Origin: Candidatus Thalassarchaeaceae archaeon
GTDB lineage: Archaea > Thermoplasmatota > Poseidoniia > Poseidoniales > Thalassarchaeaceae
Assembly (NCBI GenBank): GCA_030748775.1
Contig: JASMLH010000006.1
Span: 1-64,000 of the forward strand
DNA length: 64,000 nucleotides
Reading direction: 5' to 3'
Made by a program: the position numbers and the translations under genes. Under the pieces are notes generated by a model, which worked only from the letters and a program-made list of their open reading frames with translations, was not told the origin of the DNA and did no database searches. Within the stretch, counting starts at the first letter, position 1, and every line of letters starts with the position of its first letter. Below are positions 1-64,000 of this stretch, one piece after another.

Positions 1-502
1 AGGGGGTTCCGGCGGTCAACTCGTCGGTCGCTCCCATCCTTGTCCCGTCCAATTCCATTGCATTGGGATCGGGGTGACCTAGTCCGGCGGTAGTGATCGC
101 CTCGCCCCAGCTGGAGTCGGTCCCAAGGTTTCCGCTCACCACACCGTATACCGTGGCGTCTCCACAAGTGAGTAGCCATTCGACGTTGTTCACGAGGACA
201 TCGGTTGAACCAGATGCGACCTTAGCTGTGATTATCAGAGAGTCGACGTTCGTGTCAGTCGCAACTGCGGTTATGGACGAGGTGTTCACCAACACCTGAA
301 TGATGCTGATCTTTCCGGAAATCTCCTTTCTAGTATCGTCGCTGGTTGCCTCTGCGTTCTGTTGTAGTTCCTCTGCGGTCTTGATTATGATCGTCGAGGC
401 CACTGCGGCAACGAGGATCAGTGCAATGAAGACAATCATTGCACCGATACCAATCGAGCCCTCCTCTCGGTTTCTTCCTACTGTCTGGTATTCTTCGCTC
501 AT
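1..502 (-). CDS. Archaellin (archaeal flagellin), 3'-truncated by window edge
   Basis: Major filament subunit of the archaellum, the rotating motility structure of archaea. The ORF track misses it because it runs off the window; I translated it from ATG at 502. The first residues are a short charged leader ending in REEG, followed by SIGIGAMIVFIALILVAAVA, the classic class III signal peptide and hydrophobic helix of archaellins. Cleavage by the prepilin peptidase FlaK/PibD is expected after Gly15. The rest is a beta-rich, Thr/Ser/Asn-rich domain with one Cys, as in archaellin bodies. About 167 residues are visible and the C-terminus is missing. GGTGAT lies about 8 bases before the ATG. Two surface/TPR genes lie upstream on the same strand. 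A type IV pilin other than archaellin is the alternative, but the IGIGAMIVFIA pattern favours archaellin. Confidence 0.85.
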   Translation of the reverse strand, partial: MSEEYQTVGRNREEGSIGIGAMIVFIALILVAAVASTIIIKTAEELQQNAEATSDDTRKEISGKISIIQVLVNTSSITAVATDTNVDSLIITAKVASGSTDVLVNNVEWLLTCGDATVYGVVSGNLGTDSSWGEAITTAGLGHPDPNAMELDGTRMGATDELTAGTP

Positions 503-539
503 ACGCGTATCACCTGTGCCCCCCTGTGGTCGCTTTTCA

Positions 540-552
540 CTTATCATATTAG
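540..552 (-). promoter_or_regulatory. Putative TATA box of the archaellin gene
   Basis: Read on the minus strand the sequence is TAATATGATAAG, an AT-rich TATA-like element about 40 bases before the archaellin ATG in the 89-base gap that separates it from the upstream TPR gene. The position would give a transcript with a short leader carrying the GGTGAT ribosome binding site. It suggests that archaellin has its own promoter. Assigned by eye only. Confidence 0.4.
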
Positions 553-591
553 TGGAGATGGACGGCTATTTGTCCTTCCAAGCAGATGGAA

Positions 592-1671
592 TCAACTGCC
601 AATTCCGACGGCCCTGTTCACGTTGATGACTTCGACGGGGACGTGAACTACTGATCCCGGAGATAGGTTCTCCACCAATGGTAGTCTGACGCTCTCGAAA
701 CCGTCGGGTAGCCATGGGTCGATGATTAGGCCCTCCATCACCTTGGGTGTTCTGTTCTCTAGCCTGACCTGGACCTGGACCTCCCCGTAGTCGGCCATGT
801 ACCCTGTCGTGATGCTGAGGCTGGTGCCTAGAAGAGAAGTCTGAGGGAATGAGCCAGATGGCCTGATCTCGATTCCTATCTCGATGAACCCTTCGGGGGG
901 TATCTCCGGGATCTCGCACATCTTGGGGGAGGCAGTCCAACCGAAGGGTACTGGAGGTGCGAGTCTCATCGGCGAGATGTCGTTCTCACCCATGTTCTCC
1001 AGTGTTACCACCATCAGACCATGGTCCCTTCCCTCTGGCCAGGTAGTTCCTACAGACATGAATAGCCTGTTTACCAGGAACGGGCTGGCTGCTTCGGTGA
1101 CGGCAACTGGGCCCAGTGCTGTGATGGCCTTTTCGAAGGACGCTGCCGCTGATACGAAGTCCTCCTTCTCAATGCTCTTCCTTCCCTGCTTAACCAGGGT
1201 CTGTGCAATCTGCTCGATGTCGCTGAGCTCACCCAGCTCGTTGAGGTGCCTACCCAGTGTGGACAGGGAACGCTCCAGCCCATCCGGCCCCAAGGATGCG
1301 ACTGCCTTCTCCACTGAGTCCGAGGCTGCTCCCCAGTTCCCCTCCCTGAGGAATTGCAGTCCAAGCATTGTGAGGTCCCAGGCATCCCTGTAGTCCTCCG
1401 AGCCTTCCTCGGCCATCTCCTCGAGAGACCTCTCTAGGGAGGAGAGGGCCCGGTATAAGCCTAGAATCTGGGTCTCTAGGAAGTCTGCCTCCTTGCTCAG
1501 CTTCTTGAGTTGCCTCGTCGCCTTCATTGGCCTGTTTCCCCATATGGAGTACTGGATGTTCAGGGCCTCATCCTCGATGTAGTCCAGAGCCTTTAGCGTG
1601 GCCTCGGCTCCTCCCATTGCCTGGTTTGGCTCGGCCAACTCAGTCACCCCCTGACCCTGGTCCGCTGCCAA
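592..1671 (-). CDS. TPR-like cytoplasmic protein with C-terminal Ig-like/NEW3-like domain
   Basis: I do not recognise a named family. The 359-residue protein has no signal peptide or membrane segment. The first ~200 residues are helical and rich in Leu/Glu/Ala, with repeats resembling TPR units (for example FLREGNWGAASDSVEKAV and VSAAASFEKAITALGP). From about residue 215 it switches to a beta-strand pattern with phrases typical of NEW3/CARDB sandwiches (LENMGENDISPMRL, GFIEIGIEIRPSG). The start overlaps the end of the giant surface-protein gene by 32 bases, so translation is probably coupled. An intracellular partner of that protein's cytoplasmic loops is an inference from this coupling. Confidence 0.7.
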   Translation of the reverse strand: MAADQGQGVTELAEPNQAMGGAEATLKALDYIEDEALNIQYSIWGNRPMKATRQLKKLSKEADFLETQILGLYRALSSLERSLEEMAEEGSEDYRDAWDLTMLGLQFLREGNWGAASDSVEKAVASLGPDGLERSLSTLGRHLNELGELSDIEQIAQTLVKQGRKSIEKEDFVSAAASFEKAITALGPVAVTEAASPFLVNRLFMSVGTTWPEGRDHGLMVVTLENMGENDISPMRLAPPVPFGWTASPKMCEIPEIPPEGFIEIGIEIRPSGSFPQTSLLGTSLSITTGYMADYGEVQVQVRLENRTPKVMEGLIIDPWLPDGFESVRLPLVENLSPGSVVHVPVEVINVNRAVGIGS

Positions 1672-4600
1672 GGCTCCCGAGTATCTTCTTGATCTTGATG
1701 GCCCTCAGTTCAATCTCTGCGAGCTCGCTATACAACTTGTCATATGACCTGTCCAGAATCCTGAGTGTGAAGTGCACCAGAATGGGAGAGGAAACGATGA
1801 AAATTAGCATTGTCAATAGAGAAAATGTGCCTATTTCGATTGTCAGAGAGGGAGTCACTAGAACGAATGGCAGGAATGCTAATGGCGCGCAGGAAATGAT
1901 TGCCCTGAGCTCTTTTCTTGTGTTCTCCTGTTCCTTGTCGTGATCCTCTAGGACGGCCCTTGTACCTATCCTTGCCTTCTTCCTATCGTCGTGAATCGTC
2001 TGGAGTTCGGAAGAGCTGAGCCACGCAACAACACCGGCGAACACTACTGCCGACATTGCAGAGAAAGCAGTTAGCCATGATGCTACGTTTCCTAGAGAGA
2101 TTATCCCAAAGGCCATCGATGCCAGATAGGCGGAGGCGTGAAGGCTGTTCGGATTTTCTTCGAGGCCCCTGCTCAGCAGCACCAATGCGCCGAATAGGAC
2201 GAAGAGGCCCGCAATGAAAGCAGATGAAATCTTGAACTCGTAATCCCCAATAGGAATCACTACAGGAGGAGTTGTCCAAGACTGGATCTCCAGGTTGACA
2301 TCGGAGACGTCGTTAGTTATGTTGTTCCCGAAGACGGGTACAGCGAATATTAGGCTTGCAGAGCATTCCAAGTGCTCGGAAGTGCTGTACCAGGGGATGG
2401 AGCCGAGGTTGGCATCCCAACTGGCGTTGAATGTCCCGCTTGCCTCAAGATCGGGGACCTGCCGGTTGACGAAGCTTGAGACCACAGTCGCGTAAGGGGA
2501 TGCTGAGCAAAGGAGCTGGACCTCTGTCCCAGATGGCATCCTGGCTGTCCCAGCATTTACGACCAGGACGTTTATCTTCGTCTTCGAGCCCTCTATCCCT
2601 GTCTGTGGGACGAAGCCAGTAGATCCCAGCATTCCGAAAGATACTCTCTCGATTAGGGGGTCGGACGACTCTGTCATCCTAAGCTTCACTGTGAACTCAG
2701 TCCAGAAAGCCGATGTGGACGGTTCATCGGGGTTCTCAATCCTCAACTTGATGTCCCAACCATCCCCTGATGCTAGATTGAGTTTGTCGGGAATGATGAC
2801 TTGGATAACTAACAATCCACCATGCATTTCTCCGTCGGAGACGAGGTCGTATGGGATGGTGGTAGGCAGGTCCCATCCCGGCCCATTGCATGCCGCCGCC
2901 GTAGATGGTGTTACAGAAAGGCCCTCGCCTACATCGGCCATCTGGCAAGTTCCTTGGTCGATGTCGATAGCCCACTCTGCCTTTGAGTTGAACGTGGAAC
3001 TGATCAGTCTATCTGTGCTTGTCCTCGAAAGGGTGTAGTTGACTGAGGCCACACTAGAGTACCCGATAGAGGGGATGTTTGTCCATGGGATTTCTATCTG
3101 CCTGCATCTCTCATCTGCATTGGCGTCGCATGAGAAGTCTCCGGCTGAGTCGGAGTTCAGGTAGTACTCATCGTCGCTCTGGACCCTGACCACTTGTATC
3201 GGCGTCGTTATGGTGATGGGGTCGAGGGAGATTCCCAAGGGTGTGAAGATCAAGTCCAAAGTCCCTGCCTCGTCCCTGTAGTGATCTCCATGGAGTGCGG
3301 CCAGGCTGTATGTCAGCGAAGTCGACTCTCCAATGTCCAGATCCAGGGTTGTCGAACTGATTACTGCGTTCACGCTGAACCTATCCTCCTCAGTGTCTGA
3401 GTCAGTGGTGGTCCACTGCAAGTTGATTGACATAGGGGCGTTTCCGGCATTCTCGATCTCGTAAGACACAATCCGGTCGTGACCTGGGACGATTGCAATC
3501 CTATCTGGTGCCTTGATGACGTTTACTGCGAACACCGGAAGGACCTCGATGCTGACCAGGGTGGTAGCGATTGGGATGTTCTCTGTCACGTTCATCACCC
3601 TGATGGTGACGTTGTGGACCACCCCTGCCGAGAGGATTACCCCCGATTCCATCGGAGGGAGAGTTATAGATGCGAGGAATCCCTCCATGCCGCCTATACC
3701 TGGTTCGATAGAGACGTTCGAGGCGTTCACCTCGAACGTCCAGTTTCCGGTATCTGAGGGGAAGGTAGCGGTAATGTTGACCCTTTCCATCAGATTTCCG
3801 TGATTTACCAAATCGATTGGGACGCTAAGTGTGGCTCCGGGGGCCGCAGTATACTCCTCGTTCATCATGAACTGGATGAAGTGGAATGGGTTTACCTGCA
3901 CCATAATCCCGCTTCTGTCATACTCTGTTCCGCCATTGGATACGGCGACTTCGAACTTGCTATCTATGTCAGCCCTGGCATCCGTTCCAGCTAGAGCATA
4001 AACCCTCACGATTGCCTGGCCTCCTGGAAGTATGAGTTGCGACTTGTTCATCTGGACCGTCCCGTCGTCTGCGAATGAGACCTGAATCTTGTCTGGATCC
4101 AGGTTGTTGAGAGACAGGTTGAATGTCTTGTTGGAGTTGCCCGTGTTATTCAGTTGGAGCAGGATTGTCGTCTGGCCAAGCCTGTCAATTACTGCGGTAG
4201 AGTTCTCCGGAATCAACTCTGCAGAGACCAGTTCGGTCAGTTGGAAGTATGCGGGTGCTTGAGCCAACAATTCAATGCAATCGAAGACTGAAGCGTTTGT
4301 AGTCGAAGCCACCCAAAAACCGCCACGCAGCTGACATGAGGAAAGTGTATCATCTGGCTTGGTTGTGGTCGCGTTTACCGCTATCCAGATTTGATGAGTG
4401 GTGTCGGCGCTTGCAGTGGCAGGCGGGGTCGCAGTCACAGTGAATGAATTAGAGTCCGAGTTGTCGACCCCCTCCGAGAGGGGGTAGAGATTTGTCCTTG
4501 ACTTCACGCTGTTTATCGATGGCTTGCTGATTTGAACGGTCCAGCCCGGTAGAGGGAGGTGGCCAATCGTGAAGTCCTGAACGTGGTTTCCCGTGTTCTT

Positions 4601-6775
4601 CATAGTCATCGTCGTAGCGATTGCAGTTCCAGGGTCCCCTGTTCCCGTGGGGCCACTTGTCAATTCTGCGTTGGTCATTTCTTCTATAGAAATCGATGCT
4701 ACGCCCGTGGAGTTCTTTGTCACCGCCCCGGGGAAGCCCCCCCAACCTGAAGTGGCCTCGAAAGAGTAGGAGAATACTCCAGCGGCAGGATAGGGGAAGT
4801 CGGTGGTAGGGTGGTGGGATATCGCAATAGTCCCGTATCCTGTCTGGCCGGGGCGAACTTCCATGGAAGATGGAACCATAGAGGCTGTCCACCGTGTGTG
4901 TTCGAAGCCGGTTGTATCTACAGTTGATTCACCGAAATTAACGAAGGTCTTGCCGTGCCCGGGCAGCTCGCCGTTGACAGAGATAGGTGTGAATTGGATC
5001 TGTGTGGCAGTGTCGTCCGAGCCTAGGTTGTTCTTCAGCTCGACTGCGAAATCCACGAACCTGTCTGTGTTGCCACTGAGGAAGTCGTCAACACCTATGT
5101 CGTTGGCCCCTCCAATTATCGAGACGTCGATTTCAACGTACTTGTCGATTATCAGCGTGGTCTGGTTGGTCGCTGGGACGCCCCCTTCCAGGGGAATGGC
5201 TTGGATTGCTAGGTTGATCTGCAAGTCTGCCCACACCTTCCAAGATGGGTCCAGGGGCATCTCGATCTCAGGGGTGATTATGGTGACGGGTATCGTTCTT
5301 TCCTCCCCGGGCATTACGACATCGGTTATCGTTACTGGCGAGAAGATGTTCCAGTATGGTACTGGTTGGATTGCTCCCACGTTTATCTGGTACTGGGTCG
5401 GGGCTGTACCGGTGTTCTTTAGGGTGTAATCGATGGTACGATCGGTGCCTGGGGTGATGTTTGCAAAGTCCTCTACGTAGACTGCTGGGACCGGGGGTGT
5501 TGTGCCTGGCCCTGTCCCAGGTTGAATGTAGCTGTGATTCTGCATGATGGAAGCCTCGTAGAGTCCTCCTGCCATCACAGTGGTAGTCGCTTCTAGCAAG
5601 TAGCCCATTGCAACGCTCTGGACAGATATGGTCACTGAAACCGCATCTCCCAGACCGGCAGTGACCGGGACTGAGACCTCTACCTGGATCGCACTGGTTG
5701 CGCCCGCAGAAACCTCGAGTATCCCCGCTGGGCAGACTGAGCAGTGCATGTTTACGGGGGCATTTACCCAGTATGGCGCTCCAGTGGAGGTGTTCGACTG
5801 TATCACTATGAAGGTGTCGTCCTCAGTGCCTGAGTTCTGAAGGATGAAGTTCAGAGTCGATGACGCTCCAGGGTCAAGGTTCCTGTCGTTTGCCGCAATC
5901 AGTGTTGCAGTCATCGTTGTGAATGTGATTGTTCTTGATTCTATGGTCAGTGATGATGATCCAGCTCCAGTGATTAGTAGGCTTCCCCCCAGAGTGTACG
6001 TCCCCTCAAGGTTGGTCCCATCGAACGATAGGGAAATATTCTGAGGCTCGGGAGGGTTTGCCAGACTTCCTGCGATGACGGAAACCGTGTCCGAAGTAAC
6101 TGGAGTCTGGGCCCCAGATATCGATGAGGTGAGAGTCAGTTGGGCCGTCACGGTGACATTCTGGTTTCCTGTGTTGACCACTGTTATGGCTCCGGCCCAG
6201 AGGGCCCTGGCGACATTTTGACCGTCTACAGGAAGTGAGTCAGCGATTCGTTCTGCATCCTCCACGGGGACAACGGCAATCCCAGTCAGGGACATCTCAT
6301 CGTTGGAAGAGTCGGAATCTGTGGAAGAGCCTCCTACGACCCACTCCGCCCTGAGGTTGTAGCCCGAGCCGACTGAAGCGTCCCAATACAGTACGTGGTC
6401 CTGCTGTTCAATTGGGTTGATGCTGACGTTCCTTGAGTCAACCAGGACCCCATTGACCTTCAGTGTGAGGTTACCATCAGCAGCAGACCCGCCGATATTC
6501 TGAATCGTGACCCGGATGATGTGAATCTGTGGGGCTAGGGTTGGTACCCCCGATACCATTACTGATGGAGTCGTGACGGAGAGGTCGGTTACTGCAACGT
6601 CAGCATCGGTGTTCTTCCCGGACGAAGGTAGTACTGTTGGCTGGACCGATTCGCCTGGTGCGTTGGCCAACAGGGGAAGCAGGAACAGAAGAGCGACGAG
6701 AAATGCGGCCGTGCATGCATTTCTTGGGGTTCCTCGGGGCTCCTTGCCCCTTCTTGAGATTGCTACGGTTCCCAT
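1640..6775 (-). CDS. Giant surface protein with NEW3/CARDB-type repeats and C-terminal multi-pass anchor
   Basis: 1711 residues. A signal peptide (positive n-region, then AAFLVALLFLLPLLANA) is followed by about 1450 residues of beta-sandwich repeats rich in Thr, Asn, Ser and Val. Recurring phrases such as LKNTGTAPTQYQINV, MKNTGNHVQDFTI, LNNTGNSNKTFNL and IENAGNAPMSINL are typical of NEW3/CARDB-like domains. Many N-x-S/T sequons suggest glycosylation. The C-terminus is unusual for a surface-layer protein: about five hydrophobic segments from residue ~1500, separated by a charged loop (DDRKKARIGTRAVLEDHDKE), ending in a basic/acidic tail likely to be cytoplasmic. It is first in a minus-strand cluster with the TPR gene and archaellin. 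GGAGGGG precedes the start. The role is unknown; adhesion, cell-envelope scaffolding or a filament-associated receptor all fit. Confidence 0.75.
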   Translation of the reverse strand: MGTVAISRRGKEPRGTPRNACTAAFLVALLFLLPLLANAPGESVQPTVLPSSGKNTDADVAVTDLSVTTPSVMVSGVPTLAPQIHIIRVTIQNIGGSAADGNLTLKVNGVLVDSRNVSINPIEQQDHVLYWDASVGSGYNLRAEWVVGGSSTDSDSSNDEMSLTGIAVVPVEDAERIADSLPVDGQNVARALWAGAITVVNTGNQNVTVTAQLTLTSSISGAQTPVTSDTVSVIAGSLANPPEPQNISLSFDGTNLEGTYTLGGSLLITGAGSSSLTIESRTITFTTMTATLIAANDRNLDPGASSTLNFILQNSGTEDDTFIVIQSNTSTGAPYWVNAPVNMHCSVCPAGILEVSAGATSAIQVEVSVPVTAGLGDAVSVTISVQSVAMGYLLEATTTVMAGGLYEASIMQNHSYIQPGTGPGTTPPVPAVYVEDFANITPGTDRTIDYTLKNTGTAPTQYQINVGAIQPVPYWNIFSPVTITDVVMPGEERTIPVTIITPEIEMPLDPSWKVWADLQINLAIQAIPLEGGVPATNQTTLIIDKYVEIDVSIIGGANDIGVDDFLSGNTDRFVDFAVELKNNLGSDDTATQIQFTPISVNGELPGHGKTFVNFGESTVDTTGFEHTRWTASMVPSSMEVRPGQTGYGTIAISHHPTTDFPYPAAGVFSYSFEATSGWGGFPGAVTKNSTGVASISIEEMTNAELTSGPTGTGDPGTAIATTMTMKNTGNHVQDFTIGHLPLPGWTVQISKPSINSVKSRTNLYPLSEGVDNSDSNSFTVTATPPATASADTTHQIWIAVNATTTKPDDTLSSCQLRGGFWVASTTNASVFDCIELLAQAPAYFQLTELVSAELIPENSTAVIDRLGQTTILLQLNNTGNSNKTFNLSLNNLDPDKIQVSFADDGTVQMNKSQLILPGGQAIVRVYALAGTDARADIDSKFEVAVSNGGTEYDRSGIMVQVNPFHFIQFMMNEEYTAAPGATLSVPIDLVNHGNLMERVNITATFPSDTGNWTFEVNASNVSIEPGIGGMEGFLASITLPPMESGVILSAGVVHNVTIRVMNVTENIPIATTLVSIEVLPVFAVNVIKAPDRIAIVPGHDRIVSYEIENAGNAPMSINLQWTTTDSDTEEDRFSVNAVISSTTLDLDIGESTSLTYSLAALHGDHYRDEAGTLDLIFTPLGISLDPITITTPIQVVRVQSDDEYYLNSDSAGDFSCDANADERCRQIEIPWTNIPSIGYSSVASVNYTLSRTSTDRLISSTFNSKAEWAIDIDQGTCQMADVGEGLSVTPSTAAACNGPGWDLPTTIPYDLVSDGEMHGGLLVIQVIIPDKLNLASGDGWDIKLRIENPDEPSTSAFWTEFTVKLRMTESSDPLIERVSFGMLGSTGFVPQTGIEGSKTKINVLVVNAGTARMPSGTEVQLLCSASPYATVVSSFVNRQVPDLEASGTFNASWDANLGSIPWYSTSEHLECSASLIFAVPVFGNNITNDVSDVNLEIQSWTTPPVVIPIGDYEFKISSAFIAGLFVLFGALVLLSRGLEENPNSLHASAYLASMAFGIISLGNVASWLTAFSAMSAVVFAGVVAWLSSSELQTIHDDRKKARIGTRAVLEDHDKEQENTRKELRAIISCAPLAFLPFVLVTPSLTIEIGTFSLLTMLIFIVSSPILVHFTLRILDRSYDKLYSELAEIELRAIKIKKILGSLGSGPGSGGD

Positions 6776-6905
6776 TGCTTGCGCTCCCCTCCTCGTAGAG
6801 GAGACTAACCATGATTATGAAACAACCGGCGGTAATTTACAAATTGCATTGGCCTGACCACGGTTCGACCGATGTAATGAAAAGTCACTGCGCAGGTTCG
6901 GTCAT

Positions 6906-8087
6906 GTGGCGGACGCTGTATCCCTGGTGCTCATTGCAATCATCGTAATGGCAACTGCTAGTGGAGCGTACCGAATCCTACAATCTGGAAAGCGCAGGAC
7001 CATCCTGCCATCTACTCGACGGAACCTACCCGAACACATTTCTGATGCAGCTATAGCTAGGATGGGGAGAAGAGGCAGAGGAAGGGACAGGTCACTCGTT
7101 CAGACCGCCACTGATTCTCTTGGAACTGGTTCCGACGCCATTGGTGCTGGAGTCCAGGAAGCTGAGATCAGTACCAAAGAAGTCTCGGCTCTCGAGAAGA
7201 GGCTGGAGCGTGAGGGCGCCAAGAGAGGGGCAGTACAGATCAGCCTGATGTGGGATAACTGGAACGACCTTGACTTGCACGTTATCACTCCATCCGGGGA
7301 GCACGTCTATCACGACAACAGAAAGTCCAGCTGTGGCGGAGAGCTTGACATAGACATGAATTTCAAGCCTACATCCAAGTCTCCCGTCGAGAACATAGTT
7401 TGGACAAGGACGCCTCCTCCGGGGATATACAGAATTGGAGTGAGGCACTACAAGATCCATACAAAGGGCATTTTCTCATGGATTCCTCTCCTTTCCAGCG
7501 TCCACAGAAAGAACGAGACGGCTTTCACCGTGAGCGTGACCATAGGCGAGAGCAAGAGGTTCTTCGAGGGGTCACTGGTGAAAAGCAACGAGTTGCAGTT
7601 CGTAGCAAAGTTCGCTATCGCTGGACCCGATGGAGAAGTTCCTGATGAAGCCCGGGAAAGCGTCACCGTACCCGGTGAGCAGGAGGATTTCACAGAGGCC
7701 CGTGATATTGATGCCATGAGGCGTAGAGTGGGTACCGTCCAAGATGGGGTTTCAGTGGAGCTAAGCTGGGAGTCCGGAGCTGACCTTGGTCTTTCCATTG
7801 TGGATGGAGATGGTGCCGAGGTGTCGTTCTTCGAACCCGAGGGGATAGAGGGGGCTTCGTTCGACATGGGTGATTTCGCGCCGGGTGAGTTGCATAGAAG
7901 AATCGCATGGACAGACAGTCCTCCCACCGGAAGTTATACCGTCAGGGTAAGGCATTTCGAGAGAGAAGGAGAGGGGGAAGAGACTGAGTTCAAGGTAAGT
8001 CTCAACAACCGCGGTGACGAGCAGGAGATGACCGGTACCATCCCAAGTGATGGTTCGATAATCGAAGCGGGGACCTTTGAGATTTAG
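6906..8087 (+). CDS. Membrane-anchored protein with two DUF2135/YfaP-like domains
   Basis: 393 residues from a GTG start. An N-terminal hydrophobic helix ([18 protein letters not shown]) probably anchors it, followed by a basic linker. Residues ~107-225 contain [20 protein letters not shown] and [18 protein letters not shown], the pattern of DUF2135/YfaP-type beta domains that often accompany von Willebrand-like or MoxR modules. A second copy starts near residue 280 ([20 protein letters not shown]) but has lost the DLDLHV acidic cluster, so it is degenerate. Both copies end in a PPPG/SPPTGSYxVxVRH block. It diverges from the giant surface-protein gene across a 130-base region. Function unknown; it may bind metal through the acidic motif of domain 1. 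Confidence 0.65.
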
Positions 8088-8091
8088 CCCT

Positions 8092-8850
8092 CTAGAAACC
8101 ATGCATGTGTAGTACTCTAGACATCCAAGTGAGTTTTTCCATTTTTCTTTCTTCGTCGGTGTTTCCCGACCACCTGCCAACTATGTCGGTCCTTGTACCA
8201 AGAAGGGAAATTCTGTCCCTTTCAACTCCAAGTGCCAGGAGGAAGCAAACTGCGCGATCTCCGTCGGTGAACCCTCCCGGATTATGCATTCCAGGAATGT
8301 CCCGAGAAGTCTGATGTGTGAGTATCAAGTCCGGAGGTTCGGCTTGGGACTTTGCCTGTTCGAGCAATCCTTCCCAGTCCTCCCTGTTGTCTCCATGAGC
8401 GTGCAGGACTATCGGAATCGCCCGCTTTACCGCTTCAATGGTCCCGCTACCTCCATCTGCATCGCTTACAACACAGGCTAGCCGAGACCAGGCCTTTTCA
8501 GAAGTAGAGCTAGGAAGTTCCGAGAGCACCCCCGTTGCCCCGTCCGCGGAAACGAACAGTACGGGGTTAACGAGTACTTGGATCAATTCTTCGGGTTCCA
8601 CAGCAGCTCCCAATACTGCAATTTCTGTCTTCCTAATCACCATCCTTCGATATAGTTTGGAAAGAGCAACCAGGCGATTGTGGCCTTCCCAAGAAGGAAT
8701 CGCGGAGTCTTCGACGGAAGCAAGCAGAGAGCGGGCACTGTCATGATCTTCTGACTCTCTCCACCCGAAGAAATCCCTGAATTGGGATTGTATCTCCAAC
8801 GAGGCGTCAACTGTGGGTGACAGGTCAGTAGGAAGCGAGGAGCTAGGCAT
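8092..8850 (-). CDS. mptE: 6-hydroxymethyl-7,8-dihydropterin pyrophosphokinase, MptE-like
   Basis: Predicted to transfer pyrophosphate from ATP to 6-hydroxymethyl-dihydropterin in archaeal pterin (folate or methanopterin-type) synthesis; the family is DUF115/MptE. Motifs visible are FVSADGATGVLSE, CVVSDADGG, IPIVLHAHGDN, the GGFTDGDRAV block and ISLLGTRTDIVGRWSG, in the family's order. The track ORF begins at 8919 and overlaps the divergent PriL start codon. I prefer the ATG at 8850 (252 residues), which leaves about 67 bases for two divergent promoters. Its end lies 4 bases from the convergent DUF2135-like gene. The family assignment is firm; the exact pterin product is inference. Confidence 0.75.
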   Translation of the reverse strand: MPSSSLPTDLSPTVDASLEIQSQFRDFFGWRESEDHDSARSLLASVEDSAIPSWEGHNRLVALSKLYRRMVIRKTEIAVLGAAVEPEELIQVLVNPVLFVSADGATGVLSELPSSTSEKAWSRLACVVSDADGGSGTIEAVKRAIPIVLHAHGDNREDWEGLLEQAKSQAEPPDLILTHQTSRDIPGMHNPGGFTDGDRAVCFLLALGVERDRISLLGTRTDIVGRWSGNTDEERKMEKLTWMSRVLHMHGF

Positions 8851-8917
8851 CTCCAGTGGAAGGGCTCGGTGAGTGTTGAAGAACCCTCGTGGCCCACTGT
8901 GACTTGTGCCCCTACCC

Positions 8918-10075
8918 ATGAAACCCCCAGAAATAGAGGACGAGGGGATTCTAGCTAGATATCCATTCCTTCCTCAGGGAAGCCACTTCATCAGAAAGGT
9001 TCTGCAGGACAATGGAATTTCGGTTTCTGAATTGATTGACGAGCCATGGCTGGAAGACGTGAGAATTAGAGGAAGATTACGACTGATTGACTCCGTACTA
9101 CAGAAGGACGGGATAGGTTCATCTTCGAGTATCGATCTATCTACAGATGTGGGAAAAATGACGGAGGTTCTCTCATTTCTTCATGCCATGTTGGTTGTTT
9201 GCGCCTCTTTCGACGAGAGGCTGATGACCAGGTGGATAGAAGGAGAGTCCAGTAGGGCAGACCTTCTTCTGGGGATGGATGATGACAACTTTCCAGTTAT
9301 TTCTTCATCGTACCTTTCGGGTGTCAGAGCTGAGGATAACGGTCGCGGCGATCTCGAATACTGGGTCCCTCTAACTGACTTTATTGAGCTAAGTCCGAGA
9401 ATCTCTGGAAGCTACTGGAGGCTTGTCAATAGGCCGATGAGAGACGGTTGGGTATGCCTTGACGCAGGGGCCGGAGAGACAAGCAGGCAGAGAGCTGCTC
9501 GGCTGATTAAAGAGAGAATCAGAGAGTCTCTTCTACGTGATTGCGAGGGCAGGATGGAGAAGATGGATGACGAATTCGCAGCCAGGTTCTCAGAGCCAGT
9601 GGAAAGGATCACTGGTCTACTGTCGGAAAGAGTCGAGGCTGAGATGCCGATGACTGCCGCTATCAGAGATGACTGGCCGCCCTGCTTCGAATCTGCGGTT
9701 TCTGAATTGAACCAAGGAGTAAACGTGAACCATGTAGGCAGAGTTTTCCTCGCAGCCTTCTCTAGAGCGGTCGGCCTCAATAGAGAGCAGACTTGCAGCT
9801 TCTTCGCGAACGCTCCGGACTACGATTCAGAGACTACGGCCTACCAAGTAAACCAGATTTACGAGCGCGAATACACTCCTCATGGTTGTGCTACGCTGAA
9901 GACTAATGCCAGGTGCCCGGTTCAGCTTGGTGAAGACCAATTATGCGACCAGGAATGGCTTACTCATCCACTGAAGTACATTCGAGCGAAGCAGAGGAGG
10001 AGGTACCGGGACGAACGAGGGTCTGATGGCGGAGCTAAGGAGGAGTCGGGGAGCAGTTCTGCCAATGCCTCATAA
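8918..10075 (+). CDS. priL: DNA primase large subunit PriL
   Basis: Regulatory subunit of the archaeal/eukaryal-type replicative primase, which works with PriS to make primers. The C-terminal iron-sulfur domain is clear: WPPCFE, then NHVGRVFLAAF, NAPDYDSETT, HGCATLKTNARCP and QLCDQEWLTHPLKYIRAK. The four cluster cysteines (PPC, HGC, ARC, QLC) are all present. The N-terminal YPFLPQGSHFI block is also family-typical. The track uses GTG at 8906; the ATG at 8918 is more likely, giving 385 residues. The small subunit PriS is not in this window. It is divergent from mptE and followed by the DUF373-pcc1 pair. Confidence 0.93.
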   Translation: MKPPEIEDEGILARYPFLPQGSHFIRKVLQDNGISVSELIDEPWLEDVRIRGRLRLIDSVLQKDGIGSSSSIDLSTDVGKMTEVLSFLHAMLVVCASFDERLMTRWIEGESSRADLLLGMDDDNFPVISSSYLSGVRAEDNGRGDLEYWVPLTDFIELSPRISGSYWRLVNRPMRDGWVCLDAGAGETSRQRAARLIKERIRESLLRDCEGRMEKMDDEFAARFSEPVERITGLLSERVEAEMPMTAAIRDDWPPCFESAVSELNQGVNVNHVGRVFLAAFSRAVGLNREQTCSFFANAPDYDSETTAYQVNQIYEREYTPHGCATLKTNARCPVQLGEDQLCDQEWLTHPLKYIRAKQRRRYRDERGSDGGAKEESGSSSANAS

Positions 10076-10113
10076 GTGGAGGCTGCCCAACTCGGTGCAA
10101 ACGGAGGGGGAGC

Positions 10114-11232
10114 ATGGTACGGACACTGGTCCTAACATTAGATAGAGACAATGACTTGGGAGTCAAAGCTGGCATCAGAGGGCCCGTAGTAGGACGAAAG
10201 TCCTGCCTTACCGCAGCATTGAGACTGGGGATAGCCGACCCGGAGGAGTCAGACACAAATGCAATTCTAGGCGCACTGCACCACCATGACAGGATTTCCG
10301 AAGGAGCCTCGACTTCAGACGAGGTCGAGATTGCGATTCTAACTGGAGATGTACGGGTCGGTCCGAGAAGCGACCGGGCGATAGCCAGCCAGCTTGACGA
10401 GGTAATCCAGGACTTCCAACCAGACAGTGCGATGCTGGTGACTGATGGAGTCGATGACGAGGCCGCCCTTCCAATAATCACCTCAAGAATAAGAGTCGAC
10501 ACAATAGAGAAGGTAATAGTAAGACAATCCAAGGGAATCGAGGGGACTTACTACTACATCATCAAGGCAGTCGAAGACCCAAGGTTCAGAGCCAGGCTCC
10601 TTGTACCTCTAGCCGTATTCCTGATGATTCTAGGCCTTGGGCTAATTATTCCAAATGGGATTGCACTGATAGGGTCGCTGCCACTTCTAATCGGAATTTG
10701 GCTACTTGGAAAGGGGCTCGGTTTAGAGGCACAAATGGAAAGAGTGGCTATGGAGATGCGTGATAGTGCGACTGGGGGGTTGTTCTCCTCATTACTGTGG
10801 GGTGGATCGGTAGTCTGCATTTTCCTTGCAGTAGCGACAGTATGGGAAGGCATGAACGACCCGGTTCCCGTAGAGGGCAAGATCTACCAGGTGATCGATC
10901 TTGTTGACGAGGCACTTCAGTGGATTATAGGTGCAATATTCTCTTTCCTCCTTGCCTTGGGGGTTCTGCGTTGGAAGGAGGGTTCTTTCACGGGACGGAG
11001 CGTGCTTCTCATCGGCCTCAGCGTTGTAATCTACACGTTCGTTGACGCTTCCATTGGCGTGGCACTGTTGATAACGGGTGGAAGTGAATATAGCCCGACC
11101 TTCGACCAACTCGGGCAGGACTGGTGGCTTCCCTTTTTCTCTTTGGTGCTTTACTACCTTCTAAGGACCGTAGTTCAGTCATTTTCGGAAGACGAGGAGT
11201 TTGGCTCAGGAAACAGATTCTGGGGAGTATAG
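10114..11232 (+). CDS. DUF373 family membrane protein
   Basis: Archaeal protein of unknown function (DUF373). The N-terminal soluble domain (~150 residues) starts with VRTLVLTLDRDNDLGVKAGI and contains DAMLVTDGVDDEA-type and IVRQSKGIEGTYYYI blocks typical of the family. About six hydrophobic segments follow (LLVPLAVFLMILGLGLII, IALIGSLPLLIGIWLLG, LLWGGSVVCIFLAVATVW and others). It lies just before pcc1, whose ATG begins two bases after this stop codon, so the two are probably co-translated. The family is recognised with confidence but no activity can be assigned. Confidence 0.85.
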   Translation: MVRTLVLTLDRDNDLGVKAGIRGPVVGRKSCLTAALRLGIADPEESDTNAILGALHHHDRISEGASTSDEVEIAILTGDVRVGPRSDRAIASQLDEVIQDFQPDSAMLVTDGVDDEAALPIITSRIRVDTIEKVIVRQSKGIEGTYYYIIKAVEDPRFRARLLVPLAVFLMILGLGLIIPNGIALIGSLPLLIGIWLLGKGLGLEAQMERVAMEMRDSATGGLFSSLLWGGSVVCIFLAVATVWEGMNDPVPVEGKIYQVIDLVDEALQWIIGAIFSFLLALGVLRWKEGSFTGRSVLLIGLSVVIYTFVDASIGVALLITGGSEYSPTFDQLGQDWWLPFFSLVLYYLLRTVVQSFSEDEEFGSGNRFWGV

Positions 11233-11233
11233 G

Positions 11234-11473
11234 ATGGGAAAATCTCAGACAACGATAGTCTGGAACGGTCCCAAGGAAAGAGGAGAAGCTTTGCTCTCCG
11301 CTATATCTCCAGACGACCCGAATGACTTCGAAGCCGAGATAACTGGAGACGGCGAAGTTGTTGAGCTCCGGATAGTGGTTAATTCGGATGGTCTGCGGCA
11401 GTCGAGAGCAACCGTTGACGATATTCTGGCCTGCCTTGTTGCAGCAGAATCTGGACTTGATGTGATAGGCTGA
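11234..11473 (+). CDS. pcc1: KEOPS complex subunit Pcc1
   Basis: Small dimerisation subunit of KEOPS, the complex that makes the universal t6A37 modification of ANN-decoding tRNAs with Kae1 and Bud32. The 79-residue product has the Pcc1/CTAG pattern: LLSAISPDDPN, an acidic strand, then LRIVVNSDGLRQSRATVDDILACLVAAE. I moved the start from the track's 11201 to the ATG at 11234, which avoids a 32-base overlap with the DUF373 gene and has GGGGAG upstream. Other KEOPS genes are not in the window. Confidence 0.85.
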   Translation: MGKSQTTIVWNGPKERGEALLSAISPDDPNDFEAEITGDGEVVELRIVVNSDGLRQSRATVDDILACLVAAESGLDVIG

Positions 11474-11493
11474 CTATTCGGACTATTCAAGGC

Positions 11494-12459
11494 ATGGCCA
11501 CTTCTCCAAGGAATGTGGAAAGGCTCCCCCATGACCGTTCTAGCCTCCTGTACTCGACTGATGAAGGAGGTGGGCCCTCGGGAATGCTATTGGATTCTAT
11601 TGACAGGTGGACGGGCGCCATGCTTGCAGATGATGTTGCGAATGATAGGATCGAAGGTGGATTCATAGTGGGAAGGGTCATCTCAAAACAGAGTGGAGTC
11701 GTTGCAGGAAGATTTGCTGTGAACAGAATGATGGAGAGGTGTTTCCAGTCATGCATAGCCTCTTGGTCTGTCGAAGAAGGTCAGATGGTTTCTGAAGGAG
11801 ATCTGATTCTATCAATAGAGGGTCCCTCTGAGGGAGTTTTGAGGTGCGAAAGAGTGATGCTCAACATTATCGGTAGGATGTCTGGAATTGCAACTGAAAC
11901 ATCGGAATGGCTGAGTTCATCTCAGGGCTTCCCTGTTGCCTGTACTAGAAAGACGGAATGGGGCCTATTGGACAAGTGGGCAGTTCACGTTGGCGGGGGA
12001 CTTACCCACAGACTGAACAGGGAAGATGCCCTCATGATCAAAGAGAACGACCTAGCGGTTTTGGAAACGGAGGTGCCCGATGAAAGCTCGGTTGTGGCTA
12101 TTGCTGTAAACAAAGTAGATTTCGATAAGGAGGCTTCATTCTGCACTGTAGAGGTTTCGGATACCAAGCAAGCCATTGAAGCTGCTAAGGCATGGTCAGA
12201 ATGCCAAAATAGACGAAGTGGAAAGGAAAGGATCGTCCTACTGTTGGACAACATGGGGCCATCAAGATGCTCCGAGGCGGCGATGGAATTGAATCGTGAA
12301 GGATTGCGTGACTGGTGTATTCTGGAGGGTTCTGGTGGCATAGAAAGAGAGGCCCTTGGGGAATGGGTGACTCAGTCAGAGGTAGATCTGGTTTCGACTA
12401 GTGCTGTAAACATGGGAGTGGCCCCTTTGGATATCTCTATGATTGTAGGAGGCGAGTGA
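11494..12459 (+). CDS. nadC: Nicotinate-nucleotide pyrophosphorylase (quinolinate phosphoribosyltransferase)
   Basis: Converts quinolinate and PRPP to nicotinate mononucleotide in de novo NAD synthesis. The 321-residue protein has the N-terminal sandwich domain with GVVAGRFAV and EGDLILSIEGPSEGVLRCERVMLNII, then the catalytic barrel with ACTRKTEWGLLDKWAVHVGG, GLTHRLNREDALMIKENDLA and the late LLLDNMGP and LEGSGGI phosphate-binding blocks. The order matches NadC. The stop codon abuts the ATG of the next gene, suggesting an NAD/CoA cofactor operon. NadA and NadB are not present here. Confidence 0.9.
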   Translation: MATSPRNVERLPHDRSSLLYSTDEGGGPSGMLLDSIDRWTGAMLADDVANDRIEGGFIVGRVISKQSGVVAGRFAVNRMMERCFQSCIASWSVEEGQMVSEGDLILSIEGPSEGVLRCERVMLNIIGRMSGIATETSEWLSSSQGFPVACTRKTEWGLLDKWAVHVGGGLTHRLNREDALMIKENDLAVLETEVPDESSVVAIAVNKVDFDKEASFCTVEVSDTKQAIEAAKAWSECQNRRSGKERIVLLLDNMGPSRCSEAAMELNREGLRDWCILEGSGGIEREALGEWVTQSEVDLVSTSAVNMGVAPLDISMIVGGE

Positions 12460-13245
12460 ATGGCAGATTTACCTGAAAGCCATCCTCGTAGAAGCTCGCT
12501 TTTGGCTAGGCAGAAGATTGTTGATGGAACCAAAAAGGGACTATTGGCAGACTCGTCCATGATTGCGCATGGCAGGGGTGAAGCCTTTGACTATCTACTG
12601 GGAGAGAGAACGACCGATTCTGCTGCCATGGCAATTAGACATGTTGCAACACTACTGATCTCAGCAGAGAGGCCGGTGATTTCCGCAAATGGTAATACTG
12701 TCGTCCTAGCAGGTGAGAGTCTGATCAGAGTTGCCGCAGTAGTAGGTTGTCCGATAGAGGTTAATCTGTATTATCGCACACCGGAAAGAGTGTTCGGGCT
12801 GCTTTCTCTGCTACAGGAACAGCGGGATTCTGTCGCCGAAGAGAAAGGGCCGAGCGAGTTCAAAGGCGATTGGGGAAAGGCGGTTCGTTCGGTACGGCTT
12901 CTTGGAGATGAGGCGGACTTCAGGATTGAGGGGCTCGAAGGTCCGCGTTCGTTATGCACCGAAGATGGAATTGGTTTAGGCGATTTGATTCTAGTTCCGC
13001 TAGAGGACGGAGACAGATGCGAAGCTCTGATTTCTTTGGGAAAGCAGGTTTGCGTAATCGACTTGAATCCTCTTTCCAGAACCGCCAGGACTGCGAGTGT
13101 AACAATCGTAGACGAGGTGTCCAGGGCTTCAATTTCCCTACTCTCAGAGGTCCTCAACCCCACAAAGATAGAAGGTGAGTGGGATAACGATGCTGCTCTG
13201 AGAGATTCACTGAAACACATGTCTAACTCAATTGATAGGCTCTAG
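12460..13245 (+). CDS. 4-phosphopantoate--beta-alanine ligase (archaeal pantothenate/CoA pathway)
   Basis: Archaeal-specific enzyme (former DUF137) that joins 4-phosphopantoate and beta-alanine to 4'-phosphopantothenate, replacing bacterial PanC/CoaA. The 261-residue protein shows the conserved blocks SHPRRSSLLARQKIVDG, MIAHGRGEAFDYLLGE, AERPVISANGNT, GDLILVPLEDGDRCEAL and VCVIDLNPLSRTARTASVT. It starts directly after nadC with no gap. This gene is one of the strongest archaeal markers in the window. Its end overlaps the convergent dehydrogenase gene by 4 bases. Confidence 0.92.
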   Translation: MADLPESHPRRSSLLARQKIVDGTKKGLLADSSMIAHGRGEAFDYLLGERTTDSAAMAIRHVATLLISAERPVISANGNTVVLAGESLIRVAAVVGCPIEVNLYYRTPERVFGLLSLLQEQRDSVAEEKGPSEFKGDWGKAVRSVRLLGDEADFRIEGLEGPRSLCTEDGIGLGDLILVPLEDGDRCEALISLGKQVCVIDLNPLSRTARTASVTIVDEVSRASISLLSEVLNPTKIEGEWDNDAALRDSLKHMSNSIDRL

Positions 13246-14429
13246 TTGCTCATCGAAGAAAGAGTCTCTACGCATCGGCCAGCAATTGCCTCTCCCACTT
13301 CACTGGTGGAGGCGTTGCCCCCGAGATCATAGGTTACCTTACCTCCAGATGAAAGGTGGGACGAAATAGCCCCCTCTAGAACCTCAGCGCATAGAATTGC
13401 GTCATTATCATCATGACGCGCACCGAGTGTCTCGAACATCAGTTGTATCGAGGAGATTGCCGCAATTGGATTGACCATGTTTTTTCCGGCATACTTTGGG
13501 GATGAGCCATGAACAGGTTCGAAGAGCATGTGATTGTCTCCAATGTTGGCACTGGCGGCCATTCCCATTCCACCCTGAAGAACCGAGGCGAGATCTGTGG
13601 CTATGTCCCCAAACATGTTCGGCAGGACCACGATGTCTAGGTCCTCTGGATTCCTAACCAGCCACATTGAAAACGCATCGATATACGCCTCATTTGTCTC
13701 AATTTCTGGATTGTCGGCAGAAACCTCCCTGAACACCTTCCGAAATAGCCGGCATCCTCTGGTCACATTGCTCTTGTCTACGCAAGTAACCTTCTGAGGT
13801 GATTTCTGACGCATTGATCGCCTCTTGGCCAAATCAAATGCGAACCTGATGACTCTTTCACTACCCATTCTGGAGATTGGCCTTGCATCCCATTCCACCT
13901 GACCTTCTAAGCCTGGGAATTTTTCAATTACGATCGGTGAGTCCTTCTCCCCTCCCTGCGCGGACATAGCAGACCTGCGAAGTAGAGAATGATAGAGCCC
14001 TTCTGTATTCTCTCTGATCAGCACCATATCCACAAGACTGTGGTCCCAGACATCGCTGAAGTTGCCATGTACCTTGTGGTTCACCCCCTGGTAAAGCTTC
14101 ACAGGCCTAACGTTTGCGTACAGATCCAAAGCGGACCTGAGGCCCAACAGAACCTGTCCACCTGCCACGTCGCCATTTGGTAGAGAAGCCCCGGGCCAGC
14201 CCACTGCACCTACGACGATTGCATCGGAATTGTCCCTGCAGTGTTCGAAAGAACCCGATGGCCATTCTTCTCCAGTTTCTAAGTAGTGTTGCCCCCCGCA
14301 AGGTATCTCCGTGGTTTCGAAAGAAATGGGGCCGAACTCCTCAAAGGCGGAAATGACCTTCTTTGCCTGATCTATAACCTCTGGGCCTGTTCCATCTCCC
14401 GGCAAGAGGGTCAAACGGTAGGCCGCCAT
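13242..14429 (-). CDS. Isocitrate/isopropylmalate dehydrogenase family enzyme, probably 3-isopropylmalate dehydrogenase
   Basis: NAD(P)-dependent beta-decarboxylating dehydrogenase. Visible family blocks are LTLLPGDGTGPEV, LDLYANVRPVK, LIRENTEGLYHS, CVDKSNVTRGC, EAYIDAFSMWLV, DIVVLPNMFGDIATDLAS and FEPVHGSSPKYAGKNMVNP. The YANVRPVK and EPVHGS blocks look more like isopropylmalate or homoisocitrate dehydrogenase than canonical isocitrate dehydrogenase, so leucine synthesis is favoured, but tartrate/malate-type relatives cannot be excluded. I use the ATG at 14429 (395 residues), which matches family starts and has GGTG upstream; the track start 14459 adds ten residues. No other leucine genes are nearby. 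Confidence 0.75.
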   Translation of the reverse strand: MAAYRLTLLPGDGTGPEVIDQAKKVISAFEEFGPISFETTEIPCGGQHYLETGEEWPSGSFEHCRDNSDAIVVGAVGWPGASLPNGDVAGGQVLLGLRSALDLYANVRPVKLYQGVNHKVHGNFSDVWDHSLVDMVLIRENTEGLYHSLLRRSAMSAQGGEKDSPIVIEKFPGLEGQVEWDARPISRMGSERVIRFAFDLAKRRSMRQKSPQKVTCVDKSNVTRGCRLFRKVFREVSADNPEIETNEAYIDAFSMWLVRNPEDLDIVVLPNMFGDIATDLASVLQGGMGMAASANIGDNHMLFEPVHGSSPKYAGKNMVNPIAAISSIQLMFETLGARHDDNDAILCAEVLEGAISSHLSSGGKVTYDLGGNASTSEVGEAIAGRCVETLSSMSN

Positions 14430-14528
14430 GAATGCTGGCACCTGCTTTTCATTCATCAATCCAACCCCGAGGAAATCAGAGTGAGTATAGGAGATAATTC
14501 ATAGACGGTCGGTGTCACAACACCGCCG

Positions 14529-15137
14529 ATGGGCAGTAGGTCAGAAGATGGGAACGAAGGGTCCAAGATTGACGTGAGAACCCTACCTGAATCGGTTGCC
14601 CTCCTTTGGGAAGCAATGCTCCGGCAGAATCCAAACTGGGATTTGTCAGAATGGCTAAACGAAAGGGCATCCGAAGAGCTAGGGTTGCTGGAATTGCATC
14701 TGGGAAGGGAGCGGCTTAGGCACGAGCAGAAATTGCATAGAATTGAGAACCTGGTAAAGCAACTGAAGAGAAAACGAGAGACTGCTCAGGGAACTACATG
14801 GATGGACCCGCACCAGAGGAATTTATTCGATGTTTATGGGGCCAAAGAGGGTGGTGAAACTGAGCATTCTGAGCAAATCGATGAAATCGTTCCACTAGTT
14901 GATCTAGGCTCCCTGGGTTCTGATGATGATCCCATTCTATCGATTGTCGCAGAGCATATCATTAGTACCATCGAAGAGGTTGATCCTGCTAGGAATGGGG
15001 TGCATTTTGAGACTATCAGCAAGGCACTAGGTACCATTGGAATCAGGACTGACGAGGTGGACGAGGCCCTCTCTTGGCTATTGCAGAGAAGCATTGTATT
15101 CGAGATGGACCAAGATGTCTTCGTGATTGACGGCTGA
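14529..15137 (+). CDS. Coiled-coil protein with possible C-terminal winged helix, partner of the methylase-like gene
   Basis: 202 residues; family not recognised. Residues ~55-100 form a charged helical stretch (LLELHLGRERLRHEQKLHRIENLVKQLKRKR), a probable coiled coil. The C-terminal ~75 residues (ILSIVAEHIISTIEEVDP, then alternating helices and strands ending IVFEMDQDVFVIDG) resemble a winged helix-turn-helix. Its TGA is followed immediately by the ATG of the next gene with no intervening base, so the two products are probably made together and may form a complex. Confidence 0.6.
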   Translation: MGSRSEDGNEGSKIDVRTLPESVALLWEAMLRQNPNWDLSEWLNERASEELGLLELHLGRERLRHEQKLHRIENLVKQLKRKRETAQGTTWMDPHQRNLFDVYGAKEGGETEHSEQIDEIVPLVDLGSLGSDDDPILSIVAEHIISTIEEVDPARNGVHFETISKALGTIGIRTDEVDEALSWLLQRSIVFEMDQDVFVIDG

Positions 15138-17174
15138 ATGAATTGGTTCGACCCAATAGTATCCTTCAAAGAAGATGAGCTGTTGGCTCGGCCAGACATG
15201 TCGAGCGAAACTTCTGGTTGGTATGCAAGGCTGGATCACGCATGCCCCGAAAGGGATTCTCAGATTCAGATATGGCTTGATTCCTGGATGGATGCCACGC
15301 TGAACGGTCAGCCAGTCGCAGCTGCCCTTCCTGTTGGATGGCCCACCCTTCCAGCAGGCCTTGTAAGTAACCCGGGTGGGGTACTAGATCACCTACTTGC
15401 CAGACATGAGGCCGAGAGTGATGGTAGATCCCCACGAGGAGTTTATGCAACTCCTGCAAAGTTCGTCGATGGAATCCTTTACGATGAGTTGCAAAAGGGA
15501 AGAAGCCAGAGAAAGGAGCCTCCAGCGACTCTCTCTCTAGCAGCACTTCCCCCTAGTTTCAGGTCGTTCGCAAGGCAGGTGAACGAAGACATTCGGGGAC
15601 CTCCCTCAATTGAAAACAGTTGCTCAGGTGGCTTGGAGGGAAGCACCGAGTCCGGAATTCCTCTGCCGTTTTCGGACCCGTGTGTAGGAGCAGGGCTATT
15701 TGCCGAGAGGGTCCTTCGAATTCACGCCGAAAGAACGATGTCTATGAACCCTGAAAAAAGGAAGGAAGACACTCTCAGGCTCCTAGAAGGACTTCAGTTG
15801 ATTGACTCTTCTGAAATCGCCGTGGAGAGTGCCAGAAAGAGGCTACTAATTGTCTTGGCAAGATTGGGTTTGGTAGATCTTAGGGGAGAGGGGAGCATAG
15901 GAGAGATCGGCAAAGACGAAGCCATGCTGATTCTTGAGGGCAATGTCCGCTGCGGCGATCCACTACGCGGTGAGTGGCCTTGGAACGAAAGGCCAAAACT
16001 AGTTGTTTCGAGGCCTCCTTGGCTCCGAATAAAGGACAGGTTCAGAGGACATCCCGATGGGAGTAGGATGAGGAAGGATCTATCCAGGGAGCTACGCGAG
16101 TTCAAAGATTCGAACGGAAAGCCAAGATTCTCCGCGATAAAGGGCAATGTCAATCTGTACAGACTTTTCATTGAGAGGAGTCTACAACTCTGTGAAAATG
16201 GGGGAAGGGTCAGGCTGATTGTCCCAGACTCCGTACTCAGGGAAAAGAGCAGTTCACCTCTGAGGAGGATAATGGTCCAGGAGAACGATTGGGAGAGTGT
16301 CTGGTCCTTCCCGGATGACAATCAACTTCTATTCGGAGGCTCGCAAGGGGTTGCAGTACTGGCAATTACAGCCGGTGGAAGCACTGAGGTTCTAACGAGT
16401 TTTGGACCACTAACGACTGCAGACATCGTCCCAGGCAAGGGCCTAGACTCATCTTCCCCCTTCCTTGAACTAGAGAGGGGGCCGTGGTCGATGTGGACAG
16501 ACACTAAATGGGCGGTTCCAAAAATGCCAAGGAATTCTATGGAGCGCGAGAGCACTCTAAGAGCGATTGGTTCATTGGCGGACAAGCCCAGATTGGTTGA
16601 GGAGGGCACTTGGCTGAACCCCGGTGGTAAGCGAATAAAAGTCAGAGTTGGTGAGATTGACAGAGGATCCTGGTCCAGCAGCATCAAAGACTGGGATCCA
16701 GAAGTTCCTGGGATTCCTTTCATTCGTGGGACACACATAGATTTGGTAGATGGAGAGGTTTGCCTTGTGCACCCGGCCATCAACCCCGATGCTTCTAATG
16801 ATGTCCATAACAAACTGGCGAAGTGGGAGGGTCCAGGAGAAATGCAGTCCGGACATCGAATTGCATGCCAGGCGATTGTAAATCCTCAAATTGAGCGTAG
16901 GCTTCTATGGACGGTGATTCCCCCAGGTTGTGTAATCGGGAACTCCGTCAGCTTCCTGGATCTCCCTCCCCATGTAGTTAAAGGTCTGAAAGAGAGATTC
17001 GGGAACATCGGCAAGGGGATGGAAGTTCTGGCTAAACAACTCAATTCTGAAGAATTGGACTTGTGGTCTAAGGCTTGGGCTGCGAACAACAACGTGAACA
17101 ACTACGAGATAGAGACTCTGCCATTCGAAGACTTGGAGGCGGCCCGCTCAGATTCGTATATCGGAAATCAATGA
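15138..17174 (+). CDS. Eco57I/N6-adenine methylase-like protein with altered catalytic motif
   Basis: 678 residues with the layout of Eco57I-type N6-adenine methylases. GVYATPAKFVDGIL matches the usual GVYYTPxxIV, PFSDPCVGAGLFAERVL is motif I (SAM binding), LQLIDSSEIAVESARKRL matches the following acidic loop and GNVRCGDPLRG follows. The catalytic NPPY/W motif reads SRPPW: codons tcg agg cct cct tgg put Arg where catalytic Asn/Asp/Ser must be. The C-terminal third (FIRGTHIDLVDG, IVNPQIERRLLWTVIPPGCV, NNVNNYEIETLPF) looks like a TaqI-type target-recognition domain. No PD-ExK nuclease is evident at the N-terminus. It is probably a DNA-binding pseudo-methylase, although an unusual active enzyme is possible. 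Confidence 0.7.
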   Translation: MNWFDPIVSFKEDELLARPDMSSETSGWYARLDHACPERDSQIQIWLDSWMDATLNGQPVAAALPVGWPTLPAGLVSNPGGVLDHLLARHEAESDGRSPRGVYATPAKFVDGILYDELQKGRSQRKEPPATLSLAALPPSFRSFARQVNEDIRGPPSIENSCSGGLEGSTESGIPLPFSDPCVGAGLFAERVLRIHAERTMSMNPEKRKEDTLRLLEGLQLIDSSEIAVESARKRLLIVLARLGLVDLRGEGSIGEIGKDEAMLILEGNVRCGDPLRGEWPWNERPKLVVSRPPWLRIKDRFRGHPDGSRMRKDLSRELREFKDSNGKPRFSAIKGNVNLYRLFIERSLQLCENGGRVRLIVPDSVLREKSSSPLRRIMVQENDWESVWSFPDDNQLLFGGSQGVAVLAITAGGSTEVLTSFGPLTTADIVPGKGLDSSSPFLELERGPWSMWTDTKWAVPKMPRNSMERESTLRAIGSLADKPRLVEEGTWLNPGGKRIKVRVGEIDRGSWSSSIKDWDPEVPGIPFIRGTHIDLVDGEVCLVHPAINPDASNDVHNKLAKWEGPGEMQSGHRIACQAIVNPQIERRLLWTVIPPGCVIGNSVSFLDLPPHVVKGLKERFGNIGKGMEVLAKQLNSEELDLWSKAWAANNNVNNYEIETLPFEDLEAARSDSYIGNQ

Positions 17175-17306
17175 CTTTGTTGAAACAGACATCAGGATTC
17201 CGATTCCCACAATCCGGAAAATCGATCGAGCAGGGAGAATGGATTAATATCCTTGCTACGCGTACGCTGGACGTTCCAGTCCCCGGAGCGCTAGTAGGAG
17301 AACATA

Positions 17307-17885
17307 ATGGGCATTAATCCCAAGATTGGAATAACCGGTCTTCCTCGATCTGGGAAGTCTGCGGTGCTTCAGAAAGTAATGGACATGATCAGTGAAGAGG
17401 GTGGTGGATCCATCCGGACCCGAGGGCCTTCCCCCCCAGAACACATCATAGGAGGAATGAGGTGTGAGGCAGTCATCGAGGATGGTGAACGAGTGGGTTA
17501 TGCTTGTGTGAACATCATCACTGGGGAGAAGGGGGTCATGGCTCATAGGAATATTGACTCCAGAAACAGGGTTCTTGGTTTTGGGATTGACCCGAGTGAG
17601 ATCGACCGGGTGGGCGTGCCGGCAATAATGGATAGTATTGGGAACTGTGAAATCCTGGTAATCGACGAGGTTGGGAAGTTCACTGTAGAGAGTGAGGGTT
17701 TCGTTAATGCGGTGAGAGTTGCGCTACAGCACGATAAGCCAACGTTGCTAACACTTCACAAAAAAAGCAGACATCCTCTGTTGCAGGACATTAGAAGGAG
17801 AGACGATGCTAGAATTCTGGAGGTTACCCCGGTTAACAGGTCCCTCCTGCCCTACAAGATTCACAAGCTAATTCAGGAGTTTTGA
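17307..17885 (+). CDS. Nucleoside-triphosphatase, THEP1 family
   Basis: P-loop NTPase of the THEP1 (NTPase_1) family, which hydrolyses nucleoside triphosphates; the physiological role is unclear. The Walker A motif is GITGLPRSGKSAVL and Walker B is EILVIDEVGKF. The central MRCEAVIEDGERVGYACVNI block and the final VTPVNRSLLPYKI are family-like. At 192 residues it is the usual length. The 132-base gap upstream contains a TATA-like TTAATATC about 60 bases before the ATG. It leads a string of small genes (membrane protein, GcvH, RNase H) on the same strand. Confidence 0.85.
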   Translation: MGINPKIGITGLPRSGKSAVLQKVMDMISEEGGGSIRTRGPSPPEHIIGGMRCEAVIEDGERVGYACVNIITGEKGVMAHRNIDSRNRVLGFGIDPSEIDRVGVPAIMDSIGNCEILVIDEVGKFTVESEGFVNAVRVALQHDKPTLLTLHKKSRHPLLQDIRRRDDARILEVTPVNRSLLPYKIHKLIQEF

Positions 17886-17912
17886 GGCGATTTTCTCGGT
17901 CAAGTTGATTCG

Positions 17913-18290
17913 GTGTCCTCCAACCAAGATGGTGTGGATGCGCCCGCGGAACGTCTTTCGAGGATTGTAATCTCCTTGTCCATATCTCTATTCCTGATTT
18001 CATCCATTGCATACATGGATGATAGAATGGAGCTTACCGAGATTGGGCTGTGGACGGTTTTCGCTGGATTGGCAGTTCTATGTTCAGTTTTCGCACTGCT
18101 ATTGACTTTCTCTACTGGAAGACCCCATGGCTCACTCCCAACGGATGATTGGATAAGTAGAGAGGACGAGGAAGTAATGAGAGAACGTCTCCAGAGAGAG
18201 ATGGACGAGGCGGGAGTAGACCGTCTTGGCTCCAATTGGGCAAGAATGGAGATGAGGCATCTCGAGTCGAAGCATAGTGAGGAGGAGTAA
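17913..18290 (+). CDS. Small membrane protein with two predicted helices
   Basis: 125 residues from a GTG start. Two hydrophobic segments, VISLSISLFLISSIAYM and LWTVFAGLAVLCSVFALLLTF, are separated by a short acidic turn. A charged C-terminal tail of about 55 residues (EDEEVMRERLQREMDEAG) is probably cytoplasmic. No family is recognised. It lies between the THEP1 and GcvH genes. The overlapping 160-residue minus-strand ORF is judged a shadow because this frame has sensible membrane topology and operon position. Confidence 0.6.
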   Translation: MSSNQDGVDAPAERLSRIVISLSISLFLISSIAYMDDRMELTEIGLWTVFAGLAVLCSVFALLLTFSTGRPHGSLPTDDWISREDEEVMRERLQREMDEAGVDRLGSNWARMEMRHLESKHSEEE

Positions 18291-18340
18291 GGAGCGAAAC
18301 CTTGACCCGCCCTAGTCATTACGTCGAAATAAGTGAGACC

Positions 18341-18727
18341 ATGGGAGAAGTGCCGAGCGACCTTAGATACACCGCAGAACATGAGTGGGTGAGAATTGAT
18401 GGGGAAAATCTGGAAATAGGCATTACCGACTTTGCCCAGGACGCATTGACAGAGGTCGTCTGGGTGGAATGGGAAAAAGAGGAAGGAGAGTCAATTGATG
18501 CTATGGAATCTTTCGCTAGCATAGAATCTGTAAAATCAGTAAGTCAGATCTACTCTCCTGTATCAGGAGAGATTGTTGGCTTCAACGATGAACTAATGGA
18601 TAATCCAGCAAGCATTAACGAGGACCCCTATGGCGAGGGTTGGATCTGTAAAATAAAGGCTTCAGACATCTCTGACTTAGGTGGTTTGCTTGACGCAAGT
18701 GGCTATGCCGAATTGATCGGAGATTGA
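18341..18727 (+). CDS. gcvH: Glycine cleavage system H protein
   Basis: Lipoyl carrier protein of the glycine cleavage system, which shuttles the aminomethyl group between the P, T and L proteins. The sequence MGEVPSDLRYTAEHEWVRI aligns with the standard H-protein start, so I prefer the ATG at 18341 (128 residues) to the TTG at 18302. The lipoylated lysine sits in SIESVKSVSQIYSPVSG. The C-terminal NEDPYGEGWICKIKASD is also typical. GcvT, GcvP and a lipoate ligase are not in the window; lone H proteins can also serve other lipoyl pathways. The next gene begins almost on its stop codon. Confidence 0.93.
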   Translation: MGEVPSDLRYTAEHEWVRIDGENLEIGITDFAQDALTEVVWVEWEKEEGESIDAMESFASIESVKSVSQIYSPVSGEIVGFNDELMDNPASINEDPYGEGWICKIKASDISDLGGLLDASGYAELIGD

Positions 18728-18729
18728 AA

Positions 18730-19269
18730 ATGACCAATCTTCGAAGGGTAAACGTGTATGTTGACGGGTCCTGCTTCGAGAATCGAAACGTAACTTCCTC
18801 TACAAGGGCTGGATGGGGATTCTGCGTCGTAGAGGGAGACTTAGGTAGAGGTAACGGGAAGGGCCAAATCATCGAAGAAATGAGTGGGGAAGTGGTGACT
18901 TCCCCGATGTCAGACGGATTCCTAGGAGCCGAGGTGGGTTCTAACAACACTGCTGAGCTCTCTGGAATCGCCAATGCGTTGAGGTGGCTGCTAAGTCAAG
19001 GAGACGTCGGGATTGCGACAATCAAGGCGGATTCGGAGTATGCTTTGAATATCGCATCGGGGTTGTGGAAGGCTAAGGCCAACAAAGAGCTTGCCAGCAA
19101 GACCAGAAATCTGTGGGAGGAGACATCTCAGATTCTCGATCTTCATGGGGAGCATGTCAAGGCACACAGAGGCCATCGATGGAACGAGCGAGCTGACCAT
19201 CTGGCGTTCCGAGCAATGCGAGGCGAGGTTCCTTTACCATTGCAGTTCTGGAAGCCCGGAAACAGGTAG
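18730..19269 (+). CDS. rnhA: Ribonuclease H, type I fold
   Basis: Hydrolyses RNA in RNA-DNA hybrids, removing primers and R-loops. Active-site blocks are present in order: VNVYVDGSC (first Asp), GSNNTAELSGIANAL (Glu), IKADSEYALNI (second Asp) and VKAHRGHRWNERADHLA (His and last Asp). Length 179 residues is normal, with a slightly extended loop after the first strand. The track start TTG at 18724 overlaps the gcvH stop; ATG at 18730 is preferred. Most archaea rely on RNase HII, so a type I enzyme beside it would be an addition. Confidence 0.9.
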   Translation: MTNLRRVNVYVDGSCFENRNVTSSTRAGWGFCVVEGDLGRGNGKGQIIEEMSGEVVTSPMSDGFLGAEVGSNNTAELSGIANALRWLLSQGDVGIATIKADSEYALNIASGLWKAKANKELASKTRNLWEETSQILDLHGEHVKAHRGHRWNERADHLAFRAMRGEVPLPLQFWKPGNR

Positions 19270-19683
19270 TCAGTTCTCCTTTAGTGGACCTAGGCTTAGC
19301 AATACATACAAAGATTGCAAAATCATTAGCATCGCAACTAGGGAGATTAGAAGGCCCGTGGGGTCAGGAAGATGTGGTTGAAGTTGGTTTCCAGCCACCC
19401 AAGAGCAGGCAAGAAGAAGGATGGCTGCTCCCAACTCTATCTTGGCGGCTCTTCTGGGTTCTTCCCAAAGATCGAGCCATGGAATCAAGCCACTCCTGCG
19501 GAATGTAGCCCGATACCAGGCGACATAGCCCATGGATGCGCCCACTAGGCCAATGATGCCTCTCGAGAAGCTCTTATCGTCCCAAGGCCCGGATGGTGCG
19601 AAGCCAATGAAAAGAGCATTCAGAATGAGTAATGAAGAGATTGCAGCCATTACCCGCCATTCTGGTTCTCCGTCTTGTGTCAT
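19270..19683 (-). CDS. Small integral membrane protein, four predicted helices
   Basis: 137 residues from ATG at 19683. The track ORF extends to 19995, but the extra N-terminal region lies antisense inside the PLP enzyme gene and reads as a shadow. Hydrophobic segments are VMAAISSLLILNALFIGFA, IIGLVGASMGYVAWY, IELGAAILLLACSWVAGNQL and LLISLVAMLMILQSLYVLLSL. A charged loop (RSGLIPWLDLWEEPRRAAK) lies in the middle. No family recognised. It is divergent from the PLP enzyme, with about 80 bases between the starts, and converges on rnhA with no gap. Confidence 0.6.
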   Translation of the reverse strand: MTQDGEPEWRVMAAISSLLILNALFIGFAPSGPWDDKSFSRGIIGLVGASMGYVAWYRATFRRSGLIPWLDLWEEPRRAAKIELGAAILLLACSWVAGNQLQPHLPDPTGLLISLVAMLMILQSLYVLLSLGPLKEN

Positions 19684-19762
19684 ACTCTTTCCAAGTGGCC
19701 CTAGTGCTTCAACACGCCGCAGAAATGATGAGTTGCGAGTTCTTGGAGAGAGCGGTGGAAGC

Positions 19763-20713
19763 GTGTACGCGATAGGTTTCTCAGATGTTAAAGAGGCTGC
19801 AGAAAGGCTTGACGGCGTAGTGAAAAGAACCCCAGTGGTAAACTCCCCAAGGATTGACGAAATGGCCGGGAGAAGGGTGCTGATGAAGTGTGAGAATTTA
19901 CAGCACGTCGGGGCTTTCAAATTCAGAGGGGCTAGCAATGCTTTGCAGCTTCTTGAAGACGCTTCCAACGGAGTCTGCACACACAGTAGTGGCAATCACG
20001 CACAAGCAGTGGCACTAGCGGCCAAGAACCATGGAGTTCCAGCATACATCGTAATGCCCAGCAATGCCCCCAAGGTCAAGGTAAGGGGGGTTGAGAGTCA
20101 TGGCGCTGAGATAACCTTCTGCGAGCCGACCCTAGAGGCAAGGATGTCCACAGCAGACTCAGTGATGAAGAGAACTGGTGCCTCTTTCATCCACCCTTTC
20201 GATAACGATCATGTGATTGCTGGTCAGGGAACAGCGGCATTGGAATTGCTACAGGATCACGGGCCATTGGATTCCGTAATGGCCCCCATTGGAGGTGGTG
20301 GCCTAATGTCTGGAACTTGCATTGCAACTAGAGATTCTGTACCTCATGCTAGGCTGTTCGGGGCCGAACCAAAGGGGGCAGACGATGCTGCTAGATCTCT
20401 TTCTTCCGGAGAGTTCGTACAACAGACTGCACCAGAGACGATTTGTGATGGGTTGCTAACTAGTATGGGGATCAAGACGTGGCCCATAATTCGTGATCAT
20501 CTGGAAGGGATAGTTACGGTCAACGATAGCGAGGTTCTCGAGGCAATGACGCTTATTCACAATGAGTTTGAAATGGTGGTTGAACCGAGCGGAGCGGTAA
20601 CGCTTGCTGCCATCATGAAGGAGGAGTTTGTCCGATTGGAAGGAATAGGGAGCATAGGGATAATCCTTTCCGGGGGCAATGTCGACGTTGACAAGCTCCC
20701 GTTCGAAACATAG
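19763..20713 (+). CDS. Threonine dehydratase / serine racemase-like PLP enzyme
   Basis: Fold-type II PLP enzyme, probably deaminating threonine or serine to 2-oxoacid and ammonia. The family start FSDVKEAAERLDGVVKRTPV is followed by KCENLQHVGAFKFRGASNAL with the PLP lysine, HSSGNHAQAVALAAK, APIGGGGLMSGT (phosphate-binding glycine loop) and EPSGAVTLAAI. The track ORF starts at 19532 but its first 77 residues are unlike the family and overlap the divergent membrane gene. I choose GTG at 19763, preceded by GGAG, giving 316 residues. No C-terminal ACT regulatory domain is present, which fits the catabolic type. Serine racemase is the main alternative. Confidence 0.85.
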   Translation: MYAIGFSDVKEAAERLDGVVKRTPVVNSPRIDEMAGRRVLMKCENLQHVGAFKFRGASNALQLLEDASNGVCTHSSGNHAQAVALAAKNHGVPAYIVMPSNAPKVKVRGVESHGAEITFCEPTLEARMSTADSVMKRTGASFIHPFDNDHVIAGQGTAALELLQDHGPLDSVMAPIGGGGLMSGTCIATRDSVPHARLFGAEPKGADDAARSLSSGEFVQQTAPETICDGLLTSMGIKTWPIIRDHLEGIVTVNDSEVLEAMTLIHNEFEMVVEPSGAVTLAAIMKEEFVRLEGIGSIGIILSGGNVDVDKLPFET

Positions 20714-20715
20714 AT

Positions 20716-20789
20716 TGGAGCACGAGCCGGGATTTGCACCCGGGTTCACGGATCTGCAGTCCGTTGCATAGCTACTCTGCCACTCGTGC
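20716..20789 (-). tRNA. tRNA-Cys (GCA), CCA encoded
   Basis: Minus-strand cloverleaf: acceptor GCACGAG pairs with CTCGTGC, then discriminator T and an encoded CCA. The anticodon arm is ACGGA-CTGCAGA-TCCGT with anticodon GCA. The T-stem CCGGG/CCCGG encloses the loop TGCAAAT, which has G at position 55 where T (pseudouridine) is nearly universal. The CCA end is two bases from the stop codon of the convergent PLP enzyme gene. Confidence 0.9.
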
Positions 20790-20856
20790 TTGGATTATCC
20801 GAGCGTCTTCCCTCTCTTGAAGACTATCCGAGGCCCTGCATACCTTCATTGGGCGG

Positions 20857-22011
20857 ATGTGTCCTGTCAAACTCGTGCCAAGGGTGTCCTCTCGCTATGA
20901 TGGCCTTGGTGTTGGCTTTGCTCCCTATCTGCAACCACCGGGTCCTGAGGTAGTCAGATGGACGGTCGGAGAGCCGGGTTTCGATACCCCAAGTGAGATT
21001 ATCGATGCAGCGATTGGGGGTCTTGCACAGGGCGATACAAAATACACTCGCGGTCCCGGTTCCATAGAGCTATGCGAGGCTGTAGCAGGGTATCTCGGAC
21101 ACCATCACGGAATCACCGCTTCCGCGGAGGACATTGTAGTTACACCGGGAGCGAAACAGGCTCTCCTCTACTCATTTATGATCACAACAATGCCCGGAGA
21201 TGAGGCAATCCTACTGGCTCCCTCGTGGGCATCATACGAGCCAATGCTAGAATTCATTGGAGCCGTGCCAGTTCATGTTCCAGTAAATATGGAAAATTTC
21301 CACCCAGATATGGATGCGATCAGGAATGCAATAACTGAAAGGACCAGGATGATTCTAATCAATTCTCCTTGCAACCCCACAGGTGCAGTTTTCACTCCGG
21401 AAGAGATTGCTGAGATTGTACAAATTGCAGTAGAATTTGATCTCTGGATTGTCTCGGACGAGATCTATGCCAGAATGGTATGGGTGGACTGGCCTCATGT
21501 TTCTCCTGCGACTCTTCCTGCGGGAAAAGAGAGGACGATAGTGATCAATGGTTGGTCAAAGTCCTGGGCAATGACTGGAATGAGAGTCGGCTTCCTAACG
21601 GGGCCTCCCGAAGCAGTAAGCGCTGCGATGAAAAGTCAAGCGAACTCGGCATCACACATCCCCACATTCATGATGGAGGCAGCTAGGGTAGCACTCGGTT
21701 GCGAAGACTACGTTGAGTCATTCAATCAAGAATACCTGAAAAGAAGGAAAATTATGCAGAACGGACTATCTTCGATTCCAGGGATTCGGGTGCCCGAGCC
21801 AGAAGGAGCGTTCTACGTTTTTGCCGATATCACTGGAACGGGAATGACGGACATAGAGTTTGCAGATGGTGCTCTTGGTGCAGGTGTTCAGCTAATCCCA
21901 GCTTCCCTAATCACTGGTGGGGAGGGTTTTGTGAGGGTTTCCTACGCAGCAGATGAAGAGGCAATTCTCGAGGGTCTTCGTAGAATTAGGGCATGGCTTG
22001 TAGATGAGTGA
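20857..22011 (+). CDS. Class I/II pyridoxal-phosphate aminotransferase
   Basis: Aspartate-aminotransferase-fold enzyme. Key blocks are WTVGEPGFDTPSEIIDAA, YTRGPGSIELCEAVAGYL, NSPCNPTGAVFTPEEI, WIVSDEIYARMVW, INGWSKSWAMTGMRVGFL with the PLP lysine, and the final GEGFVRVSYAADEE with the substrate-carboxylate Arg. Length 384 is normal. The substrate cannot be fixed from sequence; aspartate or an aromatic/branched amino acid is likely. It overlaps speD by 8 bases and so heads the aminotransferase-speD-deoxyhypusine synthase operon. Confidence 0.87.
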   Translation: MCPVKLVPRVSSRYDGLGVGFAPYLQPPGPEVVRWTVGEPGFDTPSEIIDAAIGGLAQGDTKYTRGPGSIELCEAVAGYLGHHHGITASAEDIVVTPGAKQALLYSFMITTMPGDEAILLAPSWASYEPMLEFIGAVPVHVPVNMENFHPDMDAIRNAITERTRMILINSPCNPTGAVFTPEEIAEIVQIAVEFDLWIVSDEIYARMVWVDWPHVSPATLPAGKERTIVINGWSKSWAMTGMRVGFLTGPPEAVSAAMKSQANSASHIPTFMMEAARVALGCEDYVESFNQEYLKRRKIMQNGLSSIPGIRVPEPEGAFYVFADITGTGMTDIEFADGALGAGVQLIPASLITGGEGFVRVSYAADEEAILEGLRRIRAWLVDE

Positions 22012-22426
22012 GTTTGAAAACTCCGATATGTACAGTCGAAGTATGGGTGCCGGTCCACCAACGGGAGCACACGTTCTAATTGACTACGTAGACTATGCTT
22101 CACCTTCAGATGATGAGGCTCTCTGGATCCTCGATTTGATGAGGAAGTGCGTTATTGACTGCGGAATAAGAGAGGTTCACTCACATGTTGAGGAATTCGA
22201 TGGCAAGCAAAGTCCACCAGGCTTCGCAGCGGTGGTTCTGATAGACGAAAGTCATGTGACTGCTCACTGCTACTCAGAAAGGGGGATTCTGGCTGTTGAT
22301 GTATTCACATGTGGGACCCACGACCCGGATCTGCTAGCCGATTCTATTCACAATGCAATGTCCTCTGAAATCCCAGGACTAAGAATCGTTAGTAGGGAGA
22401 GAGTTGAGCGATTCAAGGGTGATTGA
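22004..22426 (+). CDS. speD: S-adenosylmethionine decarboxylase proenzyme
   Basis: Pyruvoyl enzyme that makes decarboxylated SAM, the aminopropyl donor for spermidine. The self-cleavage and active-site block is IDESHVTAHCYSERGILAVDVFTCG; cleavage is expected before the Ser of ESH, and Cys in FTCG is the expected proton donor. The usual HTWPE is replaced by AHCYSE. The 140-residue proenzyme is of prokaryotic single-chain size. It overlaps the aminotransferase upstream and the deoxyhypusine synthase gene downstream, tying polyamine supply to hypusine formation. Confidence 0.88.
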   Translation: MSEFENSDMYSRSMGAGPPTGAHVLIDYVDYASPSDDEALWILDLMRKCVIDCGIREVHSHVEEFDGKQSPPGFAAVVLIDESHVTAHCYSERGILAVDVFTCGTHDPDLLADSIHNAMSSEIPGLRIVSRERVERFKGD

Positions 22427-23372
22427 TTTGGATATTAGGAGCTTCATTTCCAAGCACTATTCTCACTTCAATGCAGGGGAGCTGTCAAGGTGTTCAGACT
22501 CTCTACGAGAGTTCCTAGATGGTGACGGGAGACTGATGGTTACTCTAGCAGGAGCTATGTCAACAGCGGAAATTGGAAAAAGTCTGGCGCCGGCAATCAG
22601 GAATCAGCGAATCCACGCAATCTGCTGCACAGGAGCGAACCTAGAGGAGGACTTGTTCGGATTGATTGCTCGTTCCCAATATGAGAGCATCACAGAATGG
22701 AGGCAGCAAAGTGCTGACGATGATGCTTTGCTCGCAGAAAGAGGAATGAATAGGGTCACTGACGTTGCCATTCCTGAGACTGTAATTCAGGCGGTCGGCA
22801 AGAAAGCGCTGGAATTGTGGGAGGAAGCGGAGGCAGTAGGTGACAGTCGCTTCCCTCACGAGTTCTTGTACGACCTTGTTCTCCATGGTGAGATGGATTT
22901 CTCTAGTAATCCTGAGGATTCGTGGATAATAGCGGCGGCAGACGCCAACCTTCCAATTTTTACTCCGGGATGGGAGGACTCGACGCTTGGGAACCTACTG
23001 GCAGCCAAGGTTCTGGACTGCACCCTGAAGGGCAATGGAATGGTCAGGGGAGGCTTGGATGCGATGCAAGCGTTGGCCGACTGGTACAGGGAGGACGACT
23101 CGCCCACTGGAATGCTACAAGTGGGAGGAGGGATTGCTGGAGACTTCGCTATCTCAGTTGTTCCTATGCTCAGGCAAGATGCAAACCTGGAAGTTCCGCT
23201 ATGGGCATGGTTCGCACAAATCAGCGAGTCTCGTCCATCATATGGAGGCTATTCGGGGGCTCCTCCAAACGAGAAAATTAGTTGGGGTAAAATTGATGCT
23301 GGAACTCCTAGCTTCGTTATTGAGTCCGATGCGAGCATAGTGCTTCCTTTGCTTCTGGCTTCCCTAGAATAG
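22404..23372 (+). CDS. Deoxyhypusine synthase family protein
   Basis: Predicted to move the aminobutyl group of spermidine to a lysine of translation factor aIF5A, or to make a related polyamine (homospermidine-type members exist). Typical blocks are VTLAGAMSTAEIGKSL, CTGANLEEDLFGLIA, DVAIPE, PIFTPGWEDSTLGN and PPNEKISWGKIDAGTPSFVI. The SWGK lysine matches the enzyme-intermediate lysine of deoxyhypusine synthase. The listed TTG start overlaps speD by 23 bases; GTG at 22419 is an alternative. Gene order with speD supports a spermidine-using enzyme. Confidence 0.82.
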   Translation: MSDSRVIDLDIRSFISKHYSHFNAGELSRCSDSLREFLDGDGRLMVTLAGAMSTAEIGKSLAPAIRNQRIHAICCTGANLEEDLFGLIARSQYESITEWRQQSADDDALLAERGMNRVTDVAIPETVIQAVGKKALELWEEAEAVGDSRFPHEFLYDLVLHGEMDFSSNPEDSWIIAAADANLPIFTPGWEDSTLGNLLAAKVLDCTLKGNGMVRGGLDAMQALADWYREDDSPTGMLQVGGGIAGDFAISVVPMLRQDANLEVPLWAWFAQISESRPSYGGYSGAPPNEKISWGKIDAGTPSFVIESDASIVLPLLLASLE

Positions 23373-24605
23373 CTGGCAATAGTCTTGAACCTGCTCTGAA
23401 ATCCTAATCAGTTGGTTGTATTTCGCCGTCCTATCGCTTCTAGCCGGTGCTCCTGTTTTGATTTGCTCCGAATCCAGGCCTACGGCGAAATCTGAAATAA
23501 TGTCATCCGAAGTTTCTCCGGATCGATGGCTCATTATCGTTGCAAAACCTGCTTCTTTTGCCATGTTAATTACATTAATTGTCTCCGTGACTGTTCCTAT
23601 CTGATTCAACTTAATCAGTATTGCATTGGATGCGGCCCGTTGGATTCCGTGTGACAGTCGTTCCGGATTAGTCACATACAGATCGTCGCCGACTATTTGC
23701 ACTCTTGATCCCTCTCTAGAGGTGAATTCGACCCATGATTCCCAGTCATCCTCTCCAAATGGGTCCTCGATAGAGACTATTGGGAACCGGTCCAACCAAT
23801 CGGAGTATTTGTTGCCAAGCTCTGAGCCTGTTAGATTCTCCCCATCTATGCTGTACTTTCCATTCCTATAGAATTCCTGTGCGGCCACATCCAGAGCTAT
23901 AGATATCTGTTTCCCCGGTGAGAAGCCGGCCTTCTCGATGGCACGGTGAACAAGTCGCAGCCCTTCCTCATTCCTTGGGAGATCCGGTGCAAACCCTCCC
24001 TCATCGCCGACCCCGCCAAGCATTCCCTCATCGATTAGTAGTACACGTAGAGCATGATATGTCTCAACACCGGCTCTGAGTCCCTCGATGAATGATGTGA
24101 ATCCATGAGGTACCACCATGAACTCCTGGACATCGACATTGGAGGATGCATGGGCACCGCCGTTCAGTATGTTCATCATAGGCACGGGTAAACTGGCATT
24201 CTTTTCCGAAGAAATGTGCGCCCAGAGGGGGCCATCTGTTGAAGCCCTCAGGCATGCCATCGAAACACCCAGGATGGCATTTGCGCCCAGACGAGATTTG
24301 TTGTTGGTTCCGTCAAGTTCGATCATTCTAGAGTCAATTGCTACTTGATCCGATATTTCCATGCCGACGATTGCATCCCTTATCTCCCCATTGACATTGG
24401 ACACGGCCTTACTCACACCCTTGCCCATCCAGTGGTTGCCTCCATCTCTGAGTTCGACAGCCTCATGAGAACCGGTGCTAGCACCAGATGGAACCGCGGC
24501 TCGTCCCCGCAATTCACCGTCGACGAAGCAACTGACCTCTACAGTGGGATTGCCACGAGAGTCAAGGATCATTCTTGCGGAGAGGTCGCTGATAGCGCCA
24601 CTCAT
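23364..24605 (-). CDS. eno: Enolase
   Basis: Interconverts 2-phosphoglycerate and phosphoenolpyruvate in glycolysis/gluconeogenesis. The true start is ATG at 24605 (MSGAISDLSARMILDSRGNP), giving 413 residues; the 94-residue extension in the track is out-of-family sequence. Signature blocks are GASTGSHEAVELRDG, LGANAILGVSMA, GGAHASSNVDVQEFM, IALDVAAQEFY, VSIEDPFGEDDWE (metal-binding), ILIKLNQIGTVTETI and MSHRSGETSDDIISD. The 3' end overlaps the convergent deoxyhypusine synthase gene by 9 bases. A small unknown gene lies 47 bases upstream on the same strand. Confidence 0.95.
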   Translation of the reverse strand: MSGAISDLSARMILDSRGNPTVEVSCFVDGELRGRAAVPSGASTGSHEAVELRDGGNHWMGKGVSKAVSNVNGEIRDAIVGMEISDQVAIDSRMIELDGTNNKSRLGANAILGVSMACLRASTDGPLWAHISSEKNASLPVPMMNILNGGAHASSNVDVQEFMVVPHGFTSFIEGLRAGVETYHALRVLLIDEGMLGGVGDEGGFAPDLPRNEEGLRLVHRAIEKAGFSPGKQISIALDVAAQEFYRNGKYSIDGENLTGSELGNKYSDWLDRFPIVSIEDPFGEDDWESWVEFTSREGSRVQIVGDDLYVTNPERLSHGIQRAASNAILIKLNQIGTVTETINVINMAKEAGFATIMSHRSGETSDDIISDFAVGLDSEQIKTGAPARSDRTAKYNQLIRISEQVQDYCQLF

Positions 24606-24652
24606 TGGTATTGCGATGTGTGCAATGCTTCTCAAGGTAGCGCAACGCTCAG

Positions 24653-25126
24653 CTATTCGTTTAGCCAAGTTAGCCAACGAGAAACCTTGCTCTGCACCTC
24701 GGGGACCTCGAGCTCTGATCTGCACGAACACTCCCAGCACAACTGTTCCTCGTTTGGAGAAATAGAAAATAGCTCGGCACGCATAATTACCCCGTCTGCA
24801 TCCTTCTGATTGGACCTGTTGTCGTCTACGAAACAGTGCAGAAGATTCTTTGGGAAATGGTGTATCCTTCCTGACTCCGGGCAGCAAAGCATAGCACTTC
24901 GCTTGAGAAATATCAGAGAAGTCCCAGAATCTGGATCTAGCTCATGGCCAACAATGCTTGACCCATTTAGTAGCGATGCTACATCTACATTGTACCACTG
25001 TGAAAAAGAGTGGGGGATGTCCAGCTCCGAAACCTCATCCAAGTACTCTTGAATTGCAAGATGGGAGACCTTCTCCTCCGAGCTCATGAGTCGCGAAGGT
25101 GGGCCATCCCATTTGAACGCAACCAA
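24653..25126 (-). CDS. Hypothetical cysteine-containing protein
   Basis: 157 residues, no recognised family, no membrane segment. It contains scattered cysteines (MLCCPESG, LLHCFVD, LCWECSCRSE) that could bind a metal, though the spacing does not form a clear zinc ribbon. An alternative start is the ATG at 25087. It precedes enolase by 47 bases on the same strand and is divergent from the Lrp regulator, so it probably leads the enolase transcript. The 154-residue plus-strand ORF overlapping it is considered a shadow. Confidence 0.5.
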   Translation of the reverse strand: MVAFKWDGPPSRLMSSEEKVSHLAIQEYLDEVSELDIPHSFSQWYNVDVASLLNGSSIVGHELDPDSGTSLIFLKRSAMLCCPESGRIHHFPKNLLHCFVDDNRSNQKDADGVIMRAELFSISPNEEQLCWECSCRSELEVPEVQSKVSRWLTWLNE

Positions 25127-25197
25127 ATTTGTTGAGTTTGTAATTGGTTGAAAAACGGAAAGAGACCGGTAAAATTATCTGGAATTAGCCAAGAAAT

Positions 25198-25229
25198 CTA
25201 CATAAATTGTTCTTTTTTCGGATAATCCG
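25198..25229 (+). promoter_or_regulatory. TATA box plus abutting palindrome before the Lrp gene
   Basis: A TATA-like CTACATAAATTG is centred about 26 bases before the ATG, where archaeal transcription would begin at or near the start codon (leaderless). Between them the perfect 11-base palindrome CGGATAATCCG (25219-25229) ends directly against the ATG at 25230. The position suits an operator for autoregulation by the Lrp-type product. Promoter spacing is established for archaea; operator function is inference. Confidence 0.5.
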
Positions 25230-25652
25230 ATGACTAGCGTTGATTCGTTGGATAGAGCAATACTGTCTGTGCTGAGGGACTCTGCTAGGGCCCCCTACGT
25301 AGACATCGCAAAGAGTGTGGGAGTAACTGAAAGGACGGTAAGGACAAGGATGCGCCGTCTGGAGGACGAGGGAGTAATCAGAGGATACACTGTAAGGGAG
25401 GCGGGGATTGGTCTTTCCGCCTTGATTAGACTCAAGGTAGGTCCGGGTACAGAAATAGGAACCCTTGCCGGGGAGTTCGCGGGTTGGCCTGGTGTAGAAT
25501 GTGTGTTTGAGATAAGCGGAGATGCGGATTTAGTTGCTGTTGTCCATGTTGATGACACCGTCGCCCTTCGAAATATGCTTGACAAAATGTGGCTAGCCGC
25601 GCCTGGAGACATCAGTTCTACGCAGACAGAATTGGTCCTAGAGCAGTATTAA
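25230..25652 (+). CDS. Lrp/AsnC family transcriptional regulator
   Basis: 140-residue feast/famine regulator. The N-terminal winged helix (LDRAILSVLRDSARAPYVDIAKSVGVTERTVRTRMRRLEDEGVI) is a textbook Lrp DNA-binding domain. The C-terminal ligand/oligomerisation domain (ALIRLKVGPGT, VECVFEISGDADLVAVVHVDD) has the ferredoxin-like RAM pattern. Such proteins respond to amino acids and often autoregulate. It is transcribed divergently from the unknown gene-enolase pair, whose promoter it could also control. Its stop overlaps the convergent methyltransferase gene by 4 bases. Confidence 0.92.
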   Translation: MTSVDSLDRAILSVLRDSARAPYVDIAKSVGVTERTVRTRMRRLEDEGVIRGYTVREAGIGLSALIRLKVGPGTEIGTLAGEFAGWPGVECVFEISGDADLVAVVHVDDTVALRNMLDKMWLAAPGDISSTQTELVLEQY

Positions 25653-26494
25653 CTTCGGGAACTTGTCAAGCGGTACCTGAAGTAGCTGATGCGTCCTGAC
25701 TTCAATGCCTCATAGATCGGAGTGCCCGGCACTCCTCCGAATGTTTCGAAGCTCTTCCTAAGTGAGGCTGGCGCTCTGTCTCGAATCATTTTCCTCCTGT
25801 CTCGATCAATCTTGTCCAAAGCAGAAACCACGTTCTCCGTAATCTCACTGTTGGAGTCGATTTCGAAGCCCGCCTCTAGAAACTGCTCGTGCAGACTATC
25901 CATGGATTTTCGGTCTCGAAGATCTGTCCAGCAGAATTTCCCCCCTGGTTTTAGGACGCGGTGAACCTCACTTAGAAACGCTGGAATATTTGCATAGCAG
26001 TGAGATGATTCGACATTGTAGACTACGTCGAATGTATTCGATTCGAGAGGAAGGCTCTCTGCATTGCCCTCCCGGAAAGTCAGGTTCTTCTGGTTCGAGT
26101 ACCACTTAGAGCATAGCCTTACGGCCTTACCTGAGTAATCAACGGCTACTAGTGTCTCGGGATGCATGGTCTTTGCTATCCAACTTGCCCCTCCACCTCT
26201 TCCAGAACCGACCTCCAGTACACTCTTTCCTTGTAATTCGGTGTCTCTGACATTCATGTTGTACAGCTGGATAAACAGACGGTTTGGTTCGTCCCCCTCC
26301 TTCAGCAGAGGGCGGTCGTCATCCTCAAACCCATAATTCATGAATCTGAAGTCGGAGTCTGTCTGCGAATTGGCCATCCTCTGGTAGAGCCCCTTCCACA
26401 TTCGGCTGCGGATTTTCGGAGGTACTATTCGCATTATTACGTAGAAGAGCCTTGCAGGAATGCCCATCGCCAAGCTAGCACCTACGCCTTCCAT
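25649..26494 (-). CDS. SAM-dependent methyltransferase (class I)
   Basis: 281 residues. Motif I is GKSVLEVGSGRGGGASWIA, followed by TLVAVDYSGKAVRLC, EGNAESLPLESNTFDVVYNVES and EVHRVLKPGGKFCWTDLR, a Methyltransf_11-type core. The flanking FRFMNYGFEDDDRPLL and the SSHCYANIPAFLSEVHRVL stretch recall methyltransferases acting on lipids or polyketides (the phthiotriol-type group), so a small hydrophobic substrate is plausible. An N-terminal hydrophobic stretch (ARLFYVIMRIV) may touch the membrane. It overlaps the upstream redoxin gene by 13 bases, which suggests coupled translation. Confidence 0.8.
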   Translation of the reverse strand: MEGVGASLAMGIPARLFYVIMRIVPPKIRSRMWKGLYQRMANSQTDSDFRFMNYGFEDDDRPLLKEGDEPNRLFIQLYNMNVRDTELQGKSVLEVGSGRGGGASWIAKTMHPETLVAVDYSGKAVRLCSKWYSNQKNLTFREGNAESLPLESNTFDVVYNVESSHCYANIPAFLSEVHRVLKPGGKFCWTDLRDRKSMDSLHEQFLEAGFEIDSNSEITENVVSALDKIDRDRRKMIRDRAPASLRKSFETFGGVPGTPIYEALKSGRISYFRYRLTSSRS

Positions 26495-27036
26495 TTTACT
26501 GAGCAGCCGATGCTTTCAGTTCTTGGGACCGAGATTGAATCGCCTGAGATCATTTGTGCTATGGCATCTGTTAACTCCGACGTGGTGGCGTGTGATGGAT
26601 CTCTGGGGGAGTCATCCAACCTCCCTCGGTAAACTACTTCCAAATCTGTGTCAATCAGATAGAATTCAGGTGTCCTCTCTGCCCCGTAAGAAATTGCCAC
26701 TTCTTGGGTGGGGTCGTGCAGATATGGATATGACATCCCTCTGGAAGCTCTCTTGACCATGTTGTCCCATGAGTCGGACTCGTACATCACTGGGTCGTTT
26801 GAGTTGATGCCGGCAAACCCCAAACCTTCTGAAATAGCAATATTTGCTGCACTCTCTATCCGTGGCTCTGAGCCTACAACGTAGGGACAGTGGTTGCAGG
26901 TGAAGAAGACTACGGCTCCGTTCTCGCCCATGACCTCTGCAAGAGACATTGTGGGCTGCCCAGAATTGGGATTTGCGTTCGGCAACTGAAAGTCCGGGGC
27001 CTTGGTTCCTGGTTCCACATTATTATGGGAATTCAT
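26482..27036 (-). CDS. Thioredoxin-fold redoxin (AhpC/TSA-like)
   Basis: 184 residues of the thioredoxin-like/peroxiredoxin-type group defined by FFTCNHCPYV, a CxxC active site followed by Pro-Tyr. The start GTKAPDFQLPNAN and the late ERTPEFYLIDTDLEVVYRGRLDD match this group, whose usual second motif has CTPE; here the Cys is replaced by Arg (ERTPE). No signal peptide is visible. It lies 25 bases after the TPR membrane protein gene and overlaps the methyltransferase gene. Confidence 0.8.
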   Translation of the reverse strand: MNSHNNVEPGTKAPDFQLPNANPNSGQPTMSLAEVMGENGAVVFFTCNHCPYVVGSEPRIESAANIAISEGLGFAGINSNDPVMYESDSWDNMVKRASRGMSYPYLHDPTQEVAISYGAERTPEFYLIDTDLEVVYRGRLDDSPRDPSHATTSELTDAIAQMISGDSISVPRTESIGCSVKWKA

Positions 27037-27061
27037 GTTACCCGGGCTGTGCTTAGCCTGT

Positions 27062-29356
27062 TCAATCCTTTGGAAGGGCCTGCTCTCCTCTTACAGAAAC
27101 CTGGCCCTTGCATTCAGACAAACGCCTCCTAGCCAGTCTGTGCTGTGGATCGATGTCCAATACCTGCCTCCACGCCACTGCTGCCTTATTGGAGTCGTCA
27201 CCCTCATGCAATATTGCTGCAATTCTTAGTTTAGCGTCTATGTGGTGTGGGTCCGCCTTCGCCGCTCCCTGGAAGTCGGACATTGCCTCATCCATTCTTC
27301 CAAAGTCGAGATAGAGAAGGCCCCTTTGATACCATGCCTCTGAGAGATTTGGACTGGATTCAATGGCCTTATTCAACGGACCTTCTGCCTGTTCAGACTT
27401 GCCCATGGCAATCATGCACGTTCCAAGGTGGACCAAAGCCATCGGGTGTTCCGGTCTGAGGCTCAACAGTGACCTTAACTCGCTCTCGGCCTCTTGCCAG
27501 TCACTATGGTTCATCAGAATCTCAGACCTTCTGAGTCTAGCCATCTCGTGGTTAGGTCGTGACTCGACGAGGTGGTTCGCATCATCCAGGGCCATCGCTA
27601 GGTCCCCGCACAATAGAGCCGCTGAGCATCTGTTCAGCCTCGCTCTGACATGATCGGGGTCTGCTTGCAATGTTGTGGAGAATAGGTCTCTGGCTTCTTC
27701 TAGCCTTCCCAGTCTGGCTGCAATTATTCCCCGTATGAAAGGTACTGTTGGATTGTTCTTCAGAACTGTAGTGGCTTCTAGGGCGAGGGCGTTTGCCTGC
27801 TCAAGGTCACCTACATCTAGGCTCAGTTGTGCCTCCTCCAGCGGTATTGATGGGTGGCTGGGAATTAATCTCCTAGCCCTAACAAGTGCTACTTCAGACT
27901 CGTCGAATGTGCCCTGATACCTCAGTGCGCGTGCCCGACCTAGCCAAGCGAGGCCCGCTTCCCTGTCAATCTCGATAGATTTGTCGAATGACACTAGGGC
28001 ATCTATTATCGACATCTGATCGTGATTGCCGGTCTCGTCCCTGTTATCGTCGGAATCTACCAGATGTAGCCTGCCCTTCATGATATGCAAAGCTGCACTG
28101 TTCCAAGACTCCTCGGGGGCGTCTTCGAGAGTCTCTCTTGATGATACTAAAGCACCCTTCCTGAGCCAGAGTAGGCTTAGTCTGCCTCTAGCTTCTGCGT
28201 CAGCGGGGCTTCCCTCGAGATGCTCCTGTAATACTTCTATTGCTGCGTCAGACCTTCCATCGTTATCCAGAATCTCAGATTCTAGCATCACGGTATGCTC
28301 TCCAAGCGCGTTTGCCCTTCGAATGCACCTGATTGCTTCCTTGGTGTTATCGTTTCCAGCAGAAAGCAACCTAGATTTCAGAAGCCAGGCTTGTCCGTTA
28401 CTCTTGTCTGCCTCCAAAGCCATTTCAACTGACTCTAAGGCCACTCGGACCTCTCCGAGCATTAGTTGCTTTGAGGCCCTCTCCACAAGGCTAGAAGAGC
28501 TCTCCTGGATGCTGCTTCCGAGGGGGATTCCCTTGTCAGCTTCTCTAGCTCTTTGGGCAATCTCAGACAGCTCTGACTCGGCCTCCGAGACTGTAGGGTC
28601 CTCTCCGAGAGCTTCGAGTCGCTTGCGGTTCCTAGAAACCCTTGAGTAATCTTCTCCAGCAAGTAGTATAGTTTGTTCTTTCAGGATGGCAACATCGTCT
28701 GGAGCGATTGCAAGAAGGCGCTCAAGGGTTCTGTCGAGAGCGTCTAGCTCCCCCTTTTGCCTCTGTATCTCTGATAGTGATCTGAGAGCAGATTCGTCTT
28801 CAGGGTCTAGCTCATTGGCCCTCTGGAAACAGTCTGATGCCCAATCAGACCTTTCCGTAGAGTGGAACAGCTCCCCTAGGCGTCTGTGCTCATCTGCAGA
28901 TAGTTCGATGTCTTCGGCCTTCATCTCGGCTTCCGTGAGCATTGCCCCTAGTCTCTTAGTCAGGGGACTCAGGCCTGGGACATTTGGACGGTTTTCATCT
29001 CTAGAACTGGGATAATGTTTGAGGATAGCCTTACTGGCATGGCTAGCAATCGCACAAGACTCGCTGTTGCTAACAGGTATGCCTTGGTTGAACAACAATG
29101 TCTCTGCCGATTCAAGGGCCTGATGGGCTCCTAGTAGCCCATGTACTTCAGGAGAGTCAGAGAGAATCGTGTCTACACCACGAGAAAGCAAGTCCAACCG
29201 TTGTGAAGTGTCATTCAGATTACCCTTTACTGAGCCTAATTTGTTTAGCATCCTCTCTCTCTGCGAGAGTACCGACCTATGTTTGAGCCATAGTACGAAC
29301 AATGCTATCGATAGCACCCCATAGAGAGTGAGGATTGCCATGGTTGTCTCTTGCAT
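27062..29356 (-). CDS. Membrane-anchored TPR repeat protein
   Basis: 764 residues. One N-terminal transmembrane helix (ILTLYGVLSIALFVLWL) is followed by a basic patch and a short helical region. From about residue 160 the protein is a chain of 34-residue TPR units, seen as ...A...F..A..LDPED.., DALVSFDKSIEIDREAGLAW, ARDLFSTTLQADPDHVRARL and EAMSDFQGAAKADPHHIDA. TPR solenoids scaffold protein complexes; here the solenoid should face the cytoplasm. It ends just before the redoxin gene. The 207-residue plus-strand ORF inside it is a shadow. Confidence 0.82.
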   Translation of the reverse strand: MQETTMAILTLYGVLSIALFVLWLKHRSVLSQRERMLNKLGSVKGNLNDTSQRLDLLSRGVDTILSDSPEVHGLLGAHQALESAETLLFNQGIPVSNSESCAIASHASKAILKHYPSSRDENRPNVPGLSPLTKRLGAMLTEAEMKAEDIELSADEHRRLGELFHSTERSDWASDCFQRANELDPEDESALRSLSEIQRQKGELDALDRTLERLLAIAPDDVAILKEQTILLAGEDYSRVSRNRKRLEALGEDPTVSEAESELSEIAQRAREADKGIPLGSSIQESSSSLVERASKQLMLGEVRVALESVEMALEADKSNGQAWLLKSRLLSAGNDNTKEAIRCIRRANALGEHTVMLESEILDNDGRSDAAIEVLQEHLEGSPADAEARGRLSLLWLRKGALVSSRETLEDAPEESWNSAALHIMKGRLHLVDSDDNRDETGNHDQMSIIDALVSFDKSIEIDREAGLAWLGRARALRYQGTFDESEVALVRARRLIPSHPSIPLEEAQLSLDVGDLEQANALALEATTVLKNNPTVPFIRGIIAARLGRLEEARDLFSTTLQADPDHVRARLNRCSAALLCGDLAMALDDANHLVESRPNHEMARLRRSEILMNHSDWQEAESELRSLLSLRPEHPMALVHLGTCMIAMGKSEQAEGPLNKAIESSPNLSEAWYQRGLLYLDFGRMDEAMSDFQGAAKADPHHIDAKLRIAAILHEGDDSNKAAVAWRQVLDIDPQHRLARRRLSECKGQVSVRGEQALPKD

Positions 29357-29422
29357 CGGCTCCAGCGGGCATGAGAGACTTTTGATGGCTTCTGCTGAGC
29401 ACCACTAGTAGGTGGCCATTAT

Positions 29423-29443
29423 TGGCAGGGCTATGCCCTGCCA
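29423..29443 (-). terminator. Perfect hairpin downstream of dnaG
   Basis: TGGCAGGGC and GCCCTGCCA form a 9-base perfect stem around a 3-base loop, about 20 bases after the dnaG stop codon and before the TPR gene. A T-rich run (TCAATTTTTGACTG) lies between the stop and the hairpin rather than after it, so it is not a bacterial-type intrinsic terminator. It may terminate, stabilise or process the dnaG transcript. Confidence 0.45.
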
Positions 29444-29463
29444 GAAAGGCAGTCAAAAATTGA

Positions 29464-30633
29464 CTATTCCAAGTCTCTAATCGAGTATGCCTGTACACCC
29501 AGTTTTAGCGATTGGGGGCCTACTGTCTTACCCACAACGTTACTGATTCCAGCACCCGAGGCCAACTCGTAGATCCTATCCGAGACCTTTCCGGAGAAGA
29601 CCAATCCTTGCGCCCCCTCGGTTTCGCCCAGTTTGGATTCAAGGTCTTTGGGACTCAATGGCTTTGATCCGGAGCCGTCTTCGAGGACGATGACCGTCTG
29701 GTTTCTCTTCAATCCATCCATCAATGGTGCCCAATCCCTGACGGCGTCCGGTGCTTCGAGGGAGGGCTTGCCCTTACCCACAGATGCATCATCATCCTTC
29801 TGGACCTGGGTCTGAATCCGAGCCACGGCTTTTGATGCAGGCTCCTTCTGACCAAGGCACTTCGTAACCACTTTGCCCTCTAGGTGCTCGACCTCGCGGC
29901 TCTGTGGGGCGAATGCAACATGGGTCAGAGACTTGCCCAAAGTTCCGCTAATCTCCAGAAGCAGAAGCTTTCCGCCCCTGTCTCCATCCAAGAACGCAGT
30001 AACGGTCTTCTTCTTTGAAGCCAATTCTGCTAATTGTGGCTTTATTCCCGAGCCCATGGTGGCAATTGCGTTATTGATACCATATTTCAGCAAGTTTCGA
30101 ACATCGTTCCTTCCTTCAACGATAATAATTGCATCGGACTCCCTTACATTGGGTCCCGCGGTCATCTCCTCGTAGTCGATCTCTGTGCCCAGAGTGAGCA
30201 CCGATCTGACCTCATCCAGGATGTTCTTCGACTCTCCCGATGCAGAGCTAACTATTCCAAGAAGTAGTTCCTTGGCTCGATCTATTACCGTGTCTCTCTT
30301 TGCAGAGCGAACGTTCTCAATCTCCTTGACTTTGATCGATGCCTTGCATGGCCCGATTCTGTCTATCGTCTCAAGAGCAGCTCCGATTACGGCGGTTTGC
30401 ACTTGATCGAGCGATGAAGAGACCTCTATCTGCCCTTGTACCCGGCCCTTGTTGTTGTTTAGGTTGACATCGACGTGGCCGATGCGTCCGGTCCTTTGCA
30501 GCTTTCTAAGTTGCAACCCTTCTCCTAGCAGGCCCTCGGTTTGACCGAATATTGCTCCCACTACGTCTTTTCTTGCGACGGTCCCATCGACTCGAATTGT
30601 TGCGTGTATGACATATTTTCCTTCTGTTGACAT
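29464..30633 (-). CDS. dnaG: Archaeal DnaG-type primase protein
   Basis: Archaeal DnaG has a Toprim domain and associates with the exosome as an RNA-binding subunit; primase activity has also been reported. The start is ATG at 30633 (STEGKYVIHATIRVDGTV, then KDVVGAIFGQTEGLLGEGL), as in other archaeal DnaGs; the track's 63-residue extension is leader sequence. The Toprim core is DAIIIVEGRNDVRNLLKYGI, MGSGIKPQLAELASKKKTVTAFLDGDRGGKLLL, with catalytic Glu and the DGD pair. 389 residues. It is divergent from a small helical-protein gene across about 220 bases containing two hairpins and a short upstream ORF. Confidence 0.93.
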   Translation of the reverse strand: MSTEGKYVIHATIRVDGTVARKDVVGAIFGQTEGLLGEGLQLRKLQRTGRIGHVDVNLNNNKGRVQGQIEVSSSLDQVQTAVIGAALETIDRIGPCKASIKVKEIENVRSAKRDTVIDRAKELLLGIVSSASGESKNILDEVRSVLTLGTEIDYEEMTAGPNVRESDAIIIVEGRNDVRNLLKYGINNAIATMGSGIKPQLAELASKKKTVTAFLDGDRGGKLLLLEISGTLGKSLTHVAFAPQSREVEHLEGKVVTKCLGQKEPASKAVARIQTQVQKDDDASVGKGKPSLEAPDAVRDWAPLMDGLKRNQTVIVLEDGSGSKPLSPKDLESKLGETEGAQGLVFSGKVSDRIYELASGAGISNVVGKTVGPQSLKLGVQAYSIRDLE

Positions 30634-30637
30634 ATTT

Positions 30638-30694
30638 TCATTTCTCCTTTGCCTCTCGGCCCCAAAACGGGGCCTTGCCCCCTTTTTTCGCCAT
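30638..30694 (-). other. Short upstream ORF in the dnaG leader
   Basis: An 18-codon ORF (MAKKGGKAPFWGREAKEK) on the dnaG strand. Its TGA ends 4 bases before the dnaG ATG. The ORF spans the GGCCCC/GGGGCC hairpin and carries AGGAG near its own end. The position suggests translational coupling or attenuation, but codon composition alone cannot prove expression. Confidence 0.3.
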
Positions 30695-30701
30695 TTTGGC
30701 G
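30658..30701 (-). promoter_or_regulatory. Two tandem hairpins in the dnaG 5' region
   Basis: Stem 1 is GGCCCC/GGGGCC around a 5-base loop (30658-30674). Stem 2 is CGCCA/TGGCG around TTT (30689-30701). Both lie 25-68 bases before the dnaG ATG and would form in its mRNA. A leader-based control element is possible; no known riboswitch class is recognised. Confidence 0.35.
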
Positions 30702-30852
30702 GGGGGGTTCGGATGGGCGCAGGGCGCCCGCGAGTAGGGCTGATTAGCAGTCCTCGGGAGATAGGGGGATTCATGAAGGCTCCTATCCCATTATTGCTGA
30801 GTTCTTTGCTCCCTATACCCATGCTTAAGTCATAAGGCCGGTATCGAGATGC

Positions 30853-31329
30853 GTGAGTGATGCGGAGTCAGATCGGCGCAGGGTTTTCTGGAATGCTGCG
30901 AGGTTAGCACTGCGTGACGGGCAACTGTCAAACGGAGAAAAGAGGATTCTGGTGAAGCTGGCTCATGCTTTGAGACTGGACGATGACGAGCCGAAGATGA
31001 TCTACGACTCTATCATCGAAGGGCGCGAACCGGATGAGGGTGGTGTTCTGGATCACTGGGAAATGAGAATAGTGTACGGACAGGTGCTCGAGGCTATGCT
31101 GATTCACACCGACAGGTCAGATGACGTGCTCGCCCAGATTGCGTATCTGCGAAGGATGTTCGGAATCGATGGGGATGAACACAGAGCAATAGCAAGAAGT
31201 CTAGACAGGCAACTCGAGGAGATAGTGCATAGGCCATTCATAGACGAGTTCAGGGTTCGCCTGAAAGACTCGGTTGAGAGGATGGGGGAGATTTTCGAAA
31301 ACGTCAAGATTATCTCCAGGAAAGAGTAG
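30853..31329 (+). CDS. Helical protein, possibly TerB-like
   Basis: 158 residues from a GTG start. The N-terminal half (AARLALRDGQLSNGEKRILVKLAHALRLDDDEPKMIYDSI) has the acidic helix-turn pattern of TerB/DUF533-type domains (DGxxSxxEKxxLxxLAxxLxL). The C-terminal half is again helical (QIAYLRRMFGIDGDEHRAIARSL). No signal or membrane segment is present. It precedes another helical-repeat gene with a 4-base gap after its stop. The TerB link is a pattern impression only. Confidence 0.6.
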   Translation: MSDAESDRRRVFWNAARLALRDGQLSNGEKRILVKLAHALRLDDDEPKMIYDSIIEGREPDEGGVLDHWEMRIVYGQVLEAMLIHTDRSDDVLAQIAYLRRMFGIDGDEHRAIARSLDRQLEEIVHRPFIDEFRVRLKDSVERMGEIFENVKIISRKE

Positions 31330-31333
31330 GAAT

Positions 31334-31984
31334 ATGAGTGGGGCTGCAGTATTAGACGAGCTCCTTTCTAGGCAACCTGCCAGTATCCACAATTCCGAAC
31401 GCAGACTGGCCAAGTTTGTACGCGAGGCGTATCCCATCGGAGTGCCGGCTATGATTATGAAATCTAGTACGGATCGGATTGGGGAGTCTGCTGGATACTC
31501 GTTCCACTTGGGGACTCCAGATGAGATATTGAGGCTGATAGCATCATGGCTACTTACAGGGGCGGGAGATGATCAGCGTGTCCTACTGAAGCTTGTGAAG
31601 AGACTTTGGAAAAGGCACGGCAGAGAGGATGTGGCACTAGCGGCACTAATTCTAGCAAACCTGGACCTCTCAAGAGAAAAGTCGGATCCTTGGGGGATAC
31701 TAGCATCCAGCATCAATCAGAAGGAGCCGGCAGATGCTATTCTGCTAAGTATTGAGGAGATATTGAGAGCCGGACATCCCCCGCCGACGGTGGAGATGCT
31801 GGTGACTTGGTGCAATGGCCGGATGGTGGATTCTCATCTAGCACTAATCTCGACGTACGTAGCATTCACCAGAAGTGGGGAGCTGAATGAGGAGATCAAA
31901 GAGATCCTAGCTGACGTTGAGGTCCCATCCGAGGATTCTCTACTTGGAAGAATAAAGGACAGATTGGAAGAGGTTGAGCCGTAG
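31334..31984 (+). CDS. Helical-repeat (HEAT/ARM-like) protein
   Basis: 216 residues from ATG at 31334; the track start 31274 overlaps the upstream gene and is less likely. The sequence is almost entirely helical with repeat units such as EILRLIASWLLTGAGDDQRVLLKLVKRLWKRHGREDVALAALILANL, resembling HEAT or DNA-alkylation-repair-type helical repeats. No catalytic motif is visible. It lies between two other small helical proteins on the same strand and may act as a protein- or nucleic-acid-binding scaffold. Confidence 0.6.
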   Translation: MSGAAVLDELLSRQPASIHNSERRLAKFVREAYPIGVPAMIMKSSTDRIGESAGYSFHLGTPDEILRLIASWLLTGAGDDQRVLLKLVKRLWKRHGREDVALAALILANLDLSREKSDPWGILASSINQKEPADAILLSIEEILRAGHPPPTVEMLVTWCNGRMVDSHLALISTYVAFTRSGELNEEIKEILADVEVPSEDSLLGRIKDRLEEVEP

Positions 31985-32015
31985 AGCTCATTCGTAAAGG
32001 TGCTCTCTGGGGGGC

Positions 32016-32225
32016 ATGACGGAAAGGCTGCTGCCCTCCGATGATCCCGTTCTGGAGGAGGTTTTGGAGTGGACTATCAAAAGAGACGCCCAGGATATAT
32101 CTCAACTTATGGGCTGGCTGACAGAGGCAACGGTTAGGCGAGATCGCCAGATGTTAGTAGACCGTGCGCTAGACCTAATGGAAGAAATTAGCCATGCAAT
32201 GAGGCGTTTGGACGACCTAAGGTGA
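32016..32225 (+). CDS. Small helical protein
   Basis: 69 residues, charged and helical (VLEEVLEWTIKRDAQDISQLMGWLTEA, LVDRALDLMEEISHAMRRLDD). No family recognised. GGGGG lies just before the ATG, and the gene sits in a tight run 31 bases after the HEAT-like gene and 4 bases before mobA, which supports its being real. A small dimeric partner of a neighbour is possible. Confidence 0.5.
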   Translation: MTERLLPSDDPVLEEVLEWTIKRDAQDISQLMGWLTEATVRRDRQMLVDRALDLMEEISHAMRRLDDLR

Positions 32226-32229
32226 TGGT

Positions 32230-32796
32230 TTGCGTTCCTTATTGCTTGCAGGAGGTCGTTCTTCTAGGATGGGGACCGACAAGGCGCTAGTGCGCATAGA
32301 AGGGGCCACCATGATTTCCAGAATGGCAGAATCACTATCGAAAGCCGGATTGGAGCCAATCAGGATCTCGGTTTCATCGGCAGAGGATGTGGAGAGTTAC
32401 GGTTCCACCATAGAAGTAGGTGCAAGCATAGAATGGGTTTTGGATAGCAAGCCCCATTCGGGCCCAATCGATGCGATAGCCGATGCGATTCTGGACCCAC
32501 AATTACAAGGGACAGAGACCTTACAAATCTCACCAGTAGACTATCCCTGGTTATCCCCTGATTTGTTCCGGGCATTGGAAGATGGCCTTGGAAAGTCCGA
32601 TTCACTCATTATGCCCCATGATGGCGACAGGGCCCATCCACTGCTAGCATTAGTTAGGGTCGAGGCAATGAGACTGATGCTGGGAACTGGTGACCGTAGG
32701 CCGCTACACCGCCAATTTGTAGAGGTTCCTCATTCAATATTGTTGGAGGATCCAACCTTGCTTAGAAACGTCAATTCTCCCAAAGACCTAGAGTGA
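32230..32796 (+). CDS. mobA: Molybdenum cofactor guanylyltransferase
   Basis: Adds GMP to molybdopterin to form the guanine dinucleotide cofactor. The nucleotide-binding start RSLLLAGGRSSRMGTDKAL is the MobA signature. The central ISPVDYPWLSPDLF carries the metal-binding Asp, and the C-terminal LRNVNSPKDLE is typical. 188 residues from a TTG start. The neighbouring genes are not Mo-related, but MOSC and MoeA genes occur elsewhere in the window. Its 3' end overlaps convergent purN by 9 bases. Confidence 0.85.
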   Translation: MRSLLLAGGRSSRMGTDKALVRIEGATMISRMAESLSKAGLEPIRISVSSAEDVESYGSTIEVGASIEWVLDSKPHSGPIDAIADAILDPQLQGTETLQISPVDYPWLSPDLFRALEDGLGKSDSLIMPHDGDRAHPLLALVRVEAMRLMLGTGDRRPLHRQFVEVPHSILLEDPTLLRNVNSPKDLE

Positions 32797-33423
32797 TATC
32801 TCTCCTGTCGATAGCATGTCGATAATTTTGGGATATAGGGAATGCTCTACCTCCTTGACTCGCTCCTGAAGAGATGTCTCGTCATCATTGGGTTTCACGG
32901 GGATGGACTGCTGGGCAAGAATTGGTCCGGAATCTACTCCCTCGTCAACTAGGTGAACAGTACAGCCAGTGACCTTGGCACCTGCAGAAAGGACGTCCCT
33001 GTGGGCATGTGCACCTGGAAAATCAGGAAGCAGGGATGGGTGTATGTTCACCAGTCTTCCCTTCCAGTGGCCAACGAACCATGGAGTTAGTATTCGCATG
33101 TAACCGCTAAGCACAACTAACTCGATTTCACATTCGATCAGCTGTCTGTGAATCTCTTCCTCATGAGTAGTCCTCTGAGCAAGTGAGTCAGTGATATCCA
33201 TCAAAGGAATTGAGAGCGTTTTGACTCCTGAATCTCTACCATGCTGCAGGCCACCTGCATTTTCTCTGTCCGAAAGAACGAGCACGGTCCTGTGCGCGCA
33301 GCTTGACGCTGATTGGTGCTCCAATAGGGAGAGTAGTCCCGAGCCTCCTCCAGAAATCAATACAGCCAGCCTCAGCGGGTCATTCGAGGAGGCGGTCCTG
33401 GGAAGTATGAATTCGCTCCCCAT
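32788..33423 (-). CDS. purN: Phosphoribosylglycinamide formyltransferase (GAR transformylase)
   Basis: Third step of purine synthesis: transfers a formyl group from 10-formyl-tetrahydrofolate to GAR. The 211-residue protein has RLAVLISGGGSGLLSLL, VVLSGYMRILTPWFV, GRLVNIHPSLLPDFPGAHAH (catalytic Asn-His) and GCTVHLVDEGVDSGPIL with the catalytic Asp. A folate-dependent enzyme here fits the MptE pterin gene and shows that folate-type C1 carriers are used. PurH, the other folate-dependent purine enzyme, lies about 4 kb away. Confidence 0.93.
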   Translation of the reverse strand: MGSEFILPRTASSNDPLRLAVLISGGGSGLLSLLEHQSASSCAHRTVLVLSDRENAGGLQHGRDSGVKTLSIPLMDITDSLAQRTTHEEEIHRQLIECEIELVVLSGYMRILTPWFVGHWKGRLVNIHPSLLPDFPGAHAHRDVLSAGAKVTGCTVHLVDEGVDSGPILAQQSIPVKPNDDETSLQERVKEVEHSLYPKIIDMLSTGEISL

Positions 33424-33500
33424 GGCACATTGGAGGTAGTTCGGCGCTTGAGGGTTGGCAAGACGCTATCTTAAACGCAATATGTAATTCCGGCCACACA

Positions 33501-33986
33501 ATGGATAGGCTAGAGGCAATTGACGAAGTCGTTGATGCGTACTGCGTGGCTAGCAGTCCTTCGAAAAGCAAGTTGTACGTCGGAATTGGTTCCATTCTCC
33601 TAGTATTTGCGTTTGTTGGGATTTGGGTACCGGGTTTGCCGACCGTCTCATTCGCTGTTCCTGCTGCTTTCCTGTTCTCACTTTCAAGTGAGAGAATGTT
33701 CAGACTCACTCTGACAAACCGGTTCTTTGGTGAGGCGCTATTCGAATACTATGCTACTGGAAAGACTATCCCGGCCCACGCCAAATACACTACAATTGCC
33801 ATGATTGGCATAATGACTGCCCTGTCATCTTACTTCGTTTGGTATGTTTCTACAAAAGGAGAAGGAGCGATTGGGGATCCGGCTTCATGGAATGGCCCGG
33901 ACCCGGGGTTCGGAGCTGTGTCAATAATTCTTGTAGGTCTACTGGGAATGTGGTACGTCGGATTTAAGGTTCCGTCCAGAAGATAG
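33501..33986 (+). CDS. DUF454 family inner-membrane protein
   Basis: 161 residues related to YbaN/DUF454. The family motif is GIWVPGLPTVSFAVPAAFLFSLSSERMF. Hydrophobic segments are YVGIGSILLVFAFVGIW, TVSFAVPAAFLFSL, YTTIAMIGIMTALSSYFVWYV and VSIILVGLLGMWYVGF. Function unknown. A TATA-like CTTAAACGC about 27 bases before the ATG suggests a leaderless transcript. It is divergent from purN. Confidence 0.78.
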   Translation: MDRLEAIDEVVDAYCVASSPSKSKLYVGIGSILLVFAFVGIWVPGLPTVSFAVPAAFLFSLSSERMFRLTLTNRFFGEALFEYYATGKTIPAHAKYTTIAMIGIMTALSSYFVWYVSTKGEGAIGDPASWNGPDPGFGAVSIILVGLLGMWYVGFKVPSRR

Positions 33987-34039
33987 CTGCCAAACTGAAA
34001 CACTATTGCAGGGCCCCGCTTCGGGTTAGAACGAAGGCC

Positions 34040-35182
34040 ATGAATTTTGACACCAACGCGGTAAGGGGTAAGAGTAAGCCTGACCCAACTACTGGGGCGA
34101 TAATCCCCCCGATATACCAAACAGCGACTTACGTCCTAGAAGAGGTCGGCAAGGACAAGGGGTTCGACTACACAAGATCTTCCAATCCCACTAGGCAGGA
34201 CTTGGAAGAGCACCTAGCTGCGATAGAAGGGGGTAAGCATGCAATTGCCTTCTCAAGCGGGATGGCTAGCGCGGATAGTTGCATGAAGTTGCTAAGCAAG
34301 GGTGACCACGTTGTCTGCTGCGACGACGTCTATGGTGGAACCGCTAGACTGTTCAACAAACTGATGACCAACTATGGGGTTGAGTTCACCTATGTCGACT
34401 CACAAAATGCTGCAAATGTGGAGGAGGCAATTAGGCCAAACACGAAGATGCTTTGGATTGAGACCCCAACGAACCCGTTGCTGAAGGTGACGGACCTCGA
34501 GGCAGTCGGGAATATAGCGAATGAGCGCGAACTGCTGTATGTGGTAGACACGACTTTCGCCACACCTGTTTTTCTTCGTCCGCTGGAATATGGGGCTGAC
34601 ATTGTACTTCACAGCCTGACAAAATACCTCAGTGGTCACAATCAGTTAATCGGTGGGGCTCTAATTACTAACCGACAGGACTTGTTTGAGGAGCTAAAGT
34701 ACATCCAGAAGAGCGTGGGTGCGGTTCCCAGTCCATTTGACTGTTGGTTGACAATAATTGGCCTCAAGACTCTTCATCTGAGGATGAGCAGGCACTGGGA
34801 AAACGCCGAGAAGATTGCTGAATACTTAGTGGGCCATCCTAAGGTTTCCCGGGTAATCTACCCTGGCCTAGAGTCCCATCCAATGCATGAGGTGGCAAAG
34901 AGTCAGATGAGTGGCTTTAGCGGGATGATATCATTCGAACTGCATGGTGGCCTAGAGGCAGGGAAGAAGCTGATGAACTCGGTGGAGTTATGCATGCTAG
35001 CGGAGAGTCTCGGCGCAGTCGAGACCATGATCACTCATCCGGCAACAATGACGCATGCAGAAGTCCCCAGGGAAGAGCGTTTAGCAAGGGGCTTCGGAGA
35101 CGGCCTTGTGAGATTGTCTGTTGGAATTGAAGATGTTGAAGACCTGATTTCGGATCTTGACAGTGCATTCGAGAAGGTCTGA
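34040..35182 (+). CDS. Cystathionine gamma-lyase/synthase (Cys/Met PLP family)
   Basis: Fold-type I PLP enzyme of trans-sulfuration. Blocks seen are PPIYQTATYV, YTRSSNPTRQDLEEHLAAIEGG, FSSGMASADS, DDVYGGTARLF, ETPTNPLLKV, VVDTTFATPVFLRPLEYGAD, and LHSLTKYLSGHNQLIGG with the PLP lysine. Length 380 is standard. It converges on a cystathionine beta-synthase-type gene with no base between the stop codons, so the pair probably runs reverse transsulfuration, making this a gamma-lyase rather than a synthase. Sequence alone does not separate the two. Confidence 0.88.
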   Translation: MNFDTNAVRGKSKPDPTTGAIIPPIYQTATYVLEEVGKDKGFDYTRSSNPTRQDLEEHLAAIEGGKHAIAFSSGMASADSCMKLLSKGDHVVCCDDVYGGTARLFNKLMTNYGVEFTYVDSQNAANVEEAIRPNTKMLWIETPTNPLLKVTDLEAVGNIANERELLYVVDTTFATPVFLRPLEYGADIVLHSLTKYLSGHNQLIGGALITNRQDLFEELKYIQKSVGAVPSPFDCWLTIIGLKTLHLRMSRHWENAEKIAEYLVGHPKVSRVIYPGLESHPMHEVAKSQMSGFSGMISFELHGGLEAGKKLMNSVELCMLAESLGAVETMITHPATMTHAEVPREERLARGFGDGLVRLSVGIEDVEDLISDLDSAFEKV

Positions 35183-36220
35183 TTAATCCCATTTCTCCGG
35201 ATCCCAACCGTTCTCGCGGAGCCATTCGTCGTTGTAGAATTTAGAGAGGTAGGGGTTTCCAGCATCCGGAAGGATGGCCACAACCATAGCAGTCTCCCCC
35301 TTTTCCTCGGCCCTCCTAGCAACATCTAGGGCTACTTTGATCGAGCCCCCGCAGGATCCTCCGCAGAACATTCCCTCTTTCTTTGCCAGAGTCCTTGCCC
35401 ATTGGAAGCAGTCTCCGTCGTCAACCTGGTGAATCTCGTCAATCAATGAGAAGTCGGTGGCAGATGGAATGAAATCCTCGCCGAATCCCTCTACTTGGTA
35501 CGTATGAGGCTCTCCCATCGTACCCTCTTCAAACCATTCCTTTAGTATGGAGCCTGCTGCATCCACTCCAATTATTCTAGGAGGAGCCTTGTCGTTTGAC
35601 TCGGACAGTTCCCTCAAAGCCCTCGCCGTTCCAGAAATTGTTCCGCCGGTGCCCATGGTAGCCACATAATGTGTTATGCTGCCCTCTGTCTGCTCCCAAA
35701 TCTCGGGTCCCGTGGATAGATAGTGGGCTAGGGGGTTGGACTGGTGAGAGTATTGGTCGGGATACCAAGCCCCGGGAATCTCCCTGCCAAGTCGGGCTGC
35801 AACTTCGTAGTATGATTGGGGGTCTTCTTTCTCGACGGCAGTTGGGCAAACGTGGACTTCGGCACCTATCGCACGTAATAGGTCAATCTTCTCCTTGCTC
35901 ATCTTATCAGGCATTGTGAAAACGCATCTGTATCCCCTCTGAGCAGCCACCATTGCAAGTCCAATTCCCGTGTTCCCAGAGGTTGCCTCAACTATGGTCC
36001 CCCCTTTCTCCAGAAGACCCTTCGACTCAGCATCGAGTACCATCTGCAGTGCAATCCTGTCCTTGATTGAGCCACCTGGATTGCACCTCTCCAACTTGAC
36101 CCAAACAGAGGATGACTGCAAATGCTCAGTCAATCGATTTAGCCGAATCAGTGGAGTGTTCCCAATTGCAGAGACCACGTCTGGGTAGGTGTTGGGTGGT
36201 CCTGACGAGCCGCCAGCCAT
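35183..36220 (-). CDS. Cystathionine beta-synthase / cysteine synthase family
   Basis: Fold-type II PLP enzyme that condenses serine (or an activated serine) with homocysteine or sulfide. Blocks are IGNTPLIRLNRL, LERCNPGGSIKDRIALQM with the PLP lysine, VEATSGNTGIGLAMVAA, TMGTGGTISGTARALRE, FCGGSCGGSIKVAL and YLSKFYNDEWLRENGW. The long spacing, GMFCGGSCGG and FYNDEW are more like the beta-synthase catalytic core than CysK; no CBS regulatory domains follow. I use the ATG at 36220 (345 residues); GTG at 36238 is possible. It pairs with the gamma-lyase on the opposite strand. Confidence 0.85.
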   Translation of the reverse strand: MAGGSSGPPNTYPDVVSAIGNTPLIRLNRLTEHLQSSSVWVKLERCNPGGSIKDRIALQMVLDAESKGLLEKGGTIVEATSGNTGIGLAMVAAQRGYRCVFTMPDKMSKEKIDLLRAIGAEVHVCPTAVEKEDPQSYYEVAARLGREIPGAWYPDQYSHQSNPLAHYLSTGPEIWEQTEGSITHYVATMGTGGTISGTARALRELSESNDKAPPRIIGVDAAGSILKEWFEEGTMGEPHTYQVEGFGEDFIPSATDFSLIDEIHQVDDGDCFQWARTLAKKEGMFCGGSCGGSIKVALDVARRAEEKGETAMVVAILPDAGNPYLSKFYNDEWLRENGWDPEKWD

Positions 36221-36271
36221 GAAGGGCCATCGTATCACGAGGTATGATGATGTCGCAATGAATAGTAGAAT

Positions 36272-37855
36272 TCAGTGTAGGAACAGTCTGGTTCCCGTGA
36301 AAATCATAGCAATTCCATGCTCATTGGCGGCATCTATTACCTCGTGATCCCGGACTGAGCCTCCTGGCTGGACAATCGATTTCACCCCGACATCATGTGC
36401 TGAGTCTATACTGTCTCGGAAGGGGAAAAATGCGTCGGAGATTAGCATGGAGCCAGCTGATCTCTTACCTGCCCTAGCAGAAGCAATTCTCACCGCCTCG
36501 ACCCTACTTGTTTGTCCTGGCCCGACTCCCACGGTACAGAATCCTGTTTCATTTCTAGAAACAAGCAGAATGGCGTTTGACTTTGTCTCTGCAATAACCA
36601 TGCAACCGAACCTAGCCAAATCCCTGTCAGATTCTTCTATCTGCTTCTCAGTTACTGATGAGCAAGTCGACCAATCGAACGAGGGGGGTCCCTGGGACTG
36701 CGAAAGCCATCCACCGTCTACTTGACGGAGCCTGATTCCATCTTGCTTGGAGTTTATCGGGTCAAGAGACATCATCCTCCTGTTTTTCTTTGTGGAAAGT
36801 ACTTCCAAGGCCTCGGGTTCGTATCCAGGTGCAATCATGCACTCGAAGAAATGCTCGCCAATCTCCAATGCTGTTTCCAGTTGGACCTTTGTGGTGAATG
36901 CGATTACGCATCCGAACGCACTTTCTGGGTCGCTTGAAAGTGCACTCTTCCATGCTCCCAACTGGGATTTATCGATTGATGCCCCACATGGATTTGTATG
37001 TTTCACAATGACACAGGCATGGTTCTCTGGGAACTCAGTCACGAGGGATCTTGTCACTCTCAGAGCTCCATCGAGATCGAGATAGTTATTGTATGAAAGT
37101 GGCTTTCCTCCGCTCTGAGTGGCCAAGGAGAGGCCGGATTTCTCCCTACTAGAGTCTGGATAGAAAGCAGCTGTCTGGTGAGGGTTCTCCCCGTATCGTA
37201 GAGGAGTCCCCTGCCCAGAAGAGACTTGCACTCTTGATGGGGTAACGGAATCCGAGAACCTCCTATCGAGCTCGTTCGAAACTGAGGAATCGTACGAAGC
37301 TGTGCATTGGAACGCTGCCAGTGCAAGCTCCTTCCTCTTTTCGATGCCTATTCCTGTCGGATTACCCTCAGACGCCTTCAGGTCTTCTAGAAATCCCATG
37401 TATTGGCTTGGGTTGGTTAGAACAATTACGTCTTCATGGTTCTTTGCTGCAGACCTGATCATGGTAGGGCCACCGATGTCTATCATCTCGATGAGTTCGG
37501 GAAGAGTTGCTTTTGGCTCTCTTTCGGCCGTATCTTCGAAAGGATATAGATTAATGCAGACCAGGTCAATTGTTCCATAGCCAAGACCTTCCAGTGTTTC
37601 CATGTCTTGCTTGTTCTTTCTTCTTGAAAGAATGCCAGCATGCACTGCGGGGTGTAGAGTCTTGACCCGCCCTTCGAGAACCTCGGGATGATTCGTAATT
37701 TCTGACACATCGGTTACCGCAATTCCAGATTCCCTAAGCGTCCTTGAAGTTCCGCCGGTAGATATGACTTCCCAACCCAAACCCGCCAATTCAGAGGCGA
37801 GTTCGGAAATTCCTGATTTTTCCCAGACGCTAAGAAGTGCGCGAGGGGGGGCCAT
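36272..37855 (-). CDS. purH: Bifunctional AICAR transformylase / IMP cyclohydrolase
   Basis: Last two steps of purine synthesis. N-terminal IMP cyclohydrolase (MGS-like) domain: ALLSVWEKSGISELA, STGGTSRTLRESGI, TNHPEVLEGRVKTLHPAVH and DIGGPTMIRSAAKNH. C-terminal AICAR transformylase domain: LRYGENPHQTAAFYP, NNYLDLDGALRV, CVIVKHTNPCGAS with the catalytic Lys-His, SAFGCVIAF, and SDAFFPFRDSIDSAHDVGVKSIVQPGGSVRD. Full length at 527 residues. Bifunctional PurH is bacterial-like; many archaea use PurP/PurO instead. Confidence 0.95.
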   Translation of the reverse strand: MAPPRALLSVWEKSGISELASELAGLGWEVISTGGTSRTLRESGIAVTDVSEITNHPEVLEGRVKTLHPAVHAGILSRRKNKQDMETLEGLGYGTIDLVCINLYPFEDTAEREPKATLPELIEMIDIGGPTMIRSAAKNHEDVIVLTNPSQYMGFLEDLKASEGNPTGIGIEKRKELALAAFQCTASYDSSVSNELDRRFSDSVTPSRVQVSSGQGTPLRYGENPHQTAAFYPDSSREKSGLSLATQSGGKPLSYNNYLDLDGALRVTRSLVTEFPENHACVIVKHTNPCGASIDKSQLGAWKSALSSDPESAFGCVIAFTTKVQLETALEIGEHFFECMIAPGYEPEALEVLSTKKNRRMMSLDPINSKQDGIRLRQVDGGWLSQSQGPPSFDWSTCSSVTEKQIEESDRDLARFGCMVIAETKSNAILLVSRNETGFCTVGVGPGQTSRVEAVRIASARAGKRSAGSMLISDAFFPFRDSIDSAHDVGVKSIVQPGGSVRDHEVIDAANEHGIAMIFTGTRLFLH

Positions 37856-37896
37856 GACTATGCGTTAGTGAGATGGCCTTGAATGGTTCGTGTGGC

Positions 37897-39465
37897 CTAA
37901 TCCCCTCTGGATGAGATGACCTGATCTATCCTGAGCATACTCATCGCGGTCTCAGTTGCTGACTCTAGAGATTTCTCGATGACTGAGCTGGGATGCCAAA
38001 CCCCGTCAACTGCCCATGTCTTTCCATCTGGTGAGACGCCCATTGGTTCAGTCCCGTCCCTAGCCGAGGCACGAAGTTCCAGCACCCTATCGAGTGGATC
38101 GCCCCCTCCATTTTCTGCCAGAGTAGCGGGTATCGTCTCTAGTGCCCTTGCAAATGCCTCCATGGCAAGCCTCTCTCTGCCCCCCTGCGCATCGGATGCA
38201 TCGCGGACTGCCTGGGCCATCCTACAATGAGTTGCGCCAGCACCCGGAAGGACTGTCTCGCCCATAGCAAGGGAGGTGGCCCTCAAAGAGTCGTGCAGTC
38301 CTCTGATTACCTCCTCGGTTCCCGTCTCGCCGGCTCCGCCGACCTCGATGGTCACTACCGATGGACTGGGGCAATCTTCAATCCTTATGATGTCCTCAAC
38401 GCTATCTGACTCCTGTTTTCTCTCCCAGGAGATTTTTCCGCATTTGCCAAGGTCTCCTGTTTCGATATCCATGGGTGATTCTACAATCCTCGCCCCCAGA
38501 GTATCTGCTGCGTTTCTAATCTCACTAGAGTCAAGATCTCCGATAGCTAGTATACCACTGTCTGAGAGTTGGTGGAGAATGTCACGGTCTATTTCACCGG
38601 AACATAGAATGGCCATTGCCCCACTATCAATTATACAGTTACAAATCTCATCCTTGCGTTGAGACTCCGCCTCTATGAACAAGTCAAGCTGACCAGAATT
38701 GGAAATTTTAACCTCTGCGTCGCGAGTAAGTTCTCTTATCTTCAGATCACCATCGAAGCAAGCTACTCGAGCATCTTTCAGGTTGTTTGGAAGCCCATCC
38801 ATTTGCACCCTCCGCCTGAATGTAAATCCCCTCACTAAACGTGAGTTCCGAAGTCCCCCGGTTCCCGTCTTAAACATACAAACGTGCTCGGCAGAAGCCT
38901 CGCCTCTGTTTTGATACACCGTCTCTAGGGCTTCTACAATTATCGGGGAGAAGTGGTCCAGTGCAGACTCTGCCCCCTTGCCTCTGAGGGCTGTTTCCGA
39001 AACGGCCTCAATCTGGCGTTCATCTGGCTCTATTGCGTCGGCATTTGCCTTTTTTCTTGCGGCCTCCAGAGCAAGGGAATATCCCTCTATTAGGGTAAGT
39101 GGATGAAGCCCCTTCCGAAGAAGATTGTTTGCCTCAATGAGCAATGAGCCACATATCAGCATCGTTGTAGTTACTCCGTCTCCGCAGCTCTCTTCCTGGG
39201 ACTCTGCCATAGACACCATCATCTTCGCTGCTGGATGCCGGACGAGCAGCTCTGCCACAATCTTCGCACCGTCATTAGTTACCGCTGTTGTTCCATCCGT
39301 TTTGTAGAGCATCTTATCCAGTCCACGTGGTCCGAATGTGGGCTTTAATAAATCAGAAAATACACGGGCTGCGATGATTAGTTTCTCTTGGACCTCGGTT
39401 CCACTAGTGACGTTGGTGTGCTCGGGAAGAATGGTAACTCTGGGCCTATCGGTTCCCTCGCTCAT
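37897..39465 (-). CDS. Divergent thermosome (group II chaperonin) subunit
   Basis: ATP-driven protein-folding ring subunit. Equatorial motifs are recognisable: LLKPTFGPRGLDKML, VTNDGAKIVAELLVRHPAAKM, CGDGVTTTMLICG, ERLAMEAFARALETIPATLAEN and AMSMLRIDQVISS. It departs from the usual thermosome in several places: GDGTTT is GDGVTTT, the VPGGGA loop is LPGAGA, the apical KGIDD and VRRVKKSD-type segments are replaced (SGEIDRDILHQL, GDLDSSEIRNAAD), and the C-terminal Gly-Gly-Met tail is absent. 522 residues, slightly short. It may be a paralogue beside a more canonical subunit elsewhere. The gene lies 41 bases upstream of purH. Confidence 0.85.
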   Translation of the reverse strand: MSEGTDRPRVTILPEHTNVTSGTEVQEKLIIAARVFSDLLKPTFGPRGLDKMLYKTDGTTAVTNDGAKIVAELLVRHPAAKMMVSMAESQEESCGDGVTTTMLICGSLLIEANNLLRKGLHPLTLIEGYSLALEAARKKANADAIEPDERQIEAVSETALRGKGAESALDHFSPIIVEALETVYQNRGEASAEHVCMFKTGTGGLRNSRLVRGFTFRRRVQMDGLPNNLKDARVACFDGDLKIRELTRDAEVKISNSGQLDLFIEAESQRKDEICNCIIDSGAMAILCSGEIDRDILHQLSDSGILAIGDLDSSEIRNAADTLGARIVESPMDIETGDLGKCGKISWERKQESDSVEDIIRIEDCPSPSVVTIEVGGAGETGTEEVIRGLHDSLRATSLAMGETVLPGAGATHCRMAQAVRDASDAQGGRERLAMEAFARALETIPATLAENGGGDPLDRVLELRASARDGTEPMGVSPDGKTWAVDGVWHPSSVIEKSLESATETAMSMLRIDQVISSRGD

Positions 39466-39571
39466 GCATTACGGGCGTAACAGGCTGACATGAATGCTTT
39501 GAGGGTGCAATTCGTTCCCTGGTCTCTGCTTCATGGCGAACTTCTATGTCATACATGATTGACGATAATAC

Positions 39572-40522
39572 GTGGGAATAGGAAGTCGGGCCTTCTCTGT
39601 TTCGATTTTGCTTGCAGTATCATTGCTAGCCTATCCAATATCATCCGCACAGCAAATCTTCCCCTCAATTGAATTGGACTGTCTGGAGTCGGAAGTAGAG
39701 TTTGATCTTCCGGATTCCGAGGTTTCAACAGTTCAATGTTCAGTGGAGAATCCCCACACTTACTCAGAAAAGGTAGAGTTGGACTATGACTCTGCAGACA
39801 TCATAGTTTCTGGACCCGATTCTATATCGGTGGAAGGCGGGGGCAAGGAGTCCTTTGAAGTCAGCATGAGGGCAGGCAACTCAGTCTATTATGGAAACCA
39901 TGAGGTTAACGTATCGGCTCATGTAACCGAAGCTGGAGGGGTCCCTGTCGGAATAATAACCGATTCAGAGGAGGTTGTGATTACTGCATTGGTCCCTGAG
40001 TGGATATCATGTGACGCGAACTATGGAATCGGGACTCTGACTGTCGAGGCAGGGCAAGATGCTGCTTTCTCCGCATCATACTCTTGTGAGGGCAACAAAA
40101 ACCAGAGTCTGGATGTGGAGCTTCACTTGGTCTCAGAGGGAGCCTCCCAGGAATCAATGTGGCCCTCTGGATTCAATGACATAAGCAGCCAAGATTGCAG
40201 TGTGGAAATCTCGGGTGGTGACGGGGTCGTCAATTGTCAATTCATAGTGACAACGCCCCCGAATCTTGAAGACTCCTGGAGTGGTTGCATAGTGCTGTTG
40301 GATGAGAGGTCTATGAGCTCATTGTCATGTGAAGTAGAGGACTCTCTGGAGTTCGTTGTCAATTCCAAGGAGTCTGGAATAGGGGATATTGGGATAGGAG
40401 GCAATGGTAGCATTTTCGAGGATTTGGGCGTGTCCGAAGAATCGGGACTTTACCTGATAGGAGCGGGAGTGGTGGTGCTTTGTGCTATTGGCCTTGGATT
40501 CTATTTCAGAAGAAGGGGCTAG
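39572..40522 (+). CDS. Secreted beta-rich protein with C-terminal membrane anchor
   Basis: 316 residues from a GTG start. A signal peptide (FSVSILLAVSLLAYPISSAQ) is followed by about 250 residues of acidic, beta-strand-rich sequence with conserved Cys pairs (LDCLESEVEF, VQCSVENPH, ISCDANYG, SYSCEGNKNQ). A Gly/Ser linker leads to a C-terminal helix LYLIGAGVVVLCAIGLGFYFRRRG, the usual archaeal surface-anchor layout. NEW3-like phrases link it in style to the giant surface protein. It is divergent from the thermosome gene and convergent with a small membrane gene. Confidence 0.7.
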   Translation: MGIGSRAFSVSILLAVSLLAYPISSAQQIFPSIELDCLESEVEFDLPDSEVSTVQCSVENPHTYSEKVELDYDSADIIVSGPDSISVEGGGKESFEVSMRAGNSVYYGNHEVNVSAHVTEAGGVPVGIITDSEEVVITALVPEWISCDANYGIGTLTVEAGQDAAFSASYSCEGNKNQSLDVELHLVSEGASQESMWPSGFNDISSQDCSVEISGGDGVVNCQFIVTTPPNLEDSWSGCIVLLDERSMSSLSCEVEDSLEFVVNSKESGIGDIGIGGNGSIFEDLGVSEESGLYLIGAGVVVLCAIGLGFYFRRRG

Positions 40523-40845
40523 CCCAATACGGCTACCAACCACCGTATGGAAAGCGAAGAGGTCAGGGCTAGAGGCACGGACGCACTAGTTGAGAAGTTG
40601 AATGATTCTGTGAAGATGTAGAACTGTAGGACTGTTAGAGCTAGAATTATGGAGGCGTCGATGGCCATCGGCTTTCCTATTCCCGAGTGGTGCAAGATAT
40701 GGGACCTCTCTCTGATTGCAACGATTGCTATTGCGATTGAGAATGCTAGAATTGCATGGCCCAAAACCCAACCTACCGTCTCTCCAAAGACATCGACTAT
40801 ATCATTCTGGAACCGTCCCAACACCATCGCAGCGAAGTCGACCAT
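40519..40845 (-). CDS. Small membrane protein, three predicted helices
   Basis: 108 residues. Hydrophobic segments are GWVLGHAILAFSIAIAIVAI, DASIILALTVLQFYIFTES and PLALTSSLSIRWLVAVLG, joined by a basic loop (RERSHILHHSGIGKPM). No family recognised. The 3' end overlaps the secreted-protein gene by 4 bases in convergent orientation. The topology supports a real protein over the antisense ORFs in the same stretch. Confidence 0.55.
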   Translation of the reverse strand: MVDFAAMVLGRFQNDIVDVFGETVGWVLGHAILAFSIAIAIVAIRERSHILHHSGIGKPMAIDASIILALTVLQFYIFTESFNFSTSASVPLALTSSLSIRWLVAVLG

Positions 40846-40892
40846 GGAGGTGGGCGGGGTTGGAGATTCTTGAACTGTGCGAGTAGGGGAAA

Positions 40893-41540
40893 TCAGTTCT
40901 TTCGTAGAATGAACTGCCCCCCGATTATCTTGTGAATCTTGACGTCGTTTTCACTAACGAAATCAGAAACTGCCTCCTTAACCGGGATTTGTTTTGCATC
41001 TTCTCTAGAAGGCTGGAGGTAGTCGTCACCAGTTAGGTATCCCCCTGTTTTGACCTTAGGCAGGTATAGCTCCAAATCCAACCTAACGAAATCATAGTCG
41101 TGGTTACCATCGACATACACCCAATCAAAGAAGTCATCTGGGAAATCGGCGTGGGCTATTTCTGAGCGGCCTCTATGCAAAGAAACCTCGGTGTTTTCGG
41201 AGAACCTTTCTCTTACGGAGGTAAAAATCTCATCCATATCTGACTGGTCAGACGCCTTAGTTCCACCATACCAGCGAGTAGGGAAATTTGGTTGGAATTC
41301 CCATGGATCAATTAGATGCAATTCTGCTGGTTTCGTAATTTCTAGAATTCTCTTGGAAAAGTCTCCTTTCCAGACTCCTATCTCAGCACATATTGACCCC
41401 TTTGGCATCATCTTCAGAAGACGTTTTCTGTGGTCTGTGATGAAAGAGAAAATTCCAGTCAGCCCCCTAATGTCAAATGCGAACAACAATTTGGGTGGGG
41501 GTTCGATTATCAAGTCTTTCAGTTCTACATTACGCGACAC
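40893..41540 (-). CDS. Class I SAM-dependent methyltransferase (Methyltransf_24-like)
   Basis: 215 residues. The SAM site is GSICAEIGVWKGDFSKRILE, followed by AELHLIDPWEF, a variable insert and FFDWVYVDGNHDYDFVRLDLELYLPKVKTGGYLTGDDY. The VDGNHDY and GGYLTGDDY blocks mark the group often found with glycosyltransferases and sugar-modifying genes. The N-terminal residues begin from a GTG start 28 bases from the divergent glycosyltransferase gene. A role in surface glycan methylation is inferred from this context. Confidence 0.75.
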   Translation of the reverse strand: MSRNVELKDLIIEPPPKLLFAFDIRGLTGIFSFITDHRKRLLKMMPKGSICAEIGVWKGDFSKRILEITKPAELHLIDPWEFQPNFPTRWYGGTKASDQSDMDEIFTSVRERFSENTEVSLHRGRSEIAHADFPDDFFDWVYVDGNHDYDFVRLDLELYLPKVKTGGYLTGDDYLQPSREDAKQIPVKEAVSDFVSENDVKIHKIIGGQFILRKN

Positions 41541-41568
41541 TAATTACCACGGTTCTCCTGCAGGAGTC

Positions 41569-42384
41569 ATGAAATCGGAGGTCGATGTGGTAATTCCAAC
41601 TTTCAGGAGACCCGATGCATTGGCAGCTTGTCTGAAGTCCTTAGAGAGGCAGGCGGTCCAACCACGCTCGATAGAGGTCGTTGACGACTCAGACACTAAT
41701 CACGGTCCGGGAATTTCAAGAAACATTGGTTGGCGGAGGGGTTCTGGAAAAATAGTTGCATTCATCGATGACGATTGCTTGGCGGATGAAGGTTGGATTG
41801 AGCAAATCCAATCAGTCTTTGATGTATACGATATCGGGGGAATTGAGGGTGGCATTACAACCACAAACACTTCGGGAGAAGTGGTCGACTTCAATCCCTC
41901 CAACCGGTTCAAGTGGGATCGCTTCAAAACTGCAAACATGGCCATCAGGAGGGACGTCCTGGAGGAAATTGGCGGATTCGACGAGAGGTACTTCCTTCAC
42001 CGGGAGGATACCGATGTCGCTTGGAGAGTAATTGACTCGGGGCATAGGATGATCTGGGTACCGGAATGCAGGGTTCACCACCCAGAACCTATTGGGATTC
42101 ACGGTGCTGTCTACGGGGCATATCCTCGCTCGGAGCAACTTCTATACCACTGCAATCCAAAGAAATTCGTTGAGTGCGCAGCATCAATGATTTCTAGAGA
42201 AAGCGTGAGAAATGGAAAATTGTGGAAGTTGCAAAGAGATATGCGGTCACTCCAGAAGCCACCAGACGTAAAGCCGCTGTCAAGACTGCAGTCCTGGTCC
42301 CTATGGTCCCGAGCATGGATTGTTGCAGTTTTCTGGCTCCTTAGGAAACACACCCTTGGAGAGCCAAAGAGTTCCTTCCACTGA
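41569..42384 (+). CDS. Family 2 glycosyltransferase
   Basis: 271 residues from ATG at 41569, preceded by AGGAG; the longer track ORF (41191) is antisense to the methyltransferase gene in its first part. The GT-A fold is seen in EVDVVIPTFRRPDALAACLKSL, VVDDSDTNHG, GKIVAFIDDDCLADEGWIEQI (metal-binding acidic cluster), FKTANMAIRRDVLEEIGGFDERYFLHREDTDVAWRV, and VPECRVHHPEP. The product transfers a sugar from a nucleotide donor onto a glycan or lipid. Neighbouring methyltransferase and sulfotransferase genes suggest decoration of a surface glycan. Confidence 0.87.
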   Translation: MKSEVDVVIPTFRRPDALAACLKSLERQAVQPRSIEVVDDSDTNHGPGISRNIGWRRGSGKIVAFIDDDCLADEGWIEQIQSVFDVYDIGGIEGGITTTNTSGEVVDFNPSNRFKWDRFKTANMAIRRDVLEEIGGFDERYFLHREDTDVAWRVIDSGHRMIWVPECRVHHPEPIGIHGAVYGAYPRSEQLLYHCNPKKFVECAASMISRESVRNGKLWKLQRDMRSLQKPPDVKPLSRLQSWSLWSRAWIVAVFWLLRKHTLGEPKSSFH

Positions 42385-42407
42385 TTTGAATGAGGCATTC
42401 TGGAAAA

Positions 42408-43121
42408 TCAGTCCCTCTTGTCCTCAAACTCGTAACCAAATCTATCAATCTCCCAATGACAATGTTTAGCAATCAACGAAACCGATGAGTCGTCGTACAT
42501 CAAGGAGTAATGTTCTCGGTTCTTGCGGGAGTCTGACTTAGCCCGTGGGAGTTTTACTCTTCCTAGACCTAGTGAGTCCAAGAGCTCGGGCCACTCCTCT
42601 TTCAGATTCTCGAACCTGATGAAACGATCTATTGCTGGTTTGTCGCCAAGCATGAAAATTGAGGTGTTAGTAATTCGATCTGGGGAGGTCTGAATGAGAA
42701 AATCAGCGAATGTTAGTGTTTCGGGCAGACCTGGCATTCCATGTCCATACTTGTTGAAGTAGAAGAGTGAAACAGCCCTATCCCATGGATTTCTTACAAC
42801 GCAGAACTTGTAGTATTCATCGAAGGTCTTGGCATCTAGGCGCCTACTCAGAAGTTTCGCTGGTGTGTGATTGAAATGGTGAGCCGGGCCGCCTCCTCTT
42901 AGTCTGAACCATAGATCCCATTTCCTGTACATAGTTAGCGGAATTTGCGTATTCTGACTCCCTCTGTAGCCCAAATCCACCCTCATTTTCTCTTCGGATG
43001 GAGCAATTTGAGTGATTATGTCCTCTGGTCCGCAGTGCTTCGAGAGGGCGATTTCGATACTCGAACCTGCAGTCTTCCTAGTCTTCAGGAAGATGAATCT
43101 ATTCTTATGCGAGACTATCAT
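42408..43121 (-). CDS. Sulfotransferase (carbohydrate sulfotransferase-like)
   Basis: 237 residues. The PAPS 5'-phosphosulfate loop is FIFLKTRKTAGSSIEIALSK, and the 3'-phosphate site is FCVVRNPWDRAVSLFYFNK, as in the sulfotransferase 2 family that sulfates carbohydrates. The acceptor is probably a surface glycan because a glycosyltransferase and a methyltransferase lie next to it. Archaeal glycoproteins are known to carry sulfated sugars. It converges on the glycosyltransferase gene with 23 bases between stops. Confidence 0.85.
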   Translation of the reverse strand: MIVSHKNRFIFLKTRKTAGSSIEIALSKHCGPEDIITQIAPSEEKMRVDLGYRGSQNTQIPLTMYRKWDLWFRLRGGGPAHHFNHTPAKLLSRRLDAKTFDEYYKFCVVRNPWDRAVSLFYFNKYGHGMPGLPETLTFADFLIQTSPDRITNTSIFMLGDKPAIDRFIRFENLKEEWPELLDSLGLGRVKLPRAKSDSRKNREHYSLMYDDSSVSLIAKHCHWEIDRFGYEFEDKRD

Positions 43122-43185
43122 TCACACCACTAGTTACCATCTGGAAAAAGAGTCAATCTTTCTAAATGTGTTTGTAGGTTCTTGA

Positions 43186-43217
43186 CTATATAAACAAGGT
43201 AGAGTGTGGGACTCTAC
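43186..43217 (+). promoter_or_regulatory. TATA box and perfect inverted repeat before the APH-like gene
   Basis: CTATATAAAC (43186-43195) is a strong archaeal TATA box. Just downstream, GTAGAGT and ACTCTAC (43199-43205 and 43211-43217) form a perfect 7-base inverted repeat around GTGGG, covering the expected transcription start. It probably binds a dimeric repressor or activator. Confidence 0.55.
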
Positions 43218-43246
43218 ATTGGGTTCAATCTTAGAGAAGAAGCAAT

Positions 43247-44194
43247 ATGCATCAGAGTTGGGGGCTGCTCGTGGGTTCCGTAATTGGCGTTGATGATGCC
43301 CGATGGATGCTGGATAATTCTGGATTGGCGGGATTGGAAAGGATCGAGCCCCTTGAAGGGGGCTGGGACAACACTAGCGTTCTACTGACCCTAAAAGACG
43401 GGGGCTTTGTGGTTCTCAAAGCGTGGTTCGCGAATACGGTAGAAGAGGTGGCGAGAGTCATTGAACGACACTGTCACTTGGACTCACATGGCATCCCCAC
43501 CCCGGTTCCATTTAGACTAGAGGGAGGGAGGATGCTAGCAGAGAAGGACGGAGTGGCATGGACGTTGCTTCCGTACTTCTCAGGGGGAATTCTCGACTCT
43601 GATGAAGAGTCCCTGAGAAGCCTGGGGGAGGTCCAGGCAAAGATGCACATGGTTCCAACCAGTGAGTGTTTCCCTGATGTTTACACAATGGGATTCGGGC
43701 TCTTCGAACAGATATTGAGTATTGGAGGTGAATGGGAGAGTCATCCATTCCTGGAATTACTCGAGAACGAGGTTCCTGCACTGAGAGAAGGGGTTTCTCC
43801 AGAACTTCCGTCAGGGATTCTGCATGGGGATTTGTTCCCGGACAACGTAATCGGTTCGGGAGGGGAGGTATCGGCAATTCTCGACTTGGAGGAGGCTTGG
43901 ATTGGTCCTCTGGCATTCGACTTAGCGATGTCTTTCGTTGGTTTCGGGTGGGAGGATGGCAGACCCGTCGAAAGTCGATGGGTGGCGCTCGTAGAAGGCT
44001 ACCAGTCGGTAAGGAGCCTGACTTCGGCCGAGGTGTCTGCACTGCCTGTCTTGCACCGCTATTCCACGCTATCCATTGCATGCTGGAGATTCTGGAAGCA
44101 CAATATCAGTATTCCAGACTATTCTCTGTCGGATAGGTACCGTGAGATGGTTGATAGGTTGAAGGTCGACTTCGACCTCAGGGGGGCCTTCTGA
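43247..44194 (+). CDS. APH-family phosphotransferase, homoserine-kinase-II-like
   Basis: 315-residue kinase-like fold. The ATP-binding half contains IEPLEGGWDNTSVLLTLKDGGFVVLKAW. The catalytic loop is GILHGDLFPDNVIGSGGEV and the metal-binding block is SAILDLEEAWIGPLAFDLAMSF. The HGDLFPDN form and the overall layout match ThrB2-type homoserine kinases, and a threonine synthase gene lies 3.5 kb away, but related choline or aminoglycoside kinases look alike. Its stop overlaps the MOSC gene start (ATGA). A TATA box and inverted repeat stand upstream. Confidence 0.72.
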   Translation: MHQSWGLLVGSVIGVDDARWMLDNSGLAGLERIEPLEGGWDNTSVLLTLKDGGFVVLKAWFANTVEEVARVIERHCHLDSHGIPTPVPFRLEGGRMLAEKDGVAWTLLPYFSGGILDSDEESLRSLGEVQAKMHMVPTSECFPDVYTMGFGLFEQILSIGGEWESHPFLELLENEVPALREGVSPELPSGILHGDLFPDNVIGSGGEVSAILDLEEAWIGPLAFDLAMSFVGFGWEDGRPVESRWVALVEGYQSVRSLTSAEVSALPVLHRYSTLSIACWRFWKHNISIPDYSLSDRYREMVDRLKVDFDLRGAF

Positions 44195-44673
44195 TGAGCG
44201 GGATTGTGCACTCGGTGAACATCAGCTCTGGGGGGGTTCCCAAGTCCCCGATCGATTCGGCGCACGTTAGTGAAGAAGGAGTCGAGGGGGACTTCAACAG
44301 GTTCCGAGACGGGAATAGAGGGGGCGATCCGGATCGTGCCGTGTGCATCTTCTCGATTGAGAGAATCGAGTCTCTCAAGGAAGAGGGGCATCCCATAGAA
44401 GTGGGTTCAACTGGAGAGAACCTCACAATTCGGGGTGTCGAGTGGGGCTCTCTGAAGGTGGGAGCTATTCTTGAGATAGGGGATACATCCCTGGAACTGA
44501 GCGAGCCGTGTGCCCCCTGCAGCAAGATAGGTGGATCATTCTTGGAACGCCGTTTCGCGAGGGTTGACCACAATCAGGAGTTCGGCTGGTCGAGGTGGCT
44601 CGCCCGAGTGCTGCGAGAAGGCACTGTTTCCGTAGGGGATTCCGTAGATATCGTTTTTACAGGGAAGGACTAA
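44194..44673 (+). CDS. MOSC domain protein
   Basis: 159-residue beta-strand-rich domain homologous to the C-terminal domain of Mo-cofactor sulfurases. Blocks are GIVHSVNISSGGVPKSP, GVEGDFNRFRDGN, GSTGENLTIRGVEW, ILEIGDTSLELSEPCAPCSKIG (with the conserved Cys) and GTVSVGDSVDIV. It may carry sulfur or bind Mo cofactor. Its ATG overlaps the preceding TGA. The presence of mobA and moeA in the same window fits molybdoenzyme metabolism. Confidence 0.85.
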   Translation: MSGIVHSVNISSGGVPKSPIDSAHVSEEGVEGDFNRFRDGNRGGDPDRAVCIFSIERIESLKEEGHPIEVGSTGENLTIRGVEWGSLKVGAILEIGDTSLELSEPCAPCSKIGGSFLERRFARVDHNQEFGWSRWLARVLREGTVSVGDSVDIVFTGKD

Positions 44674-44682
44674 GGTGATTGC

Positions 44683-45579
44683 ATGATGATGAACAGTAGG
44701 GGCACTCGTGTCGGTTTCTGGAATAGAATATCAAGAGGATGGAAGGTTACAAAACTCGGAATGGCAGTAATCAGGGCTGACCCTGAACTGATGGTCTACA
44801 CCTTTCTGTCTGCAGTTCTCTCAATTTTCGCGATTGGTGCGGCTATCTCGGGATCTATTGGCCTAGAGGCCATCACCCAATCTGAAGCAACAACTAACGA
44901 AGAGGGTGCCAACTTAGTCGATGCAGGTCACCTGGCCATCTGGTTCGCATTCTACCTAGTCATCTCGGTAATCACCGTCTTCTGGAATGCAGCAATTATA
45001 GCCAGCGCATACGAGCGCATGACCACCGGTACCAATCCCAGTTTCTCTTACGGAATCAGGCAGGCGATGAAGTGCCTGCCCCAGATTCTGGTATGGGGGG
45101 TTATATCAGGAACAGTCGGGTTGTTTCTGCAAATACTGGAGGGCATCTCCAGAAACCCTGAATCCCCTATCCCCCTGAGAGTAGTTACAGGATTCGCCTC
45201 GTTCATACTAGGCATAGCCTGGTGGGTTGTCACCTTCTTCGTGATTCCAGTGATTGTGCTAGAGAGGGCGGGGGTATTAGAGGGAATGAACCAGAGCCCC
45301 AAGCTGTTCAAGAAGACATGGGGGGAGGACATTGTGTCCCACGTAGGGACAGGCCTACTGCTGACCCTCGTCATTTTCGTCCTGTTCCTTGTTTTCGTCC
45401 CGATAATGAGCGTGGGCGGATCGGTGGCGGTCCTAGGCGCAGTCGCACTGGTTTTGTCGGTGCTTCTGACTGCCCTCTTCTTCACTACAGTGGAGGCCGT
45501 CAACAGGGCATCACTCTACTATTACGCAAAGACAGGTGAGGCTCCCCCTATGGCGCAAAAGTACGGACTGAGCTTCTGA
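44683..45579 (+). CDS. Polytopic membrane protein, DUF6159-like
   Basis: 298 residues with about six hydrophobic segments: MVYTFLSAVLSIFAIGAAIS, LAIWFAFYLVISVITVFWNAAIIASA, ILVWGVISGTVGLFLQI, VVTGFASFILGIAWWVVTFFVIPVIVL, TGLLLTLVIFVLFLVFVPIMSV and VLGAVALVLSVLLTALFFTTV. The start (FWNRISRGWKVTKLGMAVIRADPELM) and the central FFVIPVIVLERAGVLEGMNQSPKLFKKTWGE resemble the DUF6159 family. Function unknown. It follows the MOSC gene and precedes a small membrane protein. Confidence 0.72.
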   Translation: MMMNSRGTRVGFWNRISRGWKVTKLGMAVIRADPELMVYTFLSAVLSIFAIGAAISGSIGLEAITQSEATTNEEGANLVDAGHLAIWFAFYLVISVITVFWNAAIIASAYERMTTGTNPSFSYGIRQAMKCLPQILVWGVISGTVGLFLQILEGISRNPESPIPLRVVTGFASFILGIAWWVVTFFVIPVIVLERAGVLEGMNQSPKLFKKTWGEDIVSHVGTGLLLTLVIFVLFLVFVPIMSVGGSVAVLGAVALVLSVLLTALFFTTVEAVNRASLYYYAKTGEAPPMAQKYGLSF

Positions 45580-45593
45580 AATCGGGGGATGCT

Positions 45594-45764
45594 ATGCCCA
45601 TCGGTGGAGAGCAAATCATCGAGGAGCTGGGTGCTGCCATCGCTGATAGCGTCCCCGATGGAAAGGAGGGGGGCATTTGGAGAGTCATCCGTCTGTGCTT
45701 AGCCTACTTATTGCCCCTTATCCCGATAGGTTATCTGTTCCTGTGGATTGCAGGATACCTCTGA
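45594..45764 (+). CDS. Small single-pass membrane protein, 56 residues
   Basis: Too short for the ORF track. From ATG at 45594 it reads MPIGGEQIIEELGAAIADSV, then an acidic/basic turn and a C-terminal helix VIRLCLAYLLPLIPIGYLFLWIAGYL. GGGGGAT lies just before the start, and it begins 15 bases after the DUF6159-like gene. The amphipathic N-terminus plus hydrophobic C-terminus suggests a tail-anchored partner of the neighbouring membrane protein. Confidence 0.5.
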   Translation: MPIGGEQIIEELGAAIADSVPDGKEGGIWRVIRLCLAYLLPLIPIGYLFLWIAGYL

Positions 45765-45795
45765 AATAGACCGTAGTACGCCCGCGCAACCAATA

Positions 45796-45880
45796 GCAGA
45801 GGTACCCGAGCGGTCAAAGGGGCTGGGATGAGGTCCCAGTGCGTAGTGCTTCGCAGGTTCGAATCCTGCCCTCTGCACCA
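45796..45880 (+). tRNA. tRNA-Leu (GAG), CCA encoded
   Basis: Type II tRNA: acceptor GCAGAGG/CCTCTGC, anticodon arm CTGGG-ATGAGGT-CCCAG with anticodon GAG, a long variable arm (TGCGTAGTGCTTCGC), T-arm with GGTTCGAATCC and an encoded ACCA end. It decodes CUC/CUU leucine codons. It lies between the small membrane gene and a convergent LysE gene. Several minus-strand ORFs in the track are translations of this tRNA. Confidence 0.95.
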
Positions 45881-45896
45881 ATATTGGCAGCATCGG

Positions 45897-46493
45897 TTAG
45901 TGGAGGGCCACCCAAAGAGCCACTCCAAACAGTGAAGCGCCCATTACACGATTGAGGACAACAGCCGACTCTGGGGTACTGAAGGCCCTCCTCAAACGGT
46001 TCCCAAAAGAGGCCCAAATCATCACTGCAGGGAGGCCGAACACCAGGTTAAGGAGGACGAGGAGAGCCATTGCAAGCATTCCGCTACCGAATAGGCTCCC
46101 GAAGCTAGTCATCAGGACAAGGAAGTGTATCCAGGCCTTCCCATTCACCAGTTGTAGGGAGACCCCGGTCGGGAAGCCCAGCCTCTCTCTGCTCTGCTCC
46201 TCGTCGGAAAGAGGGGACGCGGTAGCGATTTTGAATGAGAGGAGCGCGATGTACGCTGCTCCGACTAGAGTAAGGGCGTCGAAAGCCTTCCTGTTCTCCT
46301 CGATGAACACGGTCGCTCCGCCCACGAACAATCCTAGCGATGACCAACCTACGGCCATTCCGGCGATCAGAGGCATTGTCCCTCTGAGGCCATGTTGGGA
46401 TCCATGGGCGGCGCATAGGACGTTGTTAGGCCCGGGTGAGAAGCACATCGGGACAATGAATGCAAGAGTGAGCAAGAGTAGCTCGGTATCCAC
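45897..46493 (-). CDS. LysE/RhtB family amino-acid exporter
   Basis: 198-residue, about six-helix membrane protein. The family start LLLLTLAFIVPMCFSPGPNNVLCAAHGSQHGLRGTMPLIAGMAVGW contains the SPGPNN signature. The LVNGKAWIHFLVLMTSFG block is also typical. It probably exports amino acids such as homoserine, threonine or cysteine. Encoded 12 bases after the Cys/Met PLP gene on the same strand with threonine synthase further upstream, so the exporter may relieve excess products of that operon. Confidence 0.88.
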   Translation of the reverse strand: MDTELLLLTLAFIVPMCFSPGPNNVLCAAHGSQHGLRGTMPLIAGMAVGWSSLGLFVGGATVFIEENRKAFDALTLVGAAYIALLSFKIATASPLSDEEQSRERLGFPTGVSLQLVNGKAWIHFLVLMTSFGSLFGSGMLAMALLVLLNLVFGLPAVMIWASFGNRLRRAFSTPESAVVLNRVMGASLFGVALWVALH

Positions 46494-46505
46494 GTTATAG
46501 CCTCC

Positions 46506-47699
46506 CTAGGCGGGTTGGCAGGCCTTGTTCAATGCCTGGTCGATATCGGACCACAGGTCCTCTACATCCTCTATCCCTACGCTCATCCTTACGAATCCTG
46601 GTACTATTCCTGCCTCTAGTCTGACCTCCTCGGGAACGAAAGAGTGGCTGGTATTGAAGGGGCATTCGACTAGGCTCTCGACTCCACCCAAGCTTGTGGC
46701 CTCGAATATCACCTCTAGTGCGCGCACGAATCTCAAAGCGGCATCGTCGCCACCGGAAACTGCGAATGAGAGCATCCCAGTTCCCCTTGGGACTATTCGC
46801 TTTGCAACCTCATAGTCAGCATAGCTGGGGAGTGACGGGTGGTTCACGCTTTCTATAGAATTGTGATTCTCTAGCCTACGCGCTAGTTCGGCTGCGTTCG
46901 AAGCATGTATCGGCATTCTAGCGTGAAGTGTCCGCATCCCCCTTTCCAGAAGGTAACACATTTGCGGATCTGCAGCCCCTCCGAATCTGGACTTGAAGTG
47001 GAATACCTCCTTGATCAGGTCCTCCCTGCCAACCACAATCCCGGCTGTCAGGTCAGTGTGCCCATTCAGGAACTTGGTCCCAGAGTTGATTACAAGGTCA
47101 AAGCCCATCGAAATCGGTCTGCATGCCCATGGAGTTGCGAATGTGTTGTCGACTACAGATACAAGGCCATGCTTCTTTGCCAGCGACACCATTTCCTCTA
47201 GGTCGCATACCTTCAGCACTGGATTGGTAATAGTCTCGACGTAGAGGACCTTGGTGTTCTCCTTTATCGCTGCCTCAAATGATGAGGGTTCTCGGATGTC
47301 GGCCATTGTGACCTCGATACCGTATCTTGGCAGTTCCGAAGTCATTAGTCCGTAGGTGCCTCCGTAGATGTCAGCTGACGTGACCACGTGGTCTCCCTGA
47401 GAGAGCAATGAAAGCAGCGTTGACGAAATTGCAGACATACCACTGGCGAACGTCTCCCCGTCCTCTGCACCCTCCAACGAGGCCACCTTTGCAGACACTG
47501 CCTCCGAGTTAATGCTGGAGTATCGGCTGTATAGCAGAGTATGCTGGCCCCCGGTCTCCATCCATTTGCGATACCTTTCATCAGTCAGTTGGTAAGTAGA
47601 AGTCGCAAAAATGGGAGTGGTTGCTGACCCCTCGATGTTATTGGTGCCCGACCATACTGCTCTGGTGTCGAAGGCCCTGTTGGAGAACTTGTCTGCCAT
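46506..47699 (-). CDS. Second Cys/Met-metabolism PLP enzyme (cystathionine gamma-synthase or sulfhydrylase-like)
   Basis: 397 residues. Family blocks are TPIFATSTYQLTDE, LYSRYSSINSEAVSAKVASLEGAE, FASGMSAISSTLLSLL, SADIYGGTYGLM, ETITNPVLKVCDL, VVDNTFATPWACRPISMG and DLVINSGTKFLNGHTDLTAG with the PLP lysine. It differs from the 34-kb enzyme in these blocks (SGTKF versus SLTKY), so the two are separate subtypes; this one could be a gamma-synthase, methionine gamma-lyase or acylhomoserine sulfhydrylase. Placed between threonine synthase and LysE, it may share the homoserine-derived substrate pool. Confidence 0.85.
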   Translation of the reverse strand: MADKFSNRAFDTRAVWSGTNNIEGSATTPIFATSTYQLTDERYRKWMETGGQHTLLYSRYSSINSEAVSAKVASLEGAEDGETFASGMSAISSTLLSLLSQGDHVVTSADIYGGTYGLMTSELPRYGIEVTMADIREPSSFEAAIKENTKVLYVETITNPVLKVCDLEEMVSLAKKHGLVSVVDNTFATPWACRPISMGFDLVINSGTKFLNGHTDLTAGIVVGREDLIKEVFHFKSRFGGAADPQMCYLLERGMRTLHARMPIHASNAAELARRLENHNSIESVNHPSLPSYADYEVAKRIVPRGTGMLSFAVSGGDDAALRFVRALEVIFEATSLGGVESLVECPFNTSHSFVPEEVRLEAGIVPGFVRMSVGIEDVEDLWSDIDQALNKACQPA

Positions 47700-47732
47700 G
47701 GTCCCGGATTGGTGGGGTGGACATAACCGTAC

Positions 47733-48794
47733 TCATCCTAGGCCAATAGCAGACAAGACGGATTGCAAATTGGGGTTCACGACCGTCGATCTGGACTTAG
47801 CATTCTCAATCGCCACTCCCGGGTCCTTGAGCCCGTGTCCTGTGACTGTGACCACCACTGTGGAGTCCTTAGGAATGGCCCCCATGGAGTGGCTCTTGAC
47901 GATGCCTGCTATGCCTGCCGCGGAAGCTGGCTCGACGAATATTCCCTCTGTCCTAGCAAGCATCCTTTGGGCGTCTAGTATCTCTTCATCGCTTACGCAA
48001 TCGATTGTTCCAGAAGACTCCTCTGCAGCTCGGGCTGCTTCCTCCCAACTTGCTGGATTTCCGATTCTAATTGCTGTGGCAACGGTTTCTGGTGACTTCA
48101 CGACTTCTCCTCTTACTATTGGGGCTGCACCCTCTGCCTGCCATCCCATCATTCGAGGAAGCGAAGATGTGCGTCCTGCATCCCTATATTCGTTGTATCC
48201 CAACCAGTATGATGTGATGTTTCCAGCATTTCCCACGGGCAGGAAATGCATGTCTGGGGCCTCTCCAAAATCGTCGCATACTTCGAATGCCGCTGTCTTC
48301 TGTCCTTGGATCCTAAAGGGGTTTATGCTGTTCACTATCTCAATCTCTTCCCTCTCGCCAAGCCCCCTAACTAATTCCAGAGAATCGTCGAAATTTCCCC
48401 TAACCTCCAGGGTCTTGGCACCGTGAATCAGGGCCTGGGACATCTTTCCGTACGCTATCTTTCCTTCGGGAATAAGGACAACGCAGGTCATCCCAGCCCT
48501 GGCTGCATATGCTGCTGCAGATGCACTGGTGTTTCCGGTACTCGCACAGACGATAATTCTAGCACCTCTTTCGAGGGCCTTAGTTACTGCCAGTGTCATC
48601 CCTCTGTCCTTGAAAGAGGCAGTTGGATTCAGTCCTTCGAACTTGATGTAAACACGGAAGTCCCCTCCAAGGGCACTGACCAGGTTTGGAGCTTCTATTT
48701 GGGGGGTGTTTCCCTCTTTCAGCGAAACTATTGGAGTGTCGCTCTCAACAGGTAAGAATTCCCGGTAGCGACGAATAATGCCATGTCCGGTCAT
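47733..48794 (-). CDS. thrC: Threonine synthase
   Basis: Converts O-phosphohomoserine to threonine with PLP. I use the ATG at 48794 (MTGHGIIRRYREFLPVESDTP), giving 353 residues; the longer track ORF would run into the upstream membrane gene. Blocks are PIVSLKEGNTPQIEAPNL, FEGLNPTASFKDRGMTLAV with the PLP lysine, CASTGNTSASAAAYAARAG, FLPVGNAGNITSYWLGY and FVEPASAAGIAGI. It lies 33 bases before the Cys/Met PLP gene. An APH-type kinase resembling homoserine kinase lies about 3.5 kb away. Confidence 0.93.
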   Translation of the reverse strand: MTGHGIIRRYREFLPVESDTPIVSLKEGNTPQIEAPNLVSALGGDFRVYIKFEGLNPTASFKDRGMTLAVTKALERGARIIVCASTGNTSASAAAYAARAGMTCVVLIPEGKIAYGKMSQALIHGAKTLEVRGNFDDSLELVRGLGEREEIEIVNSINPFRIQGQKTAAFEVCDDFGEAPDMHFLPVGNAGNITSYWLGYNEYRDAGRTSSLPRMMGWQAEGAAPIVRGEVVKSPETVATAIRIGNPASWEEAARAAEESSGTIDCVSDEEILDAQRMLARTEGIFVEPASAAGIAGIVKSHSMGAIPKDSTVVVTVTGHGLKDPGVAIENAKSRSTVVNPNLQSVLSAIGLG

Positions 48795-48859
48795 GGATGA
48801 GCCTGAGCGTGATACAACATGAACCTGACCGAATGACGAGATGTTATCGAGGGTCCCTG

Positions 48860-49531
48860 CTAGTCCGCAGAGCCAATCTTTCCTGCAGTTGCGAGGCAAA
48901 CTGCTACTACAGGTCCAATTGCAAACGCAAACAGAACCGTTCCGAATCCGAAAGTCCCCCCCAGCAAAACCCCAATTACTAGAACGGAAATCTCAATGGT
49001 TACCCTCACTCTTCCAATTGGGACGCCTGTTACCCTCTGGAGTCCGGTCATCCAACCATCTCTTGGGCCGGGTCCTAGGTTTGCTGTTAGGTACATAGAG
49101 CTGCCAATTCCAACGAGGATTATTCCTGAGGAAGCCATTAGAATAGAGCCGACAAAGCTCTCAGGCTGGGGCAATATTGGGACCATGATGTGGATCGTGA
49201 GGGCGATTATGATGGCATTCAGGATTGTTCCGATTCCGGGAATCTCCTTGATGGGTATCCATAGAAGCATTACTGCGACGCTGACGAGGAACGTAGCCTC
49301 TCCAATGGTCCAAATTTCGGCATAGATAGCTATGCCTTCTGCTAAGACTGTCCAAGGGGTATTTCCGATCCCAGCTGCAATCAGAAGTGAGTCGCCCAGA
49401 CCGAACAGAAATTCTCCGATCACCAGAATGGCCATAGTAGGCCACTTTGGCCTAATCGACATTGGTTCCGGGGAGCTCCACCAGACGGTGGGCACCTTCT
49501 TTGCCGGCCTCAGAAAATCCCATGTCCCCAT
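48860..49531 (-). CDS. YczE/YitT-like integral membrane protein
   Basis: 223 residues, about five to six hydrophobic segments. The blocks FLFGLGDSLLIAAGIGNTPWTVLAEG, SSMYLTANLGPGPRDGWMTGL and VIGVLLGGTFGFGTVLFAFAIGPVV are characteristic of YczE/YyaS/YitT membrane proteins of unknown transport role. It precedes thrC by 65 bases and follows cutA by 18 bases on the same strand, so it is probably part of the amino-acid operon. Confidence 0.8.
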   Translation of the reverse strand: MGTWDFLRPAKKVPTVWWSSPEPMSIRPKWPTMAILVIGEFLFGLGDSLLIAAGIGNTPWTVLAEGIAIYAEIWTIGEATFLVSVAVMLLWIPIKEIPGIGTILNAIIIALTIHIMVPILPQPESFVGSILMASSGIILVGIGSSMYLTANLGPGPRDGWMTGLQRVTGVPIGRVRVTIEISVLVIGVLLGGTFGFGTVLFAFAIGPVVAVCLATAGKIGSAD

Positions 49532-49549
49532 CGAGCAACGCTGGAGGAT

Positions 49550-49864
49550 TCAGCCTTCAACCCAACTGGTGTAATCAGTGCTAGAGTCGGCCTTCCATGC
49601 TATTATCTGGGGTGTATCATATGGGTGATTTTTCGAAACCATGCAGTTCAATTCTTGGACTTTCGACTTAGAGGTCTTCATCTGGACTCTCCACTCCTGC
49701 GATTCCTCTATCTGATCCTCCCACTTGTAGACTGATGTGACCAAATTCCTCTGAACACAGGCAGCCAAGCCAGATTCAACCAGTTCGAATGCCCATTGTC
49801 CGACAAGAGGCTCGGGCCAGTCACCGGGAAGAGTGGTCTGTACCACCCAGACATTCCCATCCAT
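49550..49864 (-). CDS. cutA: CutA1 divalent-cation tolerance protein
   Basis: 104-residue ferredoxin-like trimeric protein linked to copper tolerance. Family blocks are VWVVQTTLPGDW, LVESGLAACVQRNLVTSVYKWEDQIEESQEWRVQMKT and SKNHPYDTPQIIAWKA. Length and order are standard. It starts the minus-strand group cutA-yczE-thrC and is divergent from geranylgeranyl reductase with about 80 bases between starts. Confidence 0.93.
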   Translation of the reverse strand: MDGNVWVVQTTLPGDWPEPLVGQWAFELVESGLAACVQRNLVTSVYKWEDQIEESQEWRVQMKTSKSKVQELNCMVSKNHPYDTPQIIAWKADSSTDYTSWVEG

Positions 49865-49931
49865 GTCTCTGCGTGAGGACTATCACGGATGAATCCCATG
49901 GCATAATTTGAATGAGGGTGCGGGTATCGGC

Positions 49932-49938
49932 GAGGTGA
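49932..49938 (+). promoter_or_regulatory. Ribosome binding site deciding the geranylgeranyl reductase start
   Basis: GAGGTGA lies 5 bases before the ATG at 49944 and matches the archaeal 16S anti-Shine-Dalgarno almost fully. It supports that start over the TTG at 49908 used in the ORF track. Confidence 0.7.
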
Positions 49939-49943
49939 ATACG

Positions 49944-51305
49944 ATGGAATCCTGGGAGAACCCTATCGAGACCGGGGAGGTTCCGGAAGACGGTTCAAGG
50001 TTTGACGTGATTGTGGTTGGTGGTGGGCCGTGTGGTTCTGCTGCAGCTGCATACCATTCGATGAATGGATGCAAGGTACTTCTGATTGAGAAGGAGGTTT
50101 GGCCGAGAGACAAGCCCTGTGGTGATGCAGTGGGTGGTAAGTCGCTCTCACACGTGAAGGAGCTGGGAGTAAAGAAGATGATAGAGGAGACTCCTCACTT
50201 CACTGTCGATTCTATCGTTTTCGGAAGCGCCAACGGTAACAGCGTCAGAGTAATGCTCCCTAAGGAAGAGCTCGAGAAGAAGATGGCTGGCTACTCGCTG
50301 CCCAGGGTTCAGTTTGACTACATGATGTTCAAGAGAGCGACGGAAATTGTAATTGGAGCCGGGGGCTCGGTGGTTCAGGGCTTTGCAGTAGGAGAAGTGC
50401 ACGATGACGATGGGAGAATTTCCGGAGTCTCAGGTAGCTTTGGGAAGAGAGGGTCGGGCAACCCTACTCTGCGCTTCTCGGGGGCTCTGACTATTGGTGC
50501 CGGTGGATACAGATGCCCAGTTGCTACAGCACTAGTGGAGAGGATTCACGGCGAGGCGATGAGAGACGATGACCACTACTGCGGTGCATACAGGGAGTAT
50601 TGGGAGGGAGTCGGTGGCTTCCAAGGCAGCGAGGGGCCAATAGAAATTCACTTCATAGATGAGGTGGTTCCGGGCTATTTCTGGTTGTTCCCGGTTCAAG
50701 AGGGCGTGGTTAACGTCGGAATAGGGATGGTTATCTCAGAGCAACGAAAGCAGAAGGGTGCTGACAAGTCCCTGAAGAAGAAGCAGAGATGGGTGATTGA
50801 AGAGCATCCGATATTCAAAGAGCGATTCAAGAACGCGAAGCTTGTACAAGGTTCACAGAAAGGATGGCAGCTTCCATTCGGTTCTCCAAGAAAGGATCCC
50901 GCGCCGGAGTTCCAACCGAGGAGATCCGCGGGGGCGGGGGTAATGTGCGTAGGCGACGCGGCTAGCTTGGTAGACCCTTTCACCGGGGAAGGAATAGGGA
51001 ACGGTCTCGTATCTGCCAAGATGTCCGCCAAGTACTTCGACAAGGAGGCTCATTCAGAGGGCTTCCCCGAGGAAGCCGCTATAGAGTACATGGAGGATCT
51101 CTGGAGCACACTTGGCAAGGAGCTTACTAACTCGCATAGACTGCAGAAGTTAGTGAAGTGGAAGAGAGTAATGAACTGGTTTGTCGGAAAGGCCTCGAAG
51201 AAGGAAGAGATGGCAGACATGATGACAGGAATGATAGCGGACAAGGAAGCACAGAAGGCTCTATGGAGCCCGTGGTTCCTGTTCAAGACGATAATTCTGC
51301 CCTGA
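49944..51305 (+). CDS. Geranylgeranyl reductase family FAD protein
   Basis: Reduces the double bonds of isoprenoid chains in archaeal ether lipids. 453 residues from ATG at 49944. The FAD dinucleotide fold is FDVIVVGGGPCGSAAAAYHSM, followed by WPRDKPCGDAVGGKSL, PGYFWLFPVQEGVVNVGIGM (substrate-pocket block) and VGDAASLVDPFTGEGIGNGLVSAKMSA. The C-terminal region is helical and basic. It heads a plus-strand run with the HAD phosphatase and MMPL transporter. Substrate could also be a quinone or geranylgeranyl-PP. Confidence 0.9.
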   Translation: MESWENPIETGEVPEDGSRFDVIVVGGGPCGSAAAAYHSMNGCKVLLIEKEVWPRDKPCGDAVGGKSLSHVKELGVKKMIEETPHFTVDSIVFGSANGNSVRVMLPKEELEKKMAGYSLPRVQFDYMMFKRATEIVIGAGGSVVQGFAVGEVHDDDGRISGVSGSFGKRGSGNPTLRFSGALTIGAGGYRCPVATALVERIHGEAMRDDDHYCGAYREYWEGVGGFQGSEGPIEIHFIDEVVPGYFWLFPVQEGVVNVGIGMVISEQRKQKGADKSLKKKQRWVIEEHPIFKERFKNAKLVQGSQKGWQLPFGSPRKDPAPEFQPRRSAGAGVMCVGDAASLVDPFTGEGIGNGLVSAKMSAKYFDKEAHSEGFPEEAAIEYMEDLWSTLGKELTNSHRLQKLVKWKRVMNWFVGKASKKEEMADMMTGMIADKEAQKALWSPWFLFKTIILP

Positions 51306-51314
51306 GGTGAAAGC

Positions 51315-52103
51315 ATGGTGAAGGAAATCAATGAGTCACTCAATGGGATTGAGGCAATCTTTCTCGATCTAGACGGGACGATATACCTAGGAGACGAGCT
51401 GATCGAGGGTGCTATCGATTTCCTCAATCGCCTTGGAAGCAGAGGCATTGCACGCTTTTTCCTATCAAACAACTCAAGCAAGTCAGTTGCGCAATACCTG
51501 CATAAGCTCCATGGAATGGGAATTGATGCTAGCAAGGATGAGATTCTTCTATCTACACACGACCTGCTCGCATGGCTATCAAAGGAAGGTGTTAGCAAGA
51601 CCTACCTAGTAGGGACCGAGGGTATGAGGGAGATGCTTGAGGAGCGTGGTCTAGACACCGAATCAACCGACCCGGAGTTCGTAGTTCTCGGTTATGACAC
51701 GGAAGTAACCTACGAGAAGCTCGCGGTTGCCTCTGTCCACCTCCACAAGGGGGTGCCTATGGTGTCAAGCCATCCTGACATGGTATGCCCCTCCCCCGAA
51801 GGAGGTCTTCCGGATACTGGGGCCTACATGGCCCTATTCGAGGCCACCACAGGGGTCAGGCCTGTCCACGTTTGTGGAAAGCCAAACAAGGATATGATAC
51901 TACATAAGATCGAGGAAATGGGTCTTAGTCCCTCCAACTGCGCGATGGTGGGTGATCGCCTGTACACTGACATGGAGATGGCGGAGAGGGCTGGGGTAAA
52001 CGGCATTCTTGTCCTCTCCGGAGAGGCGACCAGGGAGGACCTAGTGGGAAGCGGCATGAGTCCGTCGCTTGTTGTTGATTCAGTCTCATCCCTAGCTACA
52101 TGA
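51315..52103 (+). CDS. HAD-IIA family phosphatase (NagD-like)
   Basis: 262 residues. HAD motifs are AIFLDLDGTIYLGDELI (nucleophile Asp and DGT), FFLSNNSSKSV, the KPNKDMI lysine and CAMVGDRLYTDMEMAERAGV. The mid-sequence cap is of the C2A type. Family members dephosphorylate small phosphates such as 2-phosphoglycolate, glycerol phosphate, p-nitrophenyl phosphate or nucleotides. It starts 10 bases after the geranylgeranyl reductase gene, so a lipid-precursor phosphate is a possible but unproven substrate. Confidence 0.88.
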   Translation: MVKEINESLNGIEAIFLDLDGTIYLGDELIEGAIDFLNRLGSRGIARFFLSNNSSKSVAQYLHKLHGMGIDASKDEILLSTHDLLAWLSKEGVSKTYLVGTEGMREMLEERGLDTESTDPEFVVLGYDTEVTYEKLAVASVHLHKGVPMVSSHPDMVCPSPEGGLPDTGAYMALFEATTGVRPVHVCGKPNKDMILHKIEEMGLSPSNCAMVGDRLYTDMEMAERAGVNGILVLSGEATREDLVGSGMSPSLVVDSVSSLAT

Positions 52104-52130
52104 AAGTTCTCAACATTGCAATTGGAGAAC

Positions 52131-52156
52131 TAGATATACGCGCCTTTTCCGGCGCG
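52131..52156 (+). promoter_or_regulatory. TATA box and GC-rich inverted repeat before the MMPL gene
   Basis: A TATA-like TAGATATA lies about 26 bases before the GTG start. CGCGCC and GGCGCG (52139-52144, 52151-52156) form a perfect 6-base inverted repeat around TTTTCC, ending 4 bases before the start codon. Transcription would begin near the start codon, so the repeat could be an operator that blocks it. Confidence 0.5.
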
Positions 52157-52160
52157 GGTC

Positions 52161-54374
52161 GTGGAAAGGATGCTGTCAAGGGCCGGCAGGTCCGTTCATC
52201 GAAACAGGAGTCTGATAATCGCAGTCTCCCTCGCTTCCATTCTTTTCTCGGTCGTACTAATCTCCCAGGGTAATGAGTTCGAAGACGGTAATTCCCCTCC
52301 CACTTCCATCGAATCTGGGAGGGCCTTGGAACTGGTGAACGAAGAGTTGCCAATAGTCTCGACTAACAGCGTGAGCTACATTTTTACCCACGAATCTCTG
52401 GAATGGGACGAACCCGATTTCGAGCAAGAGGTAAGGGATTCTCTGAAGGGACTAGAGTCGGTTTCACTCGATGTACTAGAAATCAGTTTGGCTTATGACA
52501 ACCCAAATGACCCGTATCACCTTGCAAGACACGTTTCCATAGATGGACATAGAGTCGCCGCGTTCGTGAGTTTCAATGGGACCGAGGAGGAAATTTCCAA
52601 GGAGGTAGGGGCAATCAAGGAAGCCGTAGAAAGCAATGAGATGGAAATCCTGGTTTCTGGAAGCCTAATCATTGACTCGGACTTCGATAGAATGCTGAAG
52701 GAGGACCAAATCAGAGCGGAGATTATTGGCATCCCTCTATCTCTAATCATCCTCCTCTTCGTTTTCAGGACAGTAGTCGCCTCCCTGTTACCAATGGCAG
52801 TTGCAATGTGCATGTTCCCCCTAGCCACAGGATTGTCTTACTTCGTATCGAAGTGGTTCTCAATGACGGAGTACTCTGTCTCGATGATCACCCTGATAGG
52901 TCTAGCAGTCTCAATCGACTACAGTCTATTCATGGTTAGCAGGTTCAGAGAGGAGCTTAGGAAGGGGCAGGATGTGGAGGGGGCCCTAGCGACGATGATG
53001 GATACCGCAGGGAGAGCCATTCTTTTCTCGGGGGCCACAGTAGCGGTTGGCCTATGCACCCTCTTCTACTTCAGCGCCACGCACATGCCATCCATGGGGA
53101 TGGGCGCATTTCTAGCAGTATTCGGGGCATTGATTTACTCGTTGACGCTGCTTCCTGCATTGCTCTCCATTATCGGGCATGGGATAGACAGGCTGCCGGT
53201 GCCAATCCCAGGAGGGCGGGACGAAGGGAGGTTTTGGGAGGAGTTCTCTACAAGGGTCATGAAGAACCCCGTCGGCTGGCTAGTTCCTTCCATGGGATTT
53301 CTATTGCTACTAGGAGTTCCCTTCCTTCACGTCGAGTTGACGGCTGGTGGCCTTGACACGCTTCCTCCAGATCTTGAGTCACGACAGGCCTACGAGATAC
53401 TGGAGGAAGAGTTCCCTGCCTTCACGGCCTCGGTCGTACCGTTGGTGATAGTGTTCGAGGAGGGACAGGACCCGTTCTCGAAGTCTCTATCCACAGATAT
53501 TGCAGGGATGTGCGAGGGGGTGGCTACCGTGGAGGGAGTCATAGGAGTGGAACATCCGCTTTGCAATCCCTCGCTCTTCGACACTGATTTCGACCAATGG
53601 CCTGAGGGAATGCGTATGGAGTGGTTGACCACAGTCTCGGACTCTGTTGCGATGATTAACGTCCCGATTGAGTACCCAAGTGGGAGTGACGAAGCGGAGC
53701 AGCTGATTAAGGACGTGAGGATGTTCACCTCCTCAAACCAGGAGGAGGTCCTAGTGGGAAGCTGGACTTCTTACGAAGTCGACATGAAAGACCACCTGAG
53801 GGAGCGGATTCCAGTTGCGCTTGCCTTCGTTCTTCTTGTTACCATGGTTCTCGTGTGGTTCCAAGTTCACTCTGTTTTAGTTCCAATAAAGGCGGTTTTC
53901 ATGAACATACTCTCCATTTCGGCTTCCTTCGGACTAATCGTTGTTGTATTCCAGGACGGTTTCTTGGCGGGACCGCTGAACTTCACCCCCCAGCCCCTAG
54001 ATCTGATGGTCCCCCCCTTGGTCTTCGGAATCGCCTTCGGTCTTTCAATGGACTACGAAGTACTCATGCTCTCCAGAATTCACGAGTCGTGGCTCGAGAC
54101 GGGTGACAACACGCGAGCGGTGTCGGAGGGCCTGCAAGCCTCCGGGAGGCTGATCACGGGAGCTGCTGCAATTATGATTGCAGTCTTCTCTGGATTCATC
54201 TTCGCTGATGTGATGATAATCAAATCCATCGGGTTTGCCTTGGCTGTGGCGGTGTTCGTCGACGCTACTATTGTCAGGGCAATAGTTGTTCCATCGGCGA
54301 TGCGTCTCATGGGACGGGCAAACTGGTGGTCGCCTAGTTTCTCTGGTGCCCGTAAAGACAAAGGCGACGCGTAG
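52161..54374 (+). CDS. MMPL/RND superfamily transporter
   Basis: 737 residues with the two-fold RND layout. A first helix (SLIIAVSLASILFSVVLIS) precedes an extracellular loop of ~150 residues. A six-helix block follows (IIGIPLSLIILLFVFRTVVASLLPMAVAMCMF, ITLIGLAVSIDYSLFMVSRFREEL, AILFSGATVAVGLCTLFYFSA). The pattern repeats after residue ~370, with FGIAFGLSMDYEVLMLSRIHE and AAAIMIAVFSGFIFAD. The GLAVSIDYSLF and FGLSMDYEVL motifs carry the proton-relay Asp residues. It likely exports lipids or hydrophobic molecules. GTG start at 52161; ATG at 52170 possible. Confidence 0.9.
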   Translation: MERMLSRAGRSVHRNRSLIIAVSLASILFSVVLISQGNEFEDGNSPPTSIESGRALELVNEELPIVSTNSVSYIFTHESLEWDEPDFEQEVRDSLKGLESVSLDVLEISLAYDNPNDPYHLARHVSIDGHRVAAFVSFNGTEEEISKEVGAIKEAVESNEMEILVSGSLIIDSDFDRMLKEDQIRAEIIGIPLSLIILLFVFRTVVASLLPMAVAMCMFPLATGLSYFVSKWFSMTEYSVSMITLIGLAVSIDYSLFMVSRFREELRKGQDVEGALATMMDTAGRAILFSGATVAVGLCTLFYFSATHMPSMGMGAFLAVFGALIYSLTLLPALLSIIGHGIDRLPVPIPGGRDEGRFWEEFSTRVMKNPVGWLVPSMGFLLLLGVPFLHVELTAGGLDTLPPDLESRQAYEILEEEFPAFTASVVPLVIVFEEGQDPFSKSLSTDIAGMCEGVATVEGVIGVEHPLCNPSLFDTDFDQWPEGMRMEWLTTVSDSVAMINVPIEYPSGSDEAEQLIKDVRMFTSSNQEEVLVGSWTSYEVDMKDHLRERIPVALAFVLLVTMVLVWFQVHSVLVPIKAVFMNILSISASFGLIVVVFQDGFLAGPLNFTPQPLDLMVPPLVFGIAFGLSMDYEVLMLSRIHESWLETGDNTRAVSEGLQASGRLITGAAAIMIAVFSGFIFADVMIIKSIGFALAVAVFVDATIVRAIVVPSAMRLMGRANWWSPSFSGARKDKGDA

Positions 54375-54380
54375 GGAACG

Positions 54381-55433
54381 ATGTTCATGCCCGAGGGCCA
54401 CGATGCTGGTGGACTAGTCGTTGTCACTGGTGCCAGTGGATATATCGGAAGCCACATAGTTGCCAATTTGCTGGCTAGGGGCAGAGAGGTAAGGGCAACA
54501 GTTCGAGACTCGTCAGATCCGGAGAGAGTTGATCATCTAAGAGCCATGCCAATTGGGGATGGCGGGAGCCTAGAAATAGTTGAGATGGACCTTCTTGACT
54601 CTGAATCGGTAAATAGGGCGATTTCAGGCTGCAGAGAGGTGATTCATACTGCGGCGGTTGTAGTCCTAAATGCGAAGAACCCTCAGGAGAAAATAGTCGA
54701 CCCAAGCGTAATCGGGACGAGGAATGTGCTTGGGGCAATTGATTCTGCCGGGTCGGTGGAATGCCTGGTTCATACTTCATCAACTGCCGCAATCAGACCG
54801 CAAAATTGGGTAGACGGCCAGGTGCTAACGACAGAAACATGGGCAGACGACTCCAACATCGATAACAACCCGTACGGCCTAGCGAAGTTCAGTGCGGAGA
54901 GGCTGGTCAGGGAGTGGCACGATTCCAAGGGCAATGGGGCGCCAAGGATGGTTACCATCAACCCCTGTGTAGTGCTTGGGCCCCCTCTTTCCAGAAGGCA
55001 CCTTAGAGGGAGTCCGTCATTCGTAATGACCCTGCTAAACAGGGAGATTCCATTCGTTGTGCCGATGCATATCAGCATAGTGGATGTCCGAGATGTGGCT
55101 GAGGCGCATGTTAGGGCTCTGACTCAGGGAAGGGAAGCAGGTAGGTACCTCGTAGTCTCAGGGCAAATGTGGTTCAGAGATGTCGCCCGGGCCGTGAAGG
55201 CAGCTAACCCAGAGCTCAAGATTCCCACTAAACAAGTTCCTTACCTTCTTTCACTGGTGGTCTCAATTTTCCACCCCAAAATCAGCCTCTCGTGGGCCAG
55301 AATGCATCTTGGGAAGAGGCTATTTTGGGATGCGTCGCCCGCTGAGAGAGACCTTGGTATGGAATGGAGAAGCCCCAAGGAGTCCCTGCTCGACACCGTA
55401 CCACCTGTACTGGAGAACGGTTGGATGAGATGA
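54381..55433 (+). CDS. NAD(P)-dependent extended short-chain dehydrogenase (epimerase / 3-beta-HSD-like)
   Basis: 350 residues. The cofactor site is LVVVTGASGYIGSHIVANLLARGREVRATVRDSSDP, which favours NADP by its Arg-rich turn. The active-site block is YGLAKFSAERL, with Tyr and Lys spaced YxxxK, and the upstream Ser is in LVHTSSTAAI. The C-terminal VVDVRDVAEAHV-type segment reads SIVDVRDVAEAHVRAL. It resembles dihydroflavonol reductase/3-beta-hydroxysteroid-type enzymes; the substrate may be a sugar, sterol-like or isoprenoid alcohol. The stop lies 4 bases before the first BNR lipoprotein gene. Confidence 0.85.
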   Translation: MFMPEGHDAGGLVVVTGASGYIGSHIVANLLARGREVRATVRDSSDPERVDHLRAMPIGDGGSLEIVEMDLLDSESVNRAISGCREVIHTAAVVVLNAKNPQEKIVDPSVIGTRNVLGAIDSAGSVECLVHTSSTAAIRPQNWVDGQVLTTETWADDSNIDNNPYGLAKFSAERLVREWHDSKGNGAPRMVTINPCVVLGPPLSRRHLRGSPSFVMTLLNREIPFVVPMHISIVDVRDVAEAHVRALTQGREAGRYLVVSGQMWFRDVARAVKAANPELKIPTKQVPYLLSLVVSIFHPKISLSWARMHLGKRLFWDASPAERDLGMEWRSPKESLLDTVPPVLENGWMR

Positions 55434-55437
55434 TTCA

Positions 55438-56955
55438 ATGAGCAAAGCAACCCAACTCCTGTGCCTGCTGGTACTTTCCTCTACCACCACGGGTTGCATG
55501 TGGTGGGAAGAGGCCCCCGAGCTGGAGATAGTCGAGGGGGCATTCGACTTCGGCAGGGACACGCCCATCACGACATGGTACCACTTCCCAGGAACGCCCT
55601 CAGAGAGGTGGGCCGTCGATGCCACTGACGCTACTGCGATGCTCGCTTCCAACATCACGGCGGAGTTTTCAGGGAACAGCACCCCCTTCTTCTCGAGTGC
55701 AACCTACTATGGAACAGGTTTCGACACCTTTGAACCGACTCTAGGAATCACCGCATCGGGGGCCATCTTCTTCACGAGCTGGAACGGATTAGGAGACGGG
55801 ACTCATATCATCCGATCGACGGACATGGGGCAGACTTGGGAGGATATTGGTCCGTTCGGACAGATCGACGAGGACTCAGGGCAGACGCCTAACTCCAACG
55901 ACCCCTACATCTACGTAGACAAATTCACTGACAGGCTGGTAAAGTTCGATATGCACGCTCTAGCAGCGATGTTTGTCGAGTTCTCAGACAATGACGGTGA
56001 GACATGGAGCGTACCCTATCCTGTAGAGGGGTACTACGTTACACAAGATCACCAGAGCATCGCCTCCATGCCTCCTCCTCCAGGAGTGACTGCTTTCCAC
56101 CCGGTAATATACGTCTACTGCATAAACACCGGTTCACCAGCTGCAGGGGCTCAGTGTTCGCGCTCCCTGAATGGAGGGCTTTCTTGGGATGTTCAGAGGC
56201 TGGGTTACCCAAGCAGCAGCTTCCCTCAGTGCTCGGGCCTCCACGGACATGTCGCAGGAGGCATAGACGGGTCAGTGTACCGTGGAAACCCCTCTTGCGA
56301 GGGGCCAGCAGTTTACCGTTCCCTAGACGGAGGCTACAGCTGGACCGAGCACACTATCACCACTGAAATTGGAATGCAGGACGGTTGGCACGCGCACGAG
56401 GTTGCTACGGCTGTGGACGATGGCGGCAACGTGCACGCCACATGGATTGGAGACGACCTGAAGCCTTGGTACGCAAACTCGCGGGACCAAGGAGGGACCT
56501 GGAGCGAGCCGATGATGGTGGCGGCCCCCGGCGTTGTGGAGACTGGTTTTCCGACAATCTTCGCTGGAGCAGAGGGAAGAGTAGTCCTTGGTTACATCGG
56601 CGAATCACAGGACTACGACGAGGCAAACAAAACCGGAGGTTGGTCGGGTTACATGGCGATAATGACTGACTCCTTCGCAGAAAGGCCGCTAATTACTAGC
56701 GTTGCAGTGAACAACCCCAACGACCCCCTGGACATCACCCCAGACTGTGGTGATGTTAGGTGTGGGGGATTCGGGGACTTCATAGACGTGGAGATCGATG
56801 ATGAGGGGAGGCCTTGGATAGCTTTGGCCCACAACACGGCCGGTTTCGATGAAGCCATAATTGGAACCCTGATGGAAGGTCCCAAGCTATACGGGGAGCT
56901 AGGATACCTCGAGCCGCTTCCTGAAGGAGGCAACTCAACCCTGCTACTCGGGTAG
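55438..56955 (+). CDS. BNR (Asp-box) repeat lipoprotein, copy 1
   Basis: 505 residues. The lipoprotein signal TQLLCLLVLSSTTTGCMW has a lipobox-like Cys near residue 20. The body carries at least five Asp-box (SxDxGxTW-type) repeats: STDMGQTW, SDNDGETW, SLNGGLSW, SLDGGYSW and SRDQGGTW. These form a six-bladed beta-propeller as in sialidases and other exo-glycosidases or photosystem-type assembly factors. The catalytic Arg triad of sialidases is not obvious, so a non-enzymatic binding protein is equally possible. It should face outside the cell. A paralogue follows. Confidence 0.8.
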   Translation: MSKATQLLCLLVLSSTTTGCMWWEEAPELEIVEGAFDFGRDTPITTWYHFPGTPSERWAVDATDATAMLASNITAEFSGNSTPFFSSATYYGTGFDTFEPTLGITASGAIFFTSWNGLGDGTHIIRSTDMGQTWEDIGPFGQIDEDSGQTPNSNDPYIYVDKFTDRLVKFDMHALAAMFVEFSDNDGETWSVPYPVEGYYVTQDHQSIASMPPPPGVTAFHPVIYVYCINTGSPAAGAQCSRSLNGGLSWDVQRLGYPSSSFPQCSGLHGHVAGGIDGSVYRGNPSCEGPAVYRSLDGGYSWTEHTITTEIGMQDGWHAHEVATAVDDGGNVHATWIGDDLKPWYANSRDQGGTWSEPMMVAAPGVVETGFPTIFAGAEGRVVLGYIGESQDYDEANKTGGWSGYMAIMTDSFAERPLITSVAVNNPNDPLDITPDCGDVRCGGFGDFIDVEIDDEGRPWIALAHNTAGFDEAIIGTLMEGPKLYGELGYLEPLPEGGNSTLLLG

Positions 56956-57039
56956 CTATTGCTGCAGAATTACGGGGCCTCGGGACCGTTGTGCCATCAA
57001 TCCGTTTAACTGATGTAGGAAAGACGCGGCCGCTACAAT

Positions 57040-58500
57040 GTGCGAGTAGCGGCCCTGAGCATGGTCTCACTTCTGGTTATGGCCTCTCTTGGGGGTTGCT
57101 TCGGCGATGAAGAGGAGTTGATTGAAGAGAGTAGCGTGTTCGATGCCTTGTGTACAGAAAACGGAGGTTCGGTTAGCAATACTACTTGGTATCACTATGG
57201 TAATGCCACAGACGCAACAATGGTCTCGCACATGAAGAACGGGACATCGGTCCTAGTCGGAAACAACGCACCGGTATGTGCAGTTGGGACCTACTACGGG
57301 ATTGGAATGACCACCTTCGAACCCACGATTGGAGTGACATCCCTGGATAACCTGTACATGACGAGCTGGGGCAATGGAGCTGCTGGTTCCACAGCCATAG
57401 TGAGGTGCTCAGGTATGATTGGAATGACGAACATCAGCGATTACGTCTGCGAGGACGTCTACAGTGCGCTCTTGCCAGTGGCCAACAGCAATGACCCCTA
57501 CGTCTACGTAGACCCATGGACAGACCGTATCATGAAGTTCGACATGCATGCCCTCTTAGGCATGACCGTTGAGTGGTCAGACAACGAGGGGCAAAGCTGG
57601 ACGGGCCCATCGGTGGCGACGGGGTGGTCCGTCCAAGACCACCAGACAATAGCATCCTCACCTTACCCGGCCGCGTTCCACCAGACTACATGGGTCTTCT
57701 GCGTCAATGGTAACTATCCCTATCCTGTGTGCTCCGCTAGCAACGACGGGGGGCTCACTTGGGGTCCAGAGCTACCCGGGACTCCCTCTGACTGCGAGAG
57801 CGGAGGTCTGACCGGCCATATCACAGGGAGCGAGAACGGGAACTTCTACAGGGGCAACAGGGGATGCAACGGAGGAGAAGGTTACTCTATCTACAGAAGC
57901 ACCAATGGAGGCATTACATGGACAGAGCACCCCCTGCCTACAGAGACTACCGGTACTGCAGAGACATGGAACTTCGAAGAGGCGCAGGTGGCGACGGACT
58001 CCGAGGACAACGTCCATGCATTCTGGATGGGCTTCGACAACATGCCCTACTACTCGTACTCCACAGACGAAGGAGGAACCTGGAGCGACCCGATAATGAT
58101 CGCGCCGCCAATCGGTCTGAACGGGACCGGTTTCCCCGTTGTTACAGCTGGCAGCGCTGGCAAGGTGGCACTAGGTTACCTAGGTGACTCTGGAGGTGAT
58201 ACTTGGAATGGATATCTGACTGTAATAACCGATGCATTCAACGACATGCCGCTTCTAACCACCGTGCAGGTGAACGCCTGGGGGGACCCCCTGGACACGT
58301 CGGCGGACTGTGGCTACAACCGATGTGGTGGTTTTGGTGACTTCAACGACATAGTCATCGATCAGCATGGGAGGGTTTGGTTCGGGCACGCTCACAACGT
58401 GGGAGGGGAGATTGGAATCTACGGGACAATGGCGATTGGCCCGACGCTCAGGGACTTGCCCCTACAGCCTCTGCCGCTTGGAGGACCGGGGACCCTGTAG
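57040..58500 (+). CDS. BNR (Asp-box) repeat lipoprotein, copy 2
   Basis: 486 residues, GTG start. Lipoprotein signal ALSMVSLLVMASLGGCFG with a lipobox Cys. Asp-box repeats include SDNEGQSW, SNDGGLTW, STNGGITW and STDEGGTW. Long stretches match copy 1, for example GTYYGIGMTTFEPTIGV against ATYYGTGFDTFEPTLGI and NSNDPYVYVDPWTDRI against NSNDPYIYVDKFTDRL. Both end in CGGFGDF...(I/V)xID..GRxW. The pair arose by tandem duplication and then diverged in loops. A separate 84-base gap upstream may hold its own promoter. Confidence 0.8.
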   Translation: MRVAALSMVSLLVMASLGGCFGDEEELIEESSVFDALCTENGGSVSNTTWYHYGNATDATMVSHMKNGTSVLVGNNAPVCAVGTYYGIGMTTFEPTIGVTSLDNLYMTSWGNGAAGSTAIVRCSGMIGMTNISDYVCEDVYSALLPVANSNDPYVYVDPWTDRIMKFDMHALLGMTVEWSDNEGQSWTGPSVATGWSVQDHQTIASSPYPAAFHQTTWVFCVNGNYPYPVCSASNDGGLTWGPELPGTPSDCESGGLTGHITGSENGNFYRGNRGCNGGEGYSIYRSTNGGITWTEHPLPTETTGTAETWNFEEAQVATDSEDNVHAFWMGFDNMPYYSYSTDEGGTWSDPIMIAPPIGLNGTGFPVVTAGSAGKVALGYLGDSGGDTWNGYLTVITDAFNDMPLLTTVQVNAWGDPLDTSADCGYNRCGGFGDFNDIVIDQHGRVWFGHAHNVGGEIGIYGTMAIGPTLRDLPLQPLPLGGPGTL

Positions 58501-58501
58501 G

Positions 58502-59140
58502 CTAGAAGGCATCTGGAAGCAAGCCATAGGCCTGGTAAAGGAAGACAGCCGCGAATCCGAACATTCCCAACCCACAGATGCCTAGGGCACCCCTGTATGC
58601 CCGTGGGGATAGTGCCTCTCTAGTCCTATCGAAGAATAGTGCTATCGTCATCTTGACGATAATGATAGAGAACAGGAATGAGAGGGCATAAGCCACAGGA
58701 GCGAGGGGTTCGACGGCTGCCTTGCTAGCCATCAGTGGCCCACCGATTAGGAACCAGAAGACGTACACGTTTGGATTGAACAGATTTGTGATGACGCCCC
58801 TCCTGAAGGACCCGGTGACATCTGCCTGTTCTAGTTCGAGATCTGGGGGCTCAATCCTGAAGCAGTCTACCCCGAACCAGACTAGGAATCCTGCGCCAAG
58901 AGTCGAAATCAGAAAAAGGAGGGTGGGCTGCTCTGCGACCCACCCGGACAACAGGACGCTGACCACGATGAGGGGGCCGTCGGTGAATATCGGTGCGGAT
59001 GCCGCCCGAGCTCCGGCTGGCCAGCCGCCGGTTAGTGTCTCCCGGATTACCATGGTCAGGAGGGGTCCGGGCCTTATTCCCTCCATGACACCAAGAGCGA
59101 TGCCTGCAACCGTGAGCGCTAGAATCTCCTCAACTTGCAT
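58502..59140 (-). CDS. LysE family translocator
   Basis: 212 residues, about six hydrophobic segments. The start ILALTVAGIALGVMEGIRPGPLLTMVIRETLTGGW carries the LysE-type PGP signature (RPGPLL), and TNLFNPNVYVFWFLIGGPLM matches the second family block. A different subtype from the exporter at 46 kb. It probably moves amino acids or related small molecules out of the cell. It ends one base from the convergent BNR copy 2 gene and sits 3 bases after the Bax-inhibitor-like gene. Confidence 0.82.
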   Translation of the reverse strand: MQVEEILALTVAGIALGVMEGIRPGPLLTMVIRETLTGGWPAGARAASAPIFTDGPLIVVSVLLSGWVAEQPTLLFLISTLGAGFLVWFGVDCFRIEPPDLELEQADVTGSFRRGVITNLFNPNVYVFWFLIGGPLMASKAAVEPLAPVAYALSFLFSIIIVKMTIALFFDRTREALSPRAYRGALGICGLGMFGFAAVFLYQAYGLLPDAF

Positions 59141-59143
59141 CTT

Positions 59144-59902
59144 CTAGCGCCTCGATGCTATCTTGGCTAGTAGCTTCAGAATCTCGAAGTAAAGCCAAGT
59201 CAGAGTTACCATCAGCCCGAATGCTGCTCTCCACTCCAACTTCTTGGGAGCCCCTCTTTGCACGCCCCGTTCAATGAAGTCGAAGTCTGCCACGAGGCAA
59301 AGAGCCCCGATGCCGACAACAAATAGAGAGAATGCAATTCCGACTTGCCCTGCTCCATGGATATAGGGGACGTGGAACCAGCCGGATATTGCTCCGATAA
59401 ATGAAACCAGATATATCAGAAAAATTGCGGCCACAGCTGAGCTCACCGCTATCGCAAGATTCCTGTCCCATGCGATTAGCCCCGCCCTGTAGATTGCTAT
59501 CATGGCCCCAAGTATGAGGAAGGTGAGAAGGGCTGCCAATATGCCGATTCCTGGCATTTCGAGGGGGCCCTCGAAGAACCATGTTATTCCTCCGAGGAAA
59601 AGGCCCTCGAAAGCTGCGTACACGCAGATCAGAGCAGGATTCATCGAACCGGAAAGTACGACCATCATCGCAACGATGAAGCTGCCCAGTAACCCAACGA
59701 AAATCAGTGGGGATGCTTCTGGCATAGAGAATGCCGTTGCAAGGGCCGTGAATGTCGTTATCAGCAGTAGCAGTCCGGTCTTCTCTGCTACTCCCTCAAT
59801 TGTCATCATGTTAGTCTCATAGTCCTCCCACCAAGAGGCTCCCTTGTAGGCAGATTTTTCGAATGTCGAGTCATTGAGTGCGGGGTTTCCGGACCTGTAC
59901 AT
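59144..59902 (-). CDS. Bax inhibitor-1/YccA family membrane protein
   Basis: 252 residues with seven predicted helices. After a polar N-terminus of ~45 residues come TGLLLLITTFTALATAFSM, LIFVGLLGSFIVAMMVVL, the ICVYAAFEGLFLGGITWFFEG block, ILAALLTFLILGAMIAIYRA, AIFLIYLVSFIGAISGW, AFSLFVVGIGALCLVADFDFIE and WRAAFGLMVTLTWLYFEILKLLA. The AFEGLFLGGI and DFDFIERG...EWRAAFGLMVTLTWLY pattern is typical of the BaxI_1/YccA branch, linked to ion leak or protein quality control. It precedes the LysE gene on the same strand. Confidence 0.9.
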   Translation of the reverse strand: MYRSGNPALNDSTFEKSAYKGASWWEDYETNMMTIEGVAEKTGLLLLITTFTALATAFSMPEASPLIFVGLLGSFIVAMMVVLSGSMNPALICVYAAFEGLFLGGITWFFEGPLEMPGIGILAALLTFLILGAMIAIYRAGLIAWDRNLAIAVSSAVAAIFLIYLVSFIGAISGWFHVPYIHGAGQVGIAFSLFVVGIGALCLVADFDFIERGVQRGAPKKLEWRAAFGLMVTLTWLYFEILKLLAKIASRR

Positions 59903-59951
59903 CGGGTTCCGGTATCCATTGGCCTTCTCAAGGATTGGGCCGGAAAGGTCC

Positions 59952-62930
59952 TCAAACCATGCCGATTAGATGCTGGCCAGTGTAGCTCAGTGGCTCTCTG
60001 GCAACCTTGTCGGGAGTTCCAGTTGCAACAACTTCCCCCCCGAATTCCCCTCCCTCAGGTCCGAGATCGATTATCCAGTCAGCGCACTTGATAACGTCCA
60101 GGTGGTGTTCGATTACAATCACAGTATGCCCATTTCGCCTCAGACGGAGGAGGACCTCAATCAGTTGGTGGACATCGGATAACCCAAGACCAGTAGTAGG
60201 TTCATCGAGGATGTAGAATGTATGCTTGCGAGGGGTCCGGTGTAGCTCAGTGGCCAGTTTAACTCTCTGTGCCTCCCCGCCTGACAGAGTCGTCGCGGGT
60301 TGCCCGAGACGGATGTAGCCAAGGCCCACGTCTCGTATTGTCTCGAGAATTCTGTGAATTCTTGGTTGTTTCTCGAAGAAGGAACAGGCCTCCTCCACAC
60401 TCATCTCAAGAATGTCGTGGATGGTCTTGCCCCTCCACTTGGCCTCCAGGGTCTCGCGCGTGTACCTCTTGCCCTTGCACACCTCACAAGTGACCCATAC
60501 GTCGGGAAGGAAGTTCATCTCTAGTTTGGTAGAGCCGGCACCACTGCAGGCCTCACACCTGCCCCCTCTGACGTTGAATGAGAATTGGCCTGGCTCATAC
60601 CCCCTTTCCTTGGCCAACTTGGTCTTGGTGAAGAGTTCGCGGATCGGACCAAAGGCCCCAGTGTAGGTGGCTGGATTGGACCTTGGTGTTCGGCCTATGG
60701 GGGATTGGTCGATGACTATCGCCTTGTCGACCATCTCCAGACCGGATATCGAATCCACTGCTCCAGGGGATGAGTCGGTTCCGTGTAGTTCCCTGAGAAG
60801 CGCGGGGGCAAGGGTCTCGGACACCAAGGATGACTTTCCTGAGCCGGAGACCCCTGTGACAGCCACCATGCAGCCGAGAGGAATACTTACTTCTATGTCC
60901 TGGAGGTTATTCTGCCTAGCCCCCGAGATGGTTACCCATCGGTCCTTCTGAGGTGTTACGCGATCATCTGGAATTGGAATGATTTGTCTCCCTGAAAGAT
61001 AGGCCGCTGTGATGCTTTCCTCATTGGACAGTAGTTCATCGTAGGTTCCGTTGACCACCAGCTTCCCTCCGTCTTTCCCCGCACCCGGGCCTAGGTCGAC
61101 TAGCCAGTCGGCCTGCTTCAGAGTGGCCTCGTCGTGCTCAACCACTAGTAGTGTATTACCTAGGCCTGTCAACTCTCTAAGCGTCTCCAGTAATCTGCCA
61201 TTATCGCGGGGGTGCAGGCCGATGCTAGGTTCATCCAAGACGTACATTACACCGGTTAGTCTTGTGCCTATCTGGGTTGCAAGGCGAATCCTTTGGCTCT
61301 CCCCACCCGACAGGGTATTTGCCCTACGATCCAGAGTCAGGTAGTCTAGTCCCACTAGTGCCAAGAAGCGGAGTCTGGACTCAATCTCCTTGACTATCTC
61401 CTTCGCGATGTACATCGTACGCTCGTCCAGTTTTTTTGTGGAGCGGACCGTGTCACTTGTTGGTGGCTCTCTTTCCAGCTTCTCCCAGGTATCGTCAAGT
61501 CCCCCGAGTCTCCAGTGCTGCACTACCGCAAGAGCCTCTAGAACACTGCAACGGGAAATTCCGGGAAGGTTGACGCCCCCCACAGTCACTCTGCCCACTG
61601 CTTCATTCAGTTTGTCGCCGTTACATTCCGTGCAAGGCTCGTCATTCATGAAAGAAGAGAGCCGGGATCTGGTGCGGTCGGAACTTGTGTCTGTGTATGT
61701 CCTTCGGAGGCGAGAGAAAACCCCCTCCCATGGACGTGCCATTCGGTAAGAAGATCCTTTCTCAGAGGTAAACTCGAATTCAATTACCGTAGATCCAGTT
61801 CCATTCAATAGGATGTCTTTGCTGTCATCGTCGAGTTCTCCGAAGGGCACGTCAGTTGGAATGGAGTAGTGATCGCATGTCTGAGTCATCTGGCCCCTGT
61901 ACCATCCCGACATCATCGAGCGTCGAAAGGGCCTGATGCAACCATCTGCAACAGTTGCAGTCCTGTCAATAACAAGATCAGGCGAAAAGGAGCGTTGAAC
62001 ACCGAGGCCCTGGCACGCCGGACAGGCCCCCAATGGGTTGTTGAAAGAGAAAACCCTGGGGCTCATCTCAGGCAGGAAGGAGCCGTGCTCTGGGCAAGCG
62101 AACTCCTCGGAGTATGCAATAACCTCACCCTCTTGGGTTCTGAACCTCTGCTCCTCGGCGTTGTCTTCTCCTGGTTTAGGGGAGCTGAGGCTCTCCACGG
62201 CAACGGTTCCGGCTCCAAGCCTCAGTCCGGACTCCACCGCCTCGGTAAGCCTCTGACGGTTCGATGGGCTGAGTAGCAGTCTGTCCAACCGGACATCTAT
62301 GTCATGCCTCAGGTTCTTCTCGAGCACTGGTGGCTCTTCGAAGCTGGCTTCCCTGCCATTCACCTTCCCTGCCAAGAGTCCCTGGTCAACTAAGGCAGAA
62401 AACAAATCCGCGTGAGTTCCCTTCCTGTTCCTTACTGTGGGACTCCAGATGGCAATCCCGTGTCCCTCAAACCTCCAGAGGACATCGTCGACTATCTCCT
62501 GCACGGTCCGCCTGCTAACCTCCCTACCACATTCCGGGCAGTGGGGTAATCCGACACGGGCCCAAAGTAGCCTCATGTAGTCCATCATCTCAGTAACCGT
62601 TGCTACTGTGGATCTTGGGTTATGACTGCCCTGCTTCTGATCTATACTAATTGCAGGAGAAAGTCCCTCGATAGAATCGCAATCGGGCTTCTTCATCTGA
62701 CCGAGGAACTGCCTAGCGTACGAGCTCAGGCTCTCAACATATCTTCTCTGTCCTTCGGCATACAGAGTGTCGAAGGCGAGGCTTGACTTGCCGGACCCGG
62801 AAACACCTGAAATAACGACGAACTTTCCTCTCGGGATACTGACATTGATGTCCTTGAGATTGTGAGTCCGGGCACCCCTAATCTCTATCCATCCATCCTT
62901 GGCGAATCCGTTTTTCTTCCACTGGGACAT
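59952..62930 (-). CDS. uvrA: Excinuclease ABC subunit A
   Basis: Damage-recognition ATPase of bacterial-type nucleotide excision repair. 992 residues from ATG at 62930, which has AGGTGA upstream; the track start 62999 is less likely. Two ABC halves: FVVISGVSGSGKSSLAFDTL and MVAVTGVSGSGKSSLVSETL (Walker A), LSGGESQRIRLATQIG and LSGGEAQRVKLATELH (signatures). Zinc modules are CPECGREVSRR, and RCEACSGAGSTKLEMNFLPDVWVTCEVCKGKRY. Nothing is missing. UvrB and UvrC are not in this window. The gene was acquired from bacteria at some point, as in several euryarchaeal lineages. Confidence 0.96.
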   Translation of the reverse strand: MSQWKKNGFAKDGWIEIRGARTHNLKDINVSIPRGKFVVISGVSGSGKSSLAFDTLYAEGQRRYVESLSSYARQFLGQMKKPDCDSIEGLSPAISIDQKQGSHNPRSTVATVTEMMDYMRLLWARVGLPHCPECGREVSRRTVQEIVDDVLWRFEGHGIAIWSPTVRNRKGTHADLFSALVDQGLLAGKVNGREASFEEPPVLEKNLRHDIDVRLDRLLLSPSNRQRLTEAVESGLRLGAGTVAVESLSSPKPGEDNAEEQRFRTQEGEVIAYSEEFACPEHGSFLPEMSPRVFSFNNPLGACPACQGLGVQRSFSPDLVIDRTATVADGCIRPFRRSMMSGWYRGQMTQTCDHYSIPTDVPFGELDDDSKDILLNGTGSTVIEFEFTSEKGSSYRMARPWEGVFSRLRRTYTDTSSDRTRSRLSSFMNDEPCTECNGDKLNEAVGRVTVGGVNLPGISRCSVLEALAVVQHWRLGGLDDTWEKLEREPPTSDTVRSTKKLDERTMYIAKEIVKEIESRLRFLALVGLDYLTLDRRANTLSGGESQRIRLATQIGTRLTGVMYVLDEPSIGLHPRDNGRLLETLRELTGLGNTLLVVEHDEATLKQADWLVDLGPGAGKDGGKLVVNGTYDELLSNEESITAAYLSGRQIIPIPDDRVTPQKDRWVTISGARQNNLQDIEVSIPLGCMVAVTGVSGSGKSSLVSETLAPALLRELHGTDSSPGAVDSISGLEMVDKAIVIDQSPIGRTPRSNPATYTGAFGPIRELFTKTKLAKERGYEPGQFSFNVRGGRCEACSGAGSTKLEMNFLPDVWVTCEVCKGKRYTRETLEAKWRGKTIHDILEMSVEEACSFFEKQPRIHRILETIRDVGLGYIRLGQPATTLSGGEAQRVKLATELHRTPRKHTFYILDEPTTGLGLSDVHQLIEVLLRLRRNGHTVIVIEHHLDVIKCADWIIDLGPEGGEFGGEVVATGTPDKVAREPLSYTGQHLIGMV

Positions 62931-62934
62931 CGGT

Positions 62935-62940
62935 TCACCT
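62935..62940 (-). promoter_or_regulatory. Ribosome binding site deciding the uvrA start
   Basis: On the minus strand AGGTGA lies four bases before the ATG at 62930, a near-complete anti-Shine-Dalgarno match. It favours this start over the in-frame upstream start at 62999. Confidence 0.65.
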
Positions 62941-63039
62941 CGTACAGGGGGGCGGGTCGTGTCACGCTCCTTTGAATCCATGCATACATCCTCATACATC
63001 GGATTGCAATCGCAATCGGACGCACTTAGGGATAGTGGC

Positions 63040-64000
63040 TCAAATCAGCCAGAGAGCGTCGATCGTCTCGCCCTCTTCAGAGTCTGTTCCCGGAGGGAGA
63101 AGAGACAGGGCATTGTGAGCGACCATGCTGTGTATGTTTCCACTTCCTTGGTGGGTACTGGAGGAGCCCACGAGGGAGTCTCCCTCCTGCCTGATGAAAA
63201 TCCGTCTCAAGCAGAGTTTGCCTTTTGCACCTTTCAGAGGCTCTTCCATTATCACCCTGACTCTATGTGCCAACCTAGGTCCCGTTTCATAATCTGCACC
63301 CATGCACTTGGATATCCACTCGGATACAAGAACTGTGAACACTACATGGCTGCTAACAGGGTTTCCAGGCAAGCCGAAAATAGGAGTTCCATTCCATTTC
63401 CCGAAGAGGGGGGGTCCTCCTGGTCTCATCATTACTCTCCAGAAACCAATGTCCCCTTCATCCTCCATTAGGGTACGAACGATGTCCCACTTGCCCATAC
63501 TCACCCCCCCGCTGGTGATTATGGCATCGCATGACTCTGCGGCTTCATCGAGGGTTTCCCTCAATAGTTCGATGGTGTCCGGGATTATTGCGAATCTTTC
63601 AGGGTCTCCTCCCATCTTCTTAATCAAGGCGGCAATTCCATACGTGTTCGACTCGAAGATTTCTCCGTCGGCTAGTGGTTCTCCTGGAGGAGTAAGCTCG
63701 TCACCTACACCAATCACAGCAATCTTGGGTCTGGAAACCACTTCCAGCACACTGTGCCCCATGGTGGCAGCAAGAGAGGTTGCTGCTGGGGTTAGGACGG
63801 AGCCGGCAATCAGTGCTATGGCCCCCCTCTCTAGGTTCTCACCTTTCTTGCGGATGTAATGGGGTCTAGCTGGACCGTTGATGGTTACACGTTCTCCCTC
63901 CGTTGACGAGTCTTCGATTATGACAATCGCATCCGCCCCCTCCGGAAGGGGGGCACCGGTCATGATACTGCAGGCCTCGCCCTTGCCTATTGAGGGAGTT
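63040..64000 (-). CDS. moeA: Molybdopterin molybdenumtransferase, 5'-truncated by window edge
   Basis: Inserts molybdate into adenylylated molybdopterin. The frame stays open to the window edge, so the first methionine in the track (63963) is internal: residues before it read SIGKGEACSI, continuing into MTGAPLPEGADAIVIIED, the MoeA hallmark. Later blocks are VGDELTPPGEPLADGEIFESN, IITSGGVSMGKWDIVR and FGLPGNPVSSHVVF. About 320 residues are visible; the N-terminal domain is missing. The C-terminal domain IV seems complete. It works in the same pathway as MobA. Confidence 0.93.
   Translation of the reverse strand, partial: TPSIGKGEACSIMTGAPLPEGADAIVIIEDSSTEGERVTINGPARPHYIRKKGENLERGAIALIAGSVLTPAATSLAATMGHSVLEVVSRPKIAVIGVGDELTPPGEPLADGEIFESNTYGIAALIKKMGGDPERFAIIPDTIELLRETLDEAAESCDAIITSGGVSMGKWDIVRTLMEDEGDIGFWRVMMRPGGPPLFGKWNGTPIFGLPGNPVSSHVVFTVLVSEWISKCMGADYETGPRLAHRVRVIMEEPLKGAKGKLCLRRIFIRQEGDSLVGSSSTHQGSGNIHSMVAHNALSLLPPGTDSEEGETIDALWLI

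Follow-up and report, generated by a model that had tools for sequence, protein, structure and literature searches.

Which machine is served by a giant surface protein and its cytoplasmic neighbour when both are encoded next to an archaellin? The question arises at one end of the window, by which we mean the whole 64,000-nucleotide stretch that was analysed (contig JASMLH010000006.1 of Candidatus Thalassarchaeaceae archaeon, order Poseidoniales). An earlier note on this DNA had proposed an undescribed coupled surface-to-cytoplasm module, perhaps tied to the archaellum, and conserved gene linkage now backs that proposal. The two proteins form a real, conserved and apparently unnamed accessory module of the archaellum.

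Anatomy of the giant protein and its partner

The giant gene (1640..6775, minus strand) encodes 1,711 residues. From N- to C-terminus, the open reading frame, hydropathy and AlphaFold model give a signal-peptide-like helix, a long beta-rich part and a helical block. The export signal region covers about residues 1-40 (6656..6775, minus strand), with a hydropathy peak at residue 29 and a putative cleavage site. It is followed by an ectodomain of beta repeats, roughly 1,470 residues long (about residues 41-1517; 2225..6655, minus strand), of which residues 1190-1517 were modelled and the rest is assigned from weak profile matches and from relatives. In Pfam searches the protein itself gave weak matches below cut-off (CARDB, E 0.025; NEW3, E 0.66). 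Giants of relatives passed the cut-offs with CARDB (54.5 bits, L174), NEW3 (27.8 bits, L074) and Ig_VWA7 (68.1 bits, L178), comfortably so in three of the four relatives scanned; the fourth, L143, was marginal for CARDB. Structure searches returned generic Ig-type matches only. Hydropathy profiles of 30 giant homologues revealed the signal-peptide-like helix and the C-terminal helix block in all except one that is cut by a contig end. The giant is much as first described, with 1711 residues, a signal-peptide-like helix and beta repeats of apparent NEW3/CARDB type, and it is probably exported with its ectodomain outside the cell.

The C-terminal block was modelled by AlphaFold with good quality (residues 1190-1711, mean pLDDT 85.3). 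Beta domains precede helices at 1518-1539, 1542-1560 and 1568-1587, a short helix from 1630 and a long helix at 1650-1703, which begins as TM5 and extends some 30 residues into the cytoplasm. Hydropathy and AlphaFold thus uphold the roughly five C-terminal membrane helices read earlier from the sequence, and together with the alignment they define a five-helix membrane anchor with a cytoplasmic C-terminal helix (residues 1518-1703; 1667..2224, minus strand). Since the five crossings start from outside, the TM3-TM4 loop and the C-terminal tail are predicted to lie inside the cell. This loop is charged (residues 1588-1629; 1889..2014, minus strand; alignment and AlphaFold) and is modelled with two cytoplasmic helices between the third helix and the short one at 1630. 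Its E, D, G and H residues are invariant throughout the order. The charged loop described in the earlier note is therefore present in the giant of the window, but it is not universal, its length in distant giants ranging from nil or almost nil (families f8 and f18) to long. For this reason, the helix after TM5 is the more general cytoplasmic element of the giant. In a between-family test the loop was moderately conserved, its core ranking among roughly the highest 9% of windows of equal length, which rules it out as the best-conserved part of the protein.

In the other NEW3 surface proteins that we checked, the C-terminus carries one helix or none, against five in the giants. With the giant profile they reach no more than 85 bits, whereas most of the distant five-helix giants score 140-220 bits; a giant fragment at L138 scores 57 bits. 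A relationship of the anchor to ArlJ or another operon protein was considered and rejected, as the anchor profile showed no likeness to ArlF, ArlG, ArlH, ArlJ or ArlB.

The partner (592..1647, minus strand) probably starts at GTG 1647 or TTG 1638. Its longest open reading frame (592-1671, minus strand; 359 residues, TTG start) runs 32 bases over the end of the giant gene. Relatives mostly start at -8, -4, 0 or +1 relative to the giant's stop, and the candidates that match them here are GTG at -8 and TTG at +1. Because relatives start so close to this stop, the 32-base gene overlap reported before, although present in the longest reading frame, is probably spurious and due to the choice of start codon. 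The partner model (pLDDT 75.6) has a helical N-terminal half followed by two Ig/NEW3-like domains. The all-helical half (1117..1608, minus strand; model and alignment) includes a TPR-like stretch that the alignment identifies as an insertion confined to genera g1 and g10 of family f1, and TPR_12 scores 17.3 bits against a cut-off of 30.1. Hence, contrary to the earlier reading, the TPR label fits a local feature of the partner and not the protein as such, whose family-wide core consists of a helical hairpin and two NEW3-like domains. The NEW3-like C-terminal part had been recognized correctly, but as one domain, whereas the model shows two in tandem (622..1068, minus strand; in relatives PF10633, E 3.7e-4 at L075). 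Neither protein matched a known archaellum component (ArlA-ArlK, ArlX) in NCBIfam or Pfam, and domain searches found no signalling domain in either.

Linkage of the pair to the archaellum

The third gene of the locus is an archaellin (2..547, minus strand; likely start ATG 502), identified by PF01917 (70 bits, E 3.5e-19) and by archaellins in the PDB. The identity given to it earlier is confirmed, but the gene is incomplete, since it runs off the window at the contig end (G000:C33:1), and it is the only archaellum gene visible in the window besides the pair. Contigs, that of the window included, often end in or beside archaellin genes, which look like an assembly break point.

Relatives reveal the rest of the operon, in the order giant, partner, archaellin(s), ArlC/D/E-like, ArlF-like, ArlG, ArlH, ArlI and ArlJ. 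The ArlC/D/E-like gene is recognized by a weak FlaC match and by an LY...NPF motif that it shares with a clear ArlC/D/E of family f11; the ArlF-like gene was named from its position and class, without a curated match. Since ArlF-like, ArlG and ArlC/D/E-like genes are all there, the motor core is complete, and the pair comes on top of it instead of standing in for a missing core gene; in particular, an ArlC/D/E-like gene in the same operon excludes the partner as an ArlC/D/E substitute.

Several features around the operon vary. The ArlF-like protein (L064:12604-13302, L075:9367-10029) carries an extra glycine-rich insert of GSGY/GGTGY type in genera of both families of the order, absent from g4 and g8. 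Directly upstream of the giant, f2 and the f1 genera g4 and g8 encode a small basic helical protein that we could not assign to a family (L076:4171-4671, L069:3442-3882). In the window, a divergent neighbour (6906-8087, plus strand) has weak PPC-like domains, and a relative of it with 1,061-1,089 residues separates the giant from the small upstream gene in genus g4 (L071:9078).

Within the order (146 genomes, two families) the partner was found in 86 genomes and ArlJ in 89; both occur in 81, neither in 52, and 13 are discordant. Wherever partner and ArlJ share a contig (54 genomes), the two genes have the same orientation, and the partner lies 4.9-7.0 kb upstream of ArlJ (54/54); in 26 genomes they are on separate contigs. 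Eight ArlJ-positive genomes gave no partner match. Four of their loci were read (L084, L085, L086, L088) and begin or end at a contig edge within the operon, while the giant sequence is present in the other four genomes (G005, G013, G116, G138). The five partner-only genomes include that of the window, where the contig ends in the archaellin. The neighbourhood of the three genes, which the earlier note had proposed to test, is conserved in related genomes. Giant and partner are encoded with ArlB, ArlH, ArlI and ArlJ and are present or absent together with the archaellum. A pair that is lost together with the motor is not a general wall protein.

The module is broader in occurrence than first supposed, as the pair is also found in distant Thermoplasmatota families, inside or outside the archaellum operon. 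These cases were missed by the first profile search and were reached through weak partner matches. In family f11 (L143, L170, L171) the order is giant, partner, ArlB, ArlC/D/E, ArlF, ArlG, ArlH and onward. The pair likewise heads the operon in f28 (L174), and in f12 (L182) the partner heads it and adjoins ArlB. No archaellum genes adjoin the pair in f8 and f18, and in f26 it lies at a contig end. Close spacing of giant and partner is common to the order and the other families. The distant giants that were read have 898-1,672 residues, some being cut by contig ends, and end in a five-helix block. Profile comparison supports homology of the partners between families (probability 89.7%). Anchors of the order and of f11 gave no profile similarity and appear to have diverged past sequence recognition; kinship of these giants is supported by the agreement of layout, full-length profile score and partner homology. 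A scan of a genome collection with two narrow patterns returned five loci, all in Thermoplasmatota MAGs.

Some archaellum clusters have peculiarities of their own. Two consecutive ArlI-like ATPase genes, both with E below 1e-160 to the ArlI profile, occur between ArlH and ArlJ or at the cluster end in L125, L126, L130 and L122 (families f34, f16 and f32). Genome G209 appears to hold two archaellum clusters, L119 (C14) and L174 (C117), one beside CheW and CheA-like genes and without the pair, the other with giant and partner. At L172 (G188, f11) the giant, the partner, an archaellin and two archaellum-like genes are not followed by ArlG to ArlJ, and the genome gave no strong ArlH match; either the operon has decayed or been rearranged, or the assembly is at fault.

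Possible roles of the pair in the motor

That giant and partner are members of the archaellum system is, in our view, nearly certain. Their role is a matter of weighing. The S-layer is the presumed anchorage of the stator proteins ArlF and ArlG, and the literature treats it as an open question how Thermoplasmatales, which lack an S-layer, manage this (PMC12448462; PMC12024892); these organisms nevertheless swim (PMC12448462). Cells of the order studied here may also be without the usual protein wall. Our preferred reading is that the pair serves as a dedicated envelope anchor or stator scaffold of the archaellum. Three points lead us to favour it: the two proteins bridge the distance between an outside rod and the cytoplasmic ring; the pair is lost with the motor and hence is not made of general wall proteins; and Thermoplasmatales, members of the same phylum, have no S-layer, the presumed attachment site of ArlF. 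Once exported, the ectodomain would surround the motor base as a stiff scaffold standing on the membrane, to which the five-helix anchor would fix it. On the cytoplasmic side, the C-terminal helix of the giant, plus the TM3-TM4 loop where present, would bind the partner, and the partner in turn might connect, through its helices and beta domains, to the static ring (ArlC/D/E-like) or to ArlH. Such a module would provide the fixed point against which the ArlF/ArlG stator and the ring push, the job of the S-layer in other archaea. Gene linkage, co-loss and anatomy are observed, whereas complex formation and torque anchoring are inferred.

Operon synteny, co-occurrence with ArlJ, close spacing and the shared five-helix anatomy support the anchor reading. 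Against it weigh the many archaellum-bearing Thermoplasmatota without the pair (it was not seen in the sampled archaellum operons of f16, f24, f27, f30, f37 and f43), the motile Thermoplasmatales that lack it, and f8 and f18, in which it stands apart from archaellum genes. Since motile Thermoplasmatales do without the pair and the S-layer status of the order is unsettled, we keep the anchor role at slightly less than an even chance. The fuller version is more tentative still: that these are undescribed archaellum components replacing the S-layer as torque anchor, a giant rod with a cytoplasmic clamp that is old in Thermoplasmatota and was lost with motility.

Among the other roles, an assembly or placement factor survives best, though we consider it unlikely. 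The pair would then mark the pole or recruit and organize the motor, like a polar cap organizer, and bear no load. Its two closely spaced genes are the first of the operon and the helical cytoplasmic partner could form a scaffold, but a cytoplasmic organizer has no need of so long an ectodomain, and searches gave no homology to known placement proteins.

A sensor or regulator is improbable, and less likely than an anchor. Particles, load or surface contact would act on the ectodomain, and the partner, instead of chemotaxis proteins, would relay the signal to the motor. No CheW-domain protein was found in 60 genomes around that of the window, although positive controls worked and many of these genomes encode an archaellum, and the Che genes of G209 adjoin its other archaellum operon, not the pair-bearing one. 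Across the phylum this does not hold up as a replacement of chemotaxis, because among 81 genomes outside the order with ArlH the presence of CheW was unrelated to that of the partner (2/15/10/54; Fisher p = 1); the lack of a signalling domain in either protein also speaks against it. Separately, archaella in the 60 genomes related to the window may run without canonical chemotaxis.

Least probable is a surface coat protein or adhesin whose expression just happens to accompany that of the archaellum: NEW3/CARDB repeats are common among surface proteins and Tully et al. (PMC6336850) tie MGII motility to the use of algal oligosaccharides and particles, but a five-helix anchor with a closely spaced cytoplasmic partner would be unusual for an adhesin, and the co-loss with the archaellum also speaks against this reading.

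Relation to known systems

A putative motility operon of MGII with FlaGHIJ, flagellins and conserved un-annotated genes was described in MGIIa and some MGIIb (Tully 2019, PMC6336850, Fig. 4) and is very probably the operon studied here. The archaellum distribution in the order matches the motility distribution published there, namely all MGIIa and only some MGIIb (PMC6336850), which agrees with taking the order to be Poseidoniales (MGII). The extra genes are hypothetical in that account, and the available parts of its text do not give the domain anatomy, the partner relation, a mechanism or an occurrence outside MGII. A literature search on the archaellum with CARDB, or with TPR or large surface proteins, returned no relevant paper within its open-access scope, which leaves subscription papers uncovered.

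Motor anchoring without an S-layer has also prompted a study in Chloroflexota (PMC13319060), and a co-inherited envelope protein and cytoplasmic partner are a concrete candidate for such anchoring. If true, a rotary motor with few known parts would gain two conserved components, in abundant ocean archaea.

In attaching the motor to the envelope, the pair would share the task proposed for the periplasmic ArlF/ArlG stator. However, ArlF and ArlG are small, archaellin-like and also encoded in this operon, whereas the giant crosses the membrane several times and has an extended repeat ectodomain. ArlX of Thermoproteota and the ArlC/D/E ring are likewise membrane-tethered or cytoplasmic static ring parts; here an ArlC/D/E-like protein is separately encoded, and the partner differs in having NEW3-like domains and no membrane helix. 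In its type of ectodomain the giant resembles the S-layer and the single-anchor NEW3/CARDB surface proteins, from which its five-helix anchor, against at most one C-terminal helix in those checked, sets it apart.
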